From positions 1-60,650 of the forward strand of contig JAQTOI010000004.1 of assembly GCA_028713415.1 (NCBI GenBank): a stretch of 60,650 bases of DNA, given 5' to 3'. The notes under the pieces were generated by a model that was not told where the DNA came from, did not search any database, and was given only the letters and a program-made list of their open reading frames with translations. Each line of letters starts with the position of its first letter. Position 1 is the stretch's first letter. The position numbers and the translations under genes are program-made. Positions 1-60,650 of the stretch are shown here, one piece after another. Origin of the DNA: Candidatus Omnitrophota bacterium (lineage in GTDB: Bacteria > Omnitrophota > Gorgyraeia > Duberdicusellales > 4484-171).

Positions 1-740
1 GTGTGCGCGCGTATCAATGCCTGAGTTAACGAAGAATCAACCGGAATTATAGATATTTCAGAAAGCGGAATAATAATATCCTTGACCTGGCGCCTTGAGA
101 GTTCAGCCGCGGAATGCACTATTTTTTCTTCGCGAATACCGATAACCCTGGAAGCCCTTGCCTTAGAAGCAATAGCTTTTAACTCATGAATATTCAGTAA
201 ATCGTAGTTGCCTAAAGCGCCGATTTTTTTTGACCCCGTTTCTGTTATCAACTTAACTACTCCTTCGAAGAATGAAACAACCGGAAAAAGTACTCTATAT
301 AAACTCTTCATAATCGGAGATAACTTCAGACAGACCCATTCCCGGTTTTTTAGAGCAAAACTCTTGGGGACAAGTTCTCCGAAAATGATGGTAAAAGCGC
401 TTAAGGGTATAATAAAAAAAATAAGCGACAGAATATCCGCCAAAAGCCGCGATATCCTAAAATGTTGCAGCAAATATGGCGCTAAAATATCAGTGGTGCC
501 TGCGCCACCAACCGCCGCGGCAATAAATCCCACCAATGTGATACAAAGCTGTATGGCCGCAAAAGAAGCCTCTATTTTTTCTTTCATGAATAAGGCATCG
601 TGCGCGCCGCGTTTATTTTCCTGCGCTAGCCCGCGCAGCTTCACGATTGACACAGAAGCCAGAGCCATTTCATAGGCGGCGAACCACGCGTTTAAAACGA
701 GCATGCAAAAAATGATAATAAGCGAATAGGTAAAAACCAT
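1..740 (-). CDS. CNNM (DUF21)-domain hemolysin C/TlyC-like transporter, C-terminus beyond window edge
   Basis: Minus-strand frame open from ATG at 740 to the window edge: MVFTYSLIIIFCMLVLNAWFAAYEMALASVSIVKLRGLAQENKRGAHDALFMKEKIEASFAAIQLCITLVGFIAAAVGGAG...FGELVPKSFALKNRE; typical CNNM motifs. Absent from the ORF track because it is partial. Confidence 0.85.
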   Translation of the reverse strand, partial: MVFTYSLIIIFCMLVLNAWFAAYEMALASVSIVKLRGLAQENKRGAHDALFMKEKIEASFAAIQLCITLVGFIAAAVGGAGTTDILAPYLLQHFRISRLLADILSLIFFIIPLSAFTIIFGELVPKSFALKNREWVCLKLSPIMKSLYRVLFPVVSFFEGVVKLITETGSKKIGALGNYDLLNIHELKAIASKARASRVIGIREEKIVHSAAELSRRQVKDIIIPLSEISIIPVDSSLTQALIRAH

Positions 741-896
741 AGGAATTTATATTTTACCATAAATTTCTTCTAAAATGTGTGTTTTTAACCCAAATAATGC
801 GTTAGCATTATTTGTCGGCGCTCTTGTGTAGCCTGCGGGGTTAAGGGTCGACTCCAAATTTTCCAATGGAAAATTTGGATAAGTCGAGGTTACCAT

Positions 897-996
897 GGAA
901 AAATGCACCTTAACTTTTTGGTACGCTTGTATTCTTGGATAAGCATTGCAACAGCGATAAGTTATATATCAAGCGTACATCCAAAAGCATTTTTCC
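897..996. repeat. long imperfect inverted repeat / structured intergenic hairpin
   Basis: GGAAAAATGC (897-906) pairs GCATTTTTCC (987-996); TTTTGG (916-921) pairs CCAAAA (981-986); TACGCTTG (922-929) pairs CAAGCGTA (970-977). Confidence 0.7.
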
Positions 997-1035
997 GGTT
1001 GAATTAAAAAATGCATTTTTTAGCTTATTGGCAAT

Positions 1036-1066
1036 AAAAAATCCGCCTAAGGGGGCGGATTTTTCA
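1036..1066. terminator. bidirectional Rho-independent terminator
   Basis: AAAAATCCGCCTAAGGGGGCGGATTTTT: GC-rich stem flanked by A and T tracts. Confidence 0.75.
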
Positions 1067-1158
1067 TATAATTATTGCTCTTTTTAAATGGCCGTAAACG
1101 GCCGTTCTTTAGCTTATTCCAACAAGGGCATGGCCTTAAAATCTATAAACGCGATAAA

Positions 1159-1749
1159 TTAGTTTCCGTAGCGAACCCTTAATTCTTCACCGCTTGGTAA
1201 GCTTGAGTAAAACTCTCCCTGCGGCCCCACAAAGCCATTTGCATATCTTACTAACGTAATGGCTGTATAGCCTCCGCTTATCCTGGGAACATTGAGGGTT
1301 ACCGTTTCCCTATCTCCTATTGCCTGTGCTTGTGATGGAACTGCAGCATTAGCTGCAGGCACATACATCACATTCGGTGATACATATTGAGTTACCACGG
1401 GTTGCTGCACCACAACATAGCCGGTGGGACAAGCTTGGTAATAAACATTATCATATTCGTAATAGCGCGTACCTCCTACATAAATAGTCCTGTGCCCACG
1501 CGGCAAGTATGTTACCGTTACTCCTGCTGGCGGTAACACCAGGCCTAAAATGGCTCCAAAAAGTGATGTTCTATAGTACCTGCCTTCATAATAATCGAAT
1601 CTATCGTGCCCGTGCCTGATTTGCTCGTGCCTGCTTCTGCCCCAGTGGTCATCCCGATCACGTGCAAAGGCCACCGTAGAAGCCATACCCATCAAAAGGC
1701 TAACCGCCAAGACTAACGTTACCTTTTTTGAATTATTGATAATACTCAT
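1159..1749 (-). CDS. DUF6515-like exported protein
   Basis: Signal peptide; Tyr/Gly-rich PPAGVTVTYLPRGHRTIYVGGTRYYEYDNVYYQ motif. Confidence 0.7.
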   Translation of the reverse strand: MSIINNSKKVTLVLAVSLLMGMASTVAFARDRDDHWGRSRHEQIRHGHDRFDYYEGRYYRTSLFGAILGLVLPPAGVTVTYLPRGHRTIYVGGTRYYEYDNVYYQACPTGYVVVQQPVVTQYVSPNVMYVPAANAAVPSQAQAIGDRETVTLNVPRISGGYTAITLVRYANGFVGPQGEFYSSLPSGEELRVRYGN

Positions 1750-1957
1750 TTGCCCCCCTTTCTAAAACAATTATTTAATTACTTTCAACCTTTTTCAATA
1801 TTTATTGTATACGTTATTTAAAAAATGTCCATGACTGGAAAACACTTTTTATTGACTTTTTTCAACCAAAGAAGCCTTTTAGCAGAGCTACATCGTAATA
1901 ATAATTAATTTAAAATATGATGTGGCGGCTTGCAAGCGGAGTGGGAAGATGGAAGCC

Positions 1958-2710
1958 TTAATTGTCGCGCGATATTTCCCTGCAAAACCTGGCTATGAAA
2001 AATAAAATACAACCAACGATAAGGTATTTTGTAAAATTATGCAAAATCCGTAATAGGTAATTATTCTTTTTAAGGATTTTAAATTCTTTGACAAAAACAA
2101 TTTCGCAGCCATTGTCTTTCCGCGTTGTGCTTGAACAGCGCTCAGAATTACCCCAATCCTTATGTTTATAATTAACCAAATATCCCTTCATATATATCTG
2201 GTCGCCCTTTTGGACGCTCATGATTTCCCTGTCAATACTTTCGTTCTGTGCCAAAATATGGTTATTTGACAGGCAACTATCGCAATAATCTGAAAAAGTT
2301 TCCGGAGCGTAACCTGGCGCAAATTCCGGATAGCAAGTCCAGGAGCCGTTAGTGAATTTCATTTTCTTATAAATCTGCGTTTCTATATTCTTTCCCCAGA
2401 TAACACATATATCCGCGGTATTAATATAATCTTTCCAGTCTTCGTGCTCATAATCCCAAAATACTTTGCTATGATGATACGAAACAACCAGGCCGTATAG
2501 CTCATATGTATAAATAGGTGTAATGCTGTAATTTATACCTTTAACTTTTACGGTAAAAGGGGGCACGGAAGCCTCAACCTGAATAGGTTCTTGATATAAT
2601 TTTTTAAGTATCTCGCGCTTATCGGGAAGCCTGTCTTTCAATAAGGCTGTCAAAACGAAGATAATTACGCTTATGTAAAGTGTAGCCCTTACCCTTTCAT
2701 TTAGTTCCAT
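1958..2710 (-). CDS. hypothetical protein with N- and C-terminal TM segments
   Basis: 250-aa ORF; hydrophobic N- and C-terminal segments; four or more Cys in the ectodomain. Confidence 0.6.
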   Translation of the reverse strand: MELNERVRATLYISVIIFVLTALLKDRLPDKREILKKLYQEPIQVEASVPPFTVKVKGINYSITPIYTYELYGLVVSYHHSKVFWDYEHEDWKDYINTADICVIWGKNIETQIYKKMKFTNGSWTCYPEFAPGYAPETFSDYCDSCLSNNHILAQNESIDREIMSVQKGDQIYMKGYLVNYKHKDWGNSERCSSTTRKDNGCEIVFVKEFKILKKNNYLLRILHNFTKYLIVGCILFFIARFCREISRDN

Positions 2711-2870
2711 TTATGCTGAATATTTAGGAGCCATCTTAAAAAATTAATTAAAATCGTAAGCCAATTTGTCCGCAAGGCACCTCATTGGGTTAGCCCCTTT
2801 CTGACAGGAATTACGCTTCGGTTAAACCTTGCGAGTGAATTTTCTAATCCGTAAGATTTCTATCTATTTT

Positions 2871-3914
2871 TTAGTATTTAAAAGATTTTATTTTTATGGC
2901 TTCTGCCAATTCATTTCGGGAAATATTTAGCTTGCCGAGGATTATATCCGTTATTTCCGGCTCTTCTTTAGGGTTTTCAGCGTTTAGCATTGCAAGAGCC
3001 TGTTCTCTCGATAACTCACCCATTCTGATTAAATTACTCAATTGGCAAACTCTTCTTGAATATCCAAACCTCTGTTCTCTGATGTAATTGCTAAATCGCT
3101 CTGCCACGCAATCAATATGCTTATGATTCAAGCAACGGCCTTTATCGCAATCGCCGGCTCGCCAGTCTAATTCTTCACTGATAATATTTACAATCTCCTC
3201 TTCGCCTGGTTTTTTAATATAGTATAGCGGAGATATAATTCTTCCAATTCCGCGAAATTTTTTATAGGCTTTAATTAATTTATCTTTATTGTAATAGCCT
3301 ATGAAGCTTCTGAAATCGGATTCGGTAATACCTCCAGAATCTGATAAGATGGTTTTAAACCTGTCAATGTTATAGATATCTTCAGGGGTATATGAGTTAC
3401 GCTCCACTAAAGAATCGCCCCTTAGAATTAACGGTATATTCCAGTCTGCGGCAATTTTACAATAACTATTTTTTAGCCCTATTCCGCAGACCGAACATAA
3501 TTCTCCGGAAACCAATAACACAGCTTTGTATAACTTCATCAGCAAAGCCTGGTTAGGCCTGTAAAATATGTGGTCCACGTTCAATTTCTTTACTGCCGAA
3601 TCGATATTCTGCAATGCAACATTGCTCAAAAAACCGTTGTCAAAAGTGTATGACAATATATTTAAACTATATTTTTTCTTTGCCAGATAAAGGATATAAG
3701 TGCTGTCTTTACCGCCGCTCAAAGGAACTAACGCATCATATTGGCAATTCTGTTTTTCTGCTTTCTCAAAATATTTTACTAATGTATCTTCCCCCATGGG
3801 GGTAAAAGGTGTATATTTATTGCAGTAATTGCAAACTCCTTTTTCATCAAAAAGTATTTTCAGATAGCTTTCAGGTAATATGCACTTTACGCACCTTCTC
3901 ATATCGTTATTCAT
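2871..3914 (-). CDS. PP-loop ATPase, N-acetyl sugar amidotransferase-like
   Basis: MRRCVKCILPESYLKILFDEKGVCNYC N-terminus and SGGKDST PP-loop. Confidence 0.8.
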   Translation of the reverse strand: MNNDMRRCVKCILPESYLKILFDEKGVCNYCNKYTPFTPMGEDTLVKYFEKAEKQNCQYDALVPLSGGKDSTYILYLAKKKYSLNILSYTFDNGFLSNVALQNIDSAVKKLNVDHIFYRPNQALLMKLYKAVLLVSGELCSVCGIGLKNSYCKIAADWNIPLILRGDSLVERNSYTPEDIYNIDRFKTILSDSGGITESDFRSFIGYYNKDKLIKAYKKFRGIGRIISPLYYIKKPGEEEIVNIISEELDWRAGDCDKGRCLNHKHIDCVAERFSNYIREQRFGYSRRVCQLSNLIRMGELSREQALAMLNAENPKEEPEITDIILGKLNISRNELAEAIKIKSFKY

Positions 3915-3947
3915 TTATTATAATATCGCTCCTAAACAAAACCCTTT

Positions 3948-4155
3948 GCAATATATTATCATAGGGGGTTATAAAGTCAAAAACTCCGCGGGTTGACTGC
4001 CTCGCCGGCAAGGTGGGGACTAATTACCGGGAATTTACCCGGAAGGTAAATTCCTCGGCGCCTGGTTGGACGAGTTTTGTAACCCGGCCACCTTAATTTA
4101 ATTATTAAGGAAGGCTTCGCTTGCGAAGGGTTGATGTCGGAAGAAGCGGGAAAAC
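3948..4155 (-). repeat. copy of the ~90-bp repeat interrupted by palindromic inserts
   Basis: Flanking blocks ...gggttataaagtcaaaaactccgcg..., ...ttggacgagttttgtaac... and ttgatgtcggaagaagcggga match the 7541 copy; the extra DNA consists of hairpins. Confidence 0.75.
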
Positions 4156-4193
4156 TATTTATGAACAGAAAACAGCTAGGTACAAAAATATAG

Positions 4194-4736
4194 CTAAAAA
4201 TGTCTCCTTAAAACCCTTCTCTCCAATTCATCTACCTTCCTTTTTAATTCCAGTATAACGTGTTCTCGCCCCGCTATTTCCCTCTGTAATGTTTCTAATC
4301 GTCTTATCTCTTCATGGAGCCCATCCAATATCTTTTTAGATTCAGTGATATCTTCAATGGCCAGGAGAATTATGTTTGGTTTTCCTGATGCTCTGAGGAT
4401 TTGCCTGGCGTTTAGAAGCATTGTGCGTGTGCCAAGGCCAATAAAATCATGTTCAATTTCAAAATTATCAAAACTGGTACTTTTTGGAAGGATGTTCTCC
4501 AGTAACTCTCTTAAGCTTGGAATATCCCATTGGCGGTTTCCTAGGTCATAGATAAGCTGCCCGATAGTCGCCTCAGGTTTTACCTTGAAGATATCGTAAA
4601 AAGAACGATTAACTGAGATTATCTTTAAATCTCCATCCAGAACCACTAAGGGCTCACGCACAGCGTTAATGATACACTCCGCATATTCGCGAGCATCCTG
4701 GATTTCCTGCCCTGTATTTTTTTCTTCATTTTCCAT
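4194..4736 (-). CDS. PAS domain protein with C-terminal coiled coil
   Basis: PLVVLDGDLKIISVNRSFYDIFKVKPEATIGQLIYDLGNRQWDIPSLRELLENILP is PAS-like. Confidence 0.8.
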   Translation of the reverse strand: MENEEKNTGQEIQDAREYAECIINAVREPLVVLDGDLKIISVNRSFYDIFKVKPEATIGQLIYDLGNRQWDIPSLRELLENILPKSTSFDNFEIEHDFIGLGTRTMLLNARQILRASGKPNIILLAIEDITESKKILDGLHEEIRRLETLQREIAGREHVILELKRKVDELERRVLRRHF

Positions 4737-4818
4737 AGTTTCACCACCTATTATGACGTAATTTATTTTTTATAATACCGCTACTCCTTTACTTTGGGGC
4801 GAGATCCTTATTTCTGAA

Positions 4819-5271
4819 TTAGATTTTTTCTTTTGCGATAGCACGAACAATATCTTTCTTTGTAATCACGCCTACTAACTTATTTTTATCTACCACAGGT
4901 AAATAATAAATCTCTTTTTCAATCATTAAAGTAGCAACGTCCTCTATCTCTATGTTAGGATAAATAGTAACTACATCCTTTTCCATGATGCTGGATACTT
5001 TGCTTGCCGTAATCTTTTTTATTTCCTCATTGTACCTATTAGTTCCCAAAGTGAGAAACCCAAGAGAAAGATTGATAAAGGTTGGCAGATGTACTTTTTT
5101 ATCCTGAAAAATCACGCCTTCTTCCTTCACAACTCCCAATAATTTTCCCCTCTTATCTACTACCGGGGCACCGCTTATGTTTTTCTTCATAAATAATTCT
5201 GCCAATTTATGGATGTCCATTTCAGGGCTAACCGTAATAACATTTTTTGTCATTATATCTTTTATCAACAT
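4819..5271 (-). CDS. CBS domain-pair protein
   Basis: Two CBS motifs: MTKNVITVSPEMDIHKLAELFMKKNISGAPVVD and MEKDVVTIYPNIEIEDVATLMIEKEIYYLPVVD. Confidence 0.9.
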   Translation of the reverse strand: MLIKDIMTKNVITVSPEMDIHKLAELFMKKNISGAPVVDKRGKLLGVVKEEGVIFQDKKVHLPTFINLSLGFLTLGTNRYNEEIKKITASKVSSIMEKDVVTIYPNIEIEDVATLMIEKEIYYLPVVDKNKLVGVITKKDIVRAIAKEKI

Positions 5272-5436
5272 AAACCCTCCGTATATTGTAAATATATCAT
5301 TTCCATTTTAAAATCGTAGAAACCAAAAAAACCTTTGTCCGCCTAGCCGCCCGCCTCGCGGCGAGGCCACGGGAGCTATTGGCGGGGCGCAACTGGTATA
5401 TGTCGCAAAGAGGCGGAGAAACTGCCTAATAATCCA

Positions 5437-5850
5437 TTATTCGCCGTATATAGCCGCGATTATCAGGCCTTTGATTGGCATTTCAATCAAGCCTAAAATA
5501 GTCCAGTAAATGACAACACCGGTAGCAACTGTCATAAAAGAATAAGTTGAAAACATTCCGGGCAGCATGCCAATGGCCCATGCACATAATCCGAAAACGA
5601 GGCCTTTGACGAATTTATTTTTTCCAGGGATACCTTTGCGAAACAACGCATAAACGACTACAAGAACTATATTGAGCAGCAAACCTACTATGTAAAATGA
5701 TAAACCGGGTGGGCCATCCATCGGCTTCCAAACATTTGTCGGCTCAAGTTTATACACCCAATTAAATAACCATCCGCAGGTAAGCCCTCCAAAAATCGCA
5801 CCAAATAATGAAATTGCCACCGCAGCAATAAGCATTCTTCCTATCTTCAT
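5437..5850 (-). CDS. small integral membrane protein, unknown function
   Basis: 137 aa with about 4 TM segments. Confidence 0.6.
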   Translation of the reverse strand: MKIGRMLIAAVAISLFGAIFGGLTCGWLFNWVYKLEPTNVWKPMDGPPGLSFYIVGLLLNIVLVVVYALFRKGIPGKNKFVKGLVFGLCAWAIGMLPGMFSTYSFMTVATGVVIYWTILGLIEMPIKGLIIAAIYGE

Positions 5851-5894
5851 AATGCACCTCCATTTTTATTATTTTACCCCAAAGAAAAACCTCT

Positions 5895-5985
5895 GAATTA
5901 TAGTATCACAAAGAGTTATAAAGTCAAAAATTCCCCGCATTGGACGACTTTTGTAAATTTTTGATGTCAGAAGAGGCGGGAAAGG
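5895..5985 (-). repeat. copy of the ~90-bp dispersed repeat
   Basis: gagttataaagtcaaaaattccccgcattggacgacttttgtaaatttttgatgtcagaagaggcggga. Confidence 0.85.
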
Positions 5986-6021
5986 ACGCAATGCATTATC
6001 TGTTCTATCGCTAAAATAAGT

Positions 6022-7533
6022 CTATTTTTCCCTGCCTGATGCTTTTTTAAGGTCTTTAAGAAACTTAAGATCAACTTTATATCCTAAGCTTTCAGCTTTT
6101 TGCACATCTCTCAAGGCTCTAGAATAGTCTTTATTGATAAAATATCCATACCCTCGCATATTATAGGCATCGGCAAAGTTGGGATTAAGTTCTATTGCTT
6201 TGCTATAATCTGACATAGCTTGACTAAGATTATCTTTGTGATGATAAGCAAATCCTCGGTTATAGTAAGCCTTAGCATAGTTAGGGTTGGTTTCTATTGC
6301 TTTATTAAAACACAATATTGCTTGGTCAAGGTTGCCTTCTTTGCCATAAATAATCCCTCGGTTTATTTGGGCATCAACATCATTAGGGTTGATCTGTATT
6401 GCCTTGCCATAATCTAACATAGCTTGGTTAAAGTTATTTTTATTATCATAGGCAAGGCCTCGGTTATAGTAAGCCTGGGCAATGTTAGGATTGAGTTCTA
6501 TAGCTTTGTTACAATAAACAATAGCTTGGTCGGGGTAGCCATTATCTTCTATATAAATTTTAGCATAGTTGGTATATATGACAGGTGTAATAACATAATC
6601 ATCAGTTATGTGGATATTGAAATAAAGAATAGTATTTAGTATTTCTTTTAGCGAATTTGGCCTTATTCCTCTTCGCCATTGTTCTTGAATTTCGTGCACT
6701 TTTTTAGGGCTGATACGGTATTCTTCTTTTAATACATAGTGCTTGCCCTCAAGTTTATAGTATTGGTTGATATCAACATTTTCAAACACCGTATTAAAAA
6801 AATCCAGAAAAAGGACTTGTCGGTTGTCTAGGGGAATATAATTAAAAGCATGAGTAGTGGCAAAAACGGCCTTCACATTAAAATCTAACAGATACAGAGC
6901 GATGGACCCTAGCTGAGAAACTGCAGTACAGGAAACAAGAATGCCTTTTAATTCATTTTTTTTATCTGCGCTTATAGGGCTGATATCAATTACCTGAAAT
7001 ATATCTTCAGTGCTGATACTAGTAACCAATAGCTTAATCAATGGGTGAGGAGATTGGATGTTAAGACAACCTTCTTTTTCGATTAATTTACCCATCTCTG
7101 AAACAAATTGTCTAAGTTGCTCTGGGTGTAATTTTACCTGGGCTGCTTCCTGCTTAAGCCGAGGGAAATCTATTTTAGTTAAAAAAACAATGAGTTCTCG
7201 TTCTATGTCAGGCCAGCTTTGTTCAGGATAACCTAAATGTTCGAGGAGCGCATTAATTTTTTCTGTATTTATACCGCTTGAAGATAAATCGATAGAAGCG
7301 GTTTGAGGCAAAAGTATTTCTTCATTTTTCTTGCTTTGAAGAACCCCGTCAATACTTTCAATCTCATCAAGATAATAGGTTATAGGGATACCCGCTATAT
7401 CCACTTTTACGTAGCTATCTGTTTTTTCAATTATTTTTGCCTCTACAATCTTAACACTTTTTAGTTTTATGGTTTCAGAGAAACAGGGAAGGATAAAACT
7501 AAGAGAGACAATAAGCAATAGAAGTTTTTTCAT
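6022..7533 (-). CDS. TPR repeat protein, exported
   Basis: Signal peptide; repeated NPNxAxAYYNRGxAYxxKxNxxQAxxDYxKAIxxNP TPRs. Confidence 0.85.
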   Translation of the reverse strand: MKKLLLLIVSLSFILPCFSETIKLKSVKIVEAKIIEKTDSYVKVDIAGIPITYYLDEIESIDGVLQSKKNEEILLPQTASIDLSSSGINTEKINALLEHLGYPEQSWPDIERELIVFLTKIDFPRLKQEAAQVKLHPEQLRQFVSEMGKLIEKEGCLNIQSPHPLIKLLVTSISTEDIFQVIDISPISADKKNELKGILVSCTAVSQLGSIALYLLDFNVKAVFATTHAFNYIPLDNRQVLFLDFFNTVFENVDINQYYKLEGKHYVLKEEYRISPKKVHEIQEQWRRGIRPNSLKEILNTILYFNIHITDDYVITPVIYTNYAKIYIEDNGYPDQAIVYCNKAIELNPNIAQAYYNRGLAYDNKNNFNQAMLDYGKAIQINPNDVDAQINRGIIYGKEGNLDQAILCFNKAIETNPNYAKAYYNRGFAYHHKDNLSQAMSDYSKAIELNPNFADAYNMRGYGYFINKDYSRALRDVQKAESLGYKVDLKFLKDLKKASGREK

Positions 7534-7540
7534 ATATTGG

Positions 7541-7627
7541 ATATATTATCACAGAGGGTTATAAAGTCAAAAATTCCCCGTATTGGACGAATTTCGCAAC
7601 TTTTTGATGTCGGAAGAGGCGGGAAAA
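7541..7627 (-). repeat. ~90-bp dispersed intergenic repeat (reference copy) carrying promoter-like boxes
   Basis: Sense: TTTCCCGCCTCTTCCGACATCAAAAAGTTGCGAAATTCGTCCAATACGGGGAATTTTTGACTTTATAACCCTCTGTGATAATATA. Related copies at ~3948-4155, ~5895-5985, ~8107-8150 (truncated). Confidence 0.85.
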
Positions 7628-7649
7628 ATATGCAAGGAACTGGTTATGA

Positions 7650-8093
7650 TTACTTAAACTGCTCCTTTACTTTGGGACGAGTAAAAAAATATAACAATGA
7701 AACTCCAAATGCAATACGAATCATCTCAAAGACTGGAGCTAATGACAATTTCGGATTTACATAACCTTTAAAATGTGTCAAATATGTAAACTGACTATAA
7801 GGTATTATAATAACAAATAGCGGCACAATCACAAAAATAGTCAATTTCCTCGCCCAAGATTTTTGTTTTTTTAATCCAATTCCACCACTAATAAAAATCA
7901 CTCCATACAAGAGCTCCCAAGGTAGGCTCGATGGAAATTTATTATAACCGCTATAGGCTCCACAAACTAAATAGTTTAATACTGCCAATAGGAATGTCGC
8001 TGTTCCCCATGTAATAAGTAAAATTCCAAAAATTTTTATTCCCTTTGATTGATTATTCTCCATACCGCCATTTTTCTTCTTTATTCGAATCAA
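7650..8093 (-). CDS. small integral membrane protein, unknown function
   Basis: 147 aa, about 4 TM helices; start near 8093 or at the downstream MENNQ. Confidence 0.6.
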   Translation of the reverse strand: MIRIKKKNGGMENNQSKGIKIFGILLITWGTATFLLAVLNYLVCGAYSGYNKFPSSLPWELLYGVIFISGGIGLKKQKSWARKLTIFVIVPLFVIIIPYSQFTYLTHFKGYVNPKLSLAPVFEMIRIAFGVSLLYFFTRPKVKEQFK

Positions 8094-8106
8094 AAATCAA
8101 GCACCC

Positions 8107-8150
8107 TCTACAATATATTATCACAGAGGGTTGGAAAGTCAAAAACTCCG
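8107..8150 (-). repeat. truncated copy of the ~90-bp dispersed repeat (promoter half)
   Basis: caatatattatcacagagggttggaaagtcaaaaactccg. Confidence 0.75.
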
Positions 8151-8231
8151 TAACGATGGGCTCTCTCCCGCCTCGTCTAAATATGGGGTAAATTTACGAA
8201 GGAAATTTACCCCAAACTCGACGGGATTCTC

Positions 8232-8311
8232 GCCCTACCCGGGGAGTTTTGCAAAAAAAATACCCCCCATCGAATGATGGAGGGTATAAAGCAAAACTCC
8301 CCGGGTAGGGC
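8232..8311. repeat. 21-bp perfect inverted repeat copying the tRNA-Asn 3' end
   Basis: GCCCTACCCGGGGAGTTTTGC (8232-8252) is the reverse complement of GCAAAACTCCCCGGGTAGGGC (8291-8311), which covers the tRNA-Asn acceptor/T arm; a terminator-like ATACCCcCCATCgaatGATGGaGGGTAT hairpin lies between. Confidence 0.9.
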
Positions 8312-8688
8312 TCGAACCTACGACCTACTGGTTACAGGTATCCCTTAAATTACTTTAAGGCCTGGACTATCTCATCACCATACCCGTATTTAATACGGGG
8401 TTAGGCAGCGGGTATATAGTCTCTGCACATTTAGGTTAAAACTTTCGTTCTAACCACTTAGCTCAGGATTGCCCTTCCATTTGCATGGTGTAGGGGTTCC
8501 CTGAATTAGCCCGCTTTTTCAATCCCGATTTCTCGGGAAAGCTGCCAGAAATAGATCCTTCGACTCGGTCGTCCTATGGACTCCCTCGCTCAGGATCAAT
8601 TTGACTAAGTGCTTTTTCTACGCCTACGGCTTGAAAAACCACAAGTCTCATTGACAGCCAGCCGCTCTACCAATTGAGCTACCGGGGA
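8297..8688 (-). tRNA. tRNA-Asn(GUU), interrupted by a group I intron
   Basis: Exon 1 8654-8688 TCCCCGGTAGCTCAATTGGTAGAGCGGCTGGCTGT plus exon 2 8297-8334 TAACCAGTAGGTCGTAGGTTCGAGCCCTACCCGGGGAG gives a 73-nt cloverleaf with anticodon loop CUGUUAA. CCA not encoded. Confidence 0.95.
8335..8653 (-). other. group I self-splicing intron (IC3-like), between U35 and U36 of tRNA-Asn
   Basis: P/Q/R/S-like core: UAAUUCAGGGAACCCCUA, AAUCCUGAGCUAAGU, GUGCAGAGACUAUAUACCC, AUGAGAUAGUCCAGG; 5' splice after U; terminal omega-G (CCUG^UAACC); IGS candidate GCAGCU pairs with exon GGCUGU through a U.G. Confidence 0.92.
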
Positions 8689-8921
8689 AACAAATTGTCT
8701 AAGAGCTTTCTACCTTGACCTGATTTCAAAAATATTTCTCGCTTTCTTGCTAATTTAGAATCAGAAAATTGTTCGCAATATATTAAAACGAAAAGGCCGT
8801 TACATCTTGTCCATCGAGTATTGCCAGAATTATGTTCCTTAAGCCTTACTGCAACATCCTTTGAAGTACACCCAATATAACGCTTATTATTCTTTTGACT
8901 TTTTAATACATAAACAAACAT
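8679..8921 (-). CDS. GIY-YIG nuclease superfamily small protein
   Basis: MFVYVLKSQKNNKRYIGCTSKDVAVRLKEHNSGNTRWTRCN...KREIFLKSGQGRKLLDNL; C-terminus overlaps tRNA-Asn 5' end. Confidence 0.85.
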   Translation of the reverse strand: MFVYVLKSQKNNKRYIGCTSKDVAVRLKEHNSGNTRWTRCNGLFVLIYCEQFSDSKLARKREIFLKSGQGRKLLDNLFPR

Positions 8922-8959
8922 AATATTAGCCGCACCAATTGCCCGCCACATTATTAAAA

Positions 8960-9175
8960 GTTATTCGGCGGGTCTGCCTTTGGCAGAAGCTTCCGCCAGA
9001 GGCGGATTAGCCTTTGGCTAAACCGGGGAATTACCAACTCTTAGACTTTTGAAGCGAAAGTGCACAAAAGTCTTTAGAGTTGGTTATCTCGATACGCTCT
9101 TCGTAGATTTCGAAAAAATATACGAAGTATTCAGGCGTATCGAGGAAAATACCAAATTGTCTAAGAACAAATATA
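8960..9175. repeat. array of consecutive perfect and near-perfect hairpins
   Basis: CTGCCTTTGGCAG-AAGCTT-CCGCCAGAGGCGG-AT-TAGCCTTTGGCTA, then CCAACTCTTAGACTTTTG...CAAAAGTCTTTAGAGTTGG, then CTCGATACGC...GCGTATCGAG. Confidence 0.85.
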
Positions 9176-9324
9176 TCAGCTTCAGGCTTTATGCTGTCCG
9201 CCCTTGGCGAGACCTCGCCAGGTAAGCGGCGGGCAAGCTTCAAGATTTAAAATTTTTTAAGCATGTGGCATGCAGCTTGAAGCAATTATCGGATTGCAAA
9301 TTATAACTTATTTACTTTATCTCG

Positions 9325-9924
9325 TCAAGAAACCGGTTTTCTATCCATCAGGGCTTTGCCTAAAGTCGCCGAATCGATATATTCAATCTGCGTGCCAAGA
9401 GGAATCCCAATAGCCAGGCGATAGATTTTAACTTTATAAACAGATAGCTTCTGAATTAGAAACTGCGCGGTCAATTCTCCGTCGTTATCGGGGTCAGTAG
9501 ATATTATTATCTCTTTTATCTCACCGCTTGCCACACGCTTGACTAATTTATGGATATTTAAATCTTCCCCGTCTATACCTTCCATGGGAGAAATCGAGCC
9601 TAAAAGGCAATAGTAAAGGCCGTCATATTGCCCGGTTTTTTCAATGGCTAAGATATCTTTGGGCTCCTCTACCACGCAGATAACGTCTTTTTCTCGTTTT
9701 GGGCTCGCGCATAAAGAACAAATCTCTTCGGTCGAAAAATTGTTGCACAAGGAGCAGGGCTTGATGAATTTTTGCACCTCTTCTATGCGGCGCGCAAGCT
9801 CCTCTACTTCCTTAGGTGGAATTTTTAAGATATAAAACGCCATACGCTCAGCGCTCCTGCGGCCTACACCGGGAAACCGCGATAAACTCTCAATCAAATC
9901 GTTAAAAATTTTTGGGAAACTCAT
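9325..9924 (-). CDS. recR: recombination mediator RecR
   Basis: SLSRFPGVGRRSAERMAFYIL, CSLCNNFSTEEICSLC zinc finger, TOPRIM STDPDNDGELTAQFL. Confidence 0.95.
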   Translation of the reverse strand: MSFPKIFNDLIESLSRFPGVGRRSAERMAFYILKIPPKEVEELARRIEEVQKFIKPCSLCNNFSTEEICSLCASPKREKDVICVVEEPKDILAIEKTGQYDGLYYCLLGSISPMEGIDGEDLNIHKLVKRVASGEIKEIIISTDPDNDGELTAQFLIQKLSVYKVKIYRLAIGIPLGTQIEYIDSATLGKALMDRKPVS

Positions 9925-10026
9925 AATAAAAAAAGTTTAAAGTTATAAGTGCCTAAAGTGAGCTAAATTTATCTAATCTTTCCCTTAACTTTAGGCACTT
10001 CAAACTTTAGTTCACTTAAAACTTAT

Positions 10027-11754
10027 CTACTCATTATCCGTATGGTAACTTCCGCCGAAGGTATCCAGCAAGTCATTCATGAAGTCGTTATCAGCTGAAA
10101 TATCTGAACCCTTGGATTCGGTTTTTCCAGGCGCTTGTAAATTTTCTGAACCATTAGCTTTGGCCTGCGCTTGCGCCCTGAACCCATTTTGTAGTGGGCT
10201 CTGCACACCTTCGGCAAGAATAAATTTCACTCCTATCTGTTTATTTATTACTTTCGAGATTACCTCTTCTACAAATTTCACGTTTTTATTGCTCTCGACA
10301 ATTTCTTTATGAAAACAATCTTTTCTATCAAAAGCTATTTTAATCAGGCTTCCGCAAGTCGCATAGGGTTGCGCTAAAGAAATATGCGAAGCGATAGCGG
10401 CGCGCTTTTTTTGCATATCATAAACAATCTCCTGCCACCTGTTCTTTATCTCTACAAGTAAAGCGTTATCGTCGGCCTGCGCATCAGGAGAAATGCCTTC
10501 GTCAATATCTATAGGGTCGTCGTTTGTATCTAAATTTTTTAGCTGCGCGTCCACTTCCTGCCGCATTTTTTGCAAGACAGACACTTCTGTTTTAATTTCG
10601 GATTTTTTAGCATCCTCTACTTTTTTTGCCATTATTGCTGTCTTTAATGGGGCGGGATCCTTACTAAAATCGTATAATAGCTTAACCAAGACAAGCTCCA
10701 GTGGAATTCTAATGGTATTAAGTTTGCGTGATAACTCCTTAGCTTCAATTAATGAATCTAAAATCTTAAGTACTTCGGCTACAGAGATAGACGCGGAAAT
10801 TTTAAGGATAATGTCTTTGCTACGCGGAGAGACATCGCTAAGCTCTTTAAAAGCTTTAGGGCTCACTTTCGAAAGCAATAAATTGCGCAGATACTCTATC
10901 AAAGCGTCCACAAAAACACCCAAATCTTTACCGCTATTTACAAGCTTATCTATCAAATCCAGGCTCGCGACTAAATCTTTTCCCACGATGTATTGCATAA
11001 ACATATTAAGGCTCTCTTCGTCGATAATTCCCAAAAATGAAAATACGTCATCGATGGAGCCTTTCTCTAGAATAACGGGAACAAGCTGGTCAAGCAGAGA
11101 TTCTGCATCCCTGATGCTCCCGTCAGCCGCGCGTGAAACCGAATATAAAAGACTGTCTTCTATTTTCAAGCCTTCCTGCGCGATGATAACTTTCAATTTT
11201 TCCACGATTTTTTCCAGAGGCAAAAGGCTGAATTGAGCCCTCTGGCAGCGAGAAAGAATAGTCGGTAAAACCTTTTGCGGGTGAGTAGTCGCGAAAATAA
11301 ATTTTACGTGAGGCGGCGGTTCTTCAAGAGTTTTAAGCAAGGCATTGAAAGCATCTTGCGAAAGCATGTGCACTTCATCTATAATATAGATCTTATAGCG
11401 CGAGTAGGTGGGCGAAAGTTTTACATTCTCCCGCAATACCCTTATTTCCTCTATGCCCCTGTTAGAGGCTCCGTCGATTTCTATAACATCAAGAGGGGTG
11501 CCTTTAGCAATCTCAAGGCAACTGGTACATTTACCGCATGGCTTTACCGTAGGGCCTTCAAAACAGTTAAGGGATTTAGCGAAAATACGCGCCAGGGAAG
11601 TTTTGCCTACGCCCCTGGGGCCGCTGAAAATATAGGCATGATGCACATGCTTTTTTAAAATCGCTGTTTTCAGAGTGATAACAACCCGTTCCTGCCCGAT
11701 AACCTCATCAAAATTCTTGGGCCGATATTTTAAAGCGAAGGCTTTATATTCCAT
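10027..11754 (-). CDS. dnaX: DNA polymerase III subunits gamma/tau
   Basis: FALKYRPKNFDEVIGQERVV, GPRGVGKTSLARIFAKSLNC, CGKCTSC, DEVHMLSQDAFNALLKTLEEPP. Confidence 0.95.
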   Translation of the reverse strand: MEYKAFALKYRPKNFDEVIGQERVVITLKTAILKKHVHHAYIFSGPRGVGKTSLARIFAKSLNCFEGPTVKPCGKCTSCLEIAKGTPLDVIEIDGASNRGIEEIRVLRENVKLSPTYSRYKIYIIDEVHMLSQDAFNALLKTLEEPPPHVKFIFATTHPQKVLPTILSRCQRAQFSLLPLEKIVEKLKVIIAQEGLKIEDSLLYSVSRAADGSIRDAESLLDQLVPVILEKGSIDDVFSFLGIIDEESLNMFMQYIVGKDLVASLDLIDKLVNSGKDLGVFVDALIEYLRNLLLSKVSPKAFKELSDVSPRSKDIILKISASISVAEVLKILDSLIEAKELSRKLNTIRIPLELVLVKLLYDFSKDPAPLKTAIMAKKVEDAKKSEIKTEVSVLQKMRQEVDAQLKNLDTNDDPIDIDEGISPDAQADDNALLVEIKNRWQEIVYDMQKKRAAIASHISLAQPYATCGSLIKIAFDRKDCFHKEIVESNKNVKFVEEVISKVINKQIGVKFILAEGVQSPLQNGFRAQAQAKANGSENLQAPGKTESKGSDISADNDFMNDLLDTFGGSYHTDNE

Positions 11755-11756
11755 AA

Positions 11757-12278
11757 TTACATGCGCGGTGATTTAATCTTTGCTTCCAGGATGTTTATGA
11801 GTATTTCTCTGTCTAAATTTTTCTCATCAATAATGGCGGCCTCAAATTTAGTGATACGTTCCTTTTTTTCCAGGTAATTTCCAATGTCCGCTGAGACTCT
11901 TAGCGCGTCCTCAATGATGCCGTGTACTTTAAATAAATCTTCAAGAGTTAGCTGCTTATTTTCATATCCGGACAAAACTTCTACCAGCTGCTTAAACTCA
12001 AGCAGCCAGTCCTGGAAACTATTCTCCATGCAGGTGTATCCTTCGGCATCGCCCACAATCCAAAGACGAAGATAATGGGTATCGTCCGCCGAGAGGACGG
12101 CGTTTTTCTTTAATTTACTTAAAGCAACTTTAATTTTTTCTGAAGTAATGTTCTGCGCCTGTTCGCGCGCCTCATCTTTGCTTTCGCTCAACATCCCAGC
12201 GGCAAGCATGAAATCTTCCGATGACATGCTTGTTTGCGCTTTTTTCATGCTTTTTAAAATATTGTTTAAAAAATCCAT
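11757..12278 (-). CDS. hypothetical protein
   Basis: ORF with CAGGAGG upstream of the ATG at 12278 (MDFLNNILKSMKKAQTS). Confidence 0.6.
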   Translation of the reverse strand: MDFLNNILKSMKKAQTSMSSEDFMLAAGMLSESKDEAREQAQNITSEKIKVALSKLKKNAVLSADDTHYLRLWIVGDAEGYTCMENSFQDWLLEFKQLVEVLSGYENKQLTLEDLFKVHGIIEDALRVSADIGNYLEKKERITKFEAAIIDEKNLDREILINILEAKIKSPRM

Positions 12279-12308
12279 TCTAACCTCCTGCATTAAACCC
12301 TAACTGTT

Positions 12309-13103
12309 TTATTCTTCCTTTTTAGGCTCACTCATGCCCGAAGCTTTTTTGAGCTCTTCGAGGAAACTCTGGTTTATCGGCTCCCGTGTTTTTTGAAGCA
12401 TCATTACCTGCTCCCATGCAGCATCGTATTTTTTATTAAAAAAATAAAATACTGCTAAGTAGTAGTGCCTCGCAACAAATGAACCAGGCAGAAGCTGCGT
12501 TTCTTTATTAAGATCAAGCAAAGCATCATAATAATTCTTCTGGCTTAAGCGCACCAGCGCCCGATTATGATGGGCATTGACAAAATCTGGATCCAGCTCT
12601 ATCGCCTTGCTGAAACATGGCATAGCTTTATCGAGATCGCTTTTCTGAAGATAAGCGAGCCCCAGGTTATTGTAAGCATGAGGTTGTTCCGGGTCAATCT
12701 CTATTATTGTGCCGTAACGCTCAATCGCGTGCTCAATACTGCCCTTTTTCATATAAATTTCAGCGCTGCCATAATAGCCTAAAAGAAAATAAGGGTCGAA
12801 TTTTAACGAATCCTCATAATCTGAAAGCGCCTGAGCGAGTTCTTTTTTGCGCTCATGCGCCCTGCCCCGTTTGTAATACACAAGAGCGTAATCCTTTTTT
12901 GGTTTGACCTGCTGGATGCAGGTTATCGCGCTATCAAATTGCGTTATTGCGCCATCAAGATCGTCTTCCATTAAATATTTATTCCCCGCTCTGACGAAAT
13001 TTTCAATCTCTTCTTCCGGAATAATTGAGCTAAAAACAAAATCAGCTGTAAATAAAATTGAAATAATCAACAAGAAAAATGCCTGTTGTCTAAAACGCAC
13101 CAT
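12309..13103 (-). CDS. TPR repeat protein, exported
   Basis: PHAYNNLGLAYLQKSDLDKAMPCFSKAIELDPDFVNAHHNRALV repeats; signal peptide. Confidence 0.85.
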   Translation of the reverse strand: MVRFRQQAFFLLIISILFTADFVFSSIIPEEEIENFVRAGNKYLMEDDLDGAITQFDSAITCIQQVKPKKDYALVYYKRGRAHERKKELAQALSDYEDSLKFDPYFLLGYYGSAEIYMKKGSIEHAIERYGTIIEIDPEQPHAYNNLGLAYLQKSDLDKAMPCFSKAIELDPDFVNAHHNRALVRLSQKNYYDALLDLNKETQLLPGSFVARHYYLAVFYFFNKKYDAAWEQVMMLQKTREPINQSFLEELKKASGMSEPKKEE

Positions 13104-13175
13104 GGTTAAATGATAGCCGGTTATATCTATCGAATTTACACCTTACAGTTAACCGAGTTGTAAAATCTGGAAGGT

Positions 13176-13418
13176 TCACTCAAAGAATATCTCTTTCAAT
13201 ATTCTGCGGCCAGTCGTGGACTTATAGAATTTTTCCTTTTGCCTAGCCTCTTTAAGCGTTTCAAAAGATTCAGCATGAATTATGGTATATGGTCGATACG
13301 GTCGCGATGCCTTAACCCTACCAGCATTGTGCATCGCTAAGCGCGTGCTAAGATCATCAGTAACTCCGGTATGTGTTCTCGTTTTTGCTTCATTAAGAAG
13401 AATGTATACGTAATGCAT
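13176..13418 (-). CDS. GIY-YIG nuclease superfamily small protein
   Basis: MHYVYILLNEAKTRTHTGVTDDLSTRLAMHNAG...EARQKEKFYKSTTGRRIL. Confidence 0.85.
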   Translation of the reverse strand: MHYVYILLNEAKTRTHTGVTDDLSTRLAMHNAGRVKASRPYRPYTIIHAESFETLKEARQKEKFYKSTTGRRILKEIFFE

Positions 13419-13445
13419 TGATCCATTAGTCACCTTGCTGGCGGA

Positions 13446-13516
13446 TCCTCCAAAAATTTTGCATCTCAAAATTTTTGGAGAGATCTCGCCAAATTTTGCA
13501 TAGCAAAATTTGGCGG
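13446..13516. repeat. two hairpins joined by AGATCT, abutting tRNA-Ser 3' end
   Basis: CTCCAAAAATTTTGcatctCAAAATTTTTGGAG-AGATCT-CGCCAAATTTTGcatagCAAAATTTGGCG. Confidence 0.9.
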
Positions 13517-13604
13517 AGGGGTGGGGATTTGAACCCCAGGTACAGCTTTACAACCGTACAGCGGTTTAGCAAACCGCCGCCTTAAACCACTCGGCAACCC
13601 CTCC
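13514..13604 (-). tRNA. tRNA-Ser(GCU)
   Basis: GGAGGGGTTGCCGAGTGGTTTAAGGCGGCGGTTTGCTAAACCGC...GGGGTTCAAATCCCCACCCCTCCG; anticodon GCT, long variable arm. Confidence 0.95.
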
Positions 13605-13856
13605 GAAACAAATATCATTTTAAGAACAATCAGTTTAGTCCCGACCTCACTTTGTTCGGCGGGATTAATTCGATAACACAATTTTGCTTTCGCTTTACTC
13701 TGCAAAATTGCTATCTCATTAACAAACCGCCGCCTTTCCGCCAAAATTTGACACCAAATTTTGGCGAGATCTCGCCCACATATAAAAAAATATCAGTGGC
13801 GGAAAACCAGCCGAACCCAGTTGGGTCCGGCATTTCTTCGGACATTTCGTCCTCAG

Positions 13857-14100
13857 TCACTCGCAACCCCTCCAGGGACCAGAGCGCTTACGCGCTTCCA
13901 GCTAATTACATTCAATTATTTTCAAAAAACAAGGAACCCAGGAAATCATGCTCCTCACTATCTCTAGACCGCTCAGGTTTCTGGCCTCTCATAGGGACCC
14001 TGTCCCTTCTGACGCTTCGCTCGTAAGAATTTTCAAAGAAGCCATCCTCGCTTCGCTGTCAACCCTGAAGAATTATCAGAGAAAACGCTACTATTAGCTG
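13857..14100 (-). repeat. tRNA-Ser upstream repeat copy 1, ending in a tRNA-Ser 5' fragment
   Basis: Shares long blocks with 24390-24690, e.g. GGTCTAGAGATAGTGAG, CTTGTTTYTTGAAAATAAYTGAATGTAATT, GGAAGCGCGTAAGCGCTCTGG; followed by GGAGGGGTTGCGAGTG resembling the tRNA-Ser 5' end. Confidence 0.85.
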
Positions 14101-14162
14101 TCGCTTCACGATACATTCTCAAGCAAGATAAACCGGAATTAGATACTCAAATAACTCTATTG

Positions 14163-14426
14163 TTACTTGACTTTTTCACCAGTATAAAAGAAAAATATGA
14201 TTGTATAAAGAGCAACAAGGACGATGAAAGATAATAAGTGCGCATAAAGGCCCTTTCCGGCTGCCGGTATAAACAAAATCAGGTTGATGATATTAAAATA
14301 GTTTATAATCTCCATGTCGCGCTTAATGATAAAAAAAACGATAACAAAGGAAACGTGTAAAGTCCCGGAGAAAAGGAGCAATTTCCAACACGCGTCCAGC
14401 CATCTATTTTTAGAAATTTTAAGCAT
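14163..14426 (-). CDS. small hypothetical membrane protein
   Basis: 87 aa, three hydrophobic segments. Confidence 0.5.
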   Translation of the reverse strand: MLKISKNRWLDACWKLLLFSGTLHVSFVIVFFIIKRDMEIINYFNIINLILFIPAAGKGLYAHLLSFIVLVALYTIIFFFYTGEKVK

Positions 14427-14508
14427 AGGTCACAACGGATGCAGACGGATTATCACGGATGTCGCGGATATATCCGTTGCATCCGCAACAATCAGCGGCA
14501 TCCGCCTT

Positions 14509-15099
14509 TCACCTCTGAAATATTTGCGAAAAAAGATTTTTTATTAATACTGCGCCGTTAATAAAACCGTCCACGACTACTTTACCTAAATCAACATTGA
14601 ACGCTACATTAAGATAAAGCCCGAAAAGAATAATATTAACGATATACAAAATACTAAATATGAACAGGTAATTGATAAAATCCATAAAATTAGAGCCTTT
14701 GTTCTCTCTGGCGATAAAAATCATATGAGAAGTAAGAATAAAACCTCCTAAAAAGAGGAAAACATCACGGTCAAAGCTAAGGTTAAAAACTCTAGGGATT
14801 AGAAAATAGCCGATGCCTAAAAGTATGAGAAAAGACGGCACCACCATGGAGATAAACGAAGAATGGAAAAAGAACTTCTGAATGGCTTTATAAATGTTGT
14901 TTAAATCCACAAAAAAAGTATAAAACGCAAAACAGAAAAGCACAGAAAACAGAATAACTTCAGGTTTTAGAGCCCTGTCGGCGCGCATCTCATGCAACAA
15001 TTGTTTGCTGAATGAAGCAAGAAAACAAAAGATTAAAAGAAAAAGAATAAACTTAACCAATGTAAAGATATAATTATTGCGTAATCCTTTCTCTTCCAT
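14509..15099 (-). CDS. hypothetical multi-pass membrane protein
   Basis: 196 aa, multiple TM segments. Confidence 0.6.
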   Translation of the reverse strand: MEEKGLRNNYIFTLVKFILFLLIFCFLASFSKQLLHEMRADRALKPEVILFSVLFCFAFYTFFVDLNNIYKAIQKFFFHSSFISMVVPSFLILLGIGYFLIPRVFNLSFDRDVFLFLGGFILTSHMIFIARENKGSNFMDFINYLFIFSILYIVNIILFGLYLNVAFNVDLGKVVVDGFINGAVLIKNLFSQIFQR

Positions 15100-15147
15100 C
15101 GAAATACCTCCTATTTTAAAGCTCTTAAGCTCTTTGAGCTCATAAGC

Positions 15148-16455
15148 TCATAAGCCTGGGGCTATCCTTTCTTTATTATCCATGTATTTTCTTAATACAG
15201 AAGGAATAGTTATAGAGCCATCTGAATTTTGATAGTTTTCTATAAACGCGGCAACCAAACGCGCGAGGGCGACACCCGAACCGTTTAAAGTATGCACATA
15301 TTCCGGCTTCTGTTTCCTATCTTCGGCGTGAGGCTTGCAGCTTGCAGCCTGTGGCCTGTATTTTATATTTCCCCTGCGCGCCTGAAAATCTTCAAAGTTA
15401 GAACAGCTTGATACCTCCAGCCACTTATTAATGCCGGGAGAGTAAATTTCTATGTCATAGCATTTTGCCGCAGAAAAACTAATATCCTGCGTCGAAAGCA
15501 GAACAACCCTATAAGGAATTTGCAATAGCTCAAGGACTTTACAGGCATTCAGAAGAAGTTTCTCGAGTTCATCATAAGAGTCCTGCGGCTTTACGAATTT
15601 AACCAACTCTATTTTATTAAATTGATGCACACGCATAAGTCCGGCTGTATCTTTACCATAGGAACCCGCTTCCCGCCTGAAACAAGCGCTATAAGCTGCG
15701 TAGTAAATCGGCAGTTGTTCTTCCTCAAGCACTTCGTCACGATGAATATTGGTAACCGGCACTTCAGCGGTGGGAATCAGGAAATAGTCGTCACTTTTGA
15801 GCCGATACATATCCTCTTCAAACTTAGGAAGTTGTCCTGTTGTAGTCATCGATTCTCTATTGACTAAAAAAGGAGGAAAAATCTCTTTATAGCCGTGCTC
15901 GTTAACGTGCAAGTCGAGCATGAAATTAATAAGCGCCCGCTCCAGGCGCGCCCCCAGGCCCTTATATAATATGAAATTTGAGCCGGTTATTTTCGATGCC
16001 CGTTTAAAATCTAAAATATCCAGATGCTCCGCTAATTCGATATGAGTAAGAGGCTTAAAACCGAATTTTCTCTCCTCCCCGCATGTTTTGATTATTTTAT
16101 TACAAGAAATATCTCCAACAGGTACTGAAGCGTGCGGGATATTGGGAATGTTAAGAAGCTGCCACTCAAATTGCGTTTTAAGATTTTTTAGCGTTTCTTC
16201 TAAAATGTCAAGATTACGGGAGATTTCTTTGCTTTTCTCAATTGTAGGCTTAGGGTCCTGTTTTTCTTTTAACAACACCTTAACCCGGTCGCTTAGTTTA
16301 TTCTGCTCGGAACGCAAAGCTTCCGTTTCCTGGATAAGCGCCCTGCGCTTTTCATCCAGGTCGAGAAAAGAATCAAAATCGAAGTTATAGTTCCTGTTTT
16401 TTAATGCCTCTTTTACTATCTGAGTATTTTCTCGGATAAATTTTGGGTCAAGCAT
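15148..16455 (-). CDS. serS: seryl-tRNA synthetase
   Basis: MLDPKFIRENTQIV, TAEVPVTNIHRDEVLEEEQLPIYYAAYSACFRREAGSYGKDT, SCSNFEDFQARRGNIKYRP, HTLNGSGVALARLVAAFIENYQ. Confidence 0.95.
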   Translation of the reverse strand: MLDPKFIRENTQIVKEALKNRNYNFDFDSFLDLDEKRRALIQETEALRSEQNKLSDRVKVLLKEKQDPKPTIEKSKEISRNLDILEETLKNLKTQFEWQLLNIPNIPHASVPVGDISCNKIIKTCGEERKFGFKPLTHIELAEHLDILDFKRASKITGSNFILYKGLGARLERALINFMLDLHVNEHGYKEIFPPFLVNRESMTTTGQLPKFEEDMYRLKSDDYFLIPTAEVPVTNIHRDEVLEEEQLPIYYAAYSACFRREAGSYGKDTAGLMRVHQFNKIELVKFVKPQDSYDELEKLLLNACKVLELLQIPYRVVLLSTQDISFSAAKCYDIEIYSPGINKWLEVSSCSNFEDFQARRGNIKYRPQAASCKPHAEDRKQKPEYVHTLNGSGVALARLVAAFIENYQNSDGSITIPSVLRKYMDNKERIAPGL

Positions 16456-16536
16456 GTTTTTCCTTATCCCTTGCACCTACACTCCGGGATTCTCGCCTGC
16501 CGGCGGGCAGGAATTTTTTCGCCTACGGCGTAAAAA

Positions 16537-19524
16537 TTAACCTTTCAGCACGCACAGCGGTTTCATCCGGCATACTTTAGTCGATAAACCGGCCGCATCC
16601 ACTACGCTAACCACATCATCTACGTCTTTATAGGCAGAAGGCGCTTCCTCTACTATTGTGCGCGCCCCTTCCGCCCGCACCTCAATGCCTTTAGCGCGAA
16701 GTTCGCTGATTAAGCTGTCAAGATTCCCTGTCCGTATTGCCTCATGGCGTGATTTTAGGCGTCCTGCGCCATGGCAGGTTGAACCAAAAGTTTCATTTTC
16801 AGCTTTTTTTGTCCCCAAGAGAAGATATGAGGCTCTGCCCATATCCCCCGGGATAATCACGGGTTGCCCTATATCACGGTAGCGCCCTGAGAGATGTGCG
16901 TTGCCGGGGCCAAACGCCCGCGTTGCGCCTTTTCGATGGACACATAGAACTTTCTTTTCTCCGTCAACGGTATATTCTTCAAATTTGGCTATATTATGCG
17001 CCACGTCATAAATTAAATCCATTCCTAAAGACTGCCAACTCTTTGAAAACACCTTTTCAAAACTCATGCGCGCAAGATGCATAAGCGCCTGGCGGTTTGC
17101 CCAAGCGTAATTAGCCGCTGCGCGCATTGCACCGATATAGTTTTTTGCTTCCGGGCTTTGGACCGGCGCGCAGGCAAGCTGCCTATCCGGTATGTTGATA
17201 CCATATTTAGAAAGACATTTTACCATAACCTGGAGATAATCCTCACAAACCTGAAACCCTAAGCCTCGTGAGCCAGAATGTATCATTACTGTAACCTGAC
17301 CGGGAAATAAGCCGAGTTTCTGGGCGGCATCCTCATCAAAAATTTTCTCGATGAACTGGGCCTCTAAAAAATGATTGCCGCTTCCCAGGGTGCCTGTTTG
17401 GGCCATGCCGCGCTCATAGGCACGTTTAGAAACGCTGTCGGGGTCAGCGCCTTCAATGGCGCCGTTTTCTTCGCAACAGTCCAAATCCTCTTTAACACCC
17501 ATACCCTGCGCCACAACCCATTGCGCGCCCTCTAGAAGGATTTTCTTTTCCTGGGACTGCGATACTTTTATTTCGCCTTTCGAGCCTACACCGGAAGGAA
17601 TCTCACGGTAGAATGTATCAACAAGAGGATTAATTTTATCTTTTACGTCCGCAAAAGTTAAGTTAGTTTTTAACAACCTGACTCCGCAGTTAGATACAAC
17701 AAAATTATTCGCAATAAAGTTATGGTGGTGATGAGCAACGGTAAAATCATACACAAAATCAGTAAAGTTTTCCAGTTTTTCGGTACACTCAACACGATCC
17801 CATACCATTCCAGAATTACCTAAGCCTTCAGTTGCTTTCTTAATGAAATCGCCAAAAGCAAAAAAACTATTTCCGACATGAGGCAGATCCGTTCGTCCTT
17901 CGTATATTGAACGCTCAATGAAACGCCTGTTCACCCAGAAGACATCAGAAAAATTATTTAAAATTTTCGAAGGAGATAAACCCTTTTCTGAATGTAAAGC
18001 TGTCGCCTTTAAGGCAACTGTTTGACGTTCAGCAGTTAAACGGCTCTTTAAGCGCAAATATTGAACGCTTAAATTTGCCAAAAAGCGGCGCTTATGATTA
18101 TACTCAAAACCGACTCTACCATAGAGACGAATTAAATTCTCCGGAGTGCCCTCGATAATCAAGCGGAAACGTTCTGAAACATTGCCGTCTTTAGCAATAT
18201 TTTCCTCTCTGGAGCTTATTGTCCGCGTCGTGACATTAAATTCAGAAAGAAGCTTGGAAATTTCTCGCAAAAACTCGATGGCGTTTGAAGCCTGTTTTTT
18301 TGTCTTATTCATTGAAAAAACCGGGCAATAAAAGTTACGCCCATGACCGGTTACGGTCGTGGGCGTTGTTAACTCTGCCCCAAAAAGACCGGCAAGAAAA
18401 AGCCTCTTTTGCCAGAGCGGAGCGCGGCGCAACCACCCAGGAATAAAATATTTATTCTTGCATTTGTTACCCACAGGGACACCCAGAGCGCCCATAAGTG
18501 ATGCTAAAGCACTAGATGTGACCTTCAAAACAAATTCTCTTCGTTTAAACCTGTAAACCCTATAGGCTGTAGTAATTTTGTGGGTGCGTTGACGAGAATA
18601 TATCTGCCCTGCGTTTAATCCCGCTTTTTCCAAATCGCTCTTGATATCTTTCAAGTCATCCCTGTCGCCGTAAAAACAAACAACGCCTTTGCCATTATTG
18701 TTTGTAAAATATATCGTCCCATCGCCAAAACAGTATCCCATAATTTTTATGAGATATGGTAGCTGATATGAGTCGTAACGCAACGGCAATAAGCCCTTTT
18801 CCTTGATTTGTCTTAAAATCTGAAACTCCGCATTGCCACTGCCACCCTTGTCCATTTTAGAAAGAAACAATTTAACATCCTCTTCGTCAAGAATACGCGC
18901 AGTAGATGGTTTTTGATAATCAATGCCTTCAAAAGGATAAATCGCCACTTCTTGGCCTTGCGATAAATTCCCCAAAGCCTGCATCCCATCCTTTGCGTAA
19001 AACGGGTGGTCCGCGGTTGCGATAATTTCCCTTCCCGAAGCTGTTACGAGCTTATAGGCGCAAACGCTTTTACGTTTCATAAAAAACCTAATACGCGCTG
19101 AAGAATTCATGCTTTCTTTAAAATCAATACAAACAAGGTTTTTATCGGAAAAATTATCCTCGTAGTCCTTAATCTTTAGCCTATATCCCAATTCATTAAG
19201 AATAAGGCTGTTTCCAGCAAGGCAATTAATATCATAACCAACTCCACCGGGAGAAATAACTCCCCCTTTTTGCGGGTCCGTAGCGGCAACCCCACCTATG
19301 CAAAAACCATAACCCCAGTGTATATCAGGCATAGCCAAAGAATAATTGACAATGCCCGGCAGAAAAGCTACGTTTGCTACCTGTTCAGGAGCATTATCTT
19401 TCTTTATGTCAGAGAGCAGCTTCTCGTTAGCGTAGATAATTCCATCTACCAGCATTCCCTGCTTATAGCTTTTGGGGATGCGGAATTTATAGTCAGTTAT
19501 TTTTTCTAAGGGGCCTTCCCACAT
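16537..19524 (-). CDS. rtcB: RNA ligase RtcB precursor with intein
   Basis: Exteins ...SPGGVGYDIN | CGVRLLKTNL...; ~483-aa extein total. Confidence 0.95.
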   Translation of the reverse strand: MWEGPLEKITDYKFRIPKSYKQGMLVDGIIYANEKLLSDIKKDNAPEQVANVAFLPGIVNYSLAMPDIHWGYGFCIGGVAATDPQKGGVISPGGVGYDINCLAGNSLILNELGYRLKIKDYEDNFSDKNLVCIDFKESMNSSARIRFFMKRKSVCAYKLVTASGREIIATADHPFYAKDGMQALGNLSQGQEVAIYPFEGIDYQKPSTARILDEEDVKLFLSKMDKGGSGNAEFQILRQIKEKGLLPLRYDSYQLPYLIKIMGYCFGDGTIYFTNNNGKGVVCFYGDRDDLKDIKSDLEKAGLNAGQIYSRQRTHKITTAYRVYRFKRREFVLKVTSSALASLMGALGVPVGNKCKNKYFIPGWLRRAPLWQKRLFLAGLFGAELTTPTTVTGHGRNFYCPVFSMNKTKKQASNAIEFLREISKLLSEFNVTTRTISSREENIAKDGNVSERFRLIIEGTPENLIRLYGRVGFEYNHKRRFLANLSVQYLRLKSRLTAERQTVALKATALHSEKGLSPSKILNNFSDVFWVNRRFIERSIYEGRTDLPHVGNSFFAFGDFIKKATEGLGNSGMVWDRVECTEKLENFTDFVYDFTVAHHHHNFIANNFVVSNCGVRLLKTNLTFADVKDKINPLVDTFYREIPSGVGSKGEIKVSQSQEKKILLEGAQWVVAQGMGVKEDLDCCEENGAIEGADPDSVSKRAYERGMAQTGTLGSGNHFLEAQFIEKIFDEDAAQKLGLFPGQVTVMIHSGSRGLGFQVCEDYLQVMVKCLSKYGINIPDRQLACAPVQSPEAKNYIGAMRAAANYAWANRQALMHLARMSFEKVFSKSWQSLGMDLIYDVAHNIAKFEEYTVDGEKKVLCVHRKGATRAFGPGNAHLSGRYRDIGQPVIIPGDMGRASYLLLGTKKAENETFGSTCHGAGRLKSRHEAIRTGNLDSLISELRAKGIEVRAEGARTIVEEAPSAYKDVDDVVSVVDAAGLSTKVCRMKPLCVLKG
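17689..19224 (-). mobile_element. RtcB intein with LAGLIDADG homing endonuclease domain (512 aa)
   Basis: Begins CLAGNSLILNE, ends FIANNFVVSN followed by C+1; LIKIMGYCFGDGTIYF and FLAGLFGAELTTP motifs; TADHPFY block B. Confidence 0.95.
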
Positions 19525-19530
19525 ATTACA

Positions 19531-19618
19531 GTTAAAAAGTAGCGAGTAGCAAGTATAGAGTAGAGAGATAAAAAATTATTTCTCGCTACTTGCTACTCTC
19601 TACTCGCTACTTCTCAAT
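19531..19618. repeat. word-like inverted repeat (AGTAGCGAGTAGCAAG type)
   Basis: agtagcgagtagcaagtatagagtagagaga...tctcgctacttgctactctctactcgctact forms an imperfect ~31-bp hairpin. Confidence 0.85.
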
Positions 19619-19619
19619 T

Positions 19620-21005
19620 CTACCACCGATATTTCACTTTATAGGTAATCTTCTGTTCCCCGTTTTTAGGGACAATCACTTTAAAGTCCATGGTCGAGGC
19701 GTCTTTTTTCTCGCCCTTTAGGGAAGATTCTACAATATTCCAGTTAGTATAGCGCGAGAGTTTTTCGCGCACAATTACTTCCGCATCTGTTTCCTTATGA
19801 TTACGCAAAGATATTTCATACGTTTCTGTAGCCGAGCGGTATTCTTGCTTAAAATCGAGGCGTTCGCGTTCACCTACGATATCAAAAGCATCACCAATAT
19901 AAAGCCGCACTTTTTCGTCTTTGGGGGTATGCTCAATCGCGTCCTCGCCTATAAATTGCAAAGAGCCGTCGGTGTCTTTCTTATATACTTTAACTTTTCC
20001 TTTAGGAAGAGGCATGCCTAAATTGTTTTCTTTGCTGTTTTTAAGTTCAAGTTCAACACGCACGTTTTCTTTAATGGTCTCATTATCAGAATAATACTGG
20101 TAACTCCACTTACCTGCAGAAGGGTCAAAGATAAATTCTTTTTTTATAGGAACGCCTCTGGCATTAAGCAGAGAAATTTGCTTTGTTTGATTATCTTTGA
20201 GGGTCGACTTCCTCTGTAAAGTATAAAGGTGATATTCAAAGAATGCTTTTTCTTCAAATTGTGATGGAGCAGCTGCCCTAGCTTCCATCATTACTACATT
20301 GCGGTCATAGGATTTCCCCTGCGCGCGTTTTACCTCTCCGGCAATTAATTTTAGCTTCGCATCTTTATAGGTGGCTCCGCTGCGGTTATCTATGCTTACC
20401 CAGCCGTCTAAATCGATATTTTTATCAGTTGCATCAAGCACGGTAACATATTCACAATTCCAGGTAATTCCAGAGGTAAGGTATGAAACTTCCGTGAGCT
20501 GGCGCCCATCTTTTGTACTTTCTAACTCCCAGACCAGTGTCGGTTTCGTAATTAAGCCTTCGGGAATTTTTTCAAAGCTTATCTGACGGATATTATCCGG
20601 CCTGGTTATCATGCTTAAACCATCAGCCGCAGAAATAACCACGTTAGCATTATCGTAGCTTAAAAGCATACCGTCATAGCTGCGCTCATCTCCGGTTACT
20701 ATTTTTATATTTTTATCGATGTATTTAGAAAGCAGCTTATCCGAGCTCATCAGGTCGTATTCATAATTCTGCTCCAAGATTACGCTTGATGCCGGATCTG
20801 TCAGGGAAACAAAATGCACCGAGGTAGGCTCAATTAACTTGGCAACATCGTTGAATTGTACTTTGTTTATACCCTTGGTTAAATCAAAGTAACGCTGGTC
20901 TTTGACGAGGGCAAAATTCTGGTTGTAAACTGTAACCTCCACTTCCTGCGCCCATGCGGAACACATAAAAAGAGATGTCCAAATTAGGAATATTATCCTT
21001 TTCAT
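19620..21005 (-). CDS. DUF4139 domain exported protein
   Basis: VEVTVYNQNFALVKDQRYFDLTKGINKVQFNDVAKLIEPTSVHF and C-terminal VIVPKNGEQKITYKVKYRW. Confidence 0.85.
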   Translation of the reverse strand: MKRIIFLIWTSLFMCSAWAQEVEVTVYNQNFALVKDQRYFDLTKGINKVQFNDVAKLIEPTSVHFVSLTDPASSVILEQNYEYDLMSSDKLLSKYIDKNIKIVTGDERSYDGMLLSYDNANVVISAADGLSMITRPDNIRQISFEKIPEGLITKPTLVWELESTKDGRQLTEVSYLTSGITWNCEYVTVLDATDKNIDLDGWVSIDNRSGATYKDAKLKLIAGEVKRAQGKSYDRNVVMMEARAAAPSQFEEKAFFEYHLYTLQRKSTLKDNQTKQISLLNARGVPIKKEFIFDPSAGKWSYQYYSDNETIKENVRVELELKNSKENNLGMPLPKGKVKVYKKDTDGSLQFIGEDAIEHTPKDEKVRLYIGDAFDIVGERERLDFKQEYRSATETYEISLRNHKETDAEVIVREKLSRYTNWNIVESSLKGEKKDASTMDFKVIVPKNGEQKITYKVKYRW

Positions 21006-21274
21006 GATTTACGCCCTCCTCCAATGAGCATACGACTTACGGAACGAGCGCAACGAGTGAACATAAGTCGTAGGCGTCAGCCGTCTGCGAACTGAATCCC
21101 CCACCACTTTTAACAACAAGCAGCTTACTATTAAAACATTTGTTTCCTATTACCCCCACCATACCTTGTTACCCCCACCATACCTTGCAACAAGAAAATT
21201 TCTAAAAGTGGTGGGGGATGTAATTCGGCTACGCAAATTTTCTACGTCTGCCGATTTGAAAATTAGCTGCCTTA

Positions 21275-21694
21275 TTACACATCAAAAATAATTTCCGCCT
21301 TATAACCTTGAGCTTCTTTTTCAATTTTCAAATTATGGTATGTAGCAGCTTTTATTTCAGTTTTGATATTCTCTTTTGTAGGAGTAAAATTCTTACCCAA
21401 GAGTATGGCAGATAACTTATTTTCTTTTCCAGACTGGCTAATGCTAACATTGCATAGAGCGGGGAAAAAATTATCAGAAAAAAACAAAGAAATAAGTTCA
21501 TTGAGCCAATTGACCAGTAAATCTTCTATGGTTTCCCCTTCTAAGGTAACATTGTGTTCTTTCTCTTTAAAAGGCCTGATATCAGCCACGAGGCTAAAAA
21601 AAGCTTCGGCGGCATTGACGAATAATTCCTGCAGGGTTTTCCCATATACCCGTACAGCTACATCCGCAGTATGATTGATGAATTCGTATTTCAT
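21275..21694 (-). CDS. archease (RtcB activator)
   Basis: YEFINHTADVAVRVYGKTLQELFVNAAEAFF...LLVNWLNELISLF; 139 aa. Confidence 0.92.
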   Translation of the reverse strand: MKYEFINHTADVAVRVYGKTLQELFVNAAEAFFSLVADIRPFKEKEHNVTLEGETIEDLLVNWLNELISLFFSDNFFPALCNVSISQSGKENKLSAILLGKNFTPTKENIKTEIKAATYHNLKIEKEAQGYKAEIIFDV

Positions 21695-21753
21695 TGTAAA
21701 CGCAGATTAACGCAGACTAAAAAAAACAAAGATGCACGCAGATTTATTTAAAA

Positions 21754-21866
21754 TGAACAATAGAACAATAGAAAATAGACCGCAATTGAGCCGAAGCTCT
21801 ATTGTTCTATTTTCTATTGCTCAATTGCTCTGTTTTTCGCCAAAGCCGAAAAACTGGGCCATGTAG
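21754..21866. repeat. 113-bp direct repeat copy A
   Basis: Identical by eye to 21986-22098, including the last 12 nt of tRNA-Lys. Confidence 0.95.
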
Positions 21867-21985
21867 CCTGCCTGCCGAAGCCTCGGCGCAGGCAGGAAGT
21901 TGTATGCAATCTTTTTCGAAGAAAAAGTGCCCGAAGGGCTTATTACATCCAACGCCCTTACTGCCCTGCTGAAACATATTTCGGC

Positions 21986-22098
21986 TGAACAATAGAACAA
22001 TAGAAAATAGACCGCAATTGAGCCGAAGCTCTATTGTTCTATTTTCTATTGCTCAATTGCTCTGTTTTTCGCCAAAGCCGAAAAACTGGGCCATGTAG
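21986..22098. repeat. 113-bp direct repeat copy B
   Basis: Identical by eye to 21754-21866; overlaps tRNA-Lys 3' end. Confidence 0.95.
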
Positions 22099-22159
22099 GA
22101 GTTGAACCTACGACCTTGACATTAAGAGTGTCCTGCTCTGCCAATTGAGCTAATGGCCC
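22087..22159 (-). tRNA. tRNA-Lys(CUU)
   Basis: GGGCCATTAGCTCAATTGGCAGAGCAGGACACTCTTAATGTCAAGGTCGTAGGTTCAACTCCTACATGGCCCA; anticodon CTT. Confidence 0.92.
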
Positions 22160-22464
22160 TAAAGACGCGAATGAACGCGAATTTCGAAACGCCTGCCTGC
22201 CGGCAGGCAGGAATTTCTGCGAATGGGAAAAAAGCTTACGAACTTTGAATCTCCGTAATCTTATTCAAATCTCTGAAATCGATTCTTAAAATTATATCAC
22301 CTCTGATGAAAAAATCTATAATAAATTAAAGCGAAATCTTAGTTTGCGTAAGCGAAAAACGATAAATCCTGCCTTTGGCTCTTTACCTATACGTTTCTGG
22401 TAAAATTTGCAAAGCAAATTCGTATCCACACGCGGTATTAATGCCCGTGTCACTTCTCGATTGC

Positions 22465-22617
22465 TTACTTTACACTGACTTTGTTTCGTATTTCCTTAAG
22501 AACTCCCTTTATTTCATCGATGTCCTTTCGTGCCTTCTTGCTGTTGATATGCAAATCGATTAAAATACCGATTACCCCGAATGTAACGATCATCATAAGT
22601 ATTAAAAATAGCAACAT
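22465..22617 (-). CDS. 50-aa small single-TM protein
   Basis: AAAGGAGGTG-N5-ATG; MLLFLILMMIVTFGVIGILIDLHINSKKARKDIDEIKGVLKEIRNKVSVK. Below the ORF-track length cutoff. Confidence 0.75.
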   Translation of the reverse strand: MLLFLILMMIVTFGVIGILIDLHINSKKARKDIDEIKGVLKEIRNKVSVK

Positions 22618-22703
22618 CACTACACCTCCTTTCAACGAACCCGTTTTACCCTAAAATAGGACCCTTAAATTTAATTTTTTATAAATAAGAAAACTCACGA
22701 TAA

Positions 22704-23429
22704 TCACTTCTCTCCGCCTGATGCCTTTCTTAAATCCGAAAGAAATTGCGCGCTAAAGTTGCGGCCCAGCGATTGCGCCTTATGCACGTCATCCCAGGCT
22801 TTATCATATTTCCTTTGTGTAATATAAATAAGCGCTCTATTGTAATAGACGTCGGCCTGGTTGGGGCTTAGCTCTATTGCTTTGGTATAATCAGCAATAG
22901 CCTCATCAAGGCTGCCTTTCTTGGAATACGTAAATCCGCGATTATAGTAAATGTCGGCATCATTAGAGTTATTTTCTATCGCTTTAGTATAATCAACAAT
23001 AGCTTGATCGAAATCACCCTTATGAGCATGGACAAGCCCACGGTTGTAATACGCTTCAGTAAAATGAGGATTAATTTCTATCGCTTTAGTAAATTCAGCA
23101 CTCGCTTCGTCATACCTTCCCTTGTTAAGAAATGCGAGCCCGTTATTTAACGCTATTTCCTCAAGGAGCGAGGAATCTTTTTTCTCTGATTCTTGGAGAC
23201 TTGCGGCAGGCACATAGGCATGCGGATTTTTTCCGTCAATACTTTCGATATCCTCAAGATAATACGAGGATAAAACACCTCCATTATCCGTCATAATCTC
23301 TTTATCACTTTTCTTAATAATTTTTGCTTCTATGCTTTTGCCGGATTTAAAAATAATGGTTTCGCAAAAGCAAGAACAGGTAAATGTGAGAGATGCCAAC
23401 AATAACACTATGACTATTTTTTTATTCAT
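22704..23429 (-). CDS. TPR repeat protein, exported
   Basis: AYYNRGLVHAHKGDFDQAIVDYTKAIENNSNDADIYYNRGFTYSKKG repeats; N-terminal FKSGKSIEAKIIKKSDK domain shared with the 6022 protein. Confidence 0.85.
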   Translation of the reverse strand: MNKKIVIVLLLASLTFTCSCFCETIIFKSGKSIEAKIIKKSDKEIMTDNGGVLSSYYLEDIESIDGKNPHAYVPAASLQESEKKDSSLLEEIALNNGLAFLNKGRYDEASAEFTKAIEINPHFTEAYYNRGLVHAHKGDFDQAIVDYTKAIENNSNDADIYYNRGFTYSKKGSLDEAIADYTKAIELSPNQADVYYNRALIYITQRKYDKAWDDVHKAQSLGRNFSAQFLSDLRKASGGEK

Positions 23430-23441
23430 ACCCCCACCGTT

Positions 23442-23960
23442 TTAGGATTTCGCTTGAAAGATTTTTTTGCTTACTATTGCCAAGCCATACCCCAGAATCA
23501 TTCCCAATAACGCTCCAGACAAAACATCGCTGGGATAATGCACGCCGATATAAACCCTCGAAAAGGCGACTAAAAAAGCGACTGCATAAAAGATACGGTA
23601 GCGTTTTGAATAAGCCGACAGTAAGGCTGCCACCATAAATACATTAGTAGCATGCCCTGAGGGAAAAGAAAAGCCTTTTTCTTTTACTAATAAATGTACA
23701 TCCGGCAAGATTAGAAATGGCCGCGGAAGGGCGTAAGCCGATTTCAAAATATAAACCACAATAATCGAAATAACCAAGCTAAAAAGCAAAAAAATAATCG
23801 ATTTTAGTGTGCCTTTTTTCTTTAAAATAAATATCGCTCCTGCTATAAATAAAAAATCAGCCCGTCCTGCGATAGTTAATAAAGGCATAAAAATATCTAA
23901 GAAACTGCTCTGGCAATTTTTATTGATTAAGTAGAAAAGTATATTGTCCAATGTTAACAT
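23442..23960 (-). CDS. PAP2-family phosphatase
   Basis: KSAYALPRPF, FSFPSGHATNVF, SRVYIGVHYPSDVLSGALLG. Confidence 0.92.
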   Translation of the reverse strand: MLTLDNILFYLINKNCQSSFLDIFMPLLTIAGRADFLFIAGAIFILKKKGTLKSIIFLLFSLVISIIVVYILKSAYALPRPFLILPDVHLLVKEKGFSFPSGHATNVFMVAALLSAYSKRYRIFYAVAFLVAFSRVYIGVHYPSDVLSGALLGMILGYGLAIVSKKIFQAKS

Positions 23961-23972
23961 CGAAATCAGCCT

Positions 23973-24233
23973 TTAAAATAAAAGCTTATCTTGTTGCTGG
24001 AGAGATACTTTTTTATCGCCAAGCACCTCGCCGCAGTAAGTGCAGCGATATTCGTAAAGATAGCCGTCGGGAAGAATTAGAAGCAGATATTCTCTGACAG
24101 GCATTGAGGAACGGCAATTATTACAATAGAGGCGGACGGCGACTAAATCTTTGTATTGTGGCCGATTCTCCTGGGTGCCGGGCTCTTCGTTGATATTTAA
24201 CATTACCGTATCTTTTAAGATAGGATCTCTCAA
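23973..24233 (-). CDS. small zinc-ribbon-like protein
   Basis: LYCNNCRSSMPVREY...YRCTYCGEVL: two CxxC pairs. Confidence 0.55.
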   Translation of the reverse strand: MRDPILKDTVMLNINEEPGTQENRPQYKDLVAVRLYCNNCRSSMPVREYLLLILPDGYLYEYRCTYCGEVLGDKKVSLQQQDKLLF

Positions 24234-24308
24234 TAATCCACCTAAGGCGCTGATTTGATTTATGCCTGCCCAGCGCCCTGCGGCTGAAAAACATTATTTT
24301 AAAAATGG

Positions 24309-24396
24309 CGGAGAGGGTGAGATTTGAACTCACGGTGGGCACAAGGCCCACTCCGGTTTTCAAGACCGGCGCTTTCAACCGCTCAGCCACCTCTCC
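24309..24396 (-). tRNA. tRNA-Ser(UGA)
   Basis: GGAGAGGTGGCTGAGCGGTTGAAAGCGCCGGTCTTGAAAACCGG...GAGTTCAAATCTCACCCTCTCCG; anticodon TGA. Confidence 0.95.
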
Positions 24397-24690
24397 GGGG
24401 GCCAGAGCGCTTACGCGCTTCCGACCAATTACATTCAGTTATTTTCAAGAAACAAGGCACTCAGGAGCTCATACTTCTCACTATCTCTAGACCACTCAGG
24501 GTTCTGGCCCCTCATAGGGGCTTCCTTCGACTACGCTCAGGATGGTTCGAAAGATGGTGAGCGCAGTCGAACCACTGCCTCCTATGACGCTTCACTTGCA
24601 AGATTATCAAAGAAGACTTTTCACGTTTCGCTGTCACCTCGTGAAGTGTATTCAGAGAAGACGCTTGTGTTACATAGCTAATTCTCTAAA
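24397..24690 (-). repeat. tRNA-Ser upstream repeat copy 2
   Basis: Homologous blocks shared with 13857-14100; additionally carries a TTCGACTACGCTCAGGATGG...TGAGCGCAGTCGAA hairpin insert. Confidence 0.85.
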
Positions 24691-24865
24691 CGCTGCAGCA
24701 AAAAACGTTTTCTCTATGGCTACCTCTGCAACAAAACAAAGAATAATTATTATGCTCGCTGTAAACCCCATAGTATTTTCAGAGAAGTAAACCAGTTGCT
24801 GAAAACTTTTCGTCTGGTGACTTGGTAACCTTCTTTGTTCGATTATATCAAAATAACCGAGTATC

Positions 24866-25357
24866 TTAAATCTTAATCTTTTTGCGCTTTTCCAAGAAAA
24901 ATTTCTTTACTAACTGGCCGCATTCTTTTCCGAAAATACCTTTTTTTACTTTTATGCGATGGTTTAACTTTAACATGTTTACATCCGTTTTAGAACCAAA
25001 AGCTCCGGTTTTTGGGTCAGTGGCACCAAATATCAGGCGCTCTATGCGAGCTAAAATCAGGGCGCCGGCGCACATAGAACAAGGCTCTATAGTAGCATAC
25101 AGCGTACAACCCTCAAGCCATTTATCTTTTAGGAAATGAGTTGCTTGAGTGAGCGCAATCATCTCAGCGTGCGCCGTAGGATCGCATAAACGCTCTACCT
25201 GGTTGTGCGCACGCGCGATAATTTTATTCTTGTACACAATAACCGCTCCCACCGGAACTTCATCTTCACCAAATGCGCGTTCTGCTTCAGCTATGGCATT
25301 CTGCATATAAATTTCATCTTCAGTTAAACGCTTTGAATTCTTTACATACTCAATCAT
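24866..25357 (-). CDS. tadA: tRNA-specific adenosine deaminase
   Basis: DPTAHAEMIAL, ATIEPCSMCAGALILARI. Confidence 0.93.
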   Translation of the reverse strand: MIEYVKNSKRLTEDEIYMQNAIAEAERAFGEDEVPVGAVIVYKNKIIARAHNQVERLCDPTAHAEMIALTQATHFLKDKWLEGCTLYATIEPCSMCAGALILARIERLIFGATDPKTGAFGSKTDVNMLKLNHRIKVKKGIFGKECGQLVKKFFLEKRKKIKI

Positions 25358-25610
25358 GACTTTCCGTCGTTATAAGGGATTGTAAAGCGCGCATGTACGG
25401 TAAAATGAGGAGAAAACATATGGGTTGAAACAACAGGGTTTATTGAAGCTGGAGCCCGCGCGAGCGTAACTCACGGGCCCTTTTTCTTTCGCCTGCTTAA
25501 AGCGGACGACGCCCCTTTCTGCCATTCATCCACGGGCGTAACCTCGCCCGCCCACAAGGCGGGCAGGGAATTCTGTCCACCAGGACGCCCTGTGGGGCTG
25601 GCAAAAGGGA

Positions 25611-27140
25611 TTAATGCAATCGCCTGATGACCTTTAAGAATACTTTCACTATTTTGGGATCAAACTGCTTTCCGGATTCTTGTTTAATAATGTTAAGCGC
25701 TTCTTTTTTGGTAAACGCTTTTCTGTATGGCCTGTCCGTAATTAAAGCCTGATAAACATCTGAAATCGCAACTATGCGCGCGCTCAAAGGTATCTCTTCT
25801 CCTTTTAAACCTATGGGGTAGCCTTTGCCATCGTAGCGTTCGTGATGGTATAGGATTGCCGGTATCGCACCTCTAAGGCCGTGAATTTCCCGTAAAATCT
25901 CAGCGGCTATCCATGGGTGCGCATTAATAATTTCTCTTTCTTTTGAGGTAAGGGGGCCCTTTTTAGAAAGAATACTTTCTTCAATGCCGACTTTTCCCAA
26001 ATCATGCAAAACCGCTGCGCGCTTAACGTTTTCTGCGTCCGTCCCGGACAATTTAAGTTCCTCGGCTATTTTTTCCGCCAAAAGCGAGGTATCCTCTACG
26101 TGGTGGCCGGTATAGGAATCTTTGGCTTCAATGGCCCGCGCAAAACCAAAAATCATCTCTAACAAATCCCTATTCAATAAGCTGTTTAACCTGTCTATTT
26201 TTGTTTTTAATTCTTCTACCGTGGGTTCCTTTTTTACTTCCTGCACTACTACCGGCCCTGGCTGCGAATATGCAACCGCGGTATCCCCGCCTTTACGCTT
26301 AACGGCAATCAAGCACTTTTCCAAAGCATTTATAACATCCTTGACGTTAAATACTTTATCCTCAGGAAAAGATAACATGCATACGCTCACCTTAAGGCGC
26401 AAGCTAATTTTCCCGTATTTGAAACGATGAGAGGAGATCTTATCCTTAATACGCAGGCCTACTTTATAAGCGCCCGGGCGTGATTGATACGGTAATATGA
26501 TAAAAAATTCATCTTCCCTCCAGCGAGTCAAGATATCTTCCTGGCGAAGATTATTACGCAAGATGTCGGCGATTTCCTTAATGGCGGAGTCCGCAAACTG
26601 AAAACTGTACATTTCGTTGATCTGGCGGAAATGATCTATATCGATAACAATAAAAGAAAGATGCTGCATATGCCTGCGCGCGCGGCTTAATTCCTGTTGG
26701 GCGCGGCGCAGAAAATAGCGCCAGTTAAAACAATCAGTCAGAGGGTCGACTAAAACCAGTTTTTCGAGCCTTCTATGCCTGTTTGACAGCTCTCTTTCTA
26801 AATTACCTATACGAACCTTATAATCGAGAATCTGCTCAACGTGTTGTAACTTAAAAAGGATTGCCTCTTCACTATCCTCGTCAGTAAAATAATCGAAAAA
26901 TTTACGCGAAGTTAACTGGCGAATGTTGCTTTTATCTTCCCGGCTGAAATGAGCGAAAAATACTTTATCTGGAAAATGAGAAGCGTTAATCGTTTTATGA
27001 GACTTTAGAAAAGCTTCGTTCACTACGATAATCGGATAATTTTTGTTAGAAATATCCTCTAATTTAGATGTTTTTATCGCAGAAAAAGGTAACGGTTTTC
27101 CTATGGCGGATTTATTTGTGCAGTAAAGAATTGTCTTCAT
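25611..27140 (-). CDS. degenerate-GGDEF / HD-GYP protein
   Basis: RWREDEFFIILP in place of GGDEF; HDLGKVGI and HHERYDGKGYP HD-GYP motifs. Confidence 0.9.
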   Translation of the reverse strand: MKTILYCTNKSAIGKPLPFSAIKTSKLEDISNKNYPIIVVNEAFLKSHKTINASHFPDKVFFAHFSREDKSNIRQLTSRKFFDYFTDEDSEEAILFKLQHVEQILDYKVRIGNLERELSNRHRRLEKLVLVDPLTDCFNWRYFLRRAQQELSRARRHMQHLSFIVIDIDHFRQINEMYSFQFADSAIKEIADILRNNLRQEDILTRWREDEFFIILPYQSRPGAYKVGLRIKDKISSHRFKYGKISLRLKVSVCMLSFPEDKVFNVKDVINALEKCLIAVKRKGGDTAVAYSQPGPVVVQEVKKEPTVEELKTKIDRLNSLLNRDLLEMIFGFARAIEAKDSYTGHHVEDTSLLAEKIAEELKLSGTDAENVKRAAVLHDLGKVGIEESILSKKGPLTSKEREIINAHPWIAAEILREIHGLRGAIPAILYHHERYDGKGYPIGLKGEEIPLSARIVAISDVYQALITDRPYRKAFTKKEALNIIKQESGKQFDPKIVKVFLKVIRRLH

Positions 27141-27305
27141 AGCTGAAAAATATTATCATAATAACCCTGTCTTTACAAGATGAATCATGCGCATTCATTA
27201 AGAAAGCTTACTTTTCAATAATGCCGGCCCCGTATTGGCCGGCTTCACAATAACGGTAACGGGTTAGAGCCGAAATACATCTTTATTGGGGGAATTAGTT
27301 AAACT

Positions 27306-27734
27306 CTAATAGGTATTACGCGCTACCCAGAGACGAAGATACTCGACGGTATGGCTGATTGGAGGCAAATTATAAATTTTGCTTAAACCCATATAAACCA
27401 AAAATCCCAAAAGAACCGAACTTAACAACACCAGTGTAGATATTACGGATGACGAAAAAGCTGACCGCAGTGACTCACGAAAATAAGTAGCCCACGAATC
27501 AGCTACCTCTTTTTTTTCTTTAAAAAGAAAAGTGGATAAGAGAAAAAATATATTCAAAAAAAGGAATAAGGGCGCGAGAATCTTTATCGATGAAATAAAT
27601 ATCGAAATGATAAAGGGTAACTTTTGCGCCATCGGTATCAGGACGATGGTCAATAATTCAAGGGCCAGCAGGCAAGAGAGAATCCCGATTACAACTAAGT
27701 CCTCTTTGCGAAATTTTAGCTGCAGCTTTTCCAT
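27306..27734 (-). CDS. hypothetical membrane protein
   Basis: 142 aa, 3-4 TM segments. Confidence 0.55.
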   Translation of the reverse strand: MEKLQLKFRKEDLVVIGILSCLLALELLTIVLIPMAQKLPFIISIFISSIKILAPLFLFLNIFFLLSTFLFKEKKEVADSWATYFRESLRSAFSSSVISTLVLLSSVLLGFLVYMGLSKIYNLPPISHTVEYLRLWVARNTY

Positions 27735-27820
27735 GAATTTATTGTACAGTGGAAAAAATAATTTTTCAATTGTAAAAGAGAAAAATAAGCGTAATTAAAA
27801 TCGGAGGGCTATTTTGATGC

Positions 27821-29110
27821 TTATTGGACATGCAGTAACCAATGCATTGAACGGTTATGAGCTACCCACTTCTTGACTATTCCATATCCCATAAGCCTGA
27901 AAAAAGCGTTGCTGATACGCAGCTTCAATAATAAAAACAAGGAATTGGAAAGAGAATAAAATTTTAAATACGCCCGCAGCACATTCAGCTGCAGCTCTTT
28001 TGCTGATAATAATTTTGGTTTGAAAACAACATGCTGGCCGTCATAAAGGCTCCAGTCACGGCTGAAAATCCTTTTTTCTTTCTCTAAGTCATCATGAACC
28101 TTAGTTCCAGGGAAAGGGGTGAGCACGGTCATTTGAAGAGTATCTATTTTTTGCTTTATCGCAAACTTTAGCGTATCCCAGATAGTCTGCGTATTATCCT
28201 GATCGGCTCCCAAAACAAACATTCCGTGAATTTTAATTTTTTTCTTACGGAATGACTTGATAGCGGTTATTATGTCCTCAATAGTTTGTTTTTTATCAAA
28301 CGCGCGAAGAGTTTTAGCATTTATCGACTCAAATCCCACGCAAACCGTGCGGCAACCCGCTTTTACCATCATAGCCAGAAGGCTATCGTCTTTAGTAACA
28401 TCACAGCGCACTTGGGCTGTCCAGTGACTAATCTTATTTTTAAGCATCAGGCCCAGCAATTCACGCGTACGTTTAGGATGGGCGGTAAAATTATCATCGC
28501 AGAAAAAAAACGCCCGCGCATTGCGCGATGCGAGCTCTTTGACAACGCTCTGCGCGCTTCTAAAACGGTATTGCCGGCCGAAAATCTTTGTGACAGAACA
28601 AAAACTGCAATTAAAGGGGCAACCCCTTGAGGTAGAAATAGGCATCACCATAGCCGGAAACTTATACCCATTAACCAGAGAAAAATCCGGCTCAGGAAGA
28701 GTGTCTAAATTCTGAACAGCGTGGCCTTGCACAATAGGCTCTTTCCGCCTGCCTTCAACTACATCGGCTATAAGTTCTTCTGCTTCTCCTGTAATAACCT
28801 GGCGCGCGAACCGCAAGGCTTCTTCCGGGAGTATGGTTGCGTGGACCCCTCCCATAATAACCTTATCTCTGGGGAATTGACGAGCGATAGCGTAGCCTCT
28901 TTTTGACGTTGAAGTCATAATGGAAATACCTATAAGGTCGGCCTCAAGCTCAGAATAGTCAGGCTTATAGATATTTTCATTAATAATTTGGACGTTATGC
29001 CCCCTATTTTTCAATATAGTGCCCAGATAGACCGGTCCTAATAGCGGCATATGCAATTTGCTATATACATTTGCCTCTGTGGGGCTCGGCTCAATAAATG
29101 TTATCTTCAT
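27821..29110 (-). CDS. B12-binding domain radical SAM protein
   Basis: SRGCPFNCSFCSVTKIFG cluster motif, N-terminal LIGISIMTST B12-like domain. Confidence 0.9.
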   Translation of the reverse strand: MKITFIEPSPTEANVYSKLHMPLLGPVYLGTILKNRGHNVQIINENIYKPDYSELEADLIGISIMTSTSKRGYAIARQFPRDKVIMGGVHATILPEEALRFARQVITGEAEELIADVVEGRRKEPIVQGHAVQNLDTLPEPDFSLVNGYKFPAMVMPISTSRGCPFNCSFCSVTKIFGRQYRFRSAQSVVKELASRNARAFFFCDDNFTAHPKRTRELLGLMLKNKISHWTAQVRCDVTKDDSLLAMMVKAGCRTVCVGFESINAKTLRAFDKKQTIEDIITAIKSFRKKKIKIHGMFVLGADQDNTQTIWDTLKFAIKQKIDTLQMTVLTPFPGTKVHDDLEKEKRIFSRDWSLYDGQHVVFKPKLLSAKELQLNVLRAYLKFYSLSNSLFLLLKLRISNAFFRLMGYGIVKKWVAHNRSMHWLLHVQ

Positions 29111-29170
29111 CGTAGTAGCACTTCAGTTGAAAAGCTGCCCGCGTTACACCAGAAATGTCGGATAAAATGA

Positions 29171-29380
29171 TTAGTTACCGGAAATTTTCACGTTCACCGC
29201 GCGTGGGCCTTTTGGCGAGCTTTCTATCTCAAATTCCACTGCCTGGCCTTCGCTCAAAGCGTCAAACTTTGATTCAAGCACTCCGGTCTGATGGAAGAAG
29301 AACTCCTTCCCCTCGCTGTCGCTGATAAAGCCAAAACCGCGTTCACGCACTAGTTTCTTAATCTTACCTGCCTGCATCTT
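29171..29380 (-). CDS. cold-shock protein
   Basis: GKIKKLVRERGFGFISDSEGKEFFFHQTG; AAGGAGGTG RBS. Confidence 0.92.
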   Translation of the reverse strand, partial: KMQAGKIKKLVRERGFGFISDSEGKEFFFHQTGVLESKFDALSEGQAVEFEIESSPKGPRAVNVKISGN

Positions 29381-29579
29381 GTTCACCTCCTTCAATGAGA
29401 CTCGCGCTTTTTCGCGACACCAGCCGCTGAAAAAGCGCTTAGTCGAATTGACTTCTGAGGCGCTATCGAAAAATGTCGCAAAAGATTTTTCGGTTATTTA
29501 GGCGCCCAGAAGTACATTTTTCCTGTAAAACCCGACGTTACGTCGGGAAACAAACCTCATTTAAACACAAAAAACCGTA

Positions 29580-29612
29580 AGGTTAGCTATCAAACCTTAC
29601 GGTTTACGACTT
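29580..29612 (-). terminator. leader terminator upstream of the cold-shock gene
   Basis: AAACCGTAAGGTTTGATAGCTAACCTTACGGTTTTTTG. Confidence 0.75.
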
Positions 29613-29641
29613 CTAATCTACCTTACTCCTAACGTAGAAAA

Positions 29642-29670
29642 AGTGTACCACAATGCCGCGAACTTGTCAA
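29642..29670 (-). promoter_or_regulatory. sigma-70-type promoter of the cold-shock gene
   Basis: TTGACA-N17-TACACT. Confidence 0.75.
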
Positions 29671-29707
29671 ATATGATTTTTTGCTCTTAATAACGAGAGG
29701 AAATTCG

Positions 29708-29899
29708 TCAATCCCCTGCCTCGCTGCCAGTTTCATTGCTACAGCTATTGTTTTTTTGGCCTCTCATCGTTACACTTGTGTGCCCTCTTGGCATAATACC
29801 ATTATTACTAAACTCTTCACACTGCCATACGGGAAATATAGCCGTTAGAACGCAGTGATCGCCGTTATTGCAGGTATCACATAACCCCTTTTTCCCCAT
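29708..29899 (-). CDS. small Cys-rich protein
   Basis: MGKKGLCDTCNNGDHCVLTAIFPVWQCEEF; GGAGGAGG RBS. Confidence 0.7.
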   Translation of the reverse strand: MGKKGLCDTCNNGDHCVLTAIFPVWQCEEFSNNGIMPRGHTSVTMRGQKNNSCSNETGSEAGD

Positions 29900-29948
29900 A
29901 GCCACCCTCCTCCTTATGCACTTAGAGGCATAAGCTACGCTTCATCCT

Positions 29949-31604
29949 TTAAACTGCAGCAAACTTGCGTGTTCTTCCGGAAGCCTTACTGCCGTTTCCT
30001 CTTCCGTTAGTTTTACCGTCAAGGATTGCCTCAGCCTCCTTACGATACGCATCCATAACGTAAGGGATGCCGGAAATCTTGGCAGCCTCTTCGGTTAAGC
30101 TCATTAAATCAGCTCTTGAAATAGTATTTACTCTAAAATTCCTGCTCCCTGCCATTAACTGCTGAAGCCCAACTCTAATTTTCTGCGCAAAGGAATAAAT
30201 TCCTATTGCGCCAAGAGGAATGTTGTCTATGCCTTTGCCGTATTTGTCCGCTAACTCCTCATAATAAACGAAGATCTCTTTTTCTGTACTGCCGAATTCC
30301 GAAACCGTAGGTGGAAGCTGATTATTCTTAATCCAGGTAGCAATGTTTTTGCCCACCATACCGGGAATCATTAGCGCTCTGCCCATGCATACTGCTTTCA
30401 CATAGGGCGAACCAAGAGCAATTGCTTTAAACACATGGTCTTCGCTCGAAAAGCCTCCGGCAATGGCAATATCCGGTAAACGCATTCCTTTTTTTCGTAA
30501 TTTTTCACAAAACTCGTAGGTTAATGCTTCTAAATAAAAAGTAGGTATACCCCACTCTTCCATCATCCTCCAGGGACTCATGCCTGTTCCGCCCGGCGCT
30601 CCGTCAATAGTCAAAAGGTCTATTTTGGCAAGCGAAGAATATTTTAATGCCATGGCGAGTTCTTTCATGGAATAAGCGCCTGTTTTCAAAGTAATTCGCT
30701 TAAAGCCAAGTTCTCTCAAGCGCGCCACTTCCGCCAGAAAAGACTCTTCGCTGACAAACCCCAGACGCGAGTGCCTTTCGAATTCCTTAAGCGCACCGTC
30801 TTTAAAGGCTTCTTGCGTTGCATGCACTGTAGGGTCGGGAGTGACAATGTATCCGCGTTTTTGTAACTGCGCTGCCCTCTCTAAACTCTTAACTTTGATT
30901 TCTCCGCCGATACATTTAGCGCCTTGGCCCCATTTTAATTCTATAGTATCTAATTTATGTTTTTTGCGCACATATTCCGCAACCCCTAAGCGCGTGTCTT
31001 CCACGTTCATTTGCACCAGTATCTCGCCAAATCCTTCATGGAATTTCTTATACACTTCGATACGCCTGTCCATCTCAGGGGAACTTTTAATTTTTCCTTT
31101 ATTGTCCAGCTCAAGAGCGGGATCAATACCGCACACATTTTCTCCGCATACGAGCGTCACGCCTGATATGGCAGCGCCTATCGCAAAATGTTCCCAGTTT
31201 TTACGCGCGACTTCCGTCGAGCCAAGCGCTCCCGTAAAAATTGGAGCACGCATTTTTACTTTAATGTCCCAGCCGTATTCCATTTCAGTGTCAACATCGG
31301 GAAACTTTGTCGTATCGGGATTGCCGTTTACCCCTTTAGGTAACCCCCGAGCGCCCTCGGCATATCCTTGGATATTAAGGTGAGAATAATCCACGGGATA
31401 ATCTTTATCGCCTCCTGCAGTCACCTCGCCAAAAGGTCCCGGATAAATTACTTCGCGGCCACGAAATGTTGCCTTAAACACTTCACAGTTACCTTTGCAA
31501 CCATCAATGCAACGCGAGCATATGCCTGAACCCGGCACAACGCTCTTGGAACGGTTAAACGTCCTTGTTGCGTCATTCGCATTTGGTCTTCCCAAATTCA
31601 TAGC
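29949..31604 (-). CDS. FMN-binding glutamate synthase-family protein with N-terminal Cys-rich segment
   Basis: ICSRCIDGCKGNCEVFK; DLLTIDGAPGGTGMSPWRMMEEWG; IAIAGGFSSEDHVFKAIALGSPYVKAVCMGRA. Confidence 0.9.
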   Translation of the reverse strand, partial: AMNLGRPNANDATRTFNRSKSVVPGSGICSRCIDGCKGNCEVFKATFRGREVIYPGPFGEVTAGGDKDYPVDYSHLNIQGYAEGARGLPKGVNGNPDTTKFPDVDTEMEYGWDIKVKMRAPIFTGALGSTEVARKNWEHFAIGAAISGVTLVCGENVCGIDPALELDNKGKIKSSPEMDRRIEVYKKFHEGFGEILVQMNVEDTRLGVAEYVRKKHKLDTIELKWGQGAKCIGGEIKVKSLERAAQLQKRGYIVTPDPTVHATQEAFKDGALKEFERHSRLGFVSEESFLAEVARLRELGFKRITLKTGAYSMKELAMALKYSSLAKIDLLTIDGAPGGTGMSPWRMMEEWGIPTFYLEALTYEFCEKLRKKGMRLPDIAIAGGFSSEDHVFKAIALGSPYVKAVCMGRALMIPGMVGKNIATWIKNNQLPPTVSEFGSTEKEIFVYYEELADKYGKGIDNIPLGAIGIYSFAQKIRVGLQQLMAGSRNFRVNTISRADLMSLTEEAAKISGIPYVMDAYRKEAEAILDGKTNGRGNGSKASGRTRKFAAV

Positions 31605-31752
31605 CCCTCCCTTTTCCCGGTCACACCCTGACCGATTGTCGCATAACAAAGCCAGCTTCTGCACGGCGCCACCATTGCGCCGGCGATAAGTTAAAAAGCT
31701 GTTGGCTTACAATGCCATGCCGTAAATCACCTTAAAAAATTCAAACAGCCTG

Positions 31753-32454
31753 CTATCTCTTAATCTCTTCAGCCAGTATGATTGCTTCTGCAACCTCACG
31801 CATAGTTTTGCGATTATCCATGCTGTATTTTCTTAATCTTAAGTAAGCCTGCTCCTCAGTGAGTCCTTCCTGCCGCATCAAAATGCCTTTTGCCCGCTCA
31901 ACACGTTTACGTATCTCTAATTCTTCCTGAATTACCCGCCCCTTTACCATAAGCTCAGCATTTTCGATAGCAACCGCTGCCTGGTTTGCTATAGAAGTCA
32001 AAACATTTATTTCCGTTTCGCTAAAATCATGCGGTTTGGAGGTATAACAATTAAGCACTCCGATAACTTTTCCTTTTACTGCCAAAGGGACGCATAGAAG
32101 CGAACATAAGCCCTCTCTTTTTGCAATATCTTTATGTTTATATTCTTTCTCTTTTGTAACATCTCTAATGATGAGTGGTTTATTGTCCCCAGCAACTCTT
32201 CCGGCAATCCCTTCTCCTATTTTTAACGGCGGTTTTTTGTTGTATTCCTCGCTAATGCTTTGTGTAGCTCTTATGACGAGCCCTTTTCTTTTTTCATCAA
32301 TAAGCATAAGCGAACAGATGTTTGAACCCATTGTCTCGGCAGTCACCGTCACCACGAGCCGAAGGATATCTTCTAAATACAAGTCCGAAACTATGGCTTT
32401 GCTAATCTTTGATAAAGCCTTTATTTGTTCTGTATATGTCGTACTTTCTTCCAT
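31753..32454 (-). CDS. GAF-ANTAR RNA-binding antiterminator
   Basis: GAF domain plus C-terminal ANTAR: KRVERAKGILMRQEGLTEEQAYLRLRKYSMDNRKTMREVAEAIILAEE. Confidence 0.93.
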   Translation of the reverse strand: MEESTTYTEQIKALSKISKAIVSDLYLEDILRLVVTVTAETMGSNICSLMLIDEKRKGLVIRATQSISEEYNKKPPLKIGEGIAGRVAGDNKPLIIRDVTKEKEYKHKDIAKREGLCSLLCVPLAVKGKVIGVLNCYTSKPHDFSETEINVLTSIANQAAVAIENAELMVKGRVIQEELEIRKRVERAKGILMRQEGLTEEQAYLRLRKYSMDNRKTMREVAEAIILAEEIKR

Positions 32455-32497
32455 GACGCACCATCAATAACGGTCTAAGTTATAGACACAGCTTAAA

Positions 32498-32693
32498 TAA
32501 AAAAAGGCGTTCTGCCCCCTAATGGGTTAGAACGCCTTCGTTCTCGAAAAATAAAAACGTCCTTCCTAGCAAACTATGCTGCCAAAAAGGACGTCGTTAT
32601 CCGGTATTTCTTACTCTGAAATAAGGGACGGTAAAAAGCGTTTCTAAAACGCCTTTGCCCCTTCTTGATAGTGCACAAACTTTGTGCTCTATC
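32498..32693 (-). promoter_or_regulatory. leader with three tandem terminators and ANTAR-type hairpins
   Basis: P1 GATAGAGCACAAAGTTTGTGCACTATC; T1 AAGGCGTTTTAGAAACGCTTTTT; P1' TATTTC-AGAGTAA-GAAATA; P2 GGAT-AACGAC-GTCC overlapping T2 ACGTCC...GGACGTTTTTA; P2 GAGAAC-GAAGGC-GTTCTA overlapping T3 GGCGTTCT...AGAACGCCTTTTTTTT. Confidence 0.8.
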
Positions 32694-32701
32694 TGTTTGA
32701 A

Positions 32702-32730
32702 TATTTAGCATATTATTTTAAACTTGTCAA
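32702..32730 (-). promoter_or_regulatory. sigma-70-type promoter of the ANTAR gene
   Basis: TTGACA-N17-TAAATA. Confidence 0.75.
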
Positions 32731-32750
32731 GTTAAATTGAAACTATGAAA

Positions 32751-34196
32751 TTAAATAGCGGGAAGATTGCTTGTACCCATCAAATATTTATCTATGCTGT
32801 GCGCGGCAGCTCTACCCTCGGCAATAGCCCAAACGATTAAGGATTGGCCTCTATGCATATCGCCGGCGCTAAATACGCCTTTTGTTTCCGTCATATAGGT
32901 TTCATCGGTCTTGACGTTTCCGCGCTCATCGAATTTCACGTTTAGTTCTTCTGTAAGCAGGCTTTTCTCTGGATGCAAAAAACCTATTGCTAAAATCGCC
33001 ATATCAGCTGTTATCTCAAATTCAGAACCAGGAATCTGGCGCATAACGGGACAAGCATTTTTATTATCGCTTACGAACTCAACTCTCACGCAGGATAGCT
33101 TTTCAAGGCAACCGTCTTTACCGATGAATTTTTTGGCGAGAACAGACCACTGCCGTTCTCCCCCCTCCTCGTGGCTCGTTGAGGTTTTAAGCAGCAACGG
33201 GTATTTGGGCCAGGTGCACGCGTCTGTACGGCAGGTGGCGGGTTTTGGCATTACCTCTATCTGTATTACACAGCTGGCTCCCTGGCGATGTGCCGTACCC
33301 ACGCAATCAGCGCCCGTATCTCCTCCGCCAATGACTACTACACGTTTACCTTTAGCGTCGATAATTTCATCGTTAGGTATTTTTTCTTTTTCCTGACGCC
33401 TGTTGGACTGTACTAAATAATCCATGGCGAAATAAATACCTTTCAAATCCCTACCTTCGATCTTTAAATCTCTAGGTATGCGCGAACCTCCGGATAGACA
33501 AATAACATCGAATTGTTTGATTAGTTTCGAGGTTTTATAGTCTAACCCGGCATTAGTACCCATTACAAATTCTATCCCTTCTTTCTCTAAGATTGCAAGC
33601 CTGCGATCAATAATCCATTTTTCCAATTTAAAATCCGGTATCCCGTAACGCATAATTCCTCCGGGACGCCTGTCACGCTCAAACACCACCACATTATGGC
33701 CTGCTTTATTTAACTGAGCTGCAACTGTAAGGCCTGCGGGTCCAGAACCGATAACGGCAACTTTTTTTCCGGTACGCGATTTCGGCGGCATTGCCCGGAT
33801 AAAACCGGCGTCGAATCCGTACTCAATTATCGATAATTCATTTTCCCGTATGGCAACGGGATCGTCATTTATGCCTAAAACACAGGCGTATTCGCATATG
33901 GCAGGGCACAGCCTTCCGGTAATTTCTGGAAAATTGTTCGTCGCATCAAGCAGCTGGAAGGCCCTTTTCCATTGACGGCGATAAACCAAATCATTCCACT
34001 CGGGGATATAGTTGCCTATGGGACAACCCCAATGGCAAAATGAAGTGCCGCAATCCATGCACCGGGATGCCTGCTCTCTTGCTTCATCGTCGGAACGCGG
34101 CAGCACTACTTCGCGATAATCCTTAAGGCGCGTGCATACCGGACGATATTTTGTCTCCTGCCGTTTAAACTTTAAGAAACCTTTTATATCACCCAT
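32751..34196 (-). CDS. gltD: glutamate synthase small subunit
   Basis: CMDCGTSFCHWGCPIGNYIPEWN, GSGPAGLTVAAQL, GGGDTGADCVGTAHRQGA. Confidence 0.95.
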   Translation of the reverse strand: MGDIKGFLKFKRQETKYRPVCTRLKDYREVVLPRSDDEAREQASRCMDCGTSFCHWGCPIGNYIPEWNDLVYRRQWKRAFQLLDATNNFPEITGRLCPAICEYACVLGINDDPVAIRENELSIIEYGFDAGFIRAMPPKSRTGKKVAVIGSGPAGLTVAAQLNKAGHNVVVFERDRRPGGIMRYGIPDFKLEKWIIDRRLAILEKEGIEFVMGTNAGLDYKTSKLIKQFDVICLSGGSRIPRDLKIEGRDLKGIYFAMDYLVQSNRRQEKEKIPNDEIIDAKGKRVVVIGGGDTGADCVGTAHRQGASCVIQIEVMPKPATCRTDACTWPKYPLLLKTSTSHEEGGERQWSVLAKKFIGKDGCLEKLSCVRVEFVSDNKNACPVMRQIPGSEFEITADMAILAIGFLHPEKSLLTEELNVKFDERGNVKTDETYMTETKGVFSAGDMHRGQSLIVWAIAEGRAAAHSIDKYLMGTSNLPAI

Positions 34197-34198
34197 TT

Positions 34199-34284
34199 TC
34201 AGCTTTCAGCTTTCAGCTGTCAGCTCTCAGCTTTCAGCTGTCAGCTCTTTCGTGTTTCTAAGCTGATAGCTGATGACTGATAGC
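34199..34284. repeat. word-like inverted repeat (AGCTGATAGCTGA type)
   Basis: agctttcagctttcagctgtcagctctcag...ctgatagctgatgactgatagctgatagct. Confidence 0.85.
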
Positions 34285-34292
34285 TGATAGCT

Positions 34293-37200
34293 TTATCCAT
34301 CCGACACTTCCACTAATTCCGGACTCTTTCTCGTTTTCTTAGCCGAAAGGATGCGTTTGTATTCTAGAGGCATTACTTTCACAAACTTTTTTATTTCTTT
34401 CGTGAAATTATCAATAATTTTTTTGGCAAGTAAGCTTCCGGTATATGTGTAATGAGCGTGCAGCGACTTATGGATAAAAGTTTCATCCTCCCTTGAAATA
34501 GCCTCTAAAGCCACCATTTCCATATTGCATTTTAGTTTGAAATTTTCCGCTTCATCTAAAATGTAAGCAATCCCGCCAGACATTCCGGCGCCGAAATTCC
34601 TTCCGGTAGCGCCTAGAATAATGACTCGGCCTCCTGTCATGTACTCGCATGCGTGGTCGCCAACACCTTCAATTACGGCATTCAGCCCTGAATTGCGTAT
34701 GCAGAACCTCTCTCCGGCAACACCCCTGATATAAGCTTCGCCGCTAGTAGCTGCGTAGAAAGTGGTATTACCGATTATTATGTTGTTCTCTGGCGTATAG
34801 TCAGTCCGTTTGTCGGGGCGAATAATTATTTTTCCACCTGATAGGCCCTTACCGACATAATCATTTGCCAGGCCTTCTAATTCAAAAGTTATACCTTTAG
34901 CCAGAAATGCGCCAAAGCTCTGGCCAGCGACACCCCTAAATTTGAACTTGATGGTATCGTCTTCCAAGCCTGCCTCTCCGTAACGGCTAACCAATTCTCC
35001 GCTTAAGCGGCTGCCTGTGGCCCTATCAGTATTATGGATGGGAAATTCAGCTAAGACACTCTTGCGCGCTGCTAATGCGTCCGTTGCATGTTTAATCAAG
35101 GTTAAATCCAATATCTTATCGATACCATGCTCCTGCACTCTGCCGCAACGCACGGCCACATTTTCAGAAACATCGGGTTTATAAAGAATTTTGGAAAAAT
35201 CTATATGTTTTGCTTTCCATGGTAAAATCGCGGAGTTAACGCTAAGTAAATCCGTTCTGCCGATTAATTCATCAAGCCTGATGGCTCCTAAACTTGCCAT
35301 AATTTCGCGTAATTCTTGCGCAACAAAATGAAAATAATTAATGAGATATTCCGGTTTCCCCATAAAACGCTTTTCCAGAATCTCATCCTGCGTGGCAACC
35401 CCTACGGAGCAATTATTTAAATGGCAATGACGCAGCATCACGCATCCGCAAATTATTAGAGCCGCGGTGCAGAAGCCAAACTCTTCAGCCCCCAACATTG
35501 CCGCAATGGCAACGTCGCGGCCGGTGCGCATCTGGCCATCAGTCTGCAGGCGGACGCGCGAACGTAAATCATTCAATACGAGCGTCTGGTGCGCCTCTGA
35601 TAAACCCAGCTCCCAGGGCAAACCTGCGTGCTTTATAGAGCTTAGAGGCGAAGCGCCGGTGCCGCCGTCTCCTCCGGAAATAAGAATCATATCCGCATGC
35701 CCCTTAGCTACGCCGGCAGCTATAGTGCCAACGCCAATCTCCGAAACAAGTTTCACGCTGATACGCGCCTTGGGGTTTATATTTTTTAAATCGAAAATCA
35801 ACTGCGCCAAATCCTCTATAGAATAGATATCATGATGCGGCGGAGGCGATATCAAAGTAACTCCCGGCGTAGTATAACGCGTGCGGGCGATAATCGCGTT
35901 TACCTTATGCCCGGGAAGCTGCCCACCCTCTCCCGGCTTTGCCCCTTGAGCAATCTTTATCTGCAGCTCATCGGCGTTAACAAGGTAATTGGCGGTAACG
36001 CCGAAACGGCCCGATGCCACCTGTTTTATTGCGCTGCGCAAAGAATCTCCATTGGCTAAAGGCACAAAACGCGCAGGATCTTCTCCTCCTTCGCCGGTGT
36101 TAGATTTTCCTCCTAATTTATTCATAGCGATAGCCAGCGTCTCATGAGTTGCCTTGCTTATGGAACCAAAGCTCATCGCGCCGGTTGCAAAACGTTTAAA
36201 TATATTCTCAACAGGCTCAACTCTATCAATTGAGACAGGAACAATCCCCTTAGCATCAAAAGAAATTTTCAATAAGCTGCGCAATGTTGTGGGGCTTTTT
36301 GATTGATCGTTAATGAGGCTACAGAATTCTTTATATTTGGCATAATCGCCTAAACGAGTTGAATCCTGGAGCCTCGAGATTGTCTCAGGGTTCCAGAGAT
36401 GAAATTCACCGTCTCTTCGCCAATAATAAAGGCCCTCTGTGGCAAGATAGGGTTTGGCTGCCTCGGCGCTGCTGTATGCCGCGCCATGGCGCATAATGGC
36501 CTCTTTGGCGATTTCTCCGAAGCCCACGCCACCAATGCGCGAAACGGTGCCGGTAAAACAGGCATCTATAACTTCCTCATTTACGCCCAATGCCTCAAAA
36601 ATTTGCGCTCCGCGGTAACTCTGCAAGGTTGATATGCCCATTTTAGAAATAATTTTAAAGATACCGGCGCAAACCGCCTGGACGTAGTTATGGAGTGCCT
36701 TATCGTAATCCATTTTGAGGTCTCCGGATTCAAGTAACGAATTAATGGCTTCATAAGCCAAATAAGGATTAATACAATCGGCGCCGTATCCAAATAATAA
36801 AGCAAAATGATGCACCTCTCTGGGCTCTGCGCTTTCTACGATTATCCCTGCACTGCTGCGTAAAGCCTTATTTAAAAGATGCTGATGCACCGCCCCCAGG
36901 GCTAAAAGGGCAGGTAACGCAGCGTAGTCAGGCGCCAGCCCGCGGTCACTTAAAACTATAAAGGTGCAGCCTTCCCTTATTGCCCTTACTGCTTCTTTAC
37001 ATATTCTTCTAAGCGCAATTTTAAAATTTTTTCCAGCAACTCCTTGCGAGCCTTTGACGGAAAAAAGAATAGAGATTACTTTTGTTTTAAAACCATTCGT
37101 ATTTATGCCCTTAATCCTTGCGCAATCAAAATTAGTTAAAATAGGATTTTTAATTTCCAGTTTATGGCAATGCATGGGTGTTTCTTCAAGAAGATTGCGC

Positions 37201-38846
37201 TCTGCTCCAACATAACTGGACAAGCTCATTACTACCTGCTCGCGTATAGGGTCAATTGCCGGATTAGTTACCTGCGCAAAAAGCTGCTTAAAGTAAGTGT
37301 ATAGAAGCTGGGGCTTATATGAAAGCACGGCATGCGGTGTATCGTCACCCATAGAACCTACCGGCTCCTTGCCTTCCTCTGCCATGGGTTTAATAATCAT
37401 CTTCAAATCCTCACGGCTATAGCCAAAAGCTTTTAGCAGAGTAAGCGAATCTTGTATCGGTTTCTGTTCTATCTTTGGCTTTGGGAGAGAGCTTAACGAA
37501 AGCATATTTTCTTTAATCCATTTGCCGTAGGGTTTCCAATTCGCTGCTTTATCCTTTATGTCCGAGTCGTTAACAATATGTCCGGCCTGCGTATCCACGA
37601 AAAATATTTTCCCCGGCTCAAGACGCCCGGAAACCAGTATATTAGCCGGATCAATATCCAATACCCCCATTTCTGAAGCCATAACAACAAAATCATCTTT
37701 AGTAACAATATAACGGGCCGGCCGCAGCCCGTTTCTATCCAAACTTGCACCCACATTAACGCCGTCGGTAAACGCTATTGCCGCCGGGCCATCCCATGGC
37801 TCCATAAAACAGGTATGGTATTTATAGAAGCTTTTTATGTTCGCATCAAGAAGGTTATTCTGCTCCCAGGCATTCGGGATAAGCATCATCATAGACTGTA
37901 TCAGGTCTCTCCCGCTTAAGGTAAGCAGTTCAAATACATTATCTATGGCAGCGGAATCGCTGCCCCCAGGCACAACGACAGGTTTAATTTTCTCTATATC
38001 TGTTTTGAATAAATCACTTTTTAGTAATTTTTCTCTCGCGCGCATCCAATTTATATTTCCGCTCAATGTGTTAATTTCTCCGTTGTGAGCAAGGAAGCGG
38101 AACGGCTGCGCCAAATCCCAGGTAGGGAAGGTATTGGTGCTATAGCGCGAATGCACAAGGCAAATCGCGCTCGCTAAAGAAGAATCCCTGAAATCAAGAA
38201 AGAATTTCTCCAACTGCCCGGGCATAAGCAGCCCTTTATAAGAAAAAGTGCGGCTGGAAAGATTGGTGATATAAAAAAATGATTTTTGGCTAAGAGCGCA
38301 AGCGCGTATAGTATTTTCTATCTGTTTGCGTATGCAATATAGTTTCCTTTCGAAAGCTAAAGAACCACTGTGATTTCTGGAGGCGATAAAAACCTGCTCA
38401 ATTTCCGGTTTGGTTTTACGCGCGGTTTCTCCAATAACGGTGTTGTCGACAGGCACTTTCCTCCACCCTAAAAGAACCAGGCCTTCCTCTTCTATGGTTT
38501 TAGAAAAAATATTTTTGCAGAAGTTGCGTTCAGGCTCTGTCTGCGGCAAAAAAACCAAACCTGTGCCGTAGAAACCAGCTTGCGGCAAATCTATTTTTTG
38601 TTCTTTACACGCGGACGCAAAAAAATCATGAGGAATCTGAATTAATATTCCCGCGCCATCACCCGTCTGGGGGTCAGCTCCGGTTGCTCCACGGTGAGAG
38701 AGCCGGCGCAGAACTTCCAGCGCTTGCTTAACGATAGTATTTGTTTTTCTGCCTTTAATATCACACACAAACCCTACGCCGCAGGAGTCGTGCTCGAATC
38801 GCGGGTCATATAAGCCCTGTTTTTTGGGAAAATGAGTGTAGTTCAT
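34293..38846 (-). CDS. gltB: glutamate synthase large subunit
   Basis: HDSCGVGFVCDIKG N-terminal GATase; KPGEGGQLPGHKVN; ISGGDGGTGASPLSSIKHAGLPWELGL. Confidence 0.97.
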   Translation of the reverse strand: MNYTHFPKKQGLYDPRFEHDSCGVGFVCDIKGRKTNTIVKQALEVLRRLSHRGATGADPQTGDGAGILIQIPHDFFASACKEQKIDLPQAGFYGTGLVFLPQTEPERNFCKNIFSKTIEEEGLVLLGWRKVPVDNTVIGETARKTKPEIEQVFIASRNHSGSLAFERKLYCIRKQIENTIRACALSQKSFFYITNLSSRTFSYKGLLMPGQLEKFFLDFRDSSLASAICLVHSRYSTNTFPTWDLAQPFRFLAHNGEINTLSGNINWMRAREKLLKSDLFKTDIEKIKPVVVPGGSDSAAIDNVFELLTLSGRDLIQSMMMLIPNAWEQNNLLDANIKSFYKYHTCFMEPWDGPAAIAFTDGVNVGASLDRNGLRPARYIVTKDDFVVMASEMGVLDIDPANILVSGRLEPGKIFFVDTQAGHIVNDSDIKDKAANWKPYGKWIKENMLSLSSLPKPKIEQKPIQDSLTLLKAFGYSREDLKMIIKPMAEEGKEPVGSMGDDTPHAVLSYKPQLLYTYFKQLFAQVTNPAIDPIREQVVMSLSSYVGAERNLLEETPMHCHKLEIKNPILTNFDCARIKGINTNGFKTKVISILFSVKGSQGVAGKNFKIALRRICKEAVRAIREGCTFIVLSDRGLAPDYAALPALLALGAVHQHLLNKALRSSAGIIVESAEPREVHHFALLFGYGADCINPYLAYEAINSLLESGDLKMDYDKALHNYVQAVCAGIFKIISKMGISTLQSYRGAQIFEALGVNEEVIDACFTGTVSRIGGVGFGEIAKEAIMRHGAAYSSAEAAKPYLATEGLYYWRRDGEFHLWNPETISRLQDSTRLGDYAKYKEFCSLINDQSKSPTTLRSLLKISFDAKGIVPVSIDRVEPVENIFKRFATGAMSFGSISKATHETLAIAMNKLGGKSNTGEGGEDPARFVPLANGDSLRSAIKQVASGRFGVTANYLVNADELQIKIAQGAKPGEGGQLPGHKVNAIIARTRYTTPGVTLISPPPHHDIYSIEDLAQLIFDLKNINPKARISVKLVSEIGVGTIAAGVAKGHADMILISGGDGGTGASPLSSIKHAGLPWELGLSEAHQTLVLNDLRSRVRLQTDGQMRTGRDVAIAAMLGAEEFGFCTAALIICGCVMLRHCHLNNCSVGVATQDEILEKRFMGKPEYLINYFHFVAQELREIMASLGAIRLDELIGRTDLLSVNSAILPWKAKHIDFSKILYKPDVSENVAVRCGRVQEHGIDKILDLTLIKHATDALAARKSVLAEFPIHNTDRATGSRLSGELVSRYGEAGLEDDTIKFKFRGVAGQSFGAFLAKGITFELEGLANDYVGKGLSGGKIIIRPDKRTDYTPENNIIIGNTTFYAATSGEAYIRGVAGERFCIRNSGLNAVIEGVGDHACEYMTGGRVIILGATGRNFGAGMSGGIAYILDEAENFKLKCNMEMVALEAISREDETFIHKSLHAHYTYTGSLLAKKIIDNFTKEIKKFVKVMPLEYKRILSAKKTRKSPELVEVSDG

Positions 38847-38856
38847 AATAATAAAG

Positions 38857-38942
38857 CTAACAGCTTTCAGTCTTCAGCTATCAGCTTAGTAGGTTGACGT
38901 CTTTAAAGCTGTCAGCTGAAAGCTGATGGCTGATAGCTGATA
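38857..38942. repeat. word-like inverted repeat (AGCTGATAGCTGA type)
   Basis: agctaacagctttcagtcttcagctatcagctt...aagctgtcagctgaaagctgatggctgatagctgat. Confidence 0.85.
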
Positions 38943-38950
38943 AAAACAAA

Positions 38951-39331
38951 TTAATAAATCTTCCACTTTTTCGCTTCAACCGCGAGTTTTTTAATTTTCG
39001 CGGCCAAAGTATTGCGGTTAATCCCTAAAAGCTGCGCTGCTCTTAATTGATTGCCCGCGGTGCGCTCAAGCGCCGTTTCTATCAGGCTTTTTTCTATCTC
39101 TCCCAGCGCCCTCTTATAAATTTCACCGCCATTATTGCTAAATAACATATTTTTAAGCTCAAATGCACGTTCGCCTAACATTGAGCGGGTAGAAGAATCA
39201 GCCTTCTTGACTATTTTTATAATCCCACCGCTTACAGGTTCGTCAACAAAAGAATAACCCTCTTTTTTGAGCGCCTGCGAAAACAACTCGTAAACCTTTC
39301 TTTCTTCTTCAAGTACCAAAACCGTAATCAT
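38951..39331 (-). CDS. Fis/NtrC C-terminal-type HTH protein lacking an AAA+ domain
   Basis: EIEKSLIETALERTAGNQLRAAQLLGINRNTLAAKIKKL. Confidence 0.8.
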   Translation of the reverse strand: MITVLVLEEERKVYELFSQALKKEGYSFVDEPVSGGIIKIVKKADSSTRSMLGERAFELKNMLFSNNGGEIYKRALGEIEKSLIETALERTAGNQLRAAQLLGINRNTLAAKIKKLAVEAKKWKIY

Positions 39332-39370
39332 ATTTGCTTAATAAGTAGGCACACGATTGCAAAAAAAACG

Positions 39371-40069
39371 CTATTTTCTGGTAACTAAACATTCTCCGAT
39401 TGCCCGTTCAAAATTGAGAAATATCTGGTTGGCCTGCTTAAGGTATTCATTGCCTTTATGATTATACTCGACAAGTATCCTTTCCTTATCGACACCGGCC
39501 GGACAATCATTCAGCCAATTTTTAAGCATTTCTTGCGTCATTTCCGGATGAAACTGTAACCCCCAGGCGCATTCGCCAATTCTAAATGCCTGGTTTTTAC
39601 AGGTTTTACCGTAAGCAAGCAAGATAGCTCCAGGCGCCAGAGTGAAGGTATCCCTATGCCATTGAAATACCTCGATATCGCCGCAAAACTTGCCCAGCAG
39701 CGCATCTCCCAAGGCATCTTCAGTAATAGCAACCCTGTACCAGCCTATTTCTTCGCAAGCAGCCCTGGTAACTGAAGCGCCGCATACTTTTGCCAGAAGT
39801 TGCGCTCCCAGACAAATGCCTAAAAAAGGAATGCGCTGCAAAAGCGCCTCTTTTAAGAAATCTTCCTCTTCGCTTAAGAACGGGTATTTATCCGTTTCAT
39901 AAACGTTCATCGGACCGCCTAAAGAAATTATCGCCTGACAGGCAGATACTTCTGGTAATTTTTCTTTACGCCATAATTCTACGACACGCGTTTCGAAAAA
40001 AGTATTTCTGAAAAAATTACCTAATAACCCCGGCCCTTCTATTTGAGCGTGCTTGATTATTACTATCAT
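39371..40069 (-). CDS. type 1 glutamine amidotransferase
   Basis: IPFLGICLGAQLLAKVCGA, WGLQFHPEMTQEM. Confidence 0.88.
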   Translation of the reverse strand: MIVIIKHAQIEGPGLLGNFFRNTFFETRVVELWRKEKLPEVSACQAIISLGGPMNVYETDKYPFLSEEEDFLKEALLQRIPFLGICLGAQLLAKVCGASVTRAACEEIGWYRVAITEDALGDALLGKFCGDIEVFQWHRDTFTLAPGAILLAYGKTCKNQAFRIGECAWGLQFHPEMTQEMLKNWLNDCPAGVDKERILVEYNHKGNEYLKQANQIFLNFERAIGECLVTRK

Positions 40070-40170
40070 CGATATTATTAGAGATCCTTCGTCCCAAACC
40101 TTTCAACTTAGGTTTAAGGCCGGGGCCCTCAGGATGAGGGGTTAATGCATCAAGAAAACCACCCAACCCC

Positions 40171-42366
40171 TCATTTAATAAACAACATTTCTCTGTATTT
40201 TGGCAAATCCCAGTGCTCGTCGGAAATCACGCACTCTAAATCATCAACGTGCTTTCTGATGTGTTCCATTAAAGGCTTCAGTCCCTCAAAGTAAAGTTTA
40301 CCTTTTTCTTCCGCGCTAAGGCCTGCGCATTTTTTGAGCAGTTTTATCATTTCTTTAGTGTTGCGCCTCACGTAATAAATTTTGGAAATAACTTCGCTTA
40401 GATGTTCACCCTGATCCTTCAGGGCTTCATTTGAAAACTTTAACTTAGCATTTTTTGTTAGGTTTATAAGCCCGCCGAGATTATCCTCAAGCAGTTTTGC
40501 GTATTCAAATCCGGACGGAATGACGCTCGCATTTACCATTTCATTTAAAGTATTAGCCTCGATTTCCAACACTAAAGTGTACATGTGCACCCAAATGTGG
40601 TAACGGGCGACTATTTCATTTTTGCTAAAAACCTTATACTTCTCAAATAATGCTATATTCTCTTTTTTGACGAAAGCTTTAAGAGCTTCACAAGTTGAAG
40701 CAACATTAGGAAGCCCTCTTTTCTTTGCTTCCTCCAGCCAGTTTTGTGCGTAGTTGTTGCCCTCAAAACGGATATCTTGCGTTTCTTTTGCCACCTGTGC
40801 TATAACCTGTAAAACCGCTTCATTAAAATCTTTGCCGCTGCCGTTGGCCTTTTTTATTTTTTCCGCTACATAATCGAGGCTTTCTGCCACGATTGTGTTA
40901 ATGATGGCAATGGAAGTTGAAATATTCTGCGATGAGCCGACTGCCCGAAATTCGAACTTTGCTCCGGTAAAAGCAAAAGGTGAAGTCCGGTTTCTGTCCG
41001 TCATATCTTTATCAAACTGCGGAAGCCTCGCCAAACCCAGGTCAATGACATAATGTTTGGATATCTCTTTTTTGGCGCCTTTAGCGATCGTATCAAGGAT
41101 TTTGCTAAGCTGCTCTCCCAGATAAACGCTGATTATTGCCGGCGGAGCCTCATTGGCGCCCAGGCGGTGTTCATTGCCCGCCAGAGCGACACCGGCGCGT
41201 ATAATATCCGCGTGAAGATAAACTGCGCGCAGCACTGCCACCAGCACCGCCAAGAACTGCAAATTACCTTCGGGGGTTTGCCCTGGATTAAGCAAATTGC
41301 TACCCAGGTTATCCGCAAGCGACCAATTCAAGTGCTTACCGCTTCCGTTAATGCCGGCAAAAGGTTTTTCATGCAGGAGACAGACTAAATTATGCCTGAG
41401 CGCTACTTTTTTCATCAAATCCATCATCAACTGATTATGGTCAGCGGCGATATTAGACTCTTCAAATATCGGAGCAAACTCATACTGATGCGGAGCTACC
41501 TCATTGTGCCTGGTCATCAAGGGAATACCTAATTTATAGGCTTCCTCGGCAACCTCAAACATGAAATTTAATACCCTCTCCTTTATTGTGCCGAAATACT
41601 GGTCTTCCAACTGCTGGCCTTTTGGTGACGCAGCCCCCACCAATGTTCTTCCGGCCATAAGCAAGTCTTGGCGAAGATTATAATAATACTTATCAATAAG
41701 AAAATATTCCTGTTCCGGGCCGCACGTAGAAAATACCTTCTTTACATCTTTGTGCCCAAAGAGTTTAAGTAAGCCTACCGCAGCCTTGCTTAAGGCCTCA
41801 TCCGAACGCAAAAGAGGAAGTTTAGCGTCCAACGCCTCTCCATGATAAGAAATAAATATCGTGGGTATGCAAAGTGTTTTTCCAAGCGCGCTCTCAATAA
41901 TAAAAGCCGGGCTCGACGGATCCCAGGCCGTATAACCCCGCGCTTCAAAGGTAGCGCGGATACCGCCTGAAGGAAAACTGCTTGCATCAGGCTCACCCTG
42001 TATTAGTTTATTTCCGGAGAATTTTTCAATTACTTTGCCTGGGCCTGTAATCGAGATAAAACTATCGTGTTTTTCGGCAGTCAAACCGGTCATTGGCTGA
42101 AACCAGTGAGTATAATAAGTAGCGCCCTTTGAAATAGCCCATTCTTTCATGGCATTAGCTATTTCGTTAGCCTGCGTCAAAGTAATAGTCTTTCCTTCAG
42201 ACATCCAAATTTTAAAAGCCTCAAAAGTTTCCTTTGAGATATGTTTCTGCATCGTCTCGATGCTAAAGGTATTTTCTCCGAAATAAGTTGAGACTTTCTT
42301 GGGCAAATCAATTTTATTCAACTGCACGCTTTTTATCTTGAATAATGCTTCTTGCCTTACTGCCAT
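40171..42366 (-). CDS. glnN: glutamine synthetase type III
   Basis: ~731 aa; FPSGGIRATFEARGYTAWDPSSPAFI, GPEQEYFLID, GINGSGKHLNWSLAD, NRTSPFAFTGAKFEFRAVGSSQN. Confidence 0.93.
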   Translation of the reverse strand: MAVRQEALFKIKSVQLNKIDLPKKVSTYFGENTFSIETMQKHISKETFEAFKIWMSEGKTITLTQANEIANAMKEWAISKGATYYTHWFQPMTGLTAEKHDSFISITGPGKVIEKFSGNKLIQGEPDASSFPSGGIRATFEARGYTAWDPSSPAFIIESALGKTLCIPTIFISYHGEALDAKLPLLRSDEALSKAAVGLLKLFGHKDVKKVFSTCGPEQEYFLIDKYYYNLRQDLLMAGRTLVGAASPKGQQLEDQYFGTIKERVLNFMFEVAEEAYKLGIPLMTRHNEVAPHQYEFAPIFEESNIAADHNQLMMDLMKKVALRHNLVCLLHEKPFAGINGSGKHLNWSLADNLGSNLLNPGQTPEGNLQFLAVLVAVLRAVYLHADIIRAGVALAGNEHRLGANEAPPAIISVYLGEQLSKILDTIAKGAKKEISKHYVIDLGLARLPQFDKDMTDRNRTSPFAFTGAKFEFRAVGSSQNISTSIAIINTIVAESLDYVAEKIKKANGSGKDFNEAVLQVIAQVAKETQDIRFEGNNYAQNWLEEAKKRGLPNVASTCEALKAFVKKENIALFEKYKVFSKNEIVARYHIWVHMYTLVLEIEANTLNEMVNASVIPSGFEYAKLLEDNLGGLINLTKNAKLKFSNEALKDQGEHLSEVISKIYYVRRNTKEMIKLLKKCAGLSAEEKGKLYFEGLKPLMEHIRKHVDDLECVISDEHWDLPKYREMLFIK

Positions 42367-42389
42367 GTCTACCTCCTTCAATGTCCGCC

Positions 42390-42460
42390 ATTCGCTTTAG
42401 GCGAATGGCGAGATCTCGCCAAAATCTTCGATTTTGGCGGAAGCACGTGATTTCTGAAGC
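42390..42460. repeat. two hairpins joined by AGATCT
   Basis: CGCCATTCGCTTTAGGCGAATGGCG-AGATCT-CGCCAAAATCTTCGATTTTGGCGG. Confidence 0.9.
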
Positions 42461-42514
42461 TTGACTGCCGATAGGCAGGCGTGCGCACAAAAATCACAGT
42501 GCGAATTTGCCTCT

Positions 42515-42615
42515 AAAAATAAAAAAGCGTTCATATAACCAATTCATTGGCTATTTGAACGCCTTCGTTCTTTAAATCTCCTGATTTTATTGCCTTTTAG
42601 CACTACTTTGTGCCA
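42515..42615 (-). promoter_or_regulatory. ANTAR-type leader and terminator upstream of glutamine synthetase
   Basis: P1 TGGCAC-AAAGTA-GTGCTA (A1/G4 hexaloop); P2 GAAC-GAAGGC-GTTC overlapping terminator GCGTTCAAATAGCCAATGAATTGGTTATATGAACGCTTTTTTA. Confidence 0.8.
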
Positions 42616-42844
42616 GTATCCCGGCTACCTATATACAAGTAAAGAAATAAGCGTTCTGGTAACCTAAGGTATATTTAAATTGTAGTTTGAGCGTATTGAC
42701 ACCGTAAAAGCGCAAAGGAGACGCAAAGGCGCAAAAAGGAAGAAATCCCATAATTTGAAACTGTTTTTTTTCGATTTTTTTGCGATTTTGCGGGATTTTG
42801 CGGCTTTGCGGTGTCCAAAATGTTATATTCCTAAAAGAACTAAA

Positions 42845-43249
42845 CTAATACTTTAAATTTTTATCTATCTGCGTCACCGTCACCCTAATGAGCCCCTTTT
42901 TTAATTCTGCCAGGCTCGCAAACGCGGCTTTACTTAAATCAATAATCCTACCTCGCTTGTAAAACTTTTTCGACGGTCCGAAATTATTGTGCAAAACGAT
43001 AACGCACTTACCGTTATCAATATTGCAAACTCTATAATATTTTCCGTAATCCCACCTTCTCATCGCGCAGCTAAAAGGGGTTGCGCTAAAGCGCTTACCG
43101 GTTGCGGTTTTCTTGGCGTGATACCAGGAAGCTAAACCTTCTGCGGGATAATCTTCGTTCGATAAAACAATGCCTTGTCTAGAATCAACTGCATGTGCGT
43201 AAATACAGAAAAAAGATATCAATGCAACAAGAAATATTATTGACTTCAC
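42845..43249 (-). CDS. RlpA-like double-psi beta-barrel protein
   Basis: GLASWYHAKKTATGKRFS...RVCNIDNGKCVIVLHNNFGPSKKFYKRGRIIDLSKAAFASL. Confidence 0.88.
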   Translation of the reverse strand: MKSIIFLVALISFFCIYAHAVDSRQGIVLSNEDYPAEGLASWYHAKKTATGKRFSATPFSCAMRRWDYGKYYRVCNIDNGKCVIVLHNNFGPSKKFYKRGRIIDLSKAAFASLAELKKGLIRVTVTQIDKNLKY

Positions 43250-43677
43250 TTATCCTGGCTTTCCGGTGTCACCGCAATATTGATATTTTTAACATCCAGG
43301 CCGTTTAAAATATCAAGCACTTTTGCGATATATCTAAACTGCGCTACCCTATCAGCGTGCAAAAGTACATTCAGGTCATTATTGGCAGTTTTAAGCTTAC
43401 CAATTTCCTCCTCTAATTCATCCACGGTCAGCGCTTCACTTTCAAGGTAGGTTACGCCGTTGCCGGTAACGGAAATATTCACGCGCTGCGCGGACTGAAT
43501 AGGGTTTGTATTTTTGGCTTTTGGAAGGTTAACTGCTAATTTTTTCAGGCGGTCAGCATTAAAGGTATAAAGCAGGCTAAAAGATATGAAGAAAAATATG
43601 AACATATTCAGCACTATATCGGTCATGGCTATCGACTCAAGGTTTACCAGATAATCTCTTCGGCCGGAAATCTTCAT
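43246..43677 (-). CDS. ExbD/TolR biopolymer transport protein
   Basis: N-terminal TM; NDLNVLLHADRVAQFRYIAKVLDILNGLDVKNINIAV. Confidence 0.85.
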   Translation of the reverse strand: MKISGRRDYLVNLESIAMTDIVLNMFIFFFISFSLLYTFNADRLKKLAVNLPKAKNTNPIQSAQRVNISVTGNGVTYLESEALTVDELEEEIGKLKTANNDLNVLLHADRVAQFRYIAKVLDILNGLDVKNINIAVTPESQDK

Positions 43678-44303
43678 TATTTTTCTAATCCTTTTAGCTC
43701 AGCAATCGCCTCAAGAAGTTGAATACCATGGTTGGTAAGCTCGTTTGCGGTAACTTTTATGCGGCTCACAAAATAGTTGTAGCAAAGATACAATGGTATG
43801 GCGATAATCAACCCCGCCGCAGTCGTAATCATTGCTTCATAGATGCCGGAGGCAAGCGCGCTCACCGTAACGTTAGCCCCAGCCTGCTCCCATGACATAA
43901 ATGCCCTTATTAAACCGGTGATAGTCCCAAGAAACCCAAGCATCGGCTCAATACCGACGATTGAAACCAGGGCGCCTAAATTTTTTTCTAATTTTTGAAT
44001 CTGATTGTTGCCCGTCTGTTCCAAAATTTTTTCCAGCCTCTGCGCCGGTAAGTTACGCCGCTCTATACCTATTTTAAAAATTACCGCAACCGGATGATCT
44101 ATTGTATTGCAAGCTTCCAGGGCTTTATCAACTTCGTTGTTTTTTAAATCCTTGAAAATCTGCTGTATAAATTTAAAAGTATCAAACCTCATCCCTCTAA
44201 AAACAAGGAACCGCTCAATTACTATGGCAAAGCCTATAACTGAACCCAGGATAATCGGATACATTACCCATCCGCCCTTAACGATGAAAGTTATCATAAT
44301 CAT
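43677..44303 (-). CDS. MotA/TolQ/ExbB proton channel family protein
   Basis: LEKNLGALVSIVGIEPMLGFLGTITGLIRAF...AMITTAAGLIIAIPLYLCYNYF. Confidence 0.93.
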   Translation of the reverse strand: MIMITFIVKGGWVMYPIILGSVIGFAIVIERFLVFRGMRFDTFKFIQQIFKDLKNNEVDKALEACNTIDHPVAVIFKIGIERRNLPAQRLEKILEQTGNNQIQKLEKNLGALVSIVGIEPMLGFLGTITGLIRAFMSWEQAGANVTVSALASGIYEAMITTAAGLIIAIPLYLCYNYFVSRIKVTANELTNHGIQLLEAIAELKGLEK

Positions 44304-44328
44304 TCTCCTTGGTTTAGCCGTCTTTAGT

Positions 44329-44844
44329 CTATGCTAAAACTCCCCGGGCACTTGTTAGTATAATACTCTTGATGGTTGCGGAAATTTCTTTTGCAGCAGC
44401 TTTAACGGAGCGCGATACGGATTTTCCGAACACAAGAGTCTTTGGCTGGATACCTACTATAATTATCTCACATTTAAATGATTTCAAAAGATAATCCGTT
44501 AGAATATTCATGGGCAGCTGGTGCGTGCAAAAAGAGATGCCCGCAAGCTCGCCAGGCTCCATTATCAGGGCCGTCCCCGCTCTTTTGCCGGTATCAGCAG
44601 CATCAACTATAATAAGATGAGTGGGTTTAAAAGCTTTTATTTCTCCGGTAAGATTCTCCGGCGCGGTTTCGCCAAATAGAATTTGTAAGTTTTCAGCTTG
44701 TGGATATTTTTTGCAGGACTTTTGCAAGTAAGAGGCAACAAGCATTCCCGCAGCATCATCCGCGCGCAATTGCGAGCCGACGCCTAAAACCGTAACTTTA
44801 CCGGCTCCTTTAAGTTTGCTCTGTAACTTTTCCTTCAGGGTCAT
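44329..44844 (-). CDS. hydrogenase maturation endopeptidase (HycI/HyaD family)
   Basis: [48 protein letters not shown]. Confidence 0.92.
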
Positions 44845-45193
44845 TAAGAGTAAAAGTTATTTTTAATCGTTTCTCGTCTAATTGCGCCAGCTCCACATCT
44901 TTTGTCGCCTCAAGGGCTTTTTTTGGGCAGGAATCAACGCACTGAGCGCAGTAAATACAGCGCGCCAGATCAATTATCGCTTCGAATTGCTTATCGCCTA
45001 CCTTGTTAATTATGATTGCCCCTGTTGGGCAATCCTTCATACATAATTTACAGCCTATGCAGGCGGCCGCGTAGTATTTAAGTTTACCCCGGAATTTATC
45101 CGGCATCTCTAACTTCGCTGCCGGATACAAAATAGTAGCAGGCTTTTTAAAAATAGACCCCAGCACCTGGCGCATCATCTTTCCCGGCCTCAT
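44810..45193 (-). CDS. NuoI/HycF-like 2x[4Fe-4S] ferredoxin subunit
   Basis: [16 protein letters not shown] and [16 protein letters not shown]; start at MRPGK abutting the NuoH-like gene. Confidence 0.93.
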
Positions 45194-46131
45194 CGTAATA
45201 ATACTCCTTTTAAAATAAGATTGATGACTAATTGCAAAATTGCAAAGGGCGCCATGTATTTCCAGCAAAAGCGAATCATTTGATCTATACGCAGGCGCGC
45301 GGTAATGGTACGCATCAATGAAAGTATGGCTACTATTGCCGATACTTTTAGTATAAAAAAGAAAAATCCCGCCAAGGGATTAGCATTTAAACCAAACGGT
45401 AAAAATACCGCAGCCAGCAATGACGCGCCCACTACCATTTCAACGTTAAGCGACAATTTTAAAAACGCAAGGTTCCTTCCACTGTATTCGGTAAAGACTC
45501 CGGCAACTACTTCAGTTTCTGCTTCAGGAATATCGAACGGCCCCTTCTCTAATTTACCCAACAAAGATATCAAAGCCACTACGAAACCAATGGAATTCAA
45601 CAAAATGTACAGTGGATGCTGAGTGTAAAAAAAGGCTATGTCTCTTAATGACCAGCTATCAGCCAGAAGCGCTGCTGAAAGTATTCCCATAAAAAGAGGC
45701 ACTTCATACGCAACCAGTTGAGTGAGCGAACGCACTGTCCCGATGCGCGCGAATAAGGAAGTAGAGTACCAGCCGCCTATGAAAAAAGCCAAAGTCGGTA
45801 TAGTCAATAAATAAAGCACAACGATTGAATCCCCTCCAAACGAACAAAGCGAGTTAAAACTCCACAAAGGGATATACAAAAATGCTGTTACCGCGGCGCA
45901 AAGCGCGAAAGCCGGAGCGAGATTAAACATATTACGGTTGGCTTCTTCGGGAACGATATCTTCCTTAGCCAGAAGTTTGATAAAATCCGCCAGTGGCTGA
46001 AACCAGGGAGGGCCCACTCTATTCTGCAGGCGCGCGTATATTTTGCGGTCGATGAATTCAGAATACAACGCCAGTACGCTTACAAATAGAAAACCCGGAA
46101 ACAGTAAAACAGAAAAAATTGAGCCTACCAC
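45190..46131 (-). CDS. NuoH/HycD-like membrane subunit
   Basis: [51 protein letters not shown]. Confidence 0.93.
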
Positions 46132-46271
46132 TTTGACACCTCTAGTTTTTGATTTATTTAGATAAGCAATATTAGTAACAGATTCAGACAGATTGTTACG
46201 GATTCAAACGGATTAATTTATCCGTGACATCCGCAAGCATCTGTTTGCATCCGTGAAACCGGTTTTCTCAT

Positions 46272-47498
46272 CTAAACATTTCCTAATTTTTTATTTAATT
46301 TTGTAAAATCTACGCCTTGAGCTTTATACCACTCGATGCTTAAGCTGCGCAACTCGGGCCAGGAGATAATTTTTTCCTTTTCGCTGTCCACATTCTTTAT
46401 TTCCACCATTCTATCGGTGCAGGAAAAACACGGATCAATTGCCGCAATCACAATAGGCATGTCGGCCAAGAACCTATCTTTAAGCATTTGCTTAACGGTG
46501 CGCACATTCGCAAGCGTAGGCGCGCGCACCTTAACCCTTTCCGGCTTATCAGTACCGTTAGCTTTAACATAATGCACGTCTTCGCCTCTGGGTGCTTCAT
46601 AACGGCTTAAAGCTTCACCAGCCGGGATTTTACGCGGAGCCTTCACCGCTATGGGCCCTTGCGGCATGTTTTTTAAAACCTGCCTTATAATCTTGAATGA
46701 TTCAAGCAACTCTTTTAACCGCACCACAGTGCGGCCATAAACATCGCAATGCGTATCCGTAATAACATCAAAGCTAAGCTCTTCGTAAGCGGCATAAGGG
46801 TCGTCCCTGCGGACATCACGATTGACCCCAGAACCTCTGGCAGTAGGGCCTACCGCACCCAGGCGCAATGCGTCTTCTTGCGGCAACATACCTACACCCG
46901 AAAGCCTTTTACTGATAGCCATATCCTCAGTTGCAATCTCAATGTAATAGTGCGTCCTCTCTTCAAGCTGCTCAACAGCCTTTAGAACTTCTTTGGTTTG
47001 CGCGCTGTCAATATCCCTTCTTACTCCTCCGATAGTATTAATTCCGTAATTGACGCGGTTTCCGGTAAGAAGGGCTAAAATATCCATGATCGCTTCCCTG
47101 TCGCGCCAGGTATACATAAGCAGCGTATCAAAACCTATTTCATGGCCGGCCACGCCCAGCCAAAGATAGTGGCTATGCACACGCTCCAGTTCCCCTACCA
47201 GTGTCCGTATATAGAGAGCGCGCTTAGGTACTGCCAGCTGCGCTATCTCTTCCACTGCCTGGACAAAACATGTGGAATGGGTATGGGAACAAATACCGCA
47301 GATGCGTTCGATTAGATACACATCCTGGACATATGTCCTCTCTTCGCATGCTTTTTCTATACCGCGATGATTGTAGCCAAGCCGTATATCTACGCCTAAA
47401 ATTTTTTCACCTTTTAAAGCAACGCTGAAGCTTTCCGGCTCTTTTAACGCCGGATGCTGAGGGCCTATTGGGATCTTAAACTTACGTTGTTCGCGCAT
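46272..47498 (-). CDS. group 4 [NiFe]-hydrogenase large subunit
   Basis: ERICGICSHTHS and DPCFSCTDR both Ni-binding CxxC motifs present; C-terminal extension after DR. Confidence 0.95.
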   Translation of the reverse strand: MREQRKFKIPIGPQHPALKEPESFSVALKGEKILGVDIRLGYNHRGIEKACEERTYVQDVYLIERICGICSHTHSTCFVQAVEEIAQLAVPKRALYIRTLVGELERVHSHYLWLGVAGHEIGFDTLLMYTWRDREAIMDILALLTGNRVNYGINTIGGVRRDIDSAQTKEVLKAVEQLEERTHYYIEIATEDMAISKRLSGVGMLPQEDALRLGAVGPTARGSGVNRDVRRDDPYAAYEELSFDVITDTHCDVYGRTVVRLKELLESFKIIRQVLKNMPQGPIAVKAPRKIPAGEALSRYEAPRGEDVHYVKANGTDKPERVKVRAPTLANVRTVKQMLKDRFLADMPIVIAAIDPCFSCTDRMVEIKNVDSEKEKIISWPELRSLSIEWYKAQGVDFTKLNKKLGNV

Positions 47499-47531
47499 TT
47501 ATACTCCTATTTCTTTCAGAAGTCAGATTTT

Positions 47532-48023
47532 TTATGTCTTTTGTTCTCTGTTTTCTGTCTTCTGTTCTCTGTTCTCTGCTTTCGGTTTCCAGCCTTTGCG
47601 TAAAGGAAACTCATCTTGCGGCCAATCATCAGGTAAAGGATATCGCAAGCCCGGCGGCAAGCTATCTATTTTTACTCCAAGTAAATCCATGAGTTCTCTT
47701 TCATAAATCTCTGCGCCGGGAAAATAAAATGTTATGGTTCGTAATACCGGATTAATCTTTGGAACAGCAGTCCTTAAATTCAGTACAATACCGTTTTTAT
47801 CGGCTATATGATACACAACCCCAAACGTTAAACCTTCATCCAGGCCGGTAATGGTACAAAGATGCGAAAAGACAAGTTGTTTTACGGCATAATCGAAAAC
47901 ATCGTTGAGTCGCTCAAGCTCTACCTGTATAAAAATACGCCGCGGCCGCGATATCACTATCCTGCCGGCAAGGAAATCAAATTTACTCACCAACGCTTGC
48001 TTTATTTTTTCTTCTAAAGACAT
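47532..48023 (-). CDS. NuoC/HycE-N-like subunit
   Basis: GAEIYERELMDLLGVKIDSLPPGLRYPLPDDWPQDEFPLRKGW. Confidence 0.92.
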   Translation of the reverse strand: MSLEEKIKQALVSKFDFLAGRIVISRPRRIFIQVELERLNDVFDYAVKQLVFSHLCTITGLDEGLTFGVVYHIADKNGIVLNLRTAVPKINPVLRTITFYFPGAEIYERELMDLLGVKIDSLPPGLRYPLPDDWPQDEFPLRKGWKPKAENREQKTENREQKT

Positions 48024-48231
48024 CTTAATTCTCGGATTCGACCAAAGAGTGCGCAGCCTGGCGCTCCTGCTGCCTGAGCGGAGCCTCCCCGAAGGGGACA
48101 AAAGACCACCCGCCTCTTCGCTTCGCGACGGGCGAGGTCTCGCCGAAGGCGGAAAGACTAAAGACTAAAGACCTTCGGAATTTACAAAACTCTAAACTCT
48201 GTGGTCTTTGGTTATTTTTAGTAATTTCACT

Positions 48232-48663
48232 TTATTCTTTTAAGCTGGCCAATAATTTCACTATTCCATCCATAATAGCTTTGGGGCTTGCGGGGCATCC
48301 GGGCACATAGGCAGAAACCGGAATTACTGAATTAATGCCGGCTTCAACGTTATAGCAACCCCTAAAGACTCCTCCGCTGCAAGCGCAGGTGCCTACCGCG
48401 ACCACAAATTTAGGATGCGCCATCTGTTCGTATATTCTTTTGAGCCTCTCGTCTACTTTTTTAGTAACCGGTCCGGAACATACAAGTATATCGGCGTGAC
48501 GGGGCGTTCCTTTTAGCTGTACCCCAAAACGTTCCAGGTCATAGCGCGGGGTAAGCGTGGCGATGAGCTCTATGTCACAAGCATTACAAGCCCCGGTATT
48601 AAAATGCAATATCCAGGGAGATTTAATGCGCGCCCAATTTATTATTTTTTCAGTTACCTGCAT
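48232..48663 (-). CDS. NuoB/HycG-like hydrogenase small subunit
   Basis: GACNACDIELIA...GTCACSGGVFRGC...VPGCPASPKAIMDGI. Confidence 0.95.
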   Translation of the reverse strand: MQVTEKIINWARIKSPWILHFNTGACNACDIELIATLTPRYDLERFGVQLKGTPRHADILVCSGPVTKKVDERLKRIYEQMAHPKFVVAVGTCACSGGVFRGCYNVEAGINSVIPVSAYVPGCPASPKAIMDGIVKLLASLKE

Positions 48664-48666
48664 TGG

Positions 48667-49002
48667 TTACCTCCTGAAGAGAATATACAAACCAACCCCG
48701 ACACTTGCTATATATAACAATGGTATCATCAAAACCCTGGAGCTTTCCAGAGGAACGGTCGTCAATATAAGAGTAGCGACATGAGCGATGGTAAAGAAAA
48801 AAACAAAAGGGAAAAATGAACTGTAATCAGGCTGCAACATGTGGTCATATCTTTCTTCTCCACAGGCATAGGGCTTGCGCGAATCCGGCGATGTCTCCTT
48901 GGGCCGATAGGATATTTTCGAAAATAAATAAGATAAGGCCTGAATAAAGAAAAATATGATAAGAAAAGCCAGGGGCGGCAATAATATTAATCTATTCATC
49001 AC
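48667..49002 (-). CDS. NuoA-like subunit
   Basis: SRKPYACGEE motif and three TM topology. Confidence 0.82.
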   Translation of the reverse strand: MMNRLILLPPLAFLIIFFFIQALSYLFSKISYRPKETSPDSRKPYACGEERYDHMLQPDYSSFFPFVFFFTIAHVATLILTTVPLESSRVLMIPLLYIASVGVGLYILFRR

Positions 49003-49330
49003 TTATACCCTCATCATTAATTTGACGGATTTTACGCGTATCCAGGGAATTATTGTGCCGCCAAATACCGATAACGACTCCGGCAGCTATCGTAATCACG
49101 ACCACTTCAATAACAATCAAAGTAACTACAATTACCTGCGCTAAAGCAATATGTCCAGTGGCTGCGCCGGCAACGATTACAAGCAGCGTGGCCGCTTTCA
49201 TTAAAACCTCAACACCCACCAAAACGCGTATGAGATTAAAGGTTACGAATATGCAATATAACCCTATGATAAAAAGCATAATAATAAAAGGGGAAAATGA
49301 CCAGAAAAGTCTTGCAATTTCACTATTCAT
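48992..49330 (-). CDS. NuoK/MrpC-like subunit
   Basis: LYCIFVTFNLIRVLVGVEVLMKAATLL...AQVIVVTLIVIEVVVITIAAGVVIGI. Confidence 0.88.
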   Translation of the reverse strand: MNSEIARLFWSFSPFIIMLFIIGLYCIFVTFNLIRVLVGVEVLMKAATLLVIVAGAATGHIALAQVIVVTLIVIEVVVITIAAGVVIGIWRHNNSLDTRKIRQINDEGISDE

Positions 49331-49814
49331 TTTCTTTCTTCTCTTTAAAAATGATTAATATGCCAAATGCACCTATCAGCAAAATCAATATCTGGCCTAT
49401 CAAATCAAGAGGCCTTATATTCCACAAGAGAATACGCACATCCTTATCAACTTCGGCACCAGGCAAAGGCATCTTAGAACTTAAATGAATAAAGGTAAAA
49501 ATGATGCCGGAAGATACGATAATAAACGGCAGATACCAGAACCTGGTTAATCTCTCTCTCATATGCTGCAATACTTCCTTGGTCGATAAGGGCTGCGTTA
49601 GGGTTATGGCACTGACAAACACTACAGGGATAAGCCCGGCGCAAACCGACAGCTCAAAAACTGCCGCCAGAGGCGAATGCAACCTGAACATAAGCATTGT
49701 CAATACCGCGCTCACTATGGCAAGGGCGATTGCTGAACGCAAAAGGCTGCGCGTCATCACTGCCCAAAGGGCAACGCATAATAATGCGATAAGCAGTATA
49801 CTGTTTACAATCAT
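49323..49814 (-). CDS. NuoJ-like subunit
   Basis: LLRSAIALAIVSAVLTMLMFRLHSPLAAVFELSVCAGLIPVVFV. Confidence 0.8.
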   Translation of the reverse strand: MIVNSILLIALLCVALWAVMTRSLLRSAIALAIVSAVLTMLMFRLHSPLAAVFELSVCAGLIPVVFVSAITLTQPLSTKEVLQHMRERLTRFWYLPFIIVSSGIIFTFIHLSSKMPLPGAEVDKDVRILLWNIRPLDLIGQILILLIGAFGILIIFKEKKENE

Positions 49815-49816
49815 CT

Positions 49817-51253
49817 TCAGCCTGCAAAAATCTTTTCTATAGGCAATATAAAAGTATTTAACACAAACGGAAAAAATACTCCGGCTCCGACGGTTATCAG
49901 AGCAAGCAATACCGCGGCAAACACTAACCCGGCTCTGGCTTCAACAACTTGCGCACAATCGGCGTTCAAAGTGCCAAAGAAAACTCGCCTCTGTAATGAC
50001 AACAAATATGCAAGCGTCAATACGCTCGCCAATACGGCGACTAATGCATACAATGGATGGCCTGAGGCCACCAAGGCAATTACTATCATAAGCTTGCTCC
50101 AGAATCCTGCCAAAGGAGGCACTCCTGCGGCAGACAGGCTCGCAATAACAGAGGTAAAAGCGGTAGCCGGCATTTTTGCCTGTAAACCACCCATGGCCTC
50201 AACGTTTCTGGTTTTCGTTTGCGCTTCAGTTGCCGCAGAATTAACAAAAAGCAGCGCTTTAAAAATAGAATGGTTAAAAAAATGAAATAGCGCGGCACTA
50301 AGCCCCAAGGCAGTGCCTGAACCTAAAGCCAGCACAATATACCCTATTTGGCTAATACTTGAATACGCCAATATCCTTTTAAAATCGTTCTGTGCCAGCG
50401 CGCCTAAAGCTCCGAGGGTGATAGTTACCGCTCCGGCAAAGAGCAATAAATTATTTATTGCCGGTAAAAACCCGAATACCGAATTTACAATACGTATTAA
50501 GGTATATATCCCAAGAGTTTTAGTCACAATACCCGCTAAAAATACAGTAACCGGGGCAGGTGACTCGGAATAAGCCTCAGGAAGCCACCCGTGAAAAGGC
50601 ACTACGCCTGCCTTTATGAAAGCTCCGCATATAAAAAGCCCTGAAGCGAGAATCAGAAGAAAATCATGCGAAGAATAATTAAACGCTGCGCGGATACTGG
50701 CAAAATGAGTATTGCCCGCGATAAACAAAAACAAAGCGATAGATGAAAGCATCATGGTTGTTGCCAGGATAGAAAGAACGATATATTTAAACGCCGCTTC
50801 AAGGGCATTTTTCTTTCTATTAATCACAATTAAAACAAACGATGCGGCAGCGGCAATTTCAAGAAAGACGTAGAGGGTAAAAATATCGCTTGTCAGGACA
50901 ATGCCGTTTAACCCTGCCAGGGCAAGAAACAAAACGCTGACGAAATTATGCTCGTTTTGCTGCTCGCAAATAAAATATTTTGCCACCAAGAGAGTAATAA
51001 ATCCGGTAATCCCTATTGAAAGAAGCACCACAAAACTTATACTGTCGGCTGACAAGTCTAATTCCAGCAAAGAACCAAAGGGATTAACGACAATACTTTG
51101 CGGATTAAAAACGCAAAAAAAGACTAACGCAATTTGCGCAAGCGTAAAACAAAGAGCGCAATAAAATGATACTTTTGCGCGGCGTAAAAGCGGCGGCAGG
51201 TTTAATACGAGTACCGAGAACAAAGGAATTAATATAAGTAAGGAAAGTAGCAT
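49817..51253 (-). CDS. NuoN/MrpD-like antiporter subunit
   Basis: KAGVVPFHGWLPEAYSESPAPVTVFLAGIVTKTLGIY; DFKRILAYSSISQIGYI. Confidence 0.93.
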   Translation of the reverse strand: MLLSLLILIPLFSVLVLNLPPLLRRAKVSFYCALCFTLAQIALVFFCVFNPQSIVVNPFGSLLELDLSADSISFVVLLSIGITGFITLLVAKYFICEQQNEHNFVSVLFLALAGLNGIVLTSDIFTLYVFLEIAAAASFVLIVINRKKNALEAAFKYIVLSILATTMMLSSIALFLFIAGNTHFASIRAAFNYSSHDFLLILASGLFICGAFIKAGVVPFHGWLPEAYSESPAPVTVFLAGIVTKTLGIYTLIRIVNSVFGFLPAINNLLLFAGAVTITLGALGALAQNDFKRILAYSSISQIGYIVLALGSGTALGLSAALFHFFNHSIFKALLFVNSAATEAQTKTRNVEAMGGLQAKMPATAFTSVIASLSAAGVPPLAGFWSKLMIVIALVASGHPLYALVAVLASVLTLAYLLSLQRRVFFGTLNADCAQVVEARAGLVFAAVLLALITVGAGVFFPFVLNTFILPIEKIFAG

Positions 51254-51279
51254 ATTATTAATTTTTTTATTACGTTAAT

Positions 51280-51396
51280 GATTACGGTGATTAGAGATAG
51301 ATTACGGAGATTAAAAAAATCTGCGTAATCTTTCTAAAATCTGTATAATCTTGTTAGAATCTCTGTAATCTCTTTATAATCTCTGTAATCTTTCTA
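51280..51396. repeat. word-like inverted repeat (GATTACGGAGATTA type)
   Basis: gattacggtgattagagatagattacggagattaaaaaaatctgcgtaatctttctaaaatctg...ctctgtaatc. Confidence 0.8.
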
Positions 51397-53229
51397 CAAT
51401 GAACGTGACAAAAATATAATTACAAACGCCAGGCCAATCAGTGACCAGAATAAATAGGTGCCGTAATTGCCGGTATGCAGCCTTTTCATGGTGCCGGAAA
51501 AAAAGCCTGTTACTTTTACTATTAATATTTCATACAGCCAATCTATAGCCCTATCTACACGAAAGGCAAAACCTGCCGCCATGTTTACTATCCTTAGGCC
51601 AATATCATAAGGGTCAAACCATTTCTCTTGAGCCTTAGCGTAGAAAAACGATAAAACCGGCGCATGGTGGATATGGTCCGCGGCTGCTATGGCTTTACCT
51701 CTCATCCTAAAGCCGAAAAAATGGTTAGCTAATGCGGCAAAGAGTATGATAAGCGTAACGGCAGTAAGCTTGGCGTTAACCTTAAAACCCTCAAATTCAG
51801 CGGCGTGAAAGTTTGCCTGATGTAACACCGGCTGAATTAATTTTTGCAAAGCAAAACTGTTACACAGGCCAAAGAATACGCAAAAAAAAGCGATAATCGC
51901 CATGGGAATTAACATCGCCAGAGGCGCTTCTTTTGTGTGCTCATATTTTGGCGGTACTTTACCCAAAAATGCCGCGTGCCCGAGCTTTAAAAACGATGCA
52001 GCAGTAAAGAAAGAACCCGTGGCCGCAATTGCGTAAAATAGAAATCCTCTTTTCAAGGCGCCCTCATACACCAGCTCTTTTGAAAAGAAACCGTTAAAAG
52101 GCGGGACTCCAGAAATCGAAGCGGCGGCAATAAGAAAACATATAAAGGTTATGGGCATTTTTCTGCCTAAGCCGCCTAACTCTTCTAAATCGGTGGTCCC
52201 GGTTTGCCGTTCGACTGAGCCGGCAGTTAAAAAAAGGCCGCTTTTATATATCGCATTGTTTACCATATGAAACAAGCCGCCGATAATGCCCGCGGGTACC
52301 GCTGTACCTATGCCTAAAATCATATACCCCACCTGGCTTACGGCGTGATACGCTAGAAGTTTTTTGTAGTTTTTCTGTATAAGCGCCATCATTACCGCAA
52401 GGAGTATCGTAACAGAACCGATAACCATAAGTGAAGTGTTAAGGAATGAATGCGCAGAAAGCTGGAACATATCGAGAGAAATTCTTGCGAGAAAATATAT
52501 CCCTAAAAGTTTCTCCAATGCTGCAGGCACAAACGCCACAAAGAGTAAGGGGGCATCAAGAGCTGCGTCAGGAATCCAGCTGTGAAATGGCATGGAGCCT
52601 GCTTTCGAAATAGCACCGATCGCCAATAAAACAAAGGCTACGGAACCTGCTGCACTTGGCGGCAGATTTATCTTAGAGATAATAAATGTCCCTGACAGGC
52701 GGCTCACAATAGCAATACCAATCATCATGCAAAGATCAGTAATCGCGACGATGATAAAAGCTTTCATCGCGGTTTTAAATGCCCCGGGCCTGCCCAGAGC
52801 AATCATTCCAAATAATACTAAAAGCAGCCCTTCCCAGAAAAAAAACATAAGGAGTAAATTATCCGCGAGCACTGCTCCGTTGGTAAAAGCAATGGTAATA
52901 AGAAAATAAGAAAAAAACTGATTGGCGCGGAAATTTTTCTGAATGAAAAAGCTAGAATAAATGGCGATTAAAAATCCAAAACAAGAACAAGCTAAAATGA
53001 TAAACGCGCTGAAATGATATACGCGTAAGGCAAAATCAATGCCAAAGCCAATCCAGGGTAAAGAGCAAGATACATTCTGCTTAAACAAAAATATTGCCAG
53101 CGCGAGATTCAAAGCGGTTGCAACAATGGTAATAGCTTTCTGCAAGACGGGCAATCTGTTGGGAACCAGAAGAACAACACCGCCGCTTACAAAAGGCACT
53201 ATTATAGGTAAGAATAACATAATATTCAT
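51394..53229 (-). CDS. NuoL/MrpA-like antiporter subunit
   Basis: KAGSMPFHSWIPDAALDAPLLFVAFVPAALEKLLGIY; NYKKLLAYHAVSQVGYM; 611 aa. Confidence 0.93.
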   Translation of the reverse strand: MNIMLFLPIIVPFVSGGVVLLVPNRLPVLQKAITIVATALNLALAIFLFKQNVSCSLPWIGFGIDFALRVYHFSAFIILACSCFGFLIAIYSSFFIQKNFRANQFFSYFLITIAFTNGAVLADNLLLMFFFWEGLLLVLFGMIALGRPGAFKTAMKAFIIVAITDLCMMIGIAIVSRLSGTFIISKINLPPSAAGSVAFVLLAIGAISKAGSMPFHSWIPDAALDAPLLFVAFVPAALEKLLGIYFLARISLDMFQLSAHSFLNTSLMVIGSVTILLAVMMALIQKNYKKLLAYHAVSQVGYMILGIGTAVPAGIIGGLFHMVNNAIYKSGLFLTAGSVERQTGTTDLEELGGLGRKMPITFICFLIAAASISGVPPFNGFFSKELVYEGALKRGFLFYAIAATGSFFTAASFLKLGHAAFLGKVPPKYEHTKEAPLAMLIPMAIIAFFCVFFGLCNSFALQKLIQPVLHQANFHAAEFEGFKVNAKLTAVTLIILFAALANHFFGFRMRGKAIAAADHIHHAPVLSFFYAKAQEKWFDPYDIGLRIVNMAAGFAFRVDRAIDWLYEILIVKVTGFFSGTMKRLHTGNYGTYLFWSLIGLAFVIIFLSRSL

Positions 53230-54665
53230 TGCTGAGTCAGCATTTGGTTAACCACGGATTGAACTACTTTTGACGGATAACCTACAAAAAAGCCGCCCGC
53301 CAGGCAAGCAAGCGCCAGAATAACTACCGAAGCCACCATGAGCGAAGAACCCTCACGCTTAGCCGCAATACGCAGTTCTCCCGTAAACACCAGCATAAAA
53401 AGCCTGGCCAGATAAAGTATCGTTAAAATAGCGCCTATTAGGAATATAAAGGTAAGCATTTGATTACCATTTCCTACAAGCGCAGAAAATACCATATATT
53501 TGCTGAAGAACCCGCCAAAAGGCGGAATGCCCATTACGGAAAACACGCAGAACAAAAAGGAAACCGCGGTCAGGGGCATAACTTTAAATAATCCGCCTAA
53601 CTTTGTAATATCCTTACTACCGGCATTCTGCTCAACTATTCCCGCGCATAAAAACAAACCGGCTTTGGCAATACCATGCATCAGGATATACAAAAGGCCG
53701 CCAAATACCCCTATTTCAGTCCCCAGAGATAAGCCTAGAAAAATAAAACCAATTTGGCTGATAGTAGAATAAGCCACAATTCGTTTAAAGTCCGTGCCAA
53801 TAAGCGCAGCTCCCCCGCAAACAAGCGCGCTTACCCCCGCAATCCAAGGCACAATAGAGCACAAGAGTAAACTAACGGGAAAATTAACAATAAAAAGGCG
53901 CGCGTAAACATAAACACCTATTTTTACCAGCACTGCCGCGTGCAGCAGCGCGGTAACAGGCGAAGGCGCGACGCCTGCATCAGGCAACCAGGTATGAAAA
54001 GGAAGTGTTGCTGATTTAGAAAATATACCAGCAAGGATTAATGCTGCCGTAACAGCCGATAAGGGATTGTGCCGGAAATATTCTCTAATCACGCTAAGGT
54101 CAAAAGAACCTGTTTGTTGATAAATACTCACAAATCCAAGCAGCATCAGAAGAGAGCCGAATACCGTTACGAGAAACGCTTTATCAGCACGTAAAACATC
54201 TGTTTTTTTCCGGAAAAAACCTATCAGGCGCCAACTGCTTATGGCAGTGATTTCCCAAAAAATATACATCAGTATCAAATTTGCGCTGAATACCAATCCC
54301 ATCATCGCACCCAAGAAAAGGACTACCATGGAGTAGTACTCGTTCTGGTTATCGTAATGGCTGATGTAGTCCCAGGAAAACAGAAGTATAACCGCACTTA
54401 TAGCCGAAGATACGCAGGCCATAAATACCGCCAGGCTATCCGCGACAAGAATAAAGTTAAAGCCCAGCGGCAAATATTTTGCGATTTCTATCACTTTTCC
54501 GGAGAGGACACAAGGAAGCAGCGAGAATGAAAGCAGGCAGGAGCATAAAACAAAAATAAAAGCAAGGCCGTTTCGTAAGCCCCTATTCAGGCGTCCGATT
54601 AAGGGCAACAAAAACGCTCCGATTGCAGGCACACAAACAATTAAAAGCAGGGAAATATTCTGCAT
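53226..54665 (-). CDS. NuoM/NuoN/MrpD-like antiporter subunit
   Basis: KSATLPFHTWLPDAGVAPSPVTALLHAAVLVKIGVY; DFKRIVAYSTISQIGFI. Confidence 0.93.
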   Translation of the reverse strand: MQNISLLLIVCVPAIGAFLLPLIGRLNRGLRNGLAFIFVLCSCLLSFSLLPCVLSGKVIEIAKYLPLGFNFILVADSLAVFMACVSSAISAVILLFSWDYISHYDNQNEYYSMVVLFLGAMMGLVFSANLILMYIFWEITAISSWRLIGFFRKKTDVLRADKAFLVTVFGSLLMLLGFVSIYQQTGSFDLSVIREYFRHNPLSAVTAALILAGIFSKSATLPFHTWLPDAGVAPSPVTALLHAAVLVKIGVYVYARLFIVNFPVSLLLCSIVPWIAGVSALVCGGAALIGTDFKRIVAYSTISQIGFIFLGLSLGTEIGVFGGLLYILMHGIAKAGLFLCAGIVEQNAGSKDITKLGGLFKVMPLTAVSFLFCVFSVMGIPPFGGFFSKYMVFSALVGNGNQMLTFIFLIGAILTILYLARLFMLVFTGELRIAAKREGSSLMVASVVILALACLAGGFFVGYPSKVVQSVVNQMLTQQ

Positions 54666-54761
54666 AAGATAAAGACCTTATCCTTATAAACCGAAACTTA
54701 ACCGTAAGTTTCGGTTTTAACTTCGGGCAGAAAATACCTGCGAAGCGTGCATCTTCTGGGT

Positions 54762-54802
54762 AAATAAAAAAGTCTTCCGATATACAATACCAGAAGACTT
54801 TA
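54762..54802 (-). terminator. leader terminator/attenuator upstream of hydrogenase cluster
   Basis: AAAGTCTTCTGGTATTGTATATCGGAAGACTTTTTTATTT. Confidence 0.75.
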
Positions 54803-54831
54803 TATCTTTTTTATATCAATATAGAAGGGGT

Positions 54832-54859
54832 ATTCTACTGCGCGCAATCTTTTTGTCAA
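54832..54859 (-). promoter_or_regulatory. sigma-70-type promoter of hydrogenase cluster
   Basis: TTGACA-N16-TAGAAT. Confidence 0.7.
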
Positions 54860-54877
54860 TATTTTTAAGAAGACTTG

Positions 54878-55175
54878 CAACACCGCAAAAGCGCGGAATT
54901 CCCTGCCTTGCCGGCCGGCAGGCGCAAAGACGCAAAAGAAGAATCCGTTGAGCGTTGATTGGTTGCGCCCATTCGACTACGCTCAGGGCTAAGTCCTGAG
55001 TGAAATCGAAGGACGTAGCTCGAATCGTAGATCGGTTATCGTCTTTCGCAAAAAAACTTAATAGATAAGTACGGTGAACCTTCAACGCTTAACGGTTCCA
55101 GTTGCACAACCGATAACCGGATTACGATAATTTTTGCAGTTTTGCGCGCTTTTGCGCCATTGCGGATAAAAACCG
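54878..55175. repeat. nested composite inverted repeats
   Basis: Outer CACCGCAAAAGCGC.../...GCGCTTTTGCGCCATTGCGG; middle GTTGAGCGTTGA...CAACGCTTAAC; inner TTCGACTACGCTCAGG...CCTGAGTGAAATCGAAGG; plus CTGCCTTGCCGGCCGGCAGG. Confidence 0.75.
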
Positions 55176-55190
55176 ATCTTGGTAGAAAAA

Positions 55191-55532
55191 TCAACCGATG
55201 GCCGTGAAACCGCGCTCCTCGGTGCGGATACGAATGCATTCTTTTAAGTCTATTACAAATATCTTACCGTCGCCGGTCTCCCCTGTTTTAGCGCCTTTAA
55301 TGATGGCTTTAATCGTGGGTTCGACAAAATTTTCATTCACCGCGATTTCAAGGCGTACCTTCCTTAAGAGATTACCTGTTTCTTTTGCGCCGCGATAGAC
55401 CTCAGTAACGCCTTTCTGCCGGCCATGGCCGAGTACTTCGCTGACGGTAATCAGGTTGACTTCGGCTTTGTATAATTCTTCCTTCACTTCTTCTAACTTA
55501 TACGGCTGAATGATGGCAATGATTAACTTCAT
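55191..55532 (-). CDS. glnB: nitrogen regulatory protein PII
   Basis: [59 protein letters not shown]. Confidence 0.93.
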
Positions 55533-55546
55533 AATGGCTCCTTTCA

Positions 55547-55637
55547 TAGTAGAAGCGGATACACGCGGATCTAAACGCGGATAGACGCTGAAATCCGCGT
55601 TATTCCGCGTATTGTTCCGCGGCGTTCCGCTTCTATA
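55547..55637. repeat. word-like inverted repeat (ACGCGGATA type)
   Basis: agaagcggatacacgcggatctaaacgcggatagacgc...ccgcgttattccgcgtattgttccgcggcgttccgcttct. Confidence 0.85.
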
Positions 55638-55641
55638 GTAT

Positions 55642-56961
55642 TTATTCTAATACCGTATACGCCCTTTCACGATGCTGTGTAAGATCTAATCCGATAAGCT
55701 CTTCTTTCTCGCTTACTCTCACCCCCATTACCTTATCAACTATCTTATAAATAATAAAAGTAACGGCAAAAGCGTACGCCGCGCAAATTAACACTGTAGC
55801 CAATTGAATCAAGAATTGCTGCGGATTGCCGAAAAATAAACCATTAGCTCCTGCTGGATTTACCGCTTTTGAAGCAAATAAACCCGTTGCCAGAGCGCCC
55901 CAAATGCCACCTATGCAGTGCACACCGAAAGCGTCCAGCGAATCGTCGTAACCAAATTTAGGCTTAATAACACTGACTGCCGTATAACAGAATATGCTCA
56001 CCAATATGCCGATGAGTATCGCTGGTATCACACTGACAAATCCTGCTGCAGGGGTTATCGCCACCAGGCCTGCCACAGCGCCGCTGGCAACTCCAAACAT
56101 AGTGGGTTTTCCGTTGCGCAGCCATTCTAAAAGCGCCCAGCTTAAACCTGCAGCGGCAGCAGCGGTATTCGTCACTACAAACGCATTAACAGCTATGCCG
56201 TTTGCGGCCAGCGCGCTTCCCGCATTAAAACCGAACCAACCAAACCAGAGCAATCCAGTCCCCAGCACAATAAACGGCAAATTATGCGGCGCAGGGGTGT
56301 TGCTGTCCAGGTTCTTTCTTTTACCGATTACAAGCGCGGTTGCCAGGGCAGCAATACCTGCGTTTATGTGCACCACTGTGCCACCGGCAAAATCAAGCGC
56401 GCCCATATTACGCAGCCAGCCGCCGATACCCCAAACCCAATGGCACATAGGGTCATAAACAAAGGTAGCCCAAAGCACCGTAAAAACCACAAATGAAGAA
56501 AATTTCATTCTTTCGGCAAACGCGCCGATAATTAATGCCGGAGTGATTATCGCAAACATCGCCTGAAATATCATAAAAGCCTGGTGAGGAATAGTGCCGG
56601 CGTAATCCGCGTAAGGCTCTAAGCCTACTCCGTTTAAGCCTGCCCAGCCCAAACCTCCCCAGAAACCTTTACCGGGAGCAAATGATAAACTATAGCCGAA
56701 CAATACCCATTGAATGCTTAATACCGACATAACAATAAAACACTGCATTAGTATGCTGAGCATATTTTTCCTTCGCACCATTCCGCCGTAAAAAAATGCC
56801 AAGGCCGGAGTCATAAGCAACACAAGCGCCGAAGAAATCAAAACCCAGGCAGTATCCCCGCTATTGACAACAGCTGCTCCGTCTAGCGCAAACACCGGGA
56901 ATGCCGCGGGAACACACAGTATCAAGACAAGCACCAACGCTACCAGAAAGAATTTTTTCAT
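55642..56961 (-). CDS. amtB: ammonium transporter
   Basis: [61 protein letters not shown]. Confidence 0.96.
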
Positions 56962-56984
56962 CGCGAACCTCCTTTTATGCTAAA

Positions 56985-57770
56985 TTATTTATTTTTTAAA
57001 AACTTACTAAACAAATCAAAATCGATATCTATCTGCAAGGTAACTGTGTCAGCAAGATTGGAATTATTGTAGCGGTTGTAGCCTGCAATCGCGCAAACTG
57101 CATCGGAAAACTTCCAAGAAAAACCGTAGCTCCAGGCGCCGTAAGAACTCTTTGTGCCCATATATTCTGCGCAGAGCCAAAGCCGATCAGAGATTTCAGG
57201 AATGCTCCGTTCCCATGCGGCAAACAGTCCATTGTTATCCTTTTCCCCGGACCCGTTTAAAAGTAGTCTTGAATTCCCTTGAAAATATCCCGCCGAAAAC
57301 CTCCCTAATGAAAAATCTTTTACCGCTATTGTTTTTGCACCCTTTGCATAAAAAACATTATTGTCAGTTTTGTTGTGCTCCGTGCCTATGTCATAAATTC
57401 CTATTGCCAGGGCAGGAAATAATTTACCGAAAGAGTCTTCAGGAACGCCTATCTTGGCATTAAAATATATCGGGTAATCGTCAAGATCTCCCAAGCCGCT
57501 TTTATGATCGAAACCAAGTTCCATATTTAATTTGCTAAAAGGTAAAATTCCGGCTGTTAAGCCTAGGTTGGTAATGGTATCCGGCCGCGCGCCCTGCGAA
57601 TCCCTTTCTGAGGCAAGATATAAATCACTGGTTACATGCATAACCCCGTATTTCTGCACATCCGTGGACGGCGCCCAGATATGTGTTGTAGGAGTCGGGT
57701 AAGAATAATTCGAAAACAAAAAACAAGAAGCCAAAACCATTAAACAGCTCAATAGACCTTTTTTACGCAT
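56985..57770 (-). CDS. exported (outer-membrane-like) hypothetical protein
   Basis: Signal peptide; beta-rich 261-aa sequence; lies between PII and amtB. Confidence 0.65.
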   Translation of the reverse strand: MRKKGLLSCLMVLASCFLFSNYSYPTPTTHIWAPSTDVQKYGVMHVTSDLYLASERDSQGARPDTITNLGLTAGILPFSKLNMELGFDHKSGLGDLDDYPIYFNAKIGVPEDSFGKLFPALAIGIYDIGTEHNKTDNNVFYAKGAKTIAVKDFSLGRFSAGYFQGNSRLLLNGSGEKDNNGLFAAWERSIPEISDRLWLCAEYMGTKSSYGAWSYGFSWKFSDAVCAIAGYNRYNNSNLADTVTLQIDIDFDLFSKFLKNK

Positions 57771-57784
57771 AGGCTCCCTCCTCT

Positions 57785-58105
57785 TTAAAGTATCGCCTCA
57801 TCCTTTCTTTCTCCGGTCCTTATCCTCACACAATCTTCCATGGGTAAAATAGCTATCTTACCGCTTCCAAATTTCCCATCATTGCAATGGCGCGTAATTA
57901 CTTTCACCGCATCCTCTGCTTGGCTGTCGGTTACATACATTTCGAGCTTAGTTTTGGGCAAAAATAAGTAATTTTCCGGGCGCGTTACCTCTCTGCCGAA
58001 ACCTTTAACTTCTGTAACCGTAAGCCCGGCTATGCCTTCCAAAAGAAGCTCATCGGTTAGTTTTTTTAAGTTTTCCGGCCTGATAATGCATTCTACCTTT
58101 TTCAT
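57785..58105 (-). CDS. PII-family nitrogen regulatory protein
   Basis: MKKVECIIRPENLKKLTDELLLEGIAGLTVTEVKGFGREV...SGKIAILPMEDCVRIRTGER. Confidence 0.93.
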   Translation of the reverse strand: MKKVECIIRPENLKKLTDELLLEGIAGLTVTEVKGFGREVTRPENYLFLPKTKLEMYVTDSQAEDAVKVITRHCNDGKFGSGKIAILPMEDCVRIRTGERKDEAIL

Positions 58106-58300
58106 GATACCCCCTAGCGTAAACGCTACATTAGGTTAAAGTGCAATCGTATATTTTAATGTCCAATGTCCAAATCCGAATGACAAATGAATAACCCAAA
58201 CGCCAATTTCCGAATGAGTATTGGGTAATTGAGATTTTATTCGTCATTGAGGCATTTGACATTGGTAATTTTGCTATTATCATAGAATTTTTATATTCCC

Positions 58301-58410
58301 AAAAAAAAGACGTCTTTGCATCCATGCGAAGGATTCAAAGACGTCTCTGTCTTAAAAAAGAGAAGCCGTTCTTTTTAGGAACGGCTCTGTTTCTACACAA
58401 CAATGTGCCT
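58301..58410 (-). promoter_or_regulatory. ANTAR-type leader with two tandem terminators upstream of PII/amtB operon
   Basis: P1 GCAC-ATTGTT-GTGT; P2 GAAAC-AGAGCC-GTTCC overlapping terminator GAGCCGTTCCTAAAAAGAACGGCTTCTCTTTTTT; second P2 AAGAC-AGAGAC-GTCTT overlapping terminator AGACGTCTTTG...CAAAGACGTCTTTTTTTTT. Confidence 0.8.
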
Positions 58411-58482
58411 TAGCTGCTACGGTAATACAAGTAAGAAATATTTGTTTTTGGTAACCAATTTAGGCGTAAAACGGAAACTATA

Positions 58483-59004
58483 TTATAAAATTTCTTCTTT
58501 AAAGGCAGCGCATTTTTCTTTTATCCTATTGAATAACTTTACAACCATGACATGAGAAATTCCCAGACGCCCGCCTATTTCTCTAGTTGTGAAATTCTTT
58601 AAATAAAGCTCCATTACCTCTTTTTCTCTTATGGTGAGGCAGCGCTCGATATCCTGGAGCAAAAGATTAAACCGCGAGAATTGTAAAACTCCCTCGTTTT
58701 CTAACGGCAAAATATCCTCAAGCGTACCGTTAGCCTCATTAATATTTTTCTCCAGGCTTAAGCAACGCTTATCGAGCCGCGTATGGGCTTTACGAATGTA
58801 ATTTTTCAAGAAAAAAAAGCACCCCTGCAAAATATAGCTATCTGTTTTATCTTGTATCTGATTCTCCCTGTATTTCTCCCATAACGAAAACAAAGCTTCC
58901 TGATAGAGATCATCGTCATTAAATGACGTATATTTTCCGTCAAGTTTAATGGCTATGCCTTTTAATTTGGGTTTTATTCGCTTAACTAAATCTTCAAAAT
59001 TCAT
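58483..59004 (-). CDS. sigma-70-like RNA polymerase sigma factor
   Basis: DDDLYQEALFSLWEKY; LTIREKEVMELYLKNFTTREIGGRLGISHVMVVKLFNRIKEK. Confidence 0.8.
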   Translation of the reverse strand: MNFEDLVKRIKPKLKGIAIKLDGKYTSFNDDDLYQEALFSLWEKYRENQIQDKTDSYILQGCFFFLKNYIRKAHTRLDKRCLSLEKNINEANGTLEDILPLENEGVLQFSRFNLLLQDIERCLTIREKEVMELYLKNFTTREIGGRLGISHVMVVKLFNRIKEKCAAFKEEIL

Positions 59005-59154
59005 GATTGCACCTTAATTTCCGGCTCGCCTGCATATCGGGTAAATTTTTGCTAAAATTTACCCGAAGCTCGTCGGAATTAATTCCCAGACGCCCGCCTT
59101 TTGGCGGGACTATATTTTTTATGCTTCTTTGAAGAAGAAAAAATATCTACTCAT

Positions 59155-59250
59155 TAAAAAAGCCCTTCTTCAAGCATATCATTGCTCAAAAAAGGGCTTC
59201 GTTGCCTAATGAAACTTGCAATTTTTCTGGCTTCCTAGCCAGAAAAATTG
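59155..59250 (-). promoter_or_regulatory. structured leader with ANTAR-like hairpin and terminator upstream of sigma factor
   Basis: CAATTTTTCTGGC-TAGGAA-GCCAGAAAAATTG; GGC-AACGAA-GCC overlapping GAAGCCCTTTTTTGAGCA...TGCTTGAAGAAGGGCTTTTTTA. Confidence 0.65.
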
Positions 59251-59469
59251 TTTAGTTGAATTATCCCATTTTTGCCTCCATTGATATTTTCGTAATTTCT
59301 CGCTACCTACGGCGAGAAATTGCGAGAGAAACCTATCGGGTGCAAAAACGGGATACTCGTCGACTCTGTCGACTTCGCAAAAAAAATCCCCAATCTTTTG
59401 ATTGGGGCACCATTGCCGCTCTATTTAACTTCGTTGTTAAATAATATATACCATACAAAAATGATTCTG

Positions 59470-60384
59470 TCAAGGTTTTTGACCGGGCACGCATATTTCC
59501 TGAAATCTGCAATTTTTGCATCGCCAGCCATCATTTGTTTTAGGCAGCTTATCAATGTCGGCAATGTTTGCGGACGCATCTTTAAGGCAAGATTTCATTT
59601 CGGATATGCTTGAGCGGATATATGTCTTAACCTCTTCAGTTTTAAGCGCTTTTATCGGATTTAATGAAACTTCTTCTTGTGCCAGATAAACCGGTACTAG
59701 TTGAATATTATCGATGGTTGCTTTCCATTTGTCATGCGCATAAAGCGTATAGCAAGATAATTGCAGAGCGTCTTTATCTGTAGGCTTTCCGGTCTTCCAA
59801 TCATAGAGGGTATATAATTCATTTTTTATTGCAAAATCAGGCACAGCGAATATCTTAATCCCTTCAAAGTCAAAACTATCCAATTCGTCCACTCGCAAAA
59901 TACAATCCTTCGAAAGCCCGCTAATTGTTTCGAGCAACCCGCAAGAATAAATGTTGGTTATGCTGCGTTGCGCTTTTACCAATTTTTCAGCCAGAAATCC
60001 GCGTGAGAGCTCCCGGTTATAATAATGCTCGAAAAGATTCAAATTGTGCTTTACGTTATTAACCCAGAGTTTTCCGCGTGACTGCTCCCAAGTTTTCAAA
60101 AACATCTGCTTAGTCTTATTGATAGCTTCGTCATGCAAAACAGTGTTGCCCTGGATTTGGTTTTCTAAAATCCATTTAATAACCTGATGCACGATATCCC
60201 CTATCCAGGCATCCAAGTTCTGTATATTACGCAAAAGATATGCTTTTTTCGAGAGGTCGCTTGCCTCGCGCTCCCAGCCTCCCCAGGAGGCATAGTAATG
60301 GTAATAATACGCCCTGCGGCATTCTAAAAAGAGCCTGTCCCGAGAATACGACCAGCTTAATTCACTTTTTAACATCATAGACAA
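59470..60384 (-). CDS. PD-(D/E)XK nuclease superfamily protein (RecB/Cas4-like)
   Basis: LSWSYSRDRLFLECRRAYYYHYY; YTLYDWKTGKPTDKDALQLSCYTLYA; C-terminal CKNCRFQEIC Fe-S-like Cys. Confidence 0.88.
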   Translation of the reverse strand: MSMMLKSELSWSYSRDRLFLECRRAYYYHYYASWGGWEREASDLSKKAYLLRNIQNLDAWIGDIVHQVIKWILENQIQGNTVLHDEAINKTKQMFLKTWEQSRGKLWVNNVKHNLNLFEHYYNRELSRGFLAEKLVKAQRSITNIYSCGLLETISGLSKDCILRVDELDSFDFEGIKIFAVPDFAIKNELYTLYDWKTGKPTDKDALQLSCYTLYAHDKWKATIDNIQLVPVYLAQEEVSLNPIKALKTEEVKTYIRSSISEMKSCLKDASANIADIDKLPKTNDGWRCKNCRFQEICVPGQKP

Positions 60385-60650
60385 TTACGCAGATTTGGAA
60401 AGGATTACACAGATTGGAATATAGTTAGGTTTAGCGAATAAAATTCGCCTCAAAAGTCAATAGCAAAAAAACTGGCGAGGCATGGGTTGGCAAATATCCT
60501 TAGACTGCCCCATTAACGATTGATCCTAAAATGCCCCCTCATTTTACTTCTTTTCATTTATTTTTACGGAACAAAAATTTCTACTTTTGAGAAATAACAA
60601 GCATCTCAAAATCTTCTGTCGTTAGTTTGTCGTTCCTTGAGTATGCCCCG

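What the first reader, a model, noticed from the sequence alone, without database searches (positions are those of the whole stretch)
42515..42660. ANTAR-type leader upstream of type III glutamine synthetase
SEEN: TGGCAC-AAAGTA-GTGCTA (6-bp stem, A1/G4 hexaloop), then AGAAC-GAAGGC-GTTC overlapping terminator GCGTTCAAATAGCC...GGTTATATGAACGCTTTTTTA. The P2 sequence GAACGAAGGCGTTC is identical to the third one in the ANTAR-gene leader. The stretch before P1 (GGTTACCA...ATTTCTTTACTTGTAT) is also shared with the PII leader. INFERENCE: glutamine synthetase is a trans target of the ANTAR protein encoded ~8 kb away.
Basis: partly seen in the sequence, partly recalled or inferred. Interest (0 to 1): 0.8.

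Follow-up and report, generated by a model that had tools for sequence, protein, structure and literature searches.

The report
Two-gate nitrogen switch before glutamine synthetase
In an uncultured Omnitrophota bacterium, the stretch before the glutamine synthetase gene is a switch known in other bacteria (an RNA terminator that an ANTAR protein can disarm), but here it sits behind a strongly conserved promoter that appears to belong to a dedicated sigma factor, so nitrogen assimilation seems to pass two gates in series.

Summary
On the minus strand before the type III glutamine synthetase gene lie P1 (TGGCAC[AAAGTA]GTGCTA), P2 (GAAC[GAAGGC]GTTC) and an overlapping terminator. A covariance model built without any window sequence ranks this leader first in the whole 2.17-Mb genome (38.3 bits, E 1.5e-5) and the PII leader second. 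The dual-hairpin-plus-terminator structure recurs before GSIII, glnA, amtB, PII and glutamate synthase genes across Omnitrophota and some Elusimicrobia. In 40 leaders picked only by an upstream DNA motif, 19 pass a fixed structural test, against 0.02 for shuffles. Stems show compensatory changes, and 26 of 27 RNA-positive genomes carry an ANTAR gene. ANTAR control of nitrogen genes was already known from other bacteria.

It co-occurs with an ECF-like sigma factor encoded beside it (68 of 75 genomes). Likely mechanism: a dedicated sigma starts transcription, then GAF-ANTAR lets polymerase past the terminator. Binding, sigma specificity, signal and which of two ANTAR paralogues acts are untested. 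Departures from the Eut model: R1 loops, linkers mostly 14-30 nt, some 7-nt P1 loops.

The parts
42634..42663 (-). Promoter-like element GTTACCA-N15-TACTTGTA of the GSIII leader
   Evidence: One of only 2 in the whole genome; fixed length in 56/56 loose matches; 139 sites in 75/285 phylum genomes, control 2
42598..42615 (-). P1 hairpin TGGCAC[AAAGTA]GTGCTA, hexaloop with A1 and G4
42557..42570 (-). P2 hairpin GAAC[GAAGGC]GTTC, loop with G1 and G4; its 3' arm overlaps the terminator
42521..42563 (-). Intrinsic terminator, about -19.5 kcal/mol, with a T6 tract, mutually exclusive with P2
40171..42366 (-). Type III glutamine synthetase; the likely start is the ATG at 42366 behind AAGGAGGT (the ORF tool starts at a TTG, 42381)
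   Evidence: Pfam GSIII_N E 1.9e-75; sequence
31753..32454 (-). GAF-ANTAR protein, candidate antiterminator
   Evidence: Pfam ANTAR 7.1e-21, GAF_2 1.3e-25; alignment to EutV, NasR and Rv1626
32634..32687 (-). ANTAR-gene leader, module 1: P1 GCAC[AAAGTTT]GTGC (7-nt loop), weak P2 C[AAAGGC]G, terminator GCGTTTTAGAAACGC-TTTTT
32548..32623 (-). ANTAR-gene leader, module 2: P1 TATTTC[AGAGTAA]GAAATA, P2 GGAT[AACGAC]GTCC, terminator 32595-32556
32499..32583 (-). ANTAR-gene leader, module 3: P1 AGC[ATAGTTT]GCT inside terminator 2, P2 GAAC[GAAGGC]GTTC, terminator 3
   Evidence: 14.6 bits with model R2
58426..58455 (-). Promoter-like element of the PII leader
58353..58409 (-). PII leader: P1 GCAC[ATTGTT]GTGT, P2 GA(A)AC[AGAGCC]GTTC, terminator 1
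   Evidence: Model R2 25.6 bits
58301..58354 (-). PII leader, second module: P2-like AAGAC[AGAGAC]GTCTT overlapping terminator 2, with no P1 of its own
   Evidence: same layout in several relatives
58483..59004 (-). ECF-like sigma-70 family factor directly upstream of the PII leader
   Evidence: NCBIfam TIGR02937 51.7 bits, cut-off 42.9
57785..58105 (-). PII protein behind the second leader
   Evidence: Pfam P-II 7e-23
55642..56961 (-). Ammonium transporter AmtB, same cluster
   Evidence: Pfam 9.1e-134
29949..38846 (-). Glutamate synthase genes (large 34293-38846, small 32751-34196, FMN-domain homologue 29949-31664) on the same strand downstream of GSIII; the ANTAR gene and its leader lie among them

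Best explanation
The leader is an ANTAR-responsive transcription attenuator placed behind a dedicated nitrogen promoter. (1) An ECF-like sigma factor (58483-59004 and its relatives) directs RNA polymerase to GTTACCA-N15-TACTTRTA, so transcription starts upstream of P1 [inferred from co-occurrence and adjacency]. (2) In the new RNA the 3' arm of P2 also forms the 5' arm of a terminator; without help the terminator wins and transcription stops before glutamine synthetase [structure shown by conservation, outcome inferred]. (3) When a GAF-ANTAR protein is active, it takes hold of the P1 and then the P2 loop through the invariant G4, stabilises P2, and polymerase reads on into GSIII and the genes behind it [inferred from EutV]. 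(4) The GAF domain probably senses a nitrogen signal such as glutamine or 2-oxoglutarate [inference, weakest step]. The same protein family probably also controls its own gene through three attenuators in a row in this genome.
For: Leave-out model R2: best hit in the whole genome, E 1.5e-5. Structure test in promoter-anchored leaders: 33/75 against 0.0 in shuffles, and 19/40 against 0.02 in leaders fetched afterwards and picked by the DNA element alone. Covariation: 5 of 8 pairs with changes on both sides, 12 cells against 2.3 in shuffles, 0/500. Loop G4 in every accepted leader (a search criterion) and invariant in alignments A1 and A2. Target genes: 71 of 75 sites lie before GSIII, AmtB, GlnA, Glt, PII or their operon partners (the GSIII share is inflated by how loci were fetched). 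RNA and ANTAR gene: 26/27 against 59/90, p 7e-4. ANTAR residues matching EutV R142, K143, K149, E160, Y164, R168, M172, R175 are kept; K147R, N173D, R177T (with PMC8934654). Promoter element: fixed spacing, 139 sites against 2 control hits, 68/75 with the sigma gene against 14/210, 47 of 83 sigma genes with the element 6-163 bp downstream.
Against: No binding or transcription data. In this leader P1 loses by about 1 kcal/mol to an upstream hairpin, though P1 is in the fold of 32 of 33 leaders. P2 here has G1, which with C6 could collapse the loop. The P1-P2 linker is 27-29 nt, whereas 14 nt already failed for EutV (PMC3369931). Some GSIII leaders with the element lack P1 (L006, L008, L013, L014, L015, L146). 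Ten of 117 class genomes have the sigma but no element. The p-values ignore shared ancestry.
Confidence: 0.82

Rival explanations
1. The leader is a plain protein-independent attenuator or a simple terminator behind a promoter; P1 and P2 are incidental parts of a longer fold.
For: The terminator alone is stable; some relatives keep a terminator without P1.
Against: P1, which does not overlap the terminator, is conserved with compensatory changes and a G4 loop; the RNA co-occurs with ANTAR genes.
Confidence: 0.07
2. The upstream element is the binding site of an activator (for example GlnR-like, since GTTAC is part of GlnR boxes) and not a sigma-factor promoter.
For: GTTAC and TTTAC form a direct repeat 20 bp apart; GlnR regulates nitrogen genes in actinomycetes and the letters GTTACC occur in a GlnR paper (PMC3087709, found by search only, not read).
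Against: Repeat spacing is 20, not the 22 I recall for GlnR; the spacing is rigid, as in -35/-10 pairs; it is tied to an ECF-like sigma gene in 68 of 75 genomes and 47 sigma genes have it directly downstream.
Confidence: 0.2
3. The leader is a true ANTAR target, but the protein acting on it is the paralogue encoded after glnA on contig C99, not the window ANTAR.
For: That ANTAR is GAF-ANTAR, linked to glnA, with the key residues kept.
Against: The window ANTAR sits in the same cluster and its own leader carries the identical P2.
Confidence: 0.3

Closest known systems
ANTAR dual-hexaloop antiterminator RNAs: EutV targets of Enterococcus faecalis, NasR/nasF, AmiR/amiE (Ramesh et al. 2012, PMC3369931; Walshe et al. 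2022, PMC8934654)
   Same: P1 plus P2 with G4 loops, P2 overlapping an intrinsic terminator, ANTAR protein in the genome, nitrogen genes downstream
   Different: Loop position 1 is A or G; P1-P2 linkers in GS-type leaders are mostly 14-30 nt instead of 5-12; some P1 loops have 7 nt; some modules lack their own P1; the ANTAR is fused to GAF, not to a phosphorylated receiver; a dedicated promoter element precedes the leader
Nitrogen regulons of Desulfotomaculum acetoxidans and others predicted by Ramesh et al. 2012
   Same: ANTAR RNAs before PII, ammonium transporter, glutamine and glutamate synthase genes; several per genome
   Different: Other phyla; no linked sigma factor reported in the passages read
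ECF sigma factors (TIGR02937)
   Same: Regions 2 and 4 in about 170 aa; linked short -35/-10-like motif of fixed spacing
   Different: Adjacent to PII/amt leaders and tied to ANTAR attenuators; ECF group not determined here

Membership tests
ANTAR-target dual-hairpin RNA | Two small stem-loops, each of at least 3 bp | tested here: met
   P1 is 1 kcal/mol off the best fold in this leader
ANTAR-target dual-hairpin RNA | Hexanucleotide loops with A1 and G4 | tested here: inconclusive
   G4 met in both loops; A1 met in P1, but P2 has G1, a variant also seen in relatives
ANTAR-target dual-hairpin RNA | P2 overlaps the 5' side of an intrinsic terminator | tested here: met
ANTAR-target dual-hairpin RNA | P1-P2 linker of 5-12 nt (eut system) | tested here: not met
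   27-29 nt here; 38 of 39 linkers of this layout in relatives exceed 12 nt (the pattern used required at least 8). This defines the eut targets, not the family as searched by Ramesh et al., who allowed a variable linker
ANTAR-target dual-hairpin RNA | An ANTAR protein is encoded in the genome | tested here: met
   Two genes
ANTAR-target dual-hairpin RNA | ANTAR protein binds it and prevents termination | not testable with these tools
   -
ANTAR RNA-binding domain | Residues that hold the G4 base in EutV | tested here: met
   R142, K149, E160, Y164 and the M172 plug identical in the window protein (PMC8934654)
ECF sigma factor | Sigma-70 regions 2 and 4, about 170-200 aa | tested here: met
   TIGR02937 over its cut-off; Pfam r2/r4 hits below cut-off; low-confidence fold model best matched by sigma factors
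ECF sigma factor | Recognises the linked promoter | not testable with these tools
   Only co-occurrence and adjacency

The most novel reading that the evidence does not exclude
Omnitrophota run nitrogen assimilation through a two-gate circuit not described in the papers searched here: a dedicated ECF-like sigma factor that reads GTTACCA-N15-TACTTRTA, in series with GAF-ANTAR antitermination on the same transcripts, with the sigma gene itself embedded in the regulon.
Probability: 0.65. Interest if true: 0.72.

Novelty: new variant of a known kind. Interest (0 to 1): 0.6.

Why it matters
It gives a concrete, testable nitrogen-control circuit for a widespread phylum reported as not yet isolated, and extends ANTAR attenuation to Omnitrophota and Elusimicrobia. 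It also challenges two rules taken from the eut system: the short P1-P2 linker and A at loop position 1. If the sigma link holds, it would be an unusual case of an ECF-type sigma factor devoted to ammonium assimilation, coupled to RNA-level control of the same transcripts.

Tried and rejected
Rfam has no family for this leader: nothing at gathering level, and weak unrelated hits at low threshold. A strict scan of GSIII upstream regions with contiguous terminators found only 8 of 51; this was too strict and was replaced by the promoter-anchored test. Covariation within GSIII leaders alone is uninformative because the stems are nearly invariant. Whole-genome candidates outside the window (C104, C63, C67, C41) score near chance. 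The glnA leader on C99 shows no convincing P1-P2 (by eye). I looked for triple attenuators before ANTAR genes of relatives and found none, so the triple array seems confined to this genome or its close kin. A linker motif ARGCA is only weakly enriched (14 of 39 against 8.4). The sigma model is of low confidence (mean pLDDT 66), so its fold matches are supportive only.

Full report
WHERE. The window is a 60.65-kb contig of a Candidatus Omnitrophota metagenome-assembled genome: its close GSIII relatives carry that name, and its whole assembly is 2.17 Mb in 160 contigs. All genes of interest read on the minus strand. GSIII (40171 to ATG 42366) is followed by a glutamine amidotransferase, a Fis-type protein, glutamate synthase large and small genes, a GAF-ANTAR gene and a second glutamate-synthase-like gene. 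About 16 kb upstream lie an ECF-like sigma gene, PII, an unknown protein, amtB and another PII.

OBSERVATION. P2 occurs letter for letter in the ANTAR-gene leader and nowhere else in the window. The leader folds far better than shuffles (z -6.6). Two details need correcting: P2's loop begins with G rather than A, and P1 is about 1 kcal/mol short of the best fold here because its 5' arm can pair with GCCGG upstream.

IS IT AN ANTAR TARGET? GSIII leaders of relatives show the same P1-linker-P2-terminator. A covariance model from 37 sequences of other genomes (A2, R2) finds the window GSIII leader first in the genome (38.3 bits, E 1.5e-5), the PII leader second (25.6 bits) and the third module of the ANTAR-gene leader next at 14.6 bits, which is not significant on its own. 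For a test that does not use the RNA to pick sequences, I anchored leaders on the upstream DNA element. 33 of 75 pass a strict P1+P2+terminator test, with none in 50 shuffles of each. The 75 include loci fetched through GSIII or through model R1. I therefore fetched 40 further leaders chosen only by the element: 19 pass, shuffles 0.02. By eye most of the rest have a relaxed form. Stem pairs change on both sides in 5 of 8 pairs; as stems of at least 3-4 bp were required when most sequences were chosen, that count leans towards the structure. In a class-wide sample, 26 of 27 RNA-positive genomes have an ANTAR gene against 59 of 90 others; the exception, G082, is 81% complete.

THE PROTEIN. The window ANTAR aligns with EutV, NasR and Rv1626. 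Using the EutV-RNA structure paper (PMC8934654), the residues around the flipped G4 (R142, K149, E160, Y164) and the M172 plug are identical; K147 is R, N173 is D, R177 is T. In that structure G4 is the only base-specific contact, which fits the tolerance for G at loop position 1 seen here. The N-terminal GAF domain resembles those of PtsP and NifA; a glutamine or 2-oxoglutarate signal is my inference from general knowledge of those proteins.

THE UPSTREAM STRETCH. With the spacer left free it had the same length in 56 of 56 matches, and in a larger set the gap between GTTACCA and ACTTGTA was 16 in 111 of 112 (most of that set had been fetched with the spacing fixed). There are two in the whole genome, at GSIII and PII. 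Across the phylum there are 139 sites in 75 of 285 genomes, with 2 hits for the reversed-pattern control. A sigma-70/ECF-like protein encoded directly upstream of the PII leader (58483-59004; TIGR02937 over its cut-off) has relatives in 82 of 285 genomes; 68 of the 75 element genomes have it against 14 of the other 210. In 47 of 83 cases the element starts 6-163 bp downstream of the sigma gene on the same strand. Fisher values (5e-14 and 5e-43) ignore common ancestry and should be read as descriptive. Genes behind 75 element sites: GSIII 24, AmtB 19, GlnA 10, Fis/Glt/GATase 10, an unknown protein 7, PII 1, unassigned 4; the GSIII share is inflated by the search that fetched those loci.

MECHANISM. 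Best reading: sigma-directed start, default termination, ANTAR-stabilised P2 and read-through. Shown: sequence, structure conservation, co-occurrence, conserved protein residues. Inferred: binding, direction of control, sigma specificity, signal, and which ANTAR acts.

OTHER LEADERS IN THE WINDOW. The ANTAR gene has three attenuator modules in series, with 7-nt P1 loops that still carry A1 and G4. GCAC[AAAGTTT]GTGC recurs as P1 in other genomes. Its promoter looks sigma-70-like (TTGACA-17-TAAATA), by eye only; the consensus scan does not list it. The PII leader has a second P2-terminator without its own P1, a layout repeated in several relatives.

AGAINST THE KNOWN. Ramesh et al. 2012 (PMC3369931) defined the dual-hairpin motif and already predicted it before PII, ammonium transporter, glutamine and glutamate synthase genes in other bacteria, so the leader itself is a member of a known kind. 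What differs: loop position 1 (R instead of A), linkers mostly 14-30 nt where eut uses 5-12 and 14 nt failed, 7-nt P1 loops, modules without P1, GAF in place of a receiver, and a linked promoter and sigma factor. No paper in the held library names ANTAR together with Omnitrophota, and none of those found links ANTAR to an ECF sigma factor for nitrogen (judged from titles and abstracts); subscription journals are mostly missing from that library.

Noticed in passing
58301-58354: Second P2-terminator module of the PII leader has no P1 of its own; the same layout recurs next to sigma genes in relatives such as L133, L136, L144, L157, L169 and L171.
   Followed up: partly
32499-32687: Three attenuator modules in series before the ANTAR gene itself, all with 7-nt P1 loops; not seen before ANTAR genes of relatives.
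   Followed up: partly
L006, L008, L013, L014, L015, L146 (GSIII leaders): Promoter element kept but P1 missing, followed by a further promoter-like TTGTGGTAAAAT after the terminator; perhaps leaders released from ANTAR control.
   Followed up: no
L004 1030 and 1237: Two element-plus-leader units in tandem before one GSIII gene.
   Followed up: no
42571-42597: The long linker in the window GSIII leader holds a small hairpin AAATC-AGGA-GATTT; L005 and L027, with about 50-nt linkers, also hold hairpins there, which might shorten the effective distance.
   Followed up: partly
56985-57770: Protein of unknown family, no Pfam or NCBIfam hit, lying behind the same element in at least 7 leaders; possibly part of the ammonium regulon.
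   Followed up: no
38951-39331: Small Fis/NtrC-C-terminal-like protein in the GSIII-glutamate synthase cluster; homologues often lie directly behind an element-plus-leader unit.
   Followed up: partly
8343-8564: Group I intron (Rfam 91 bits).
   Followed up: no
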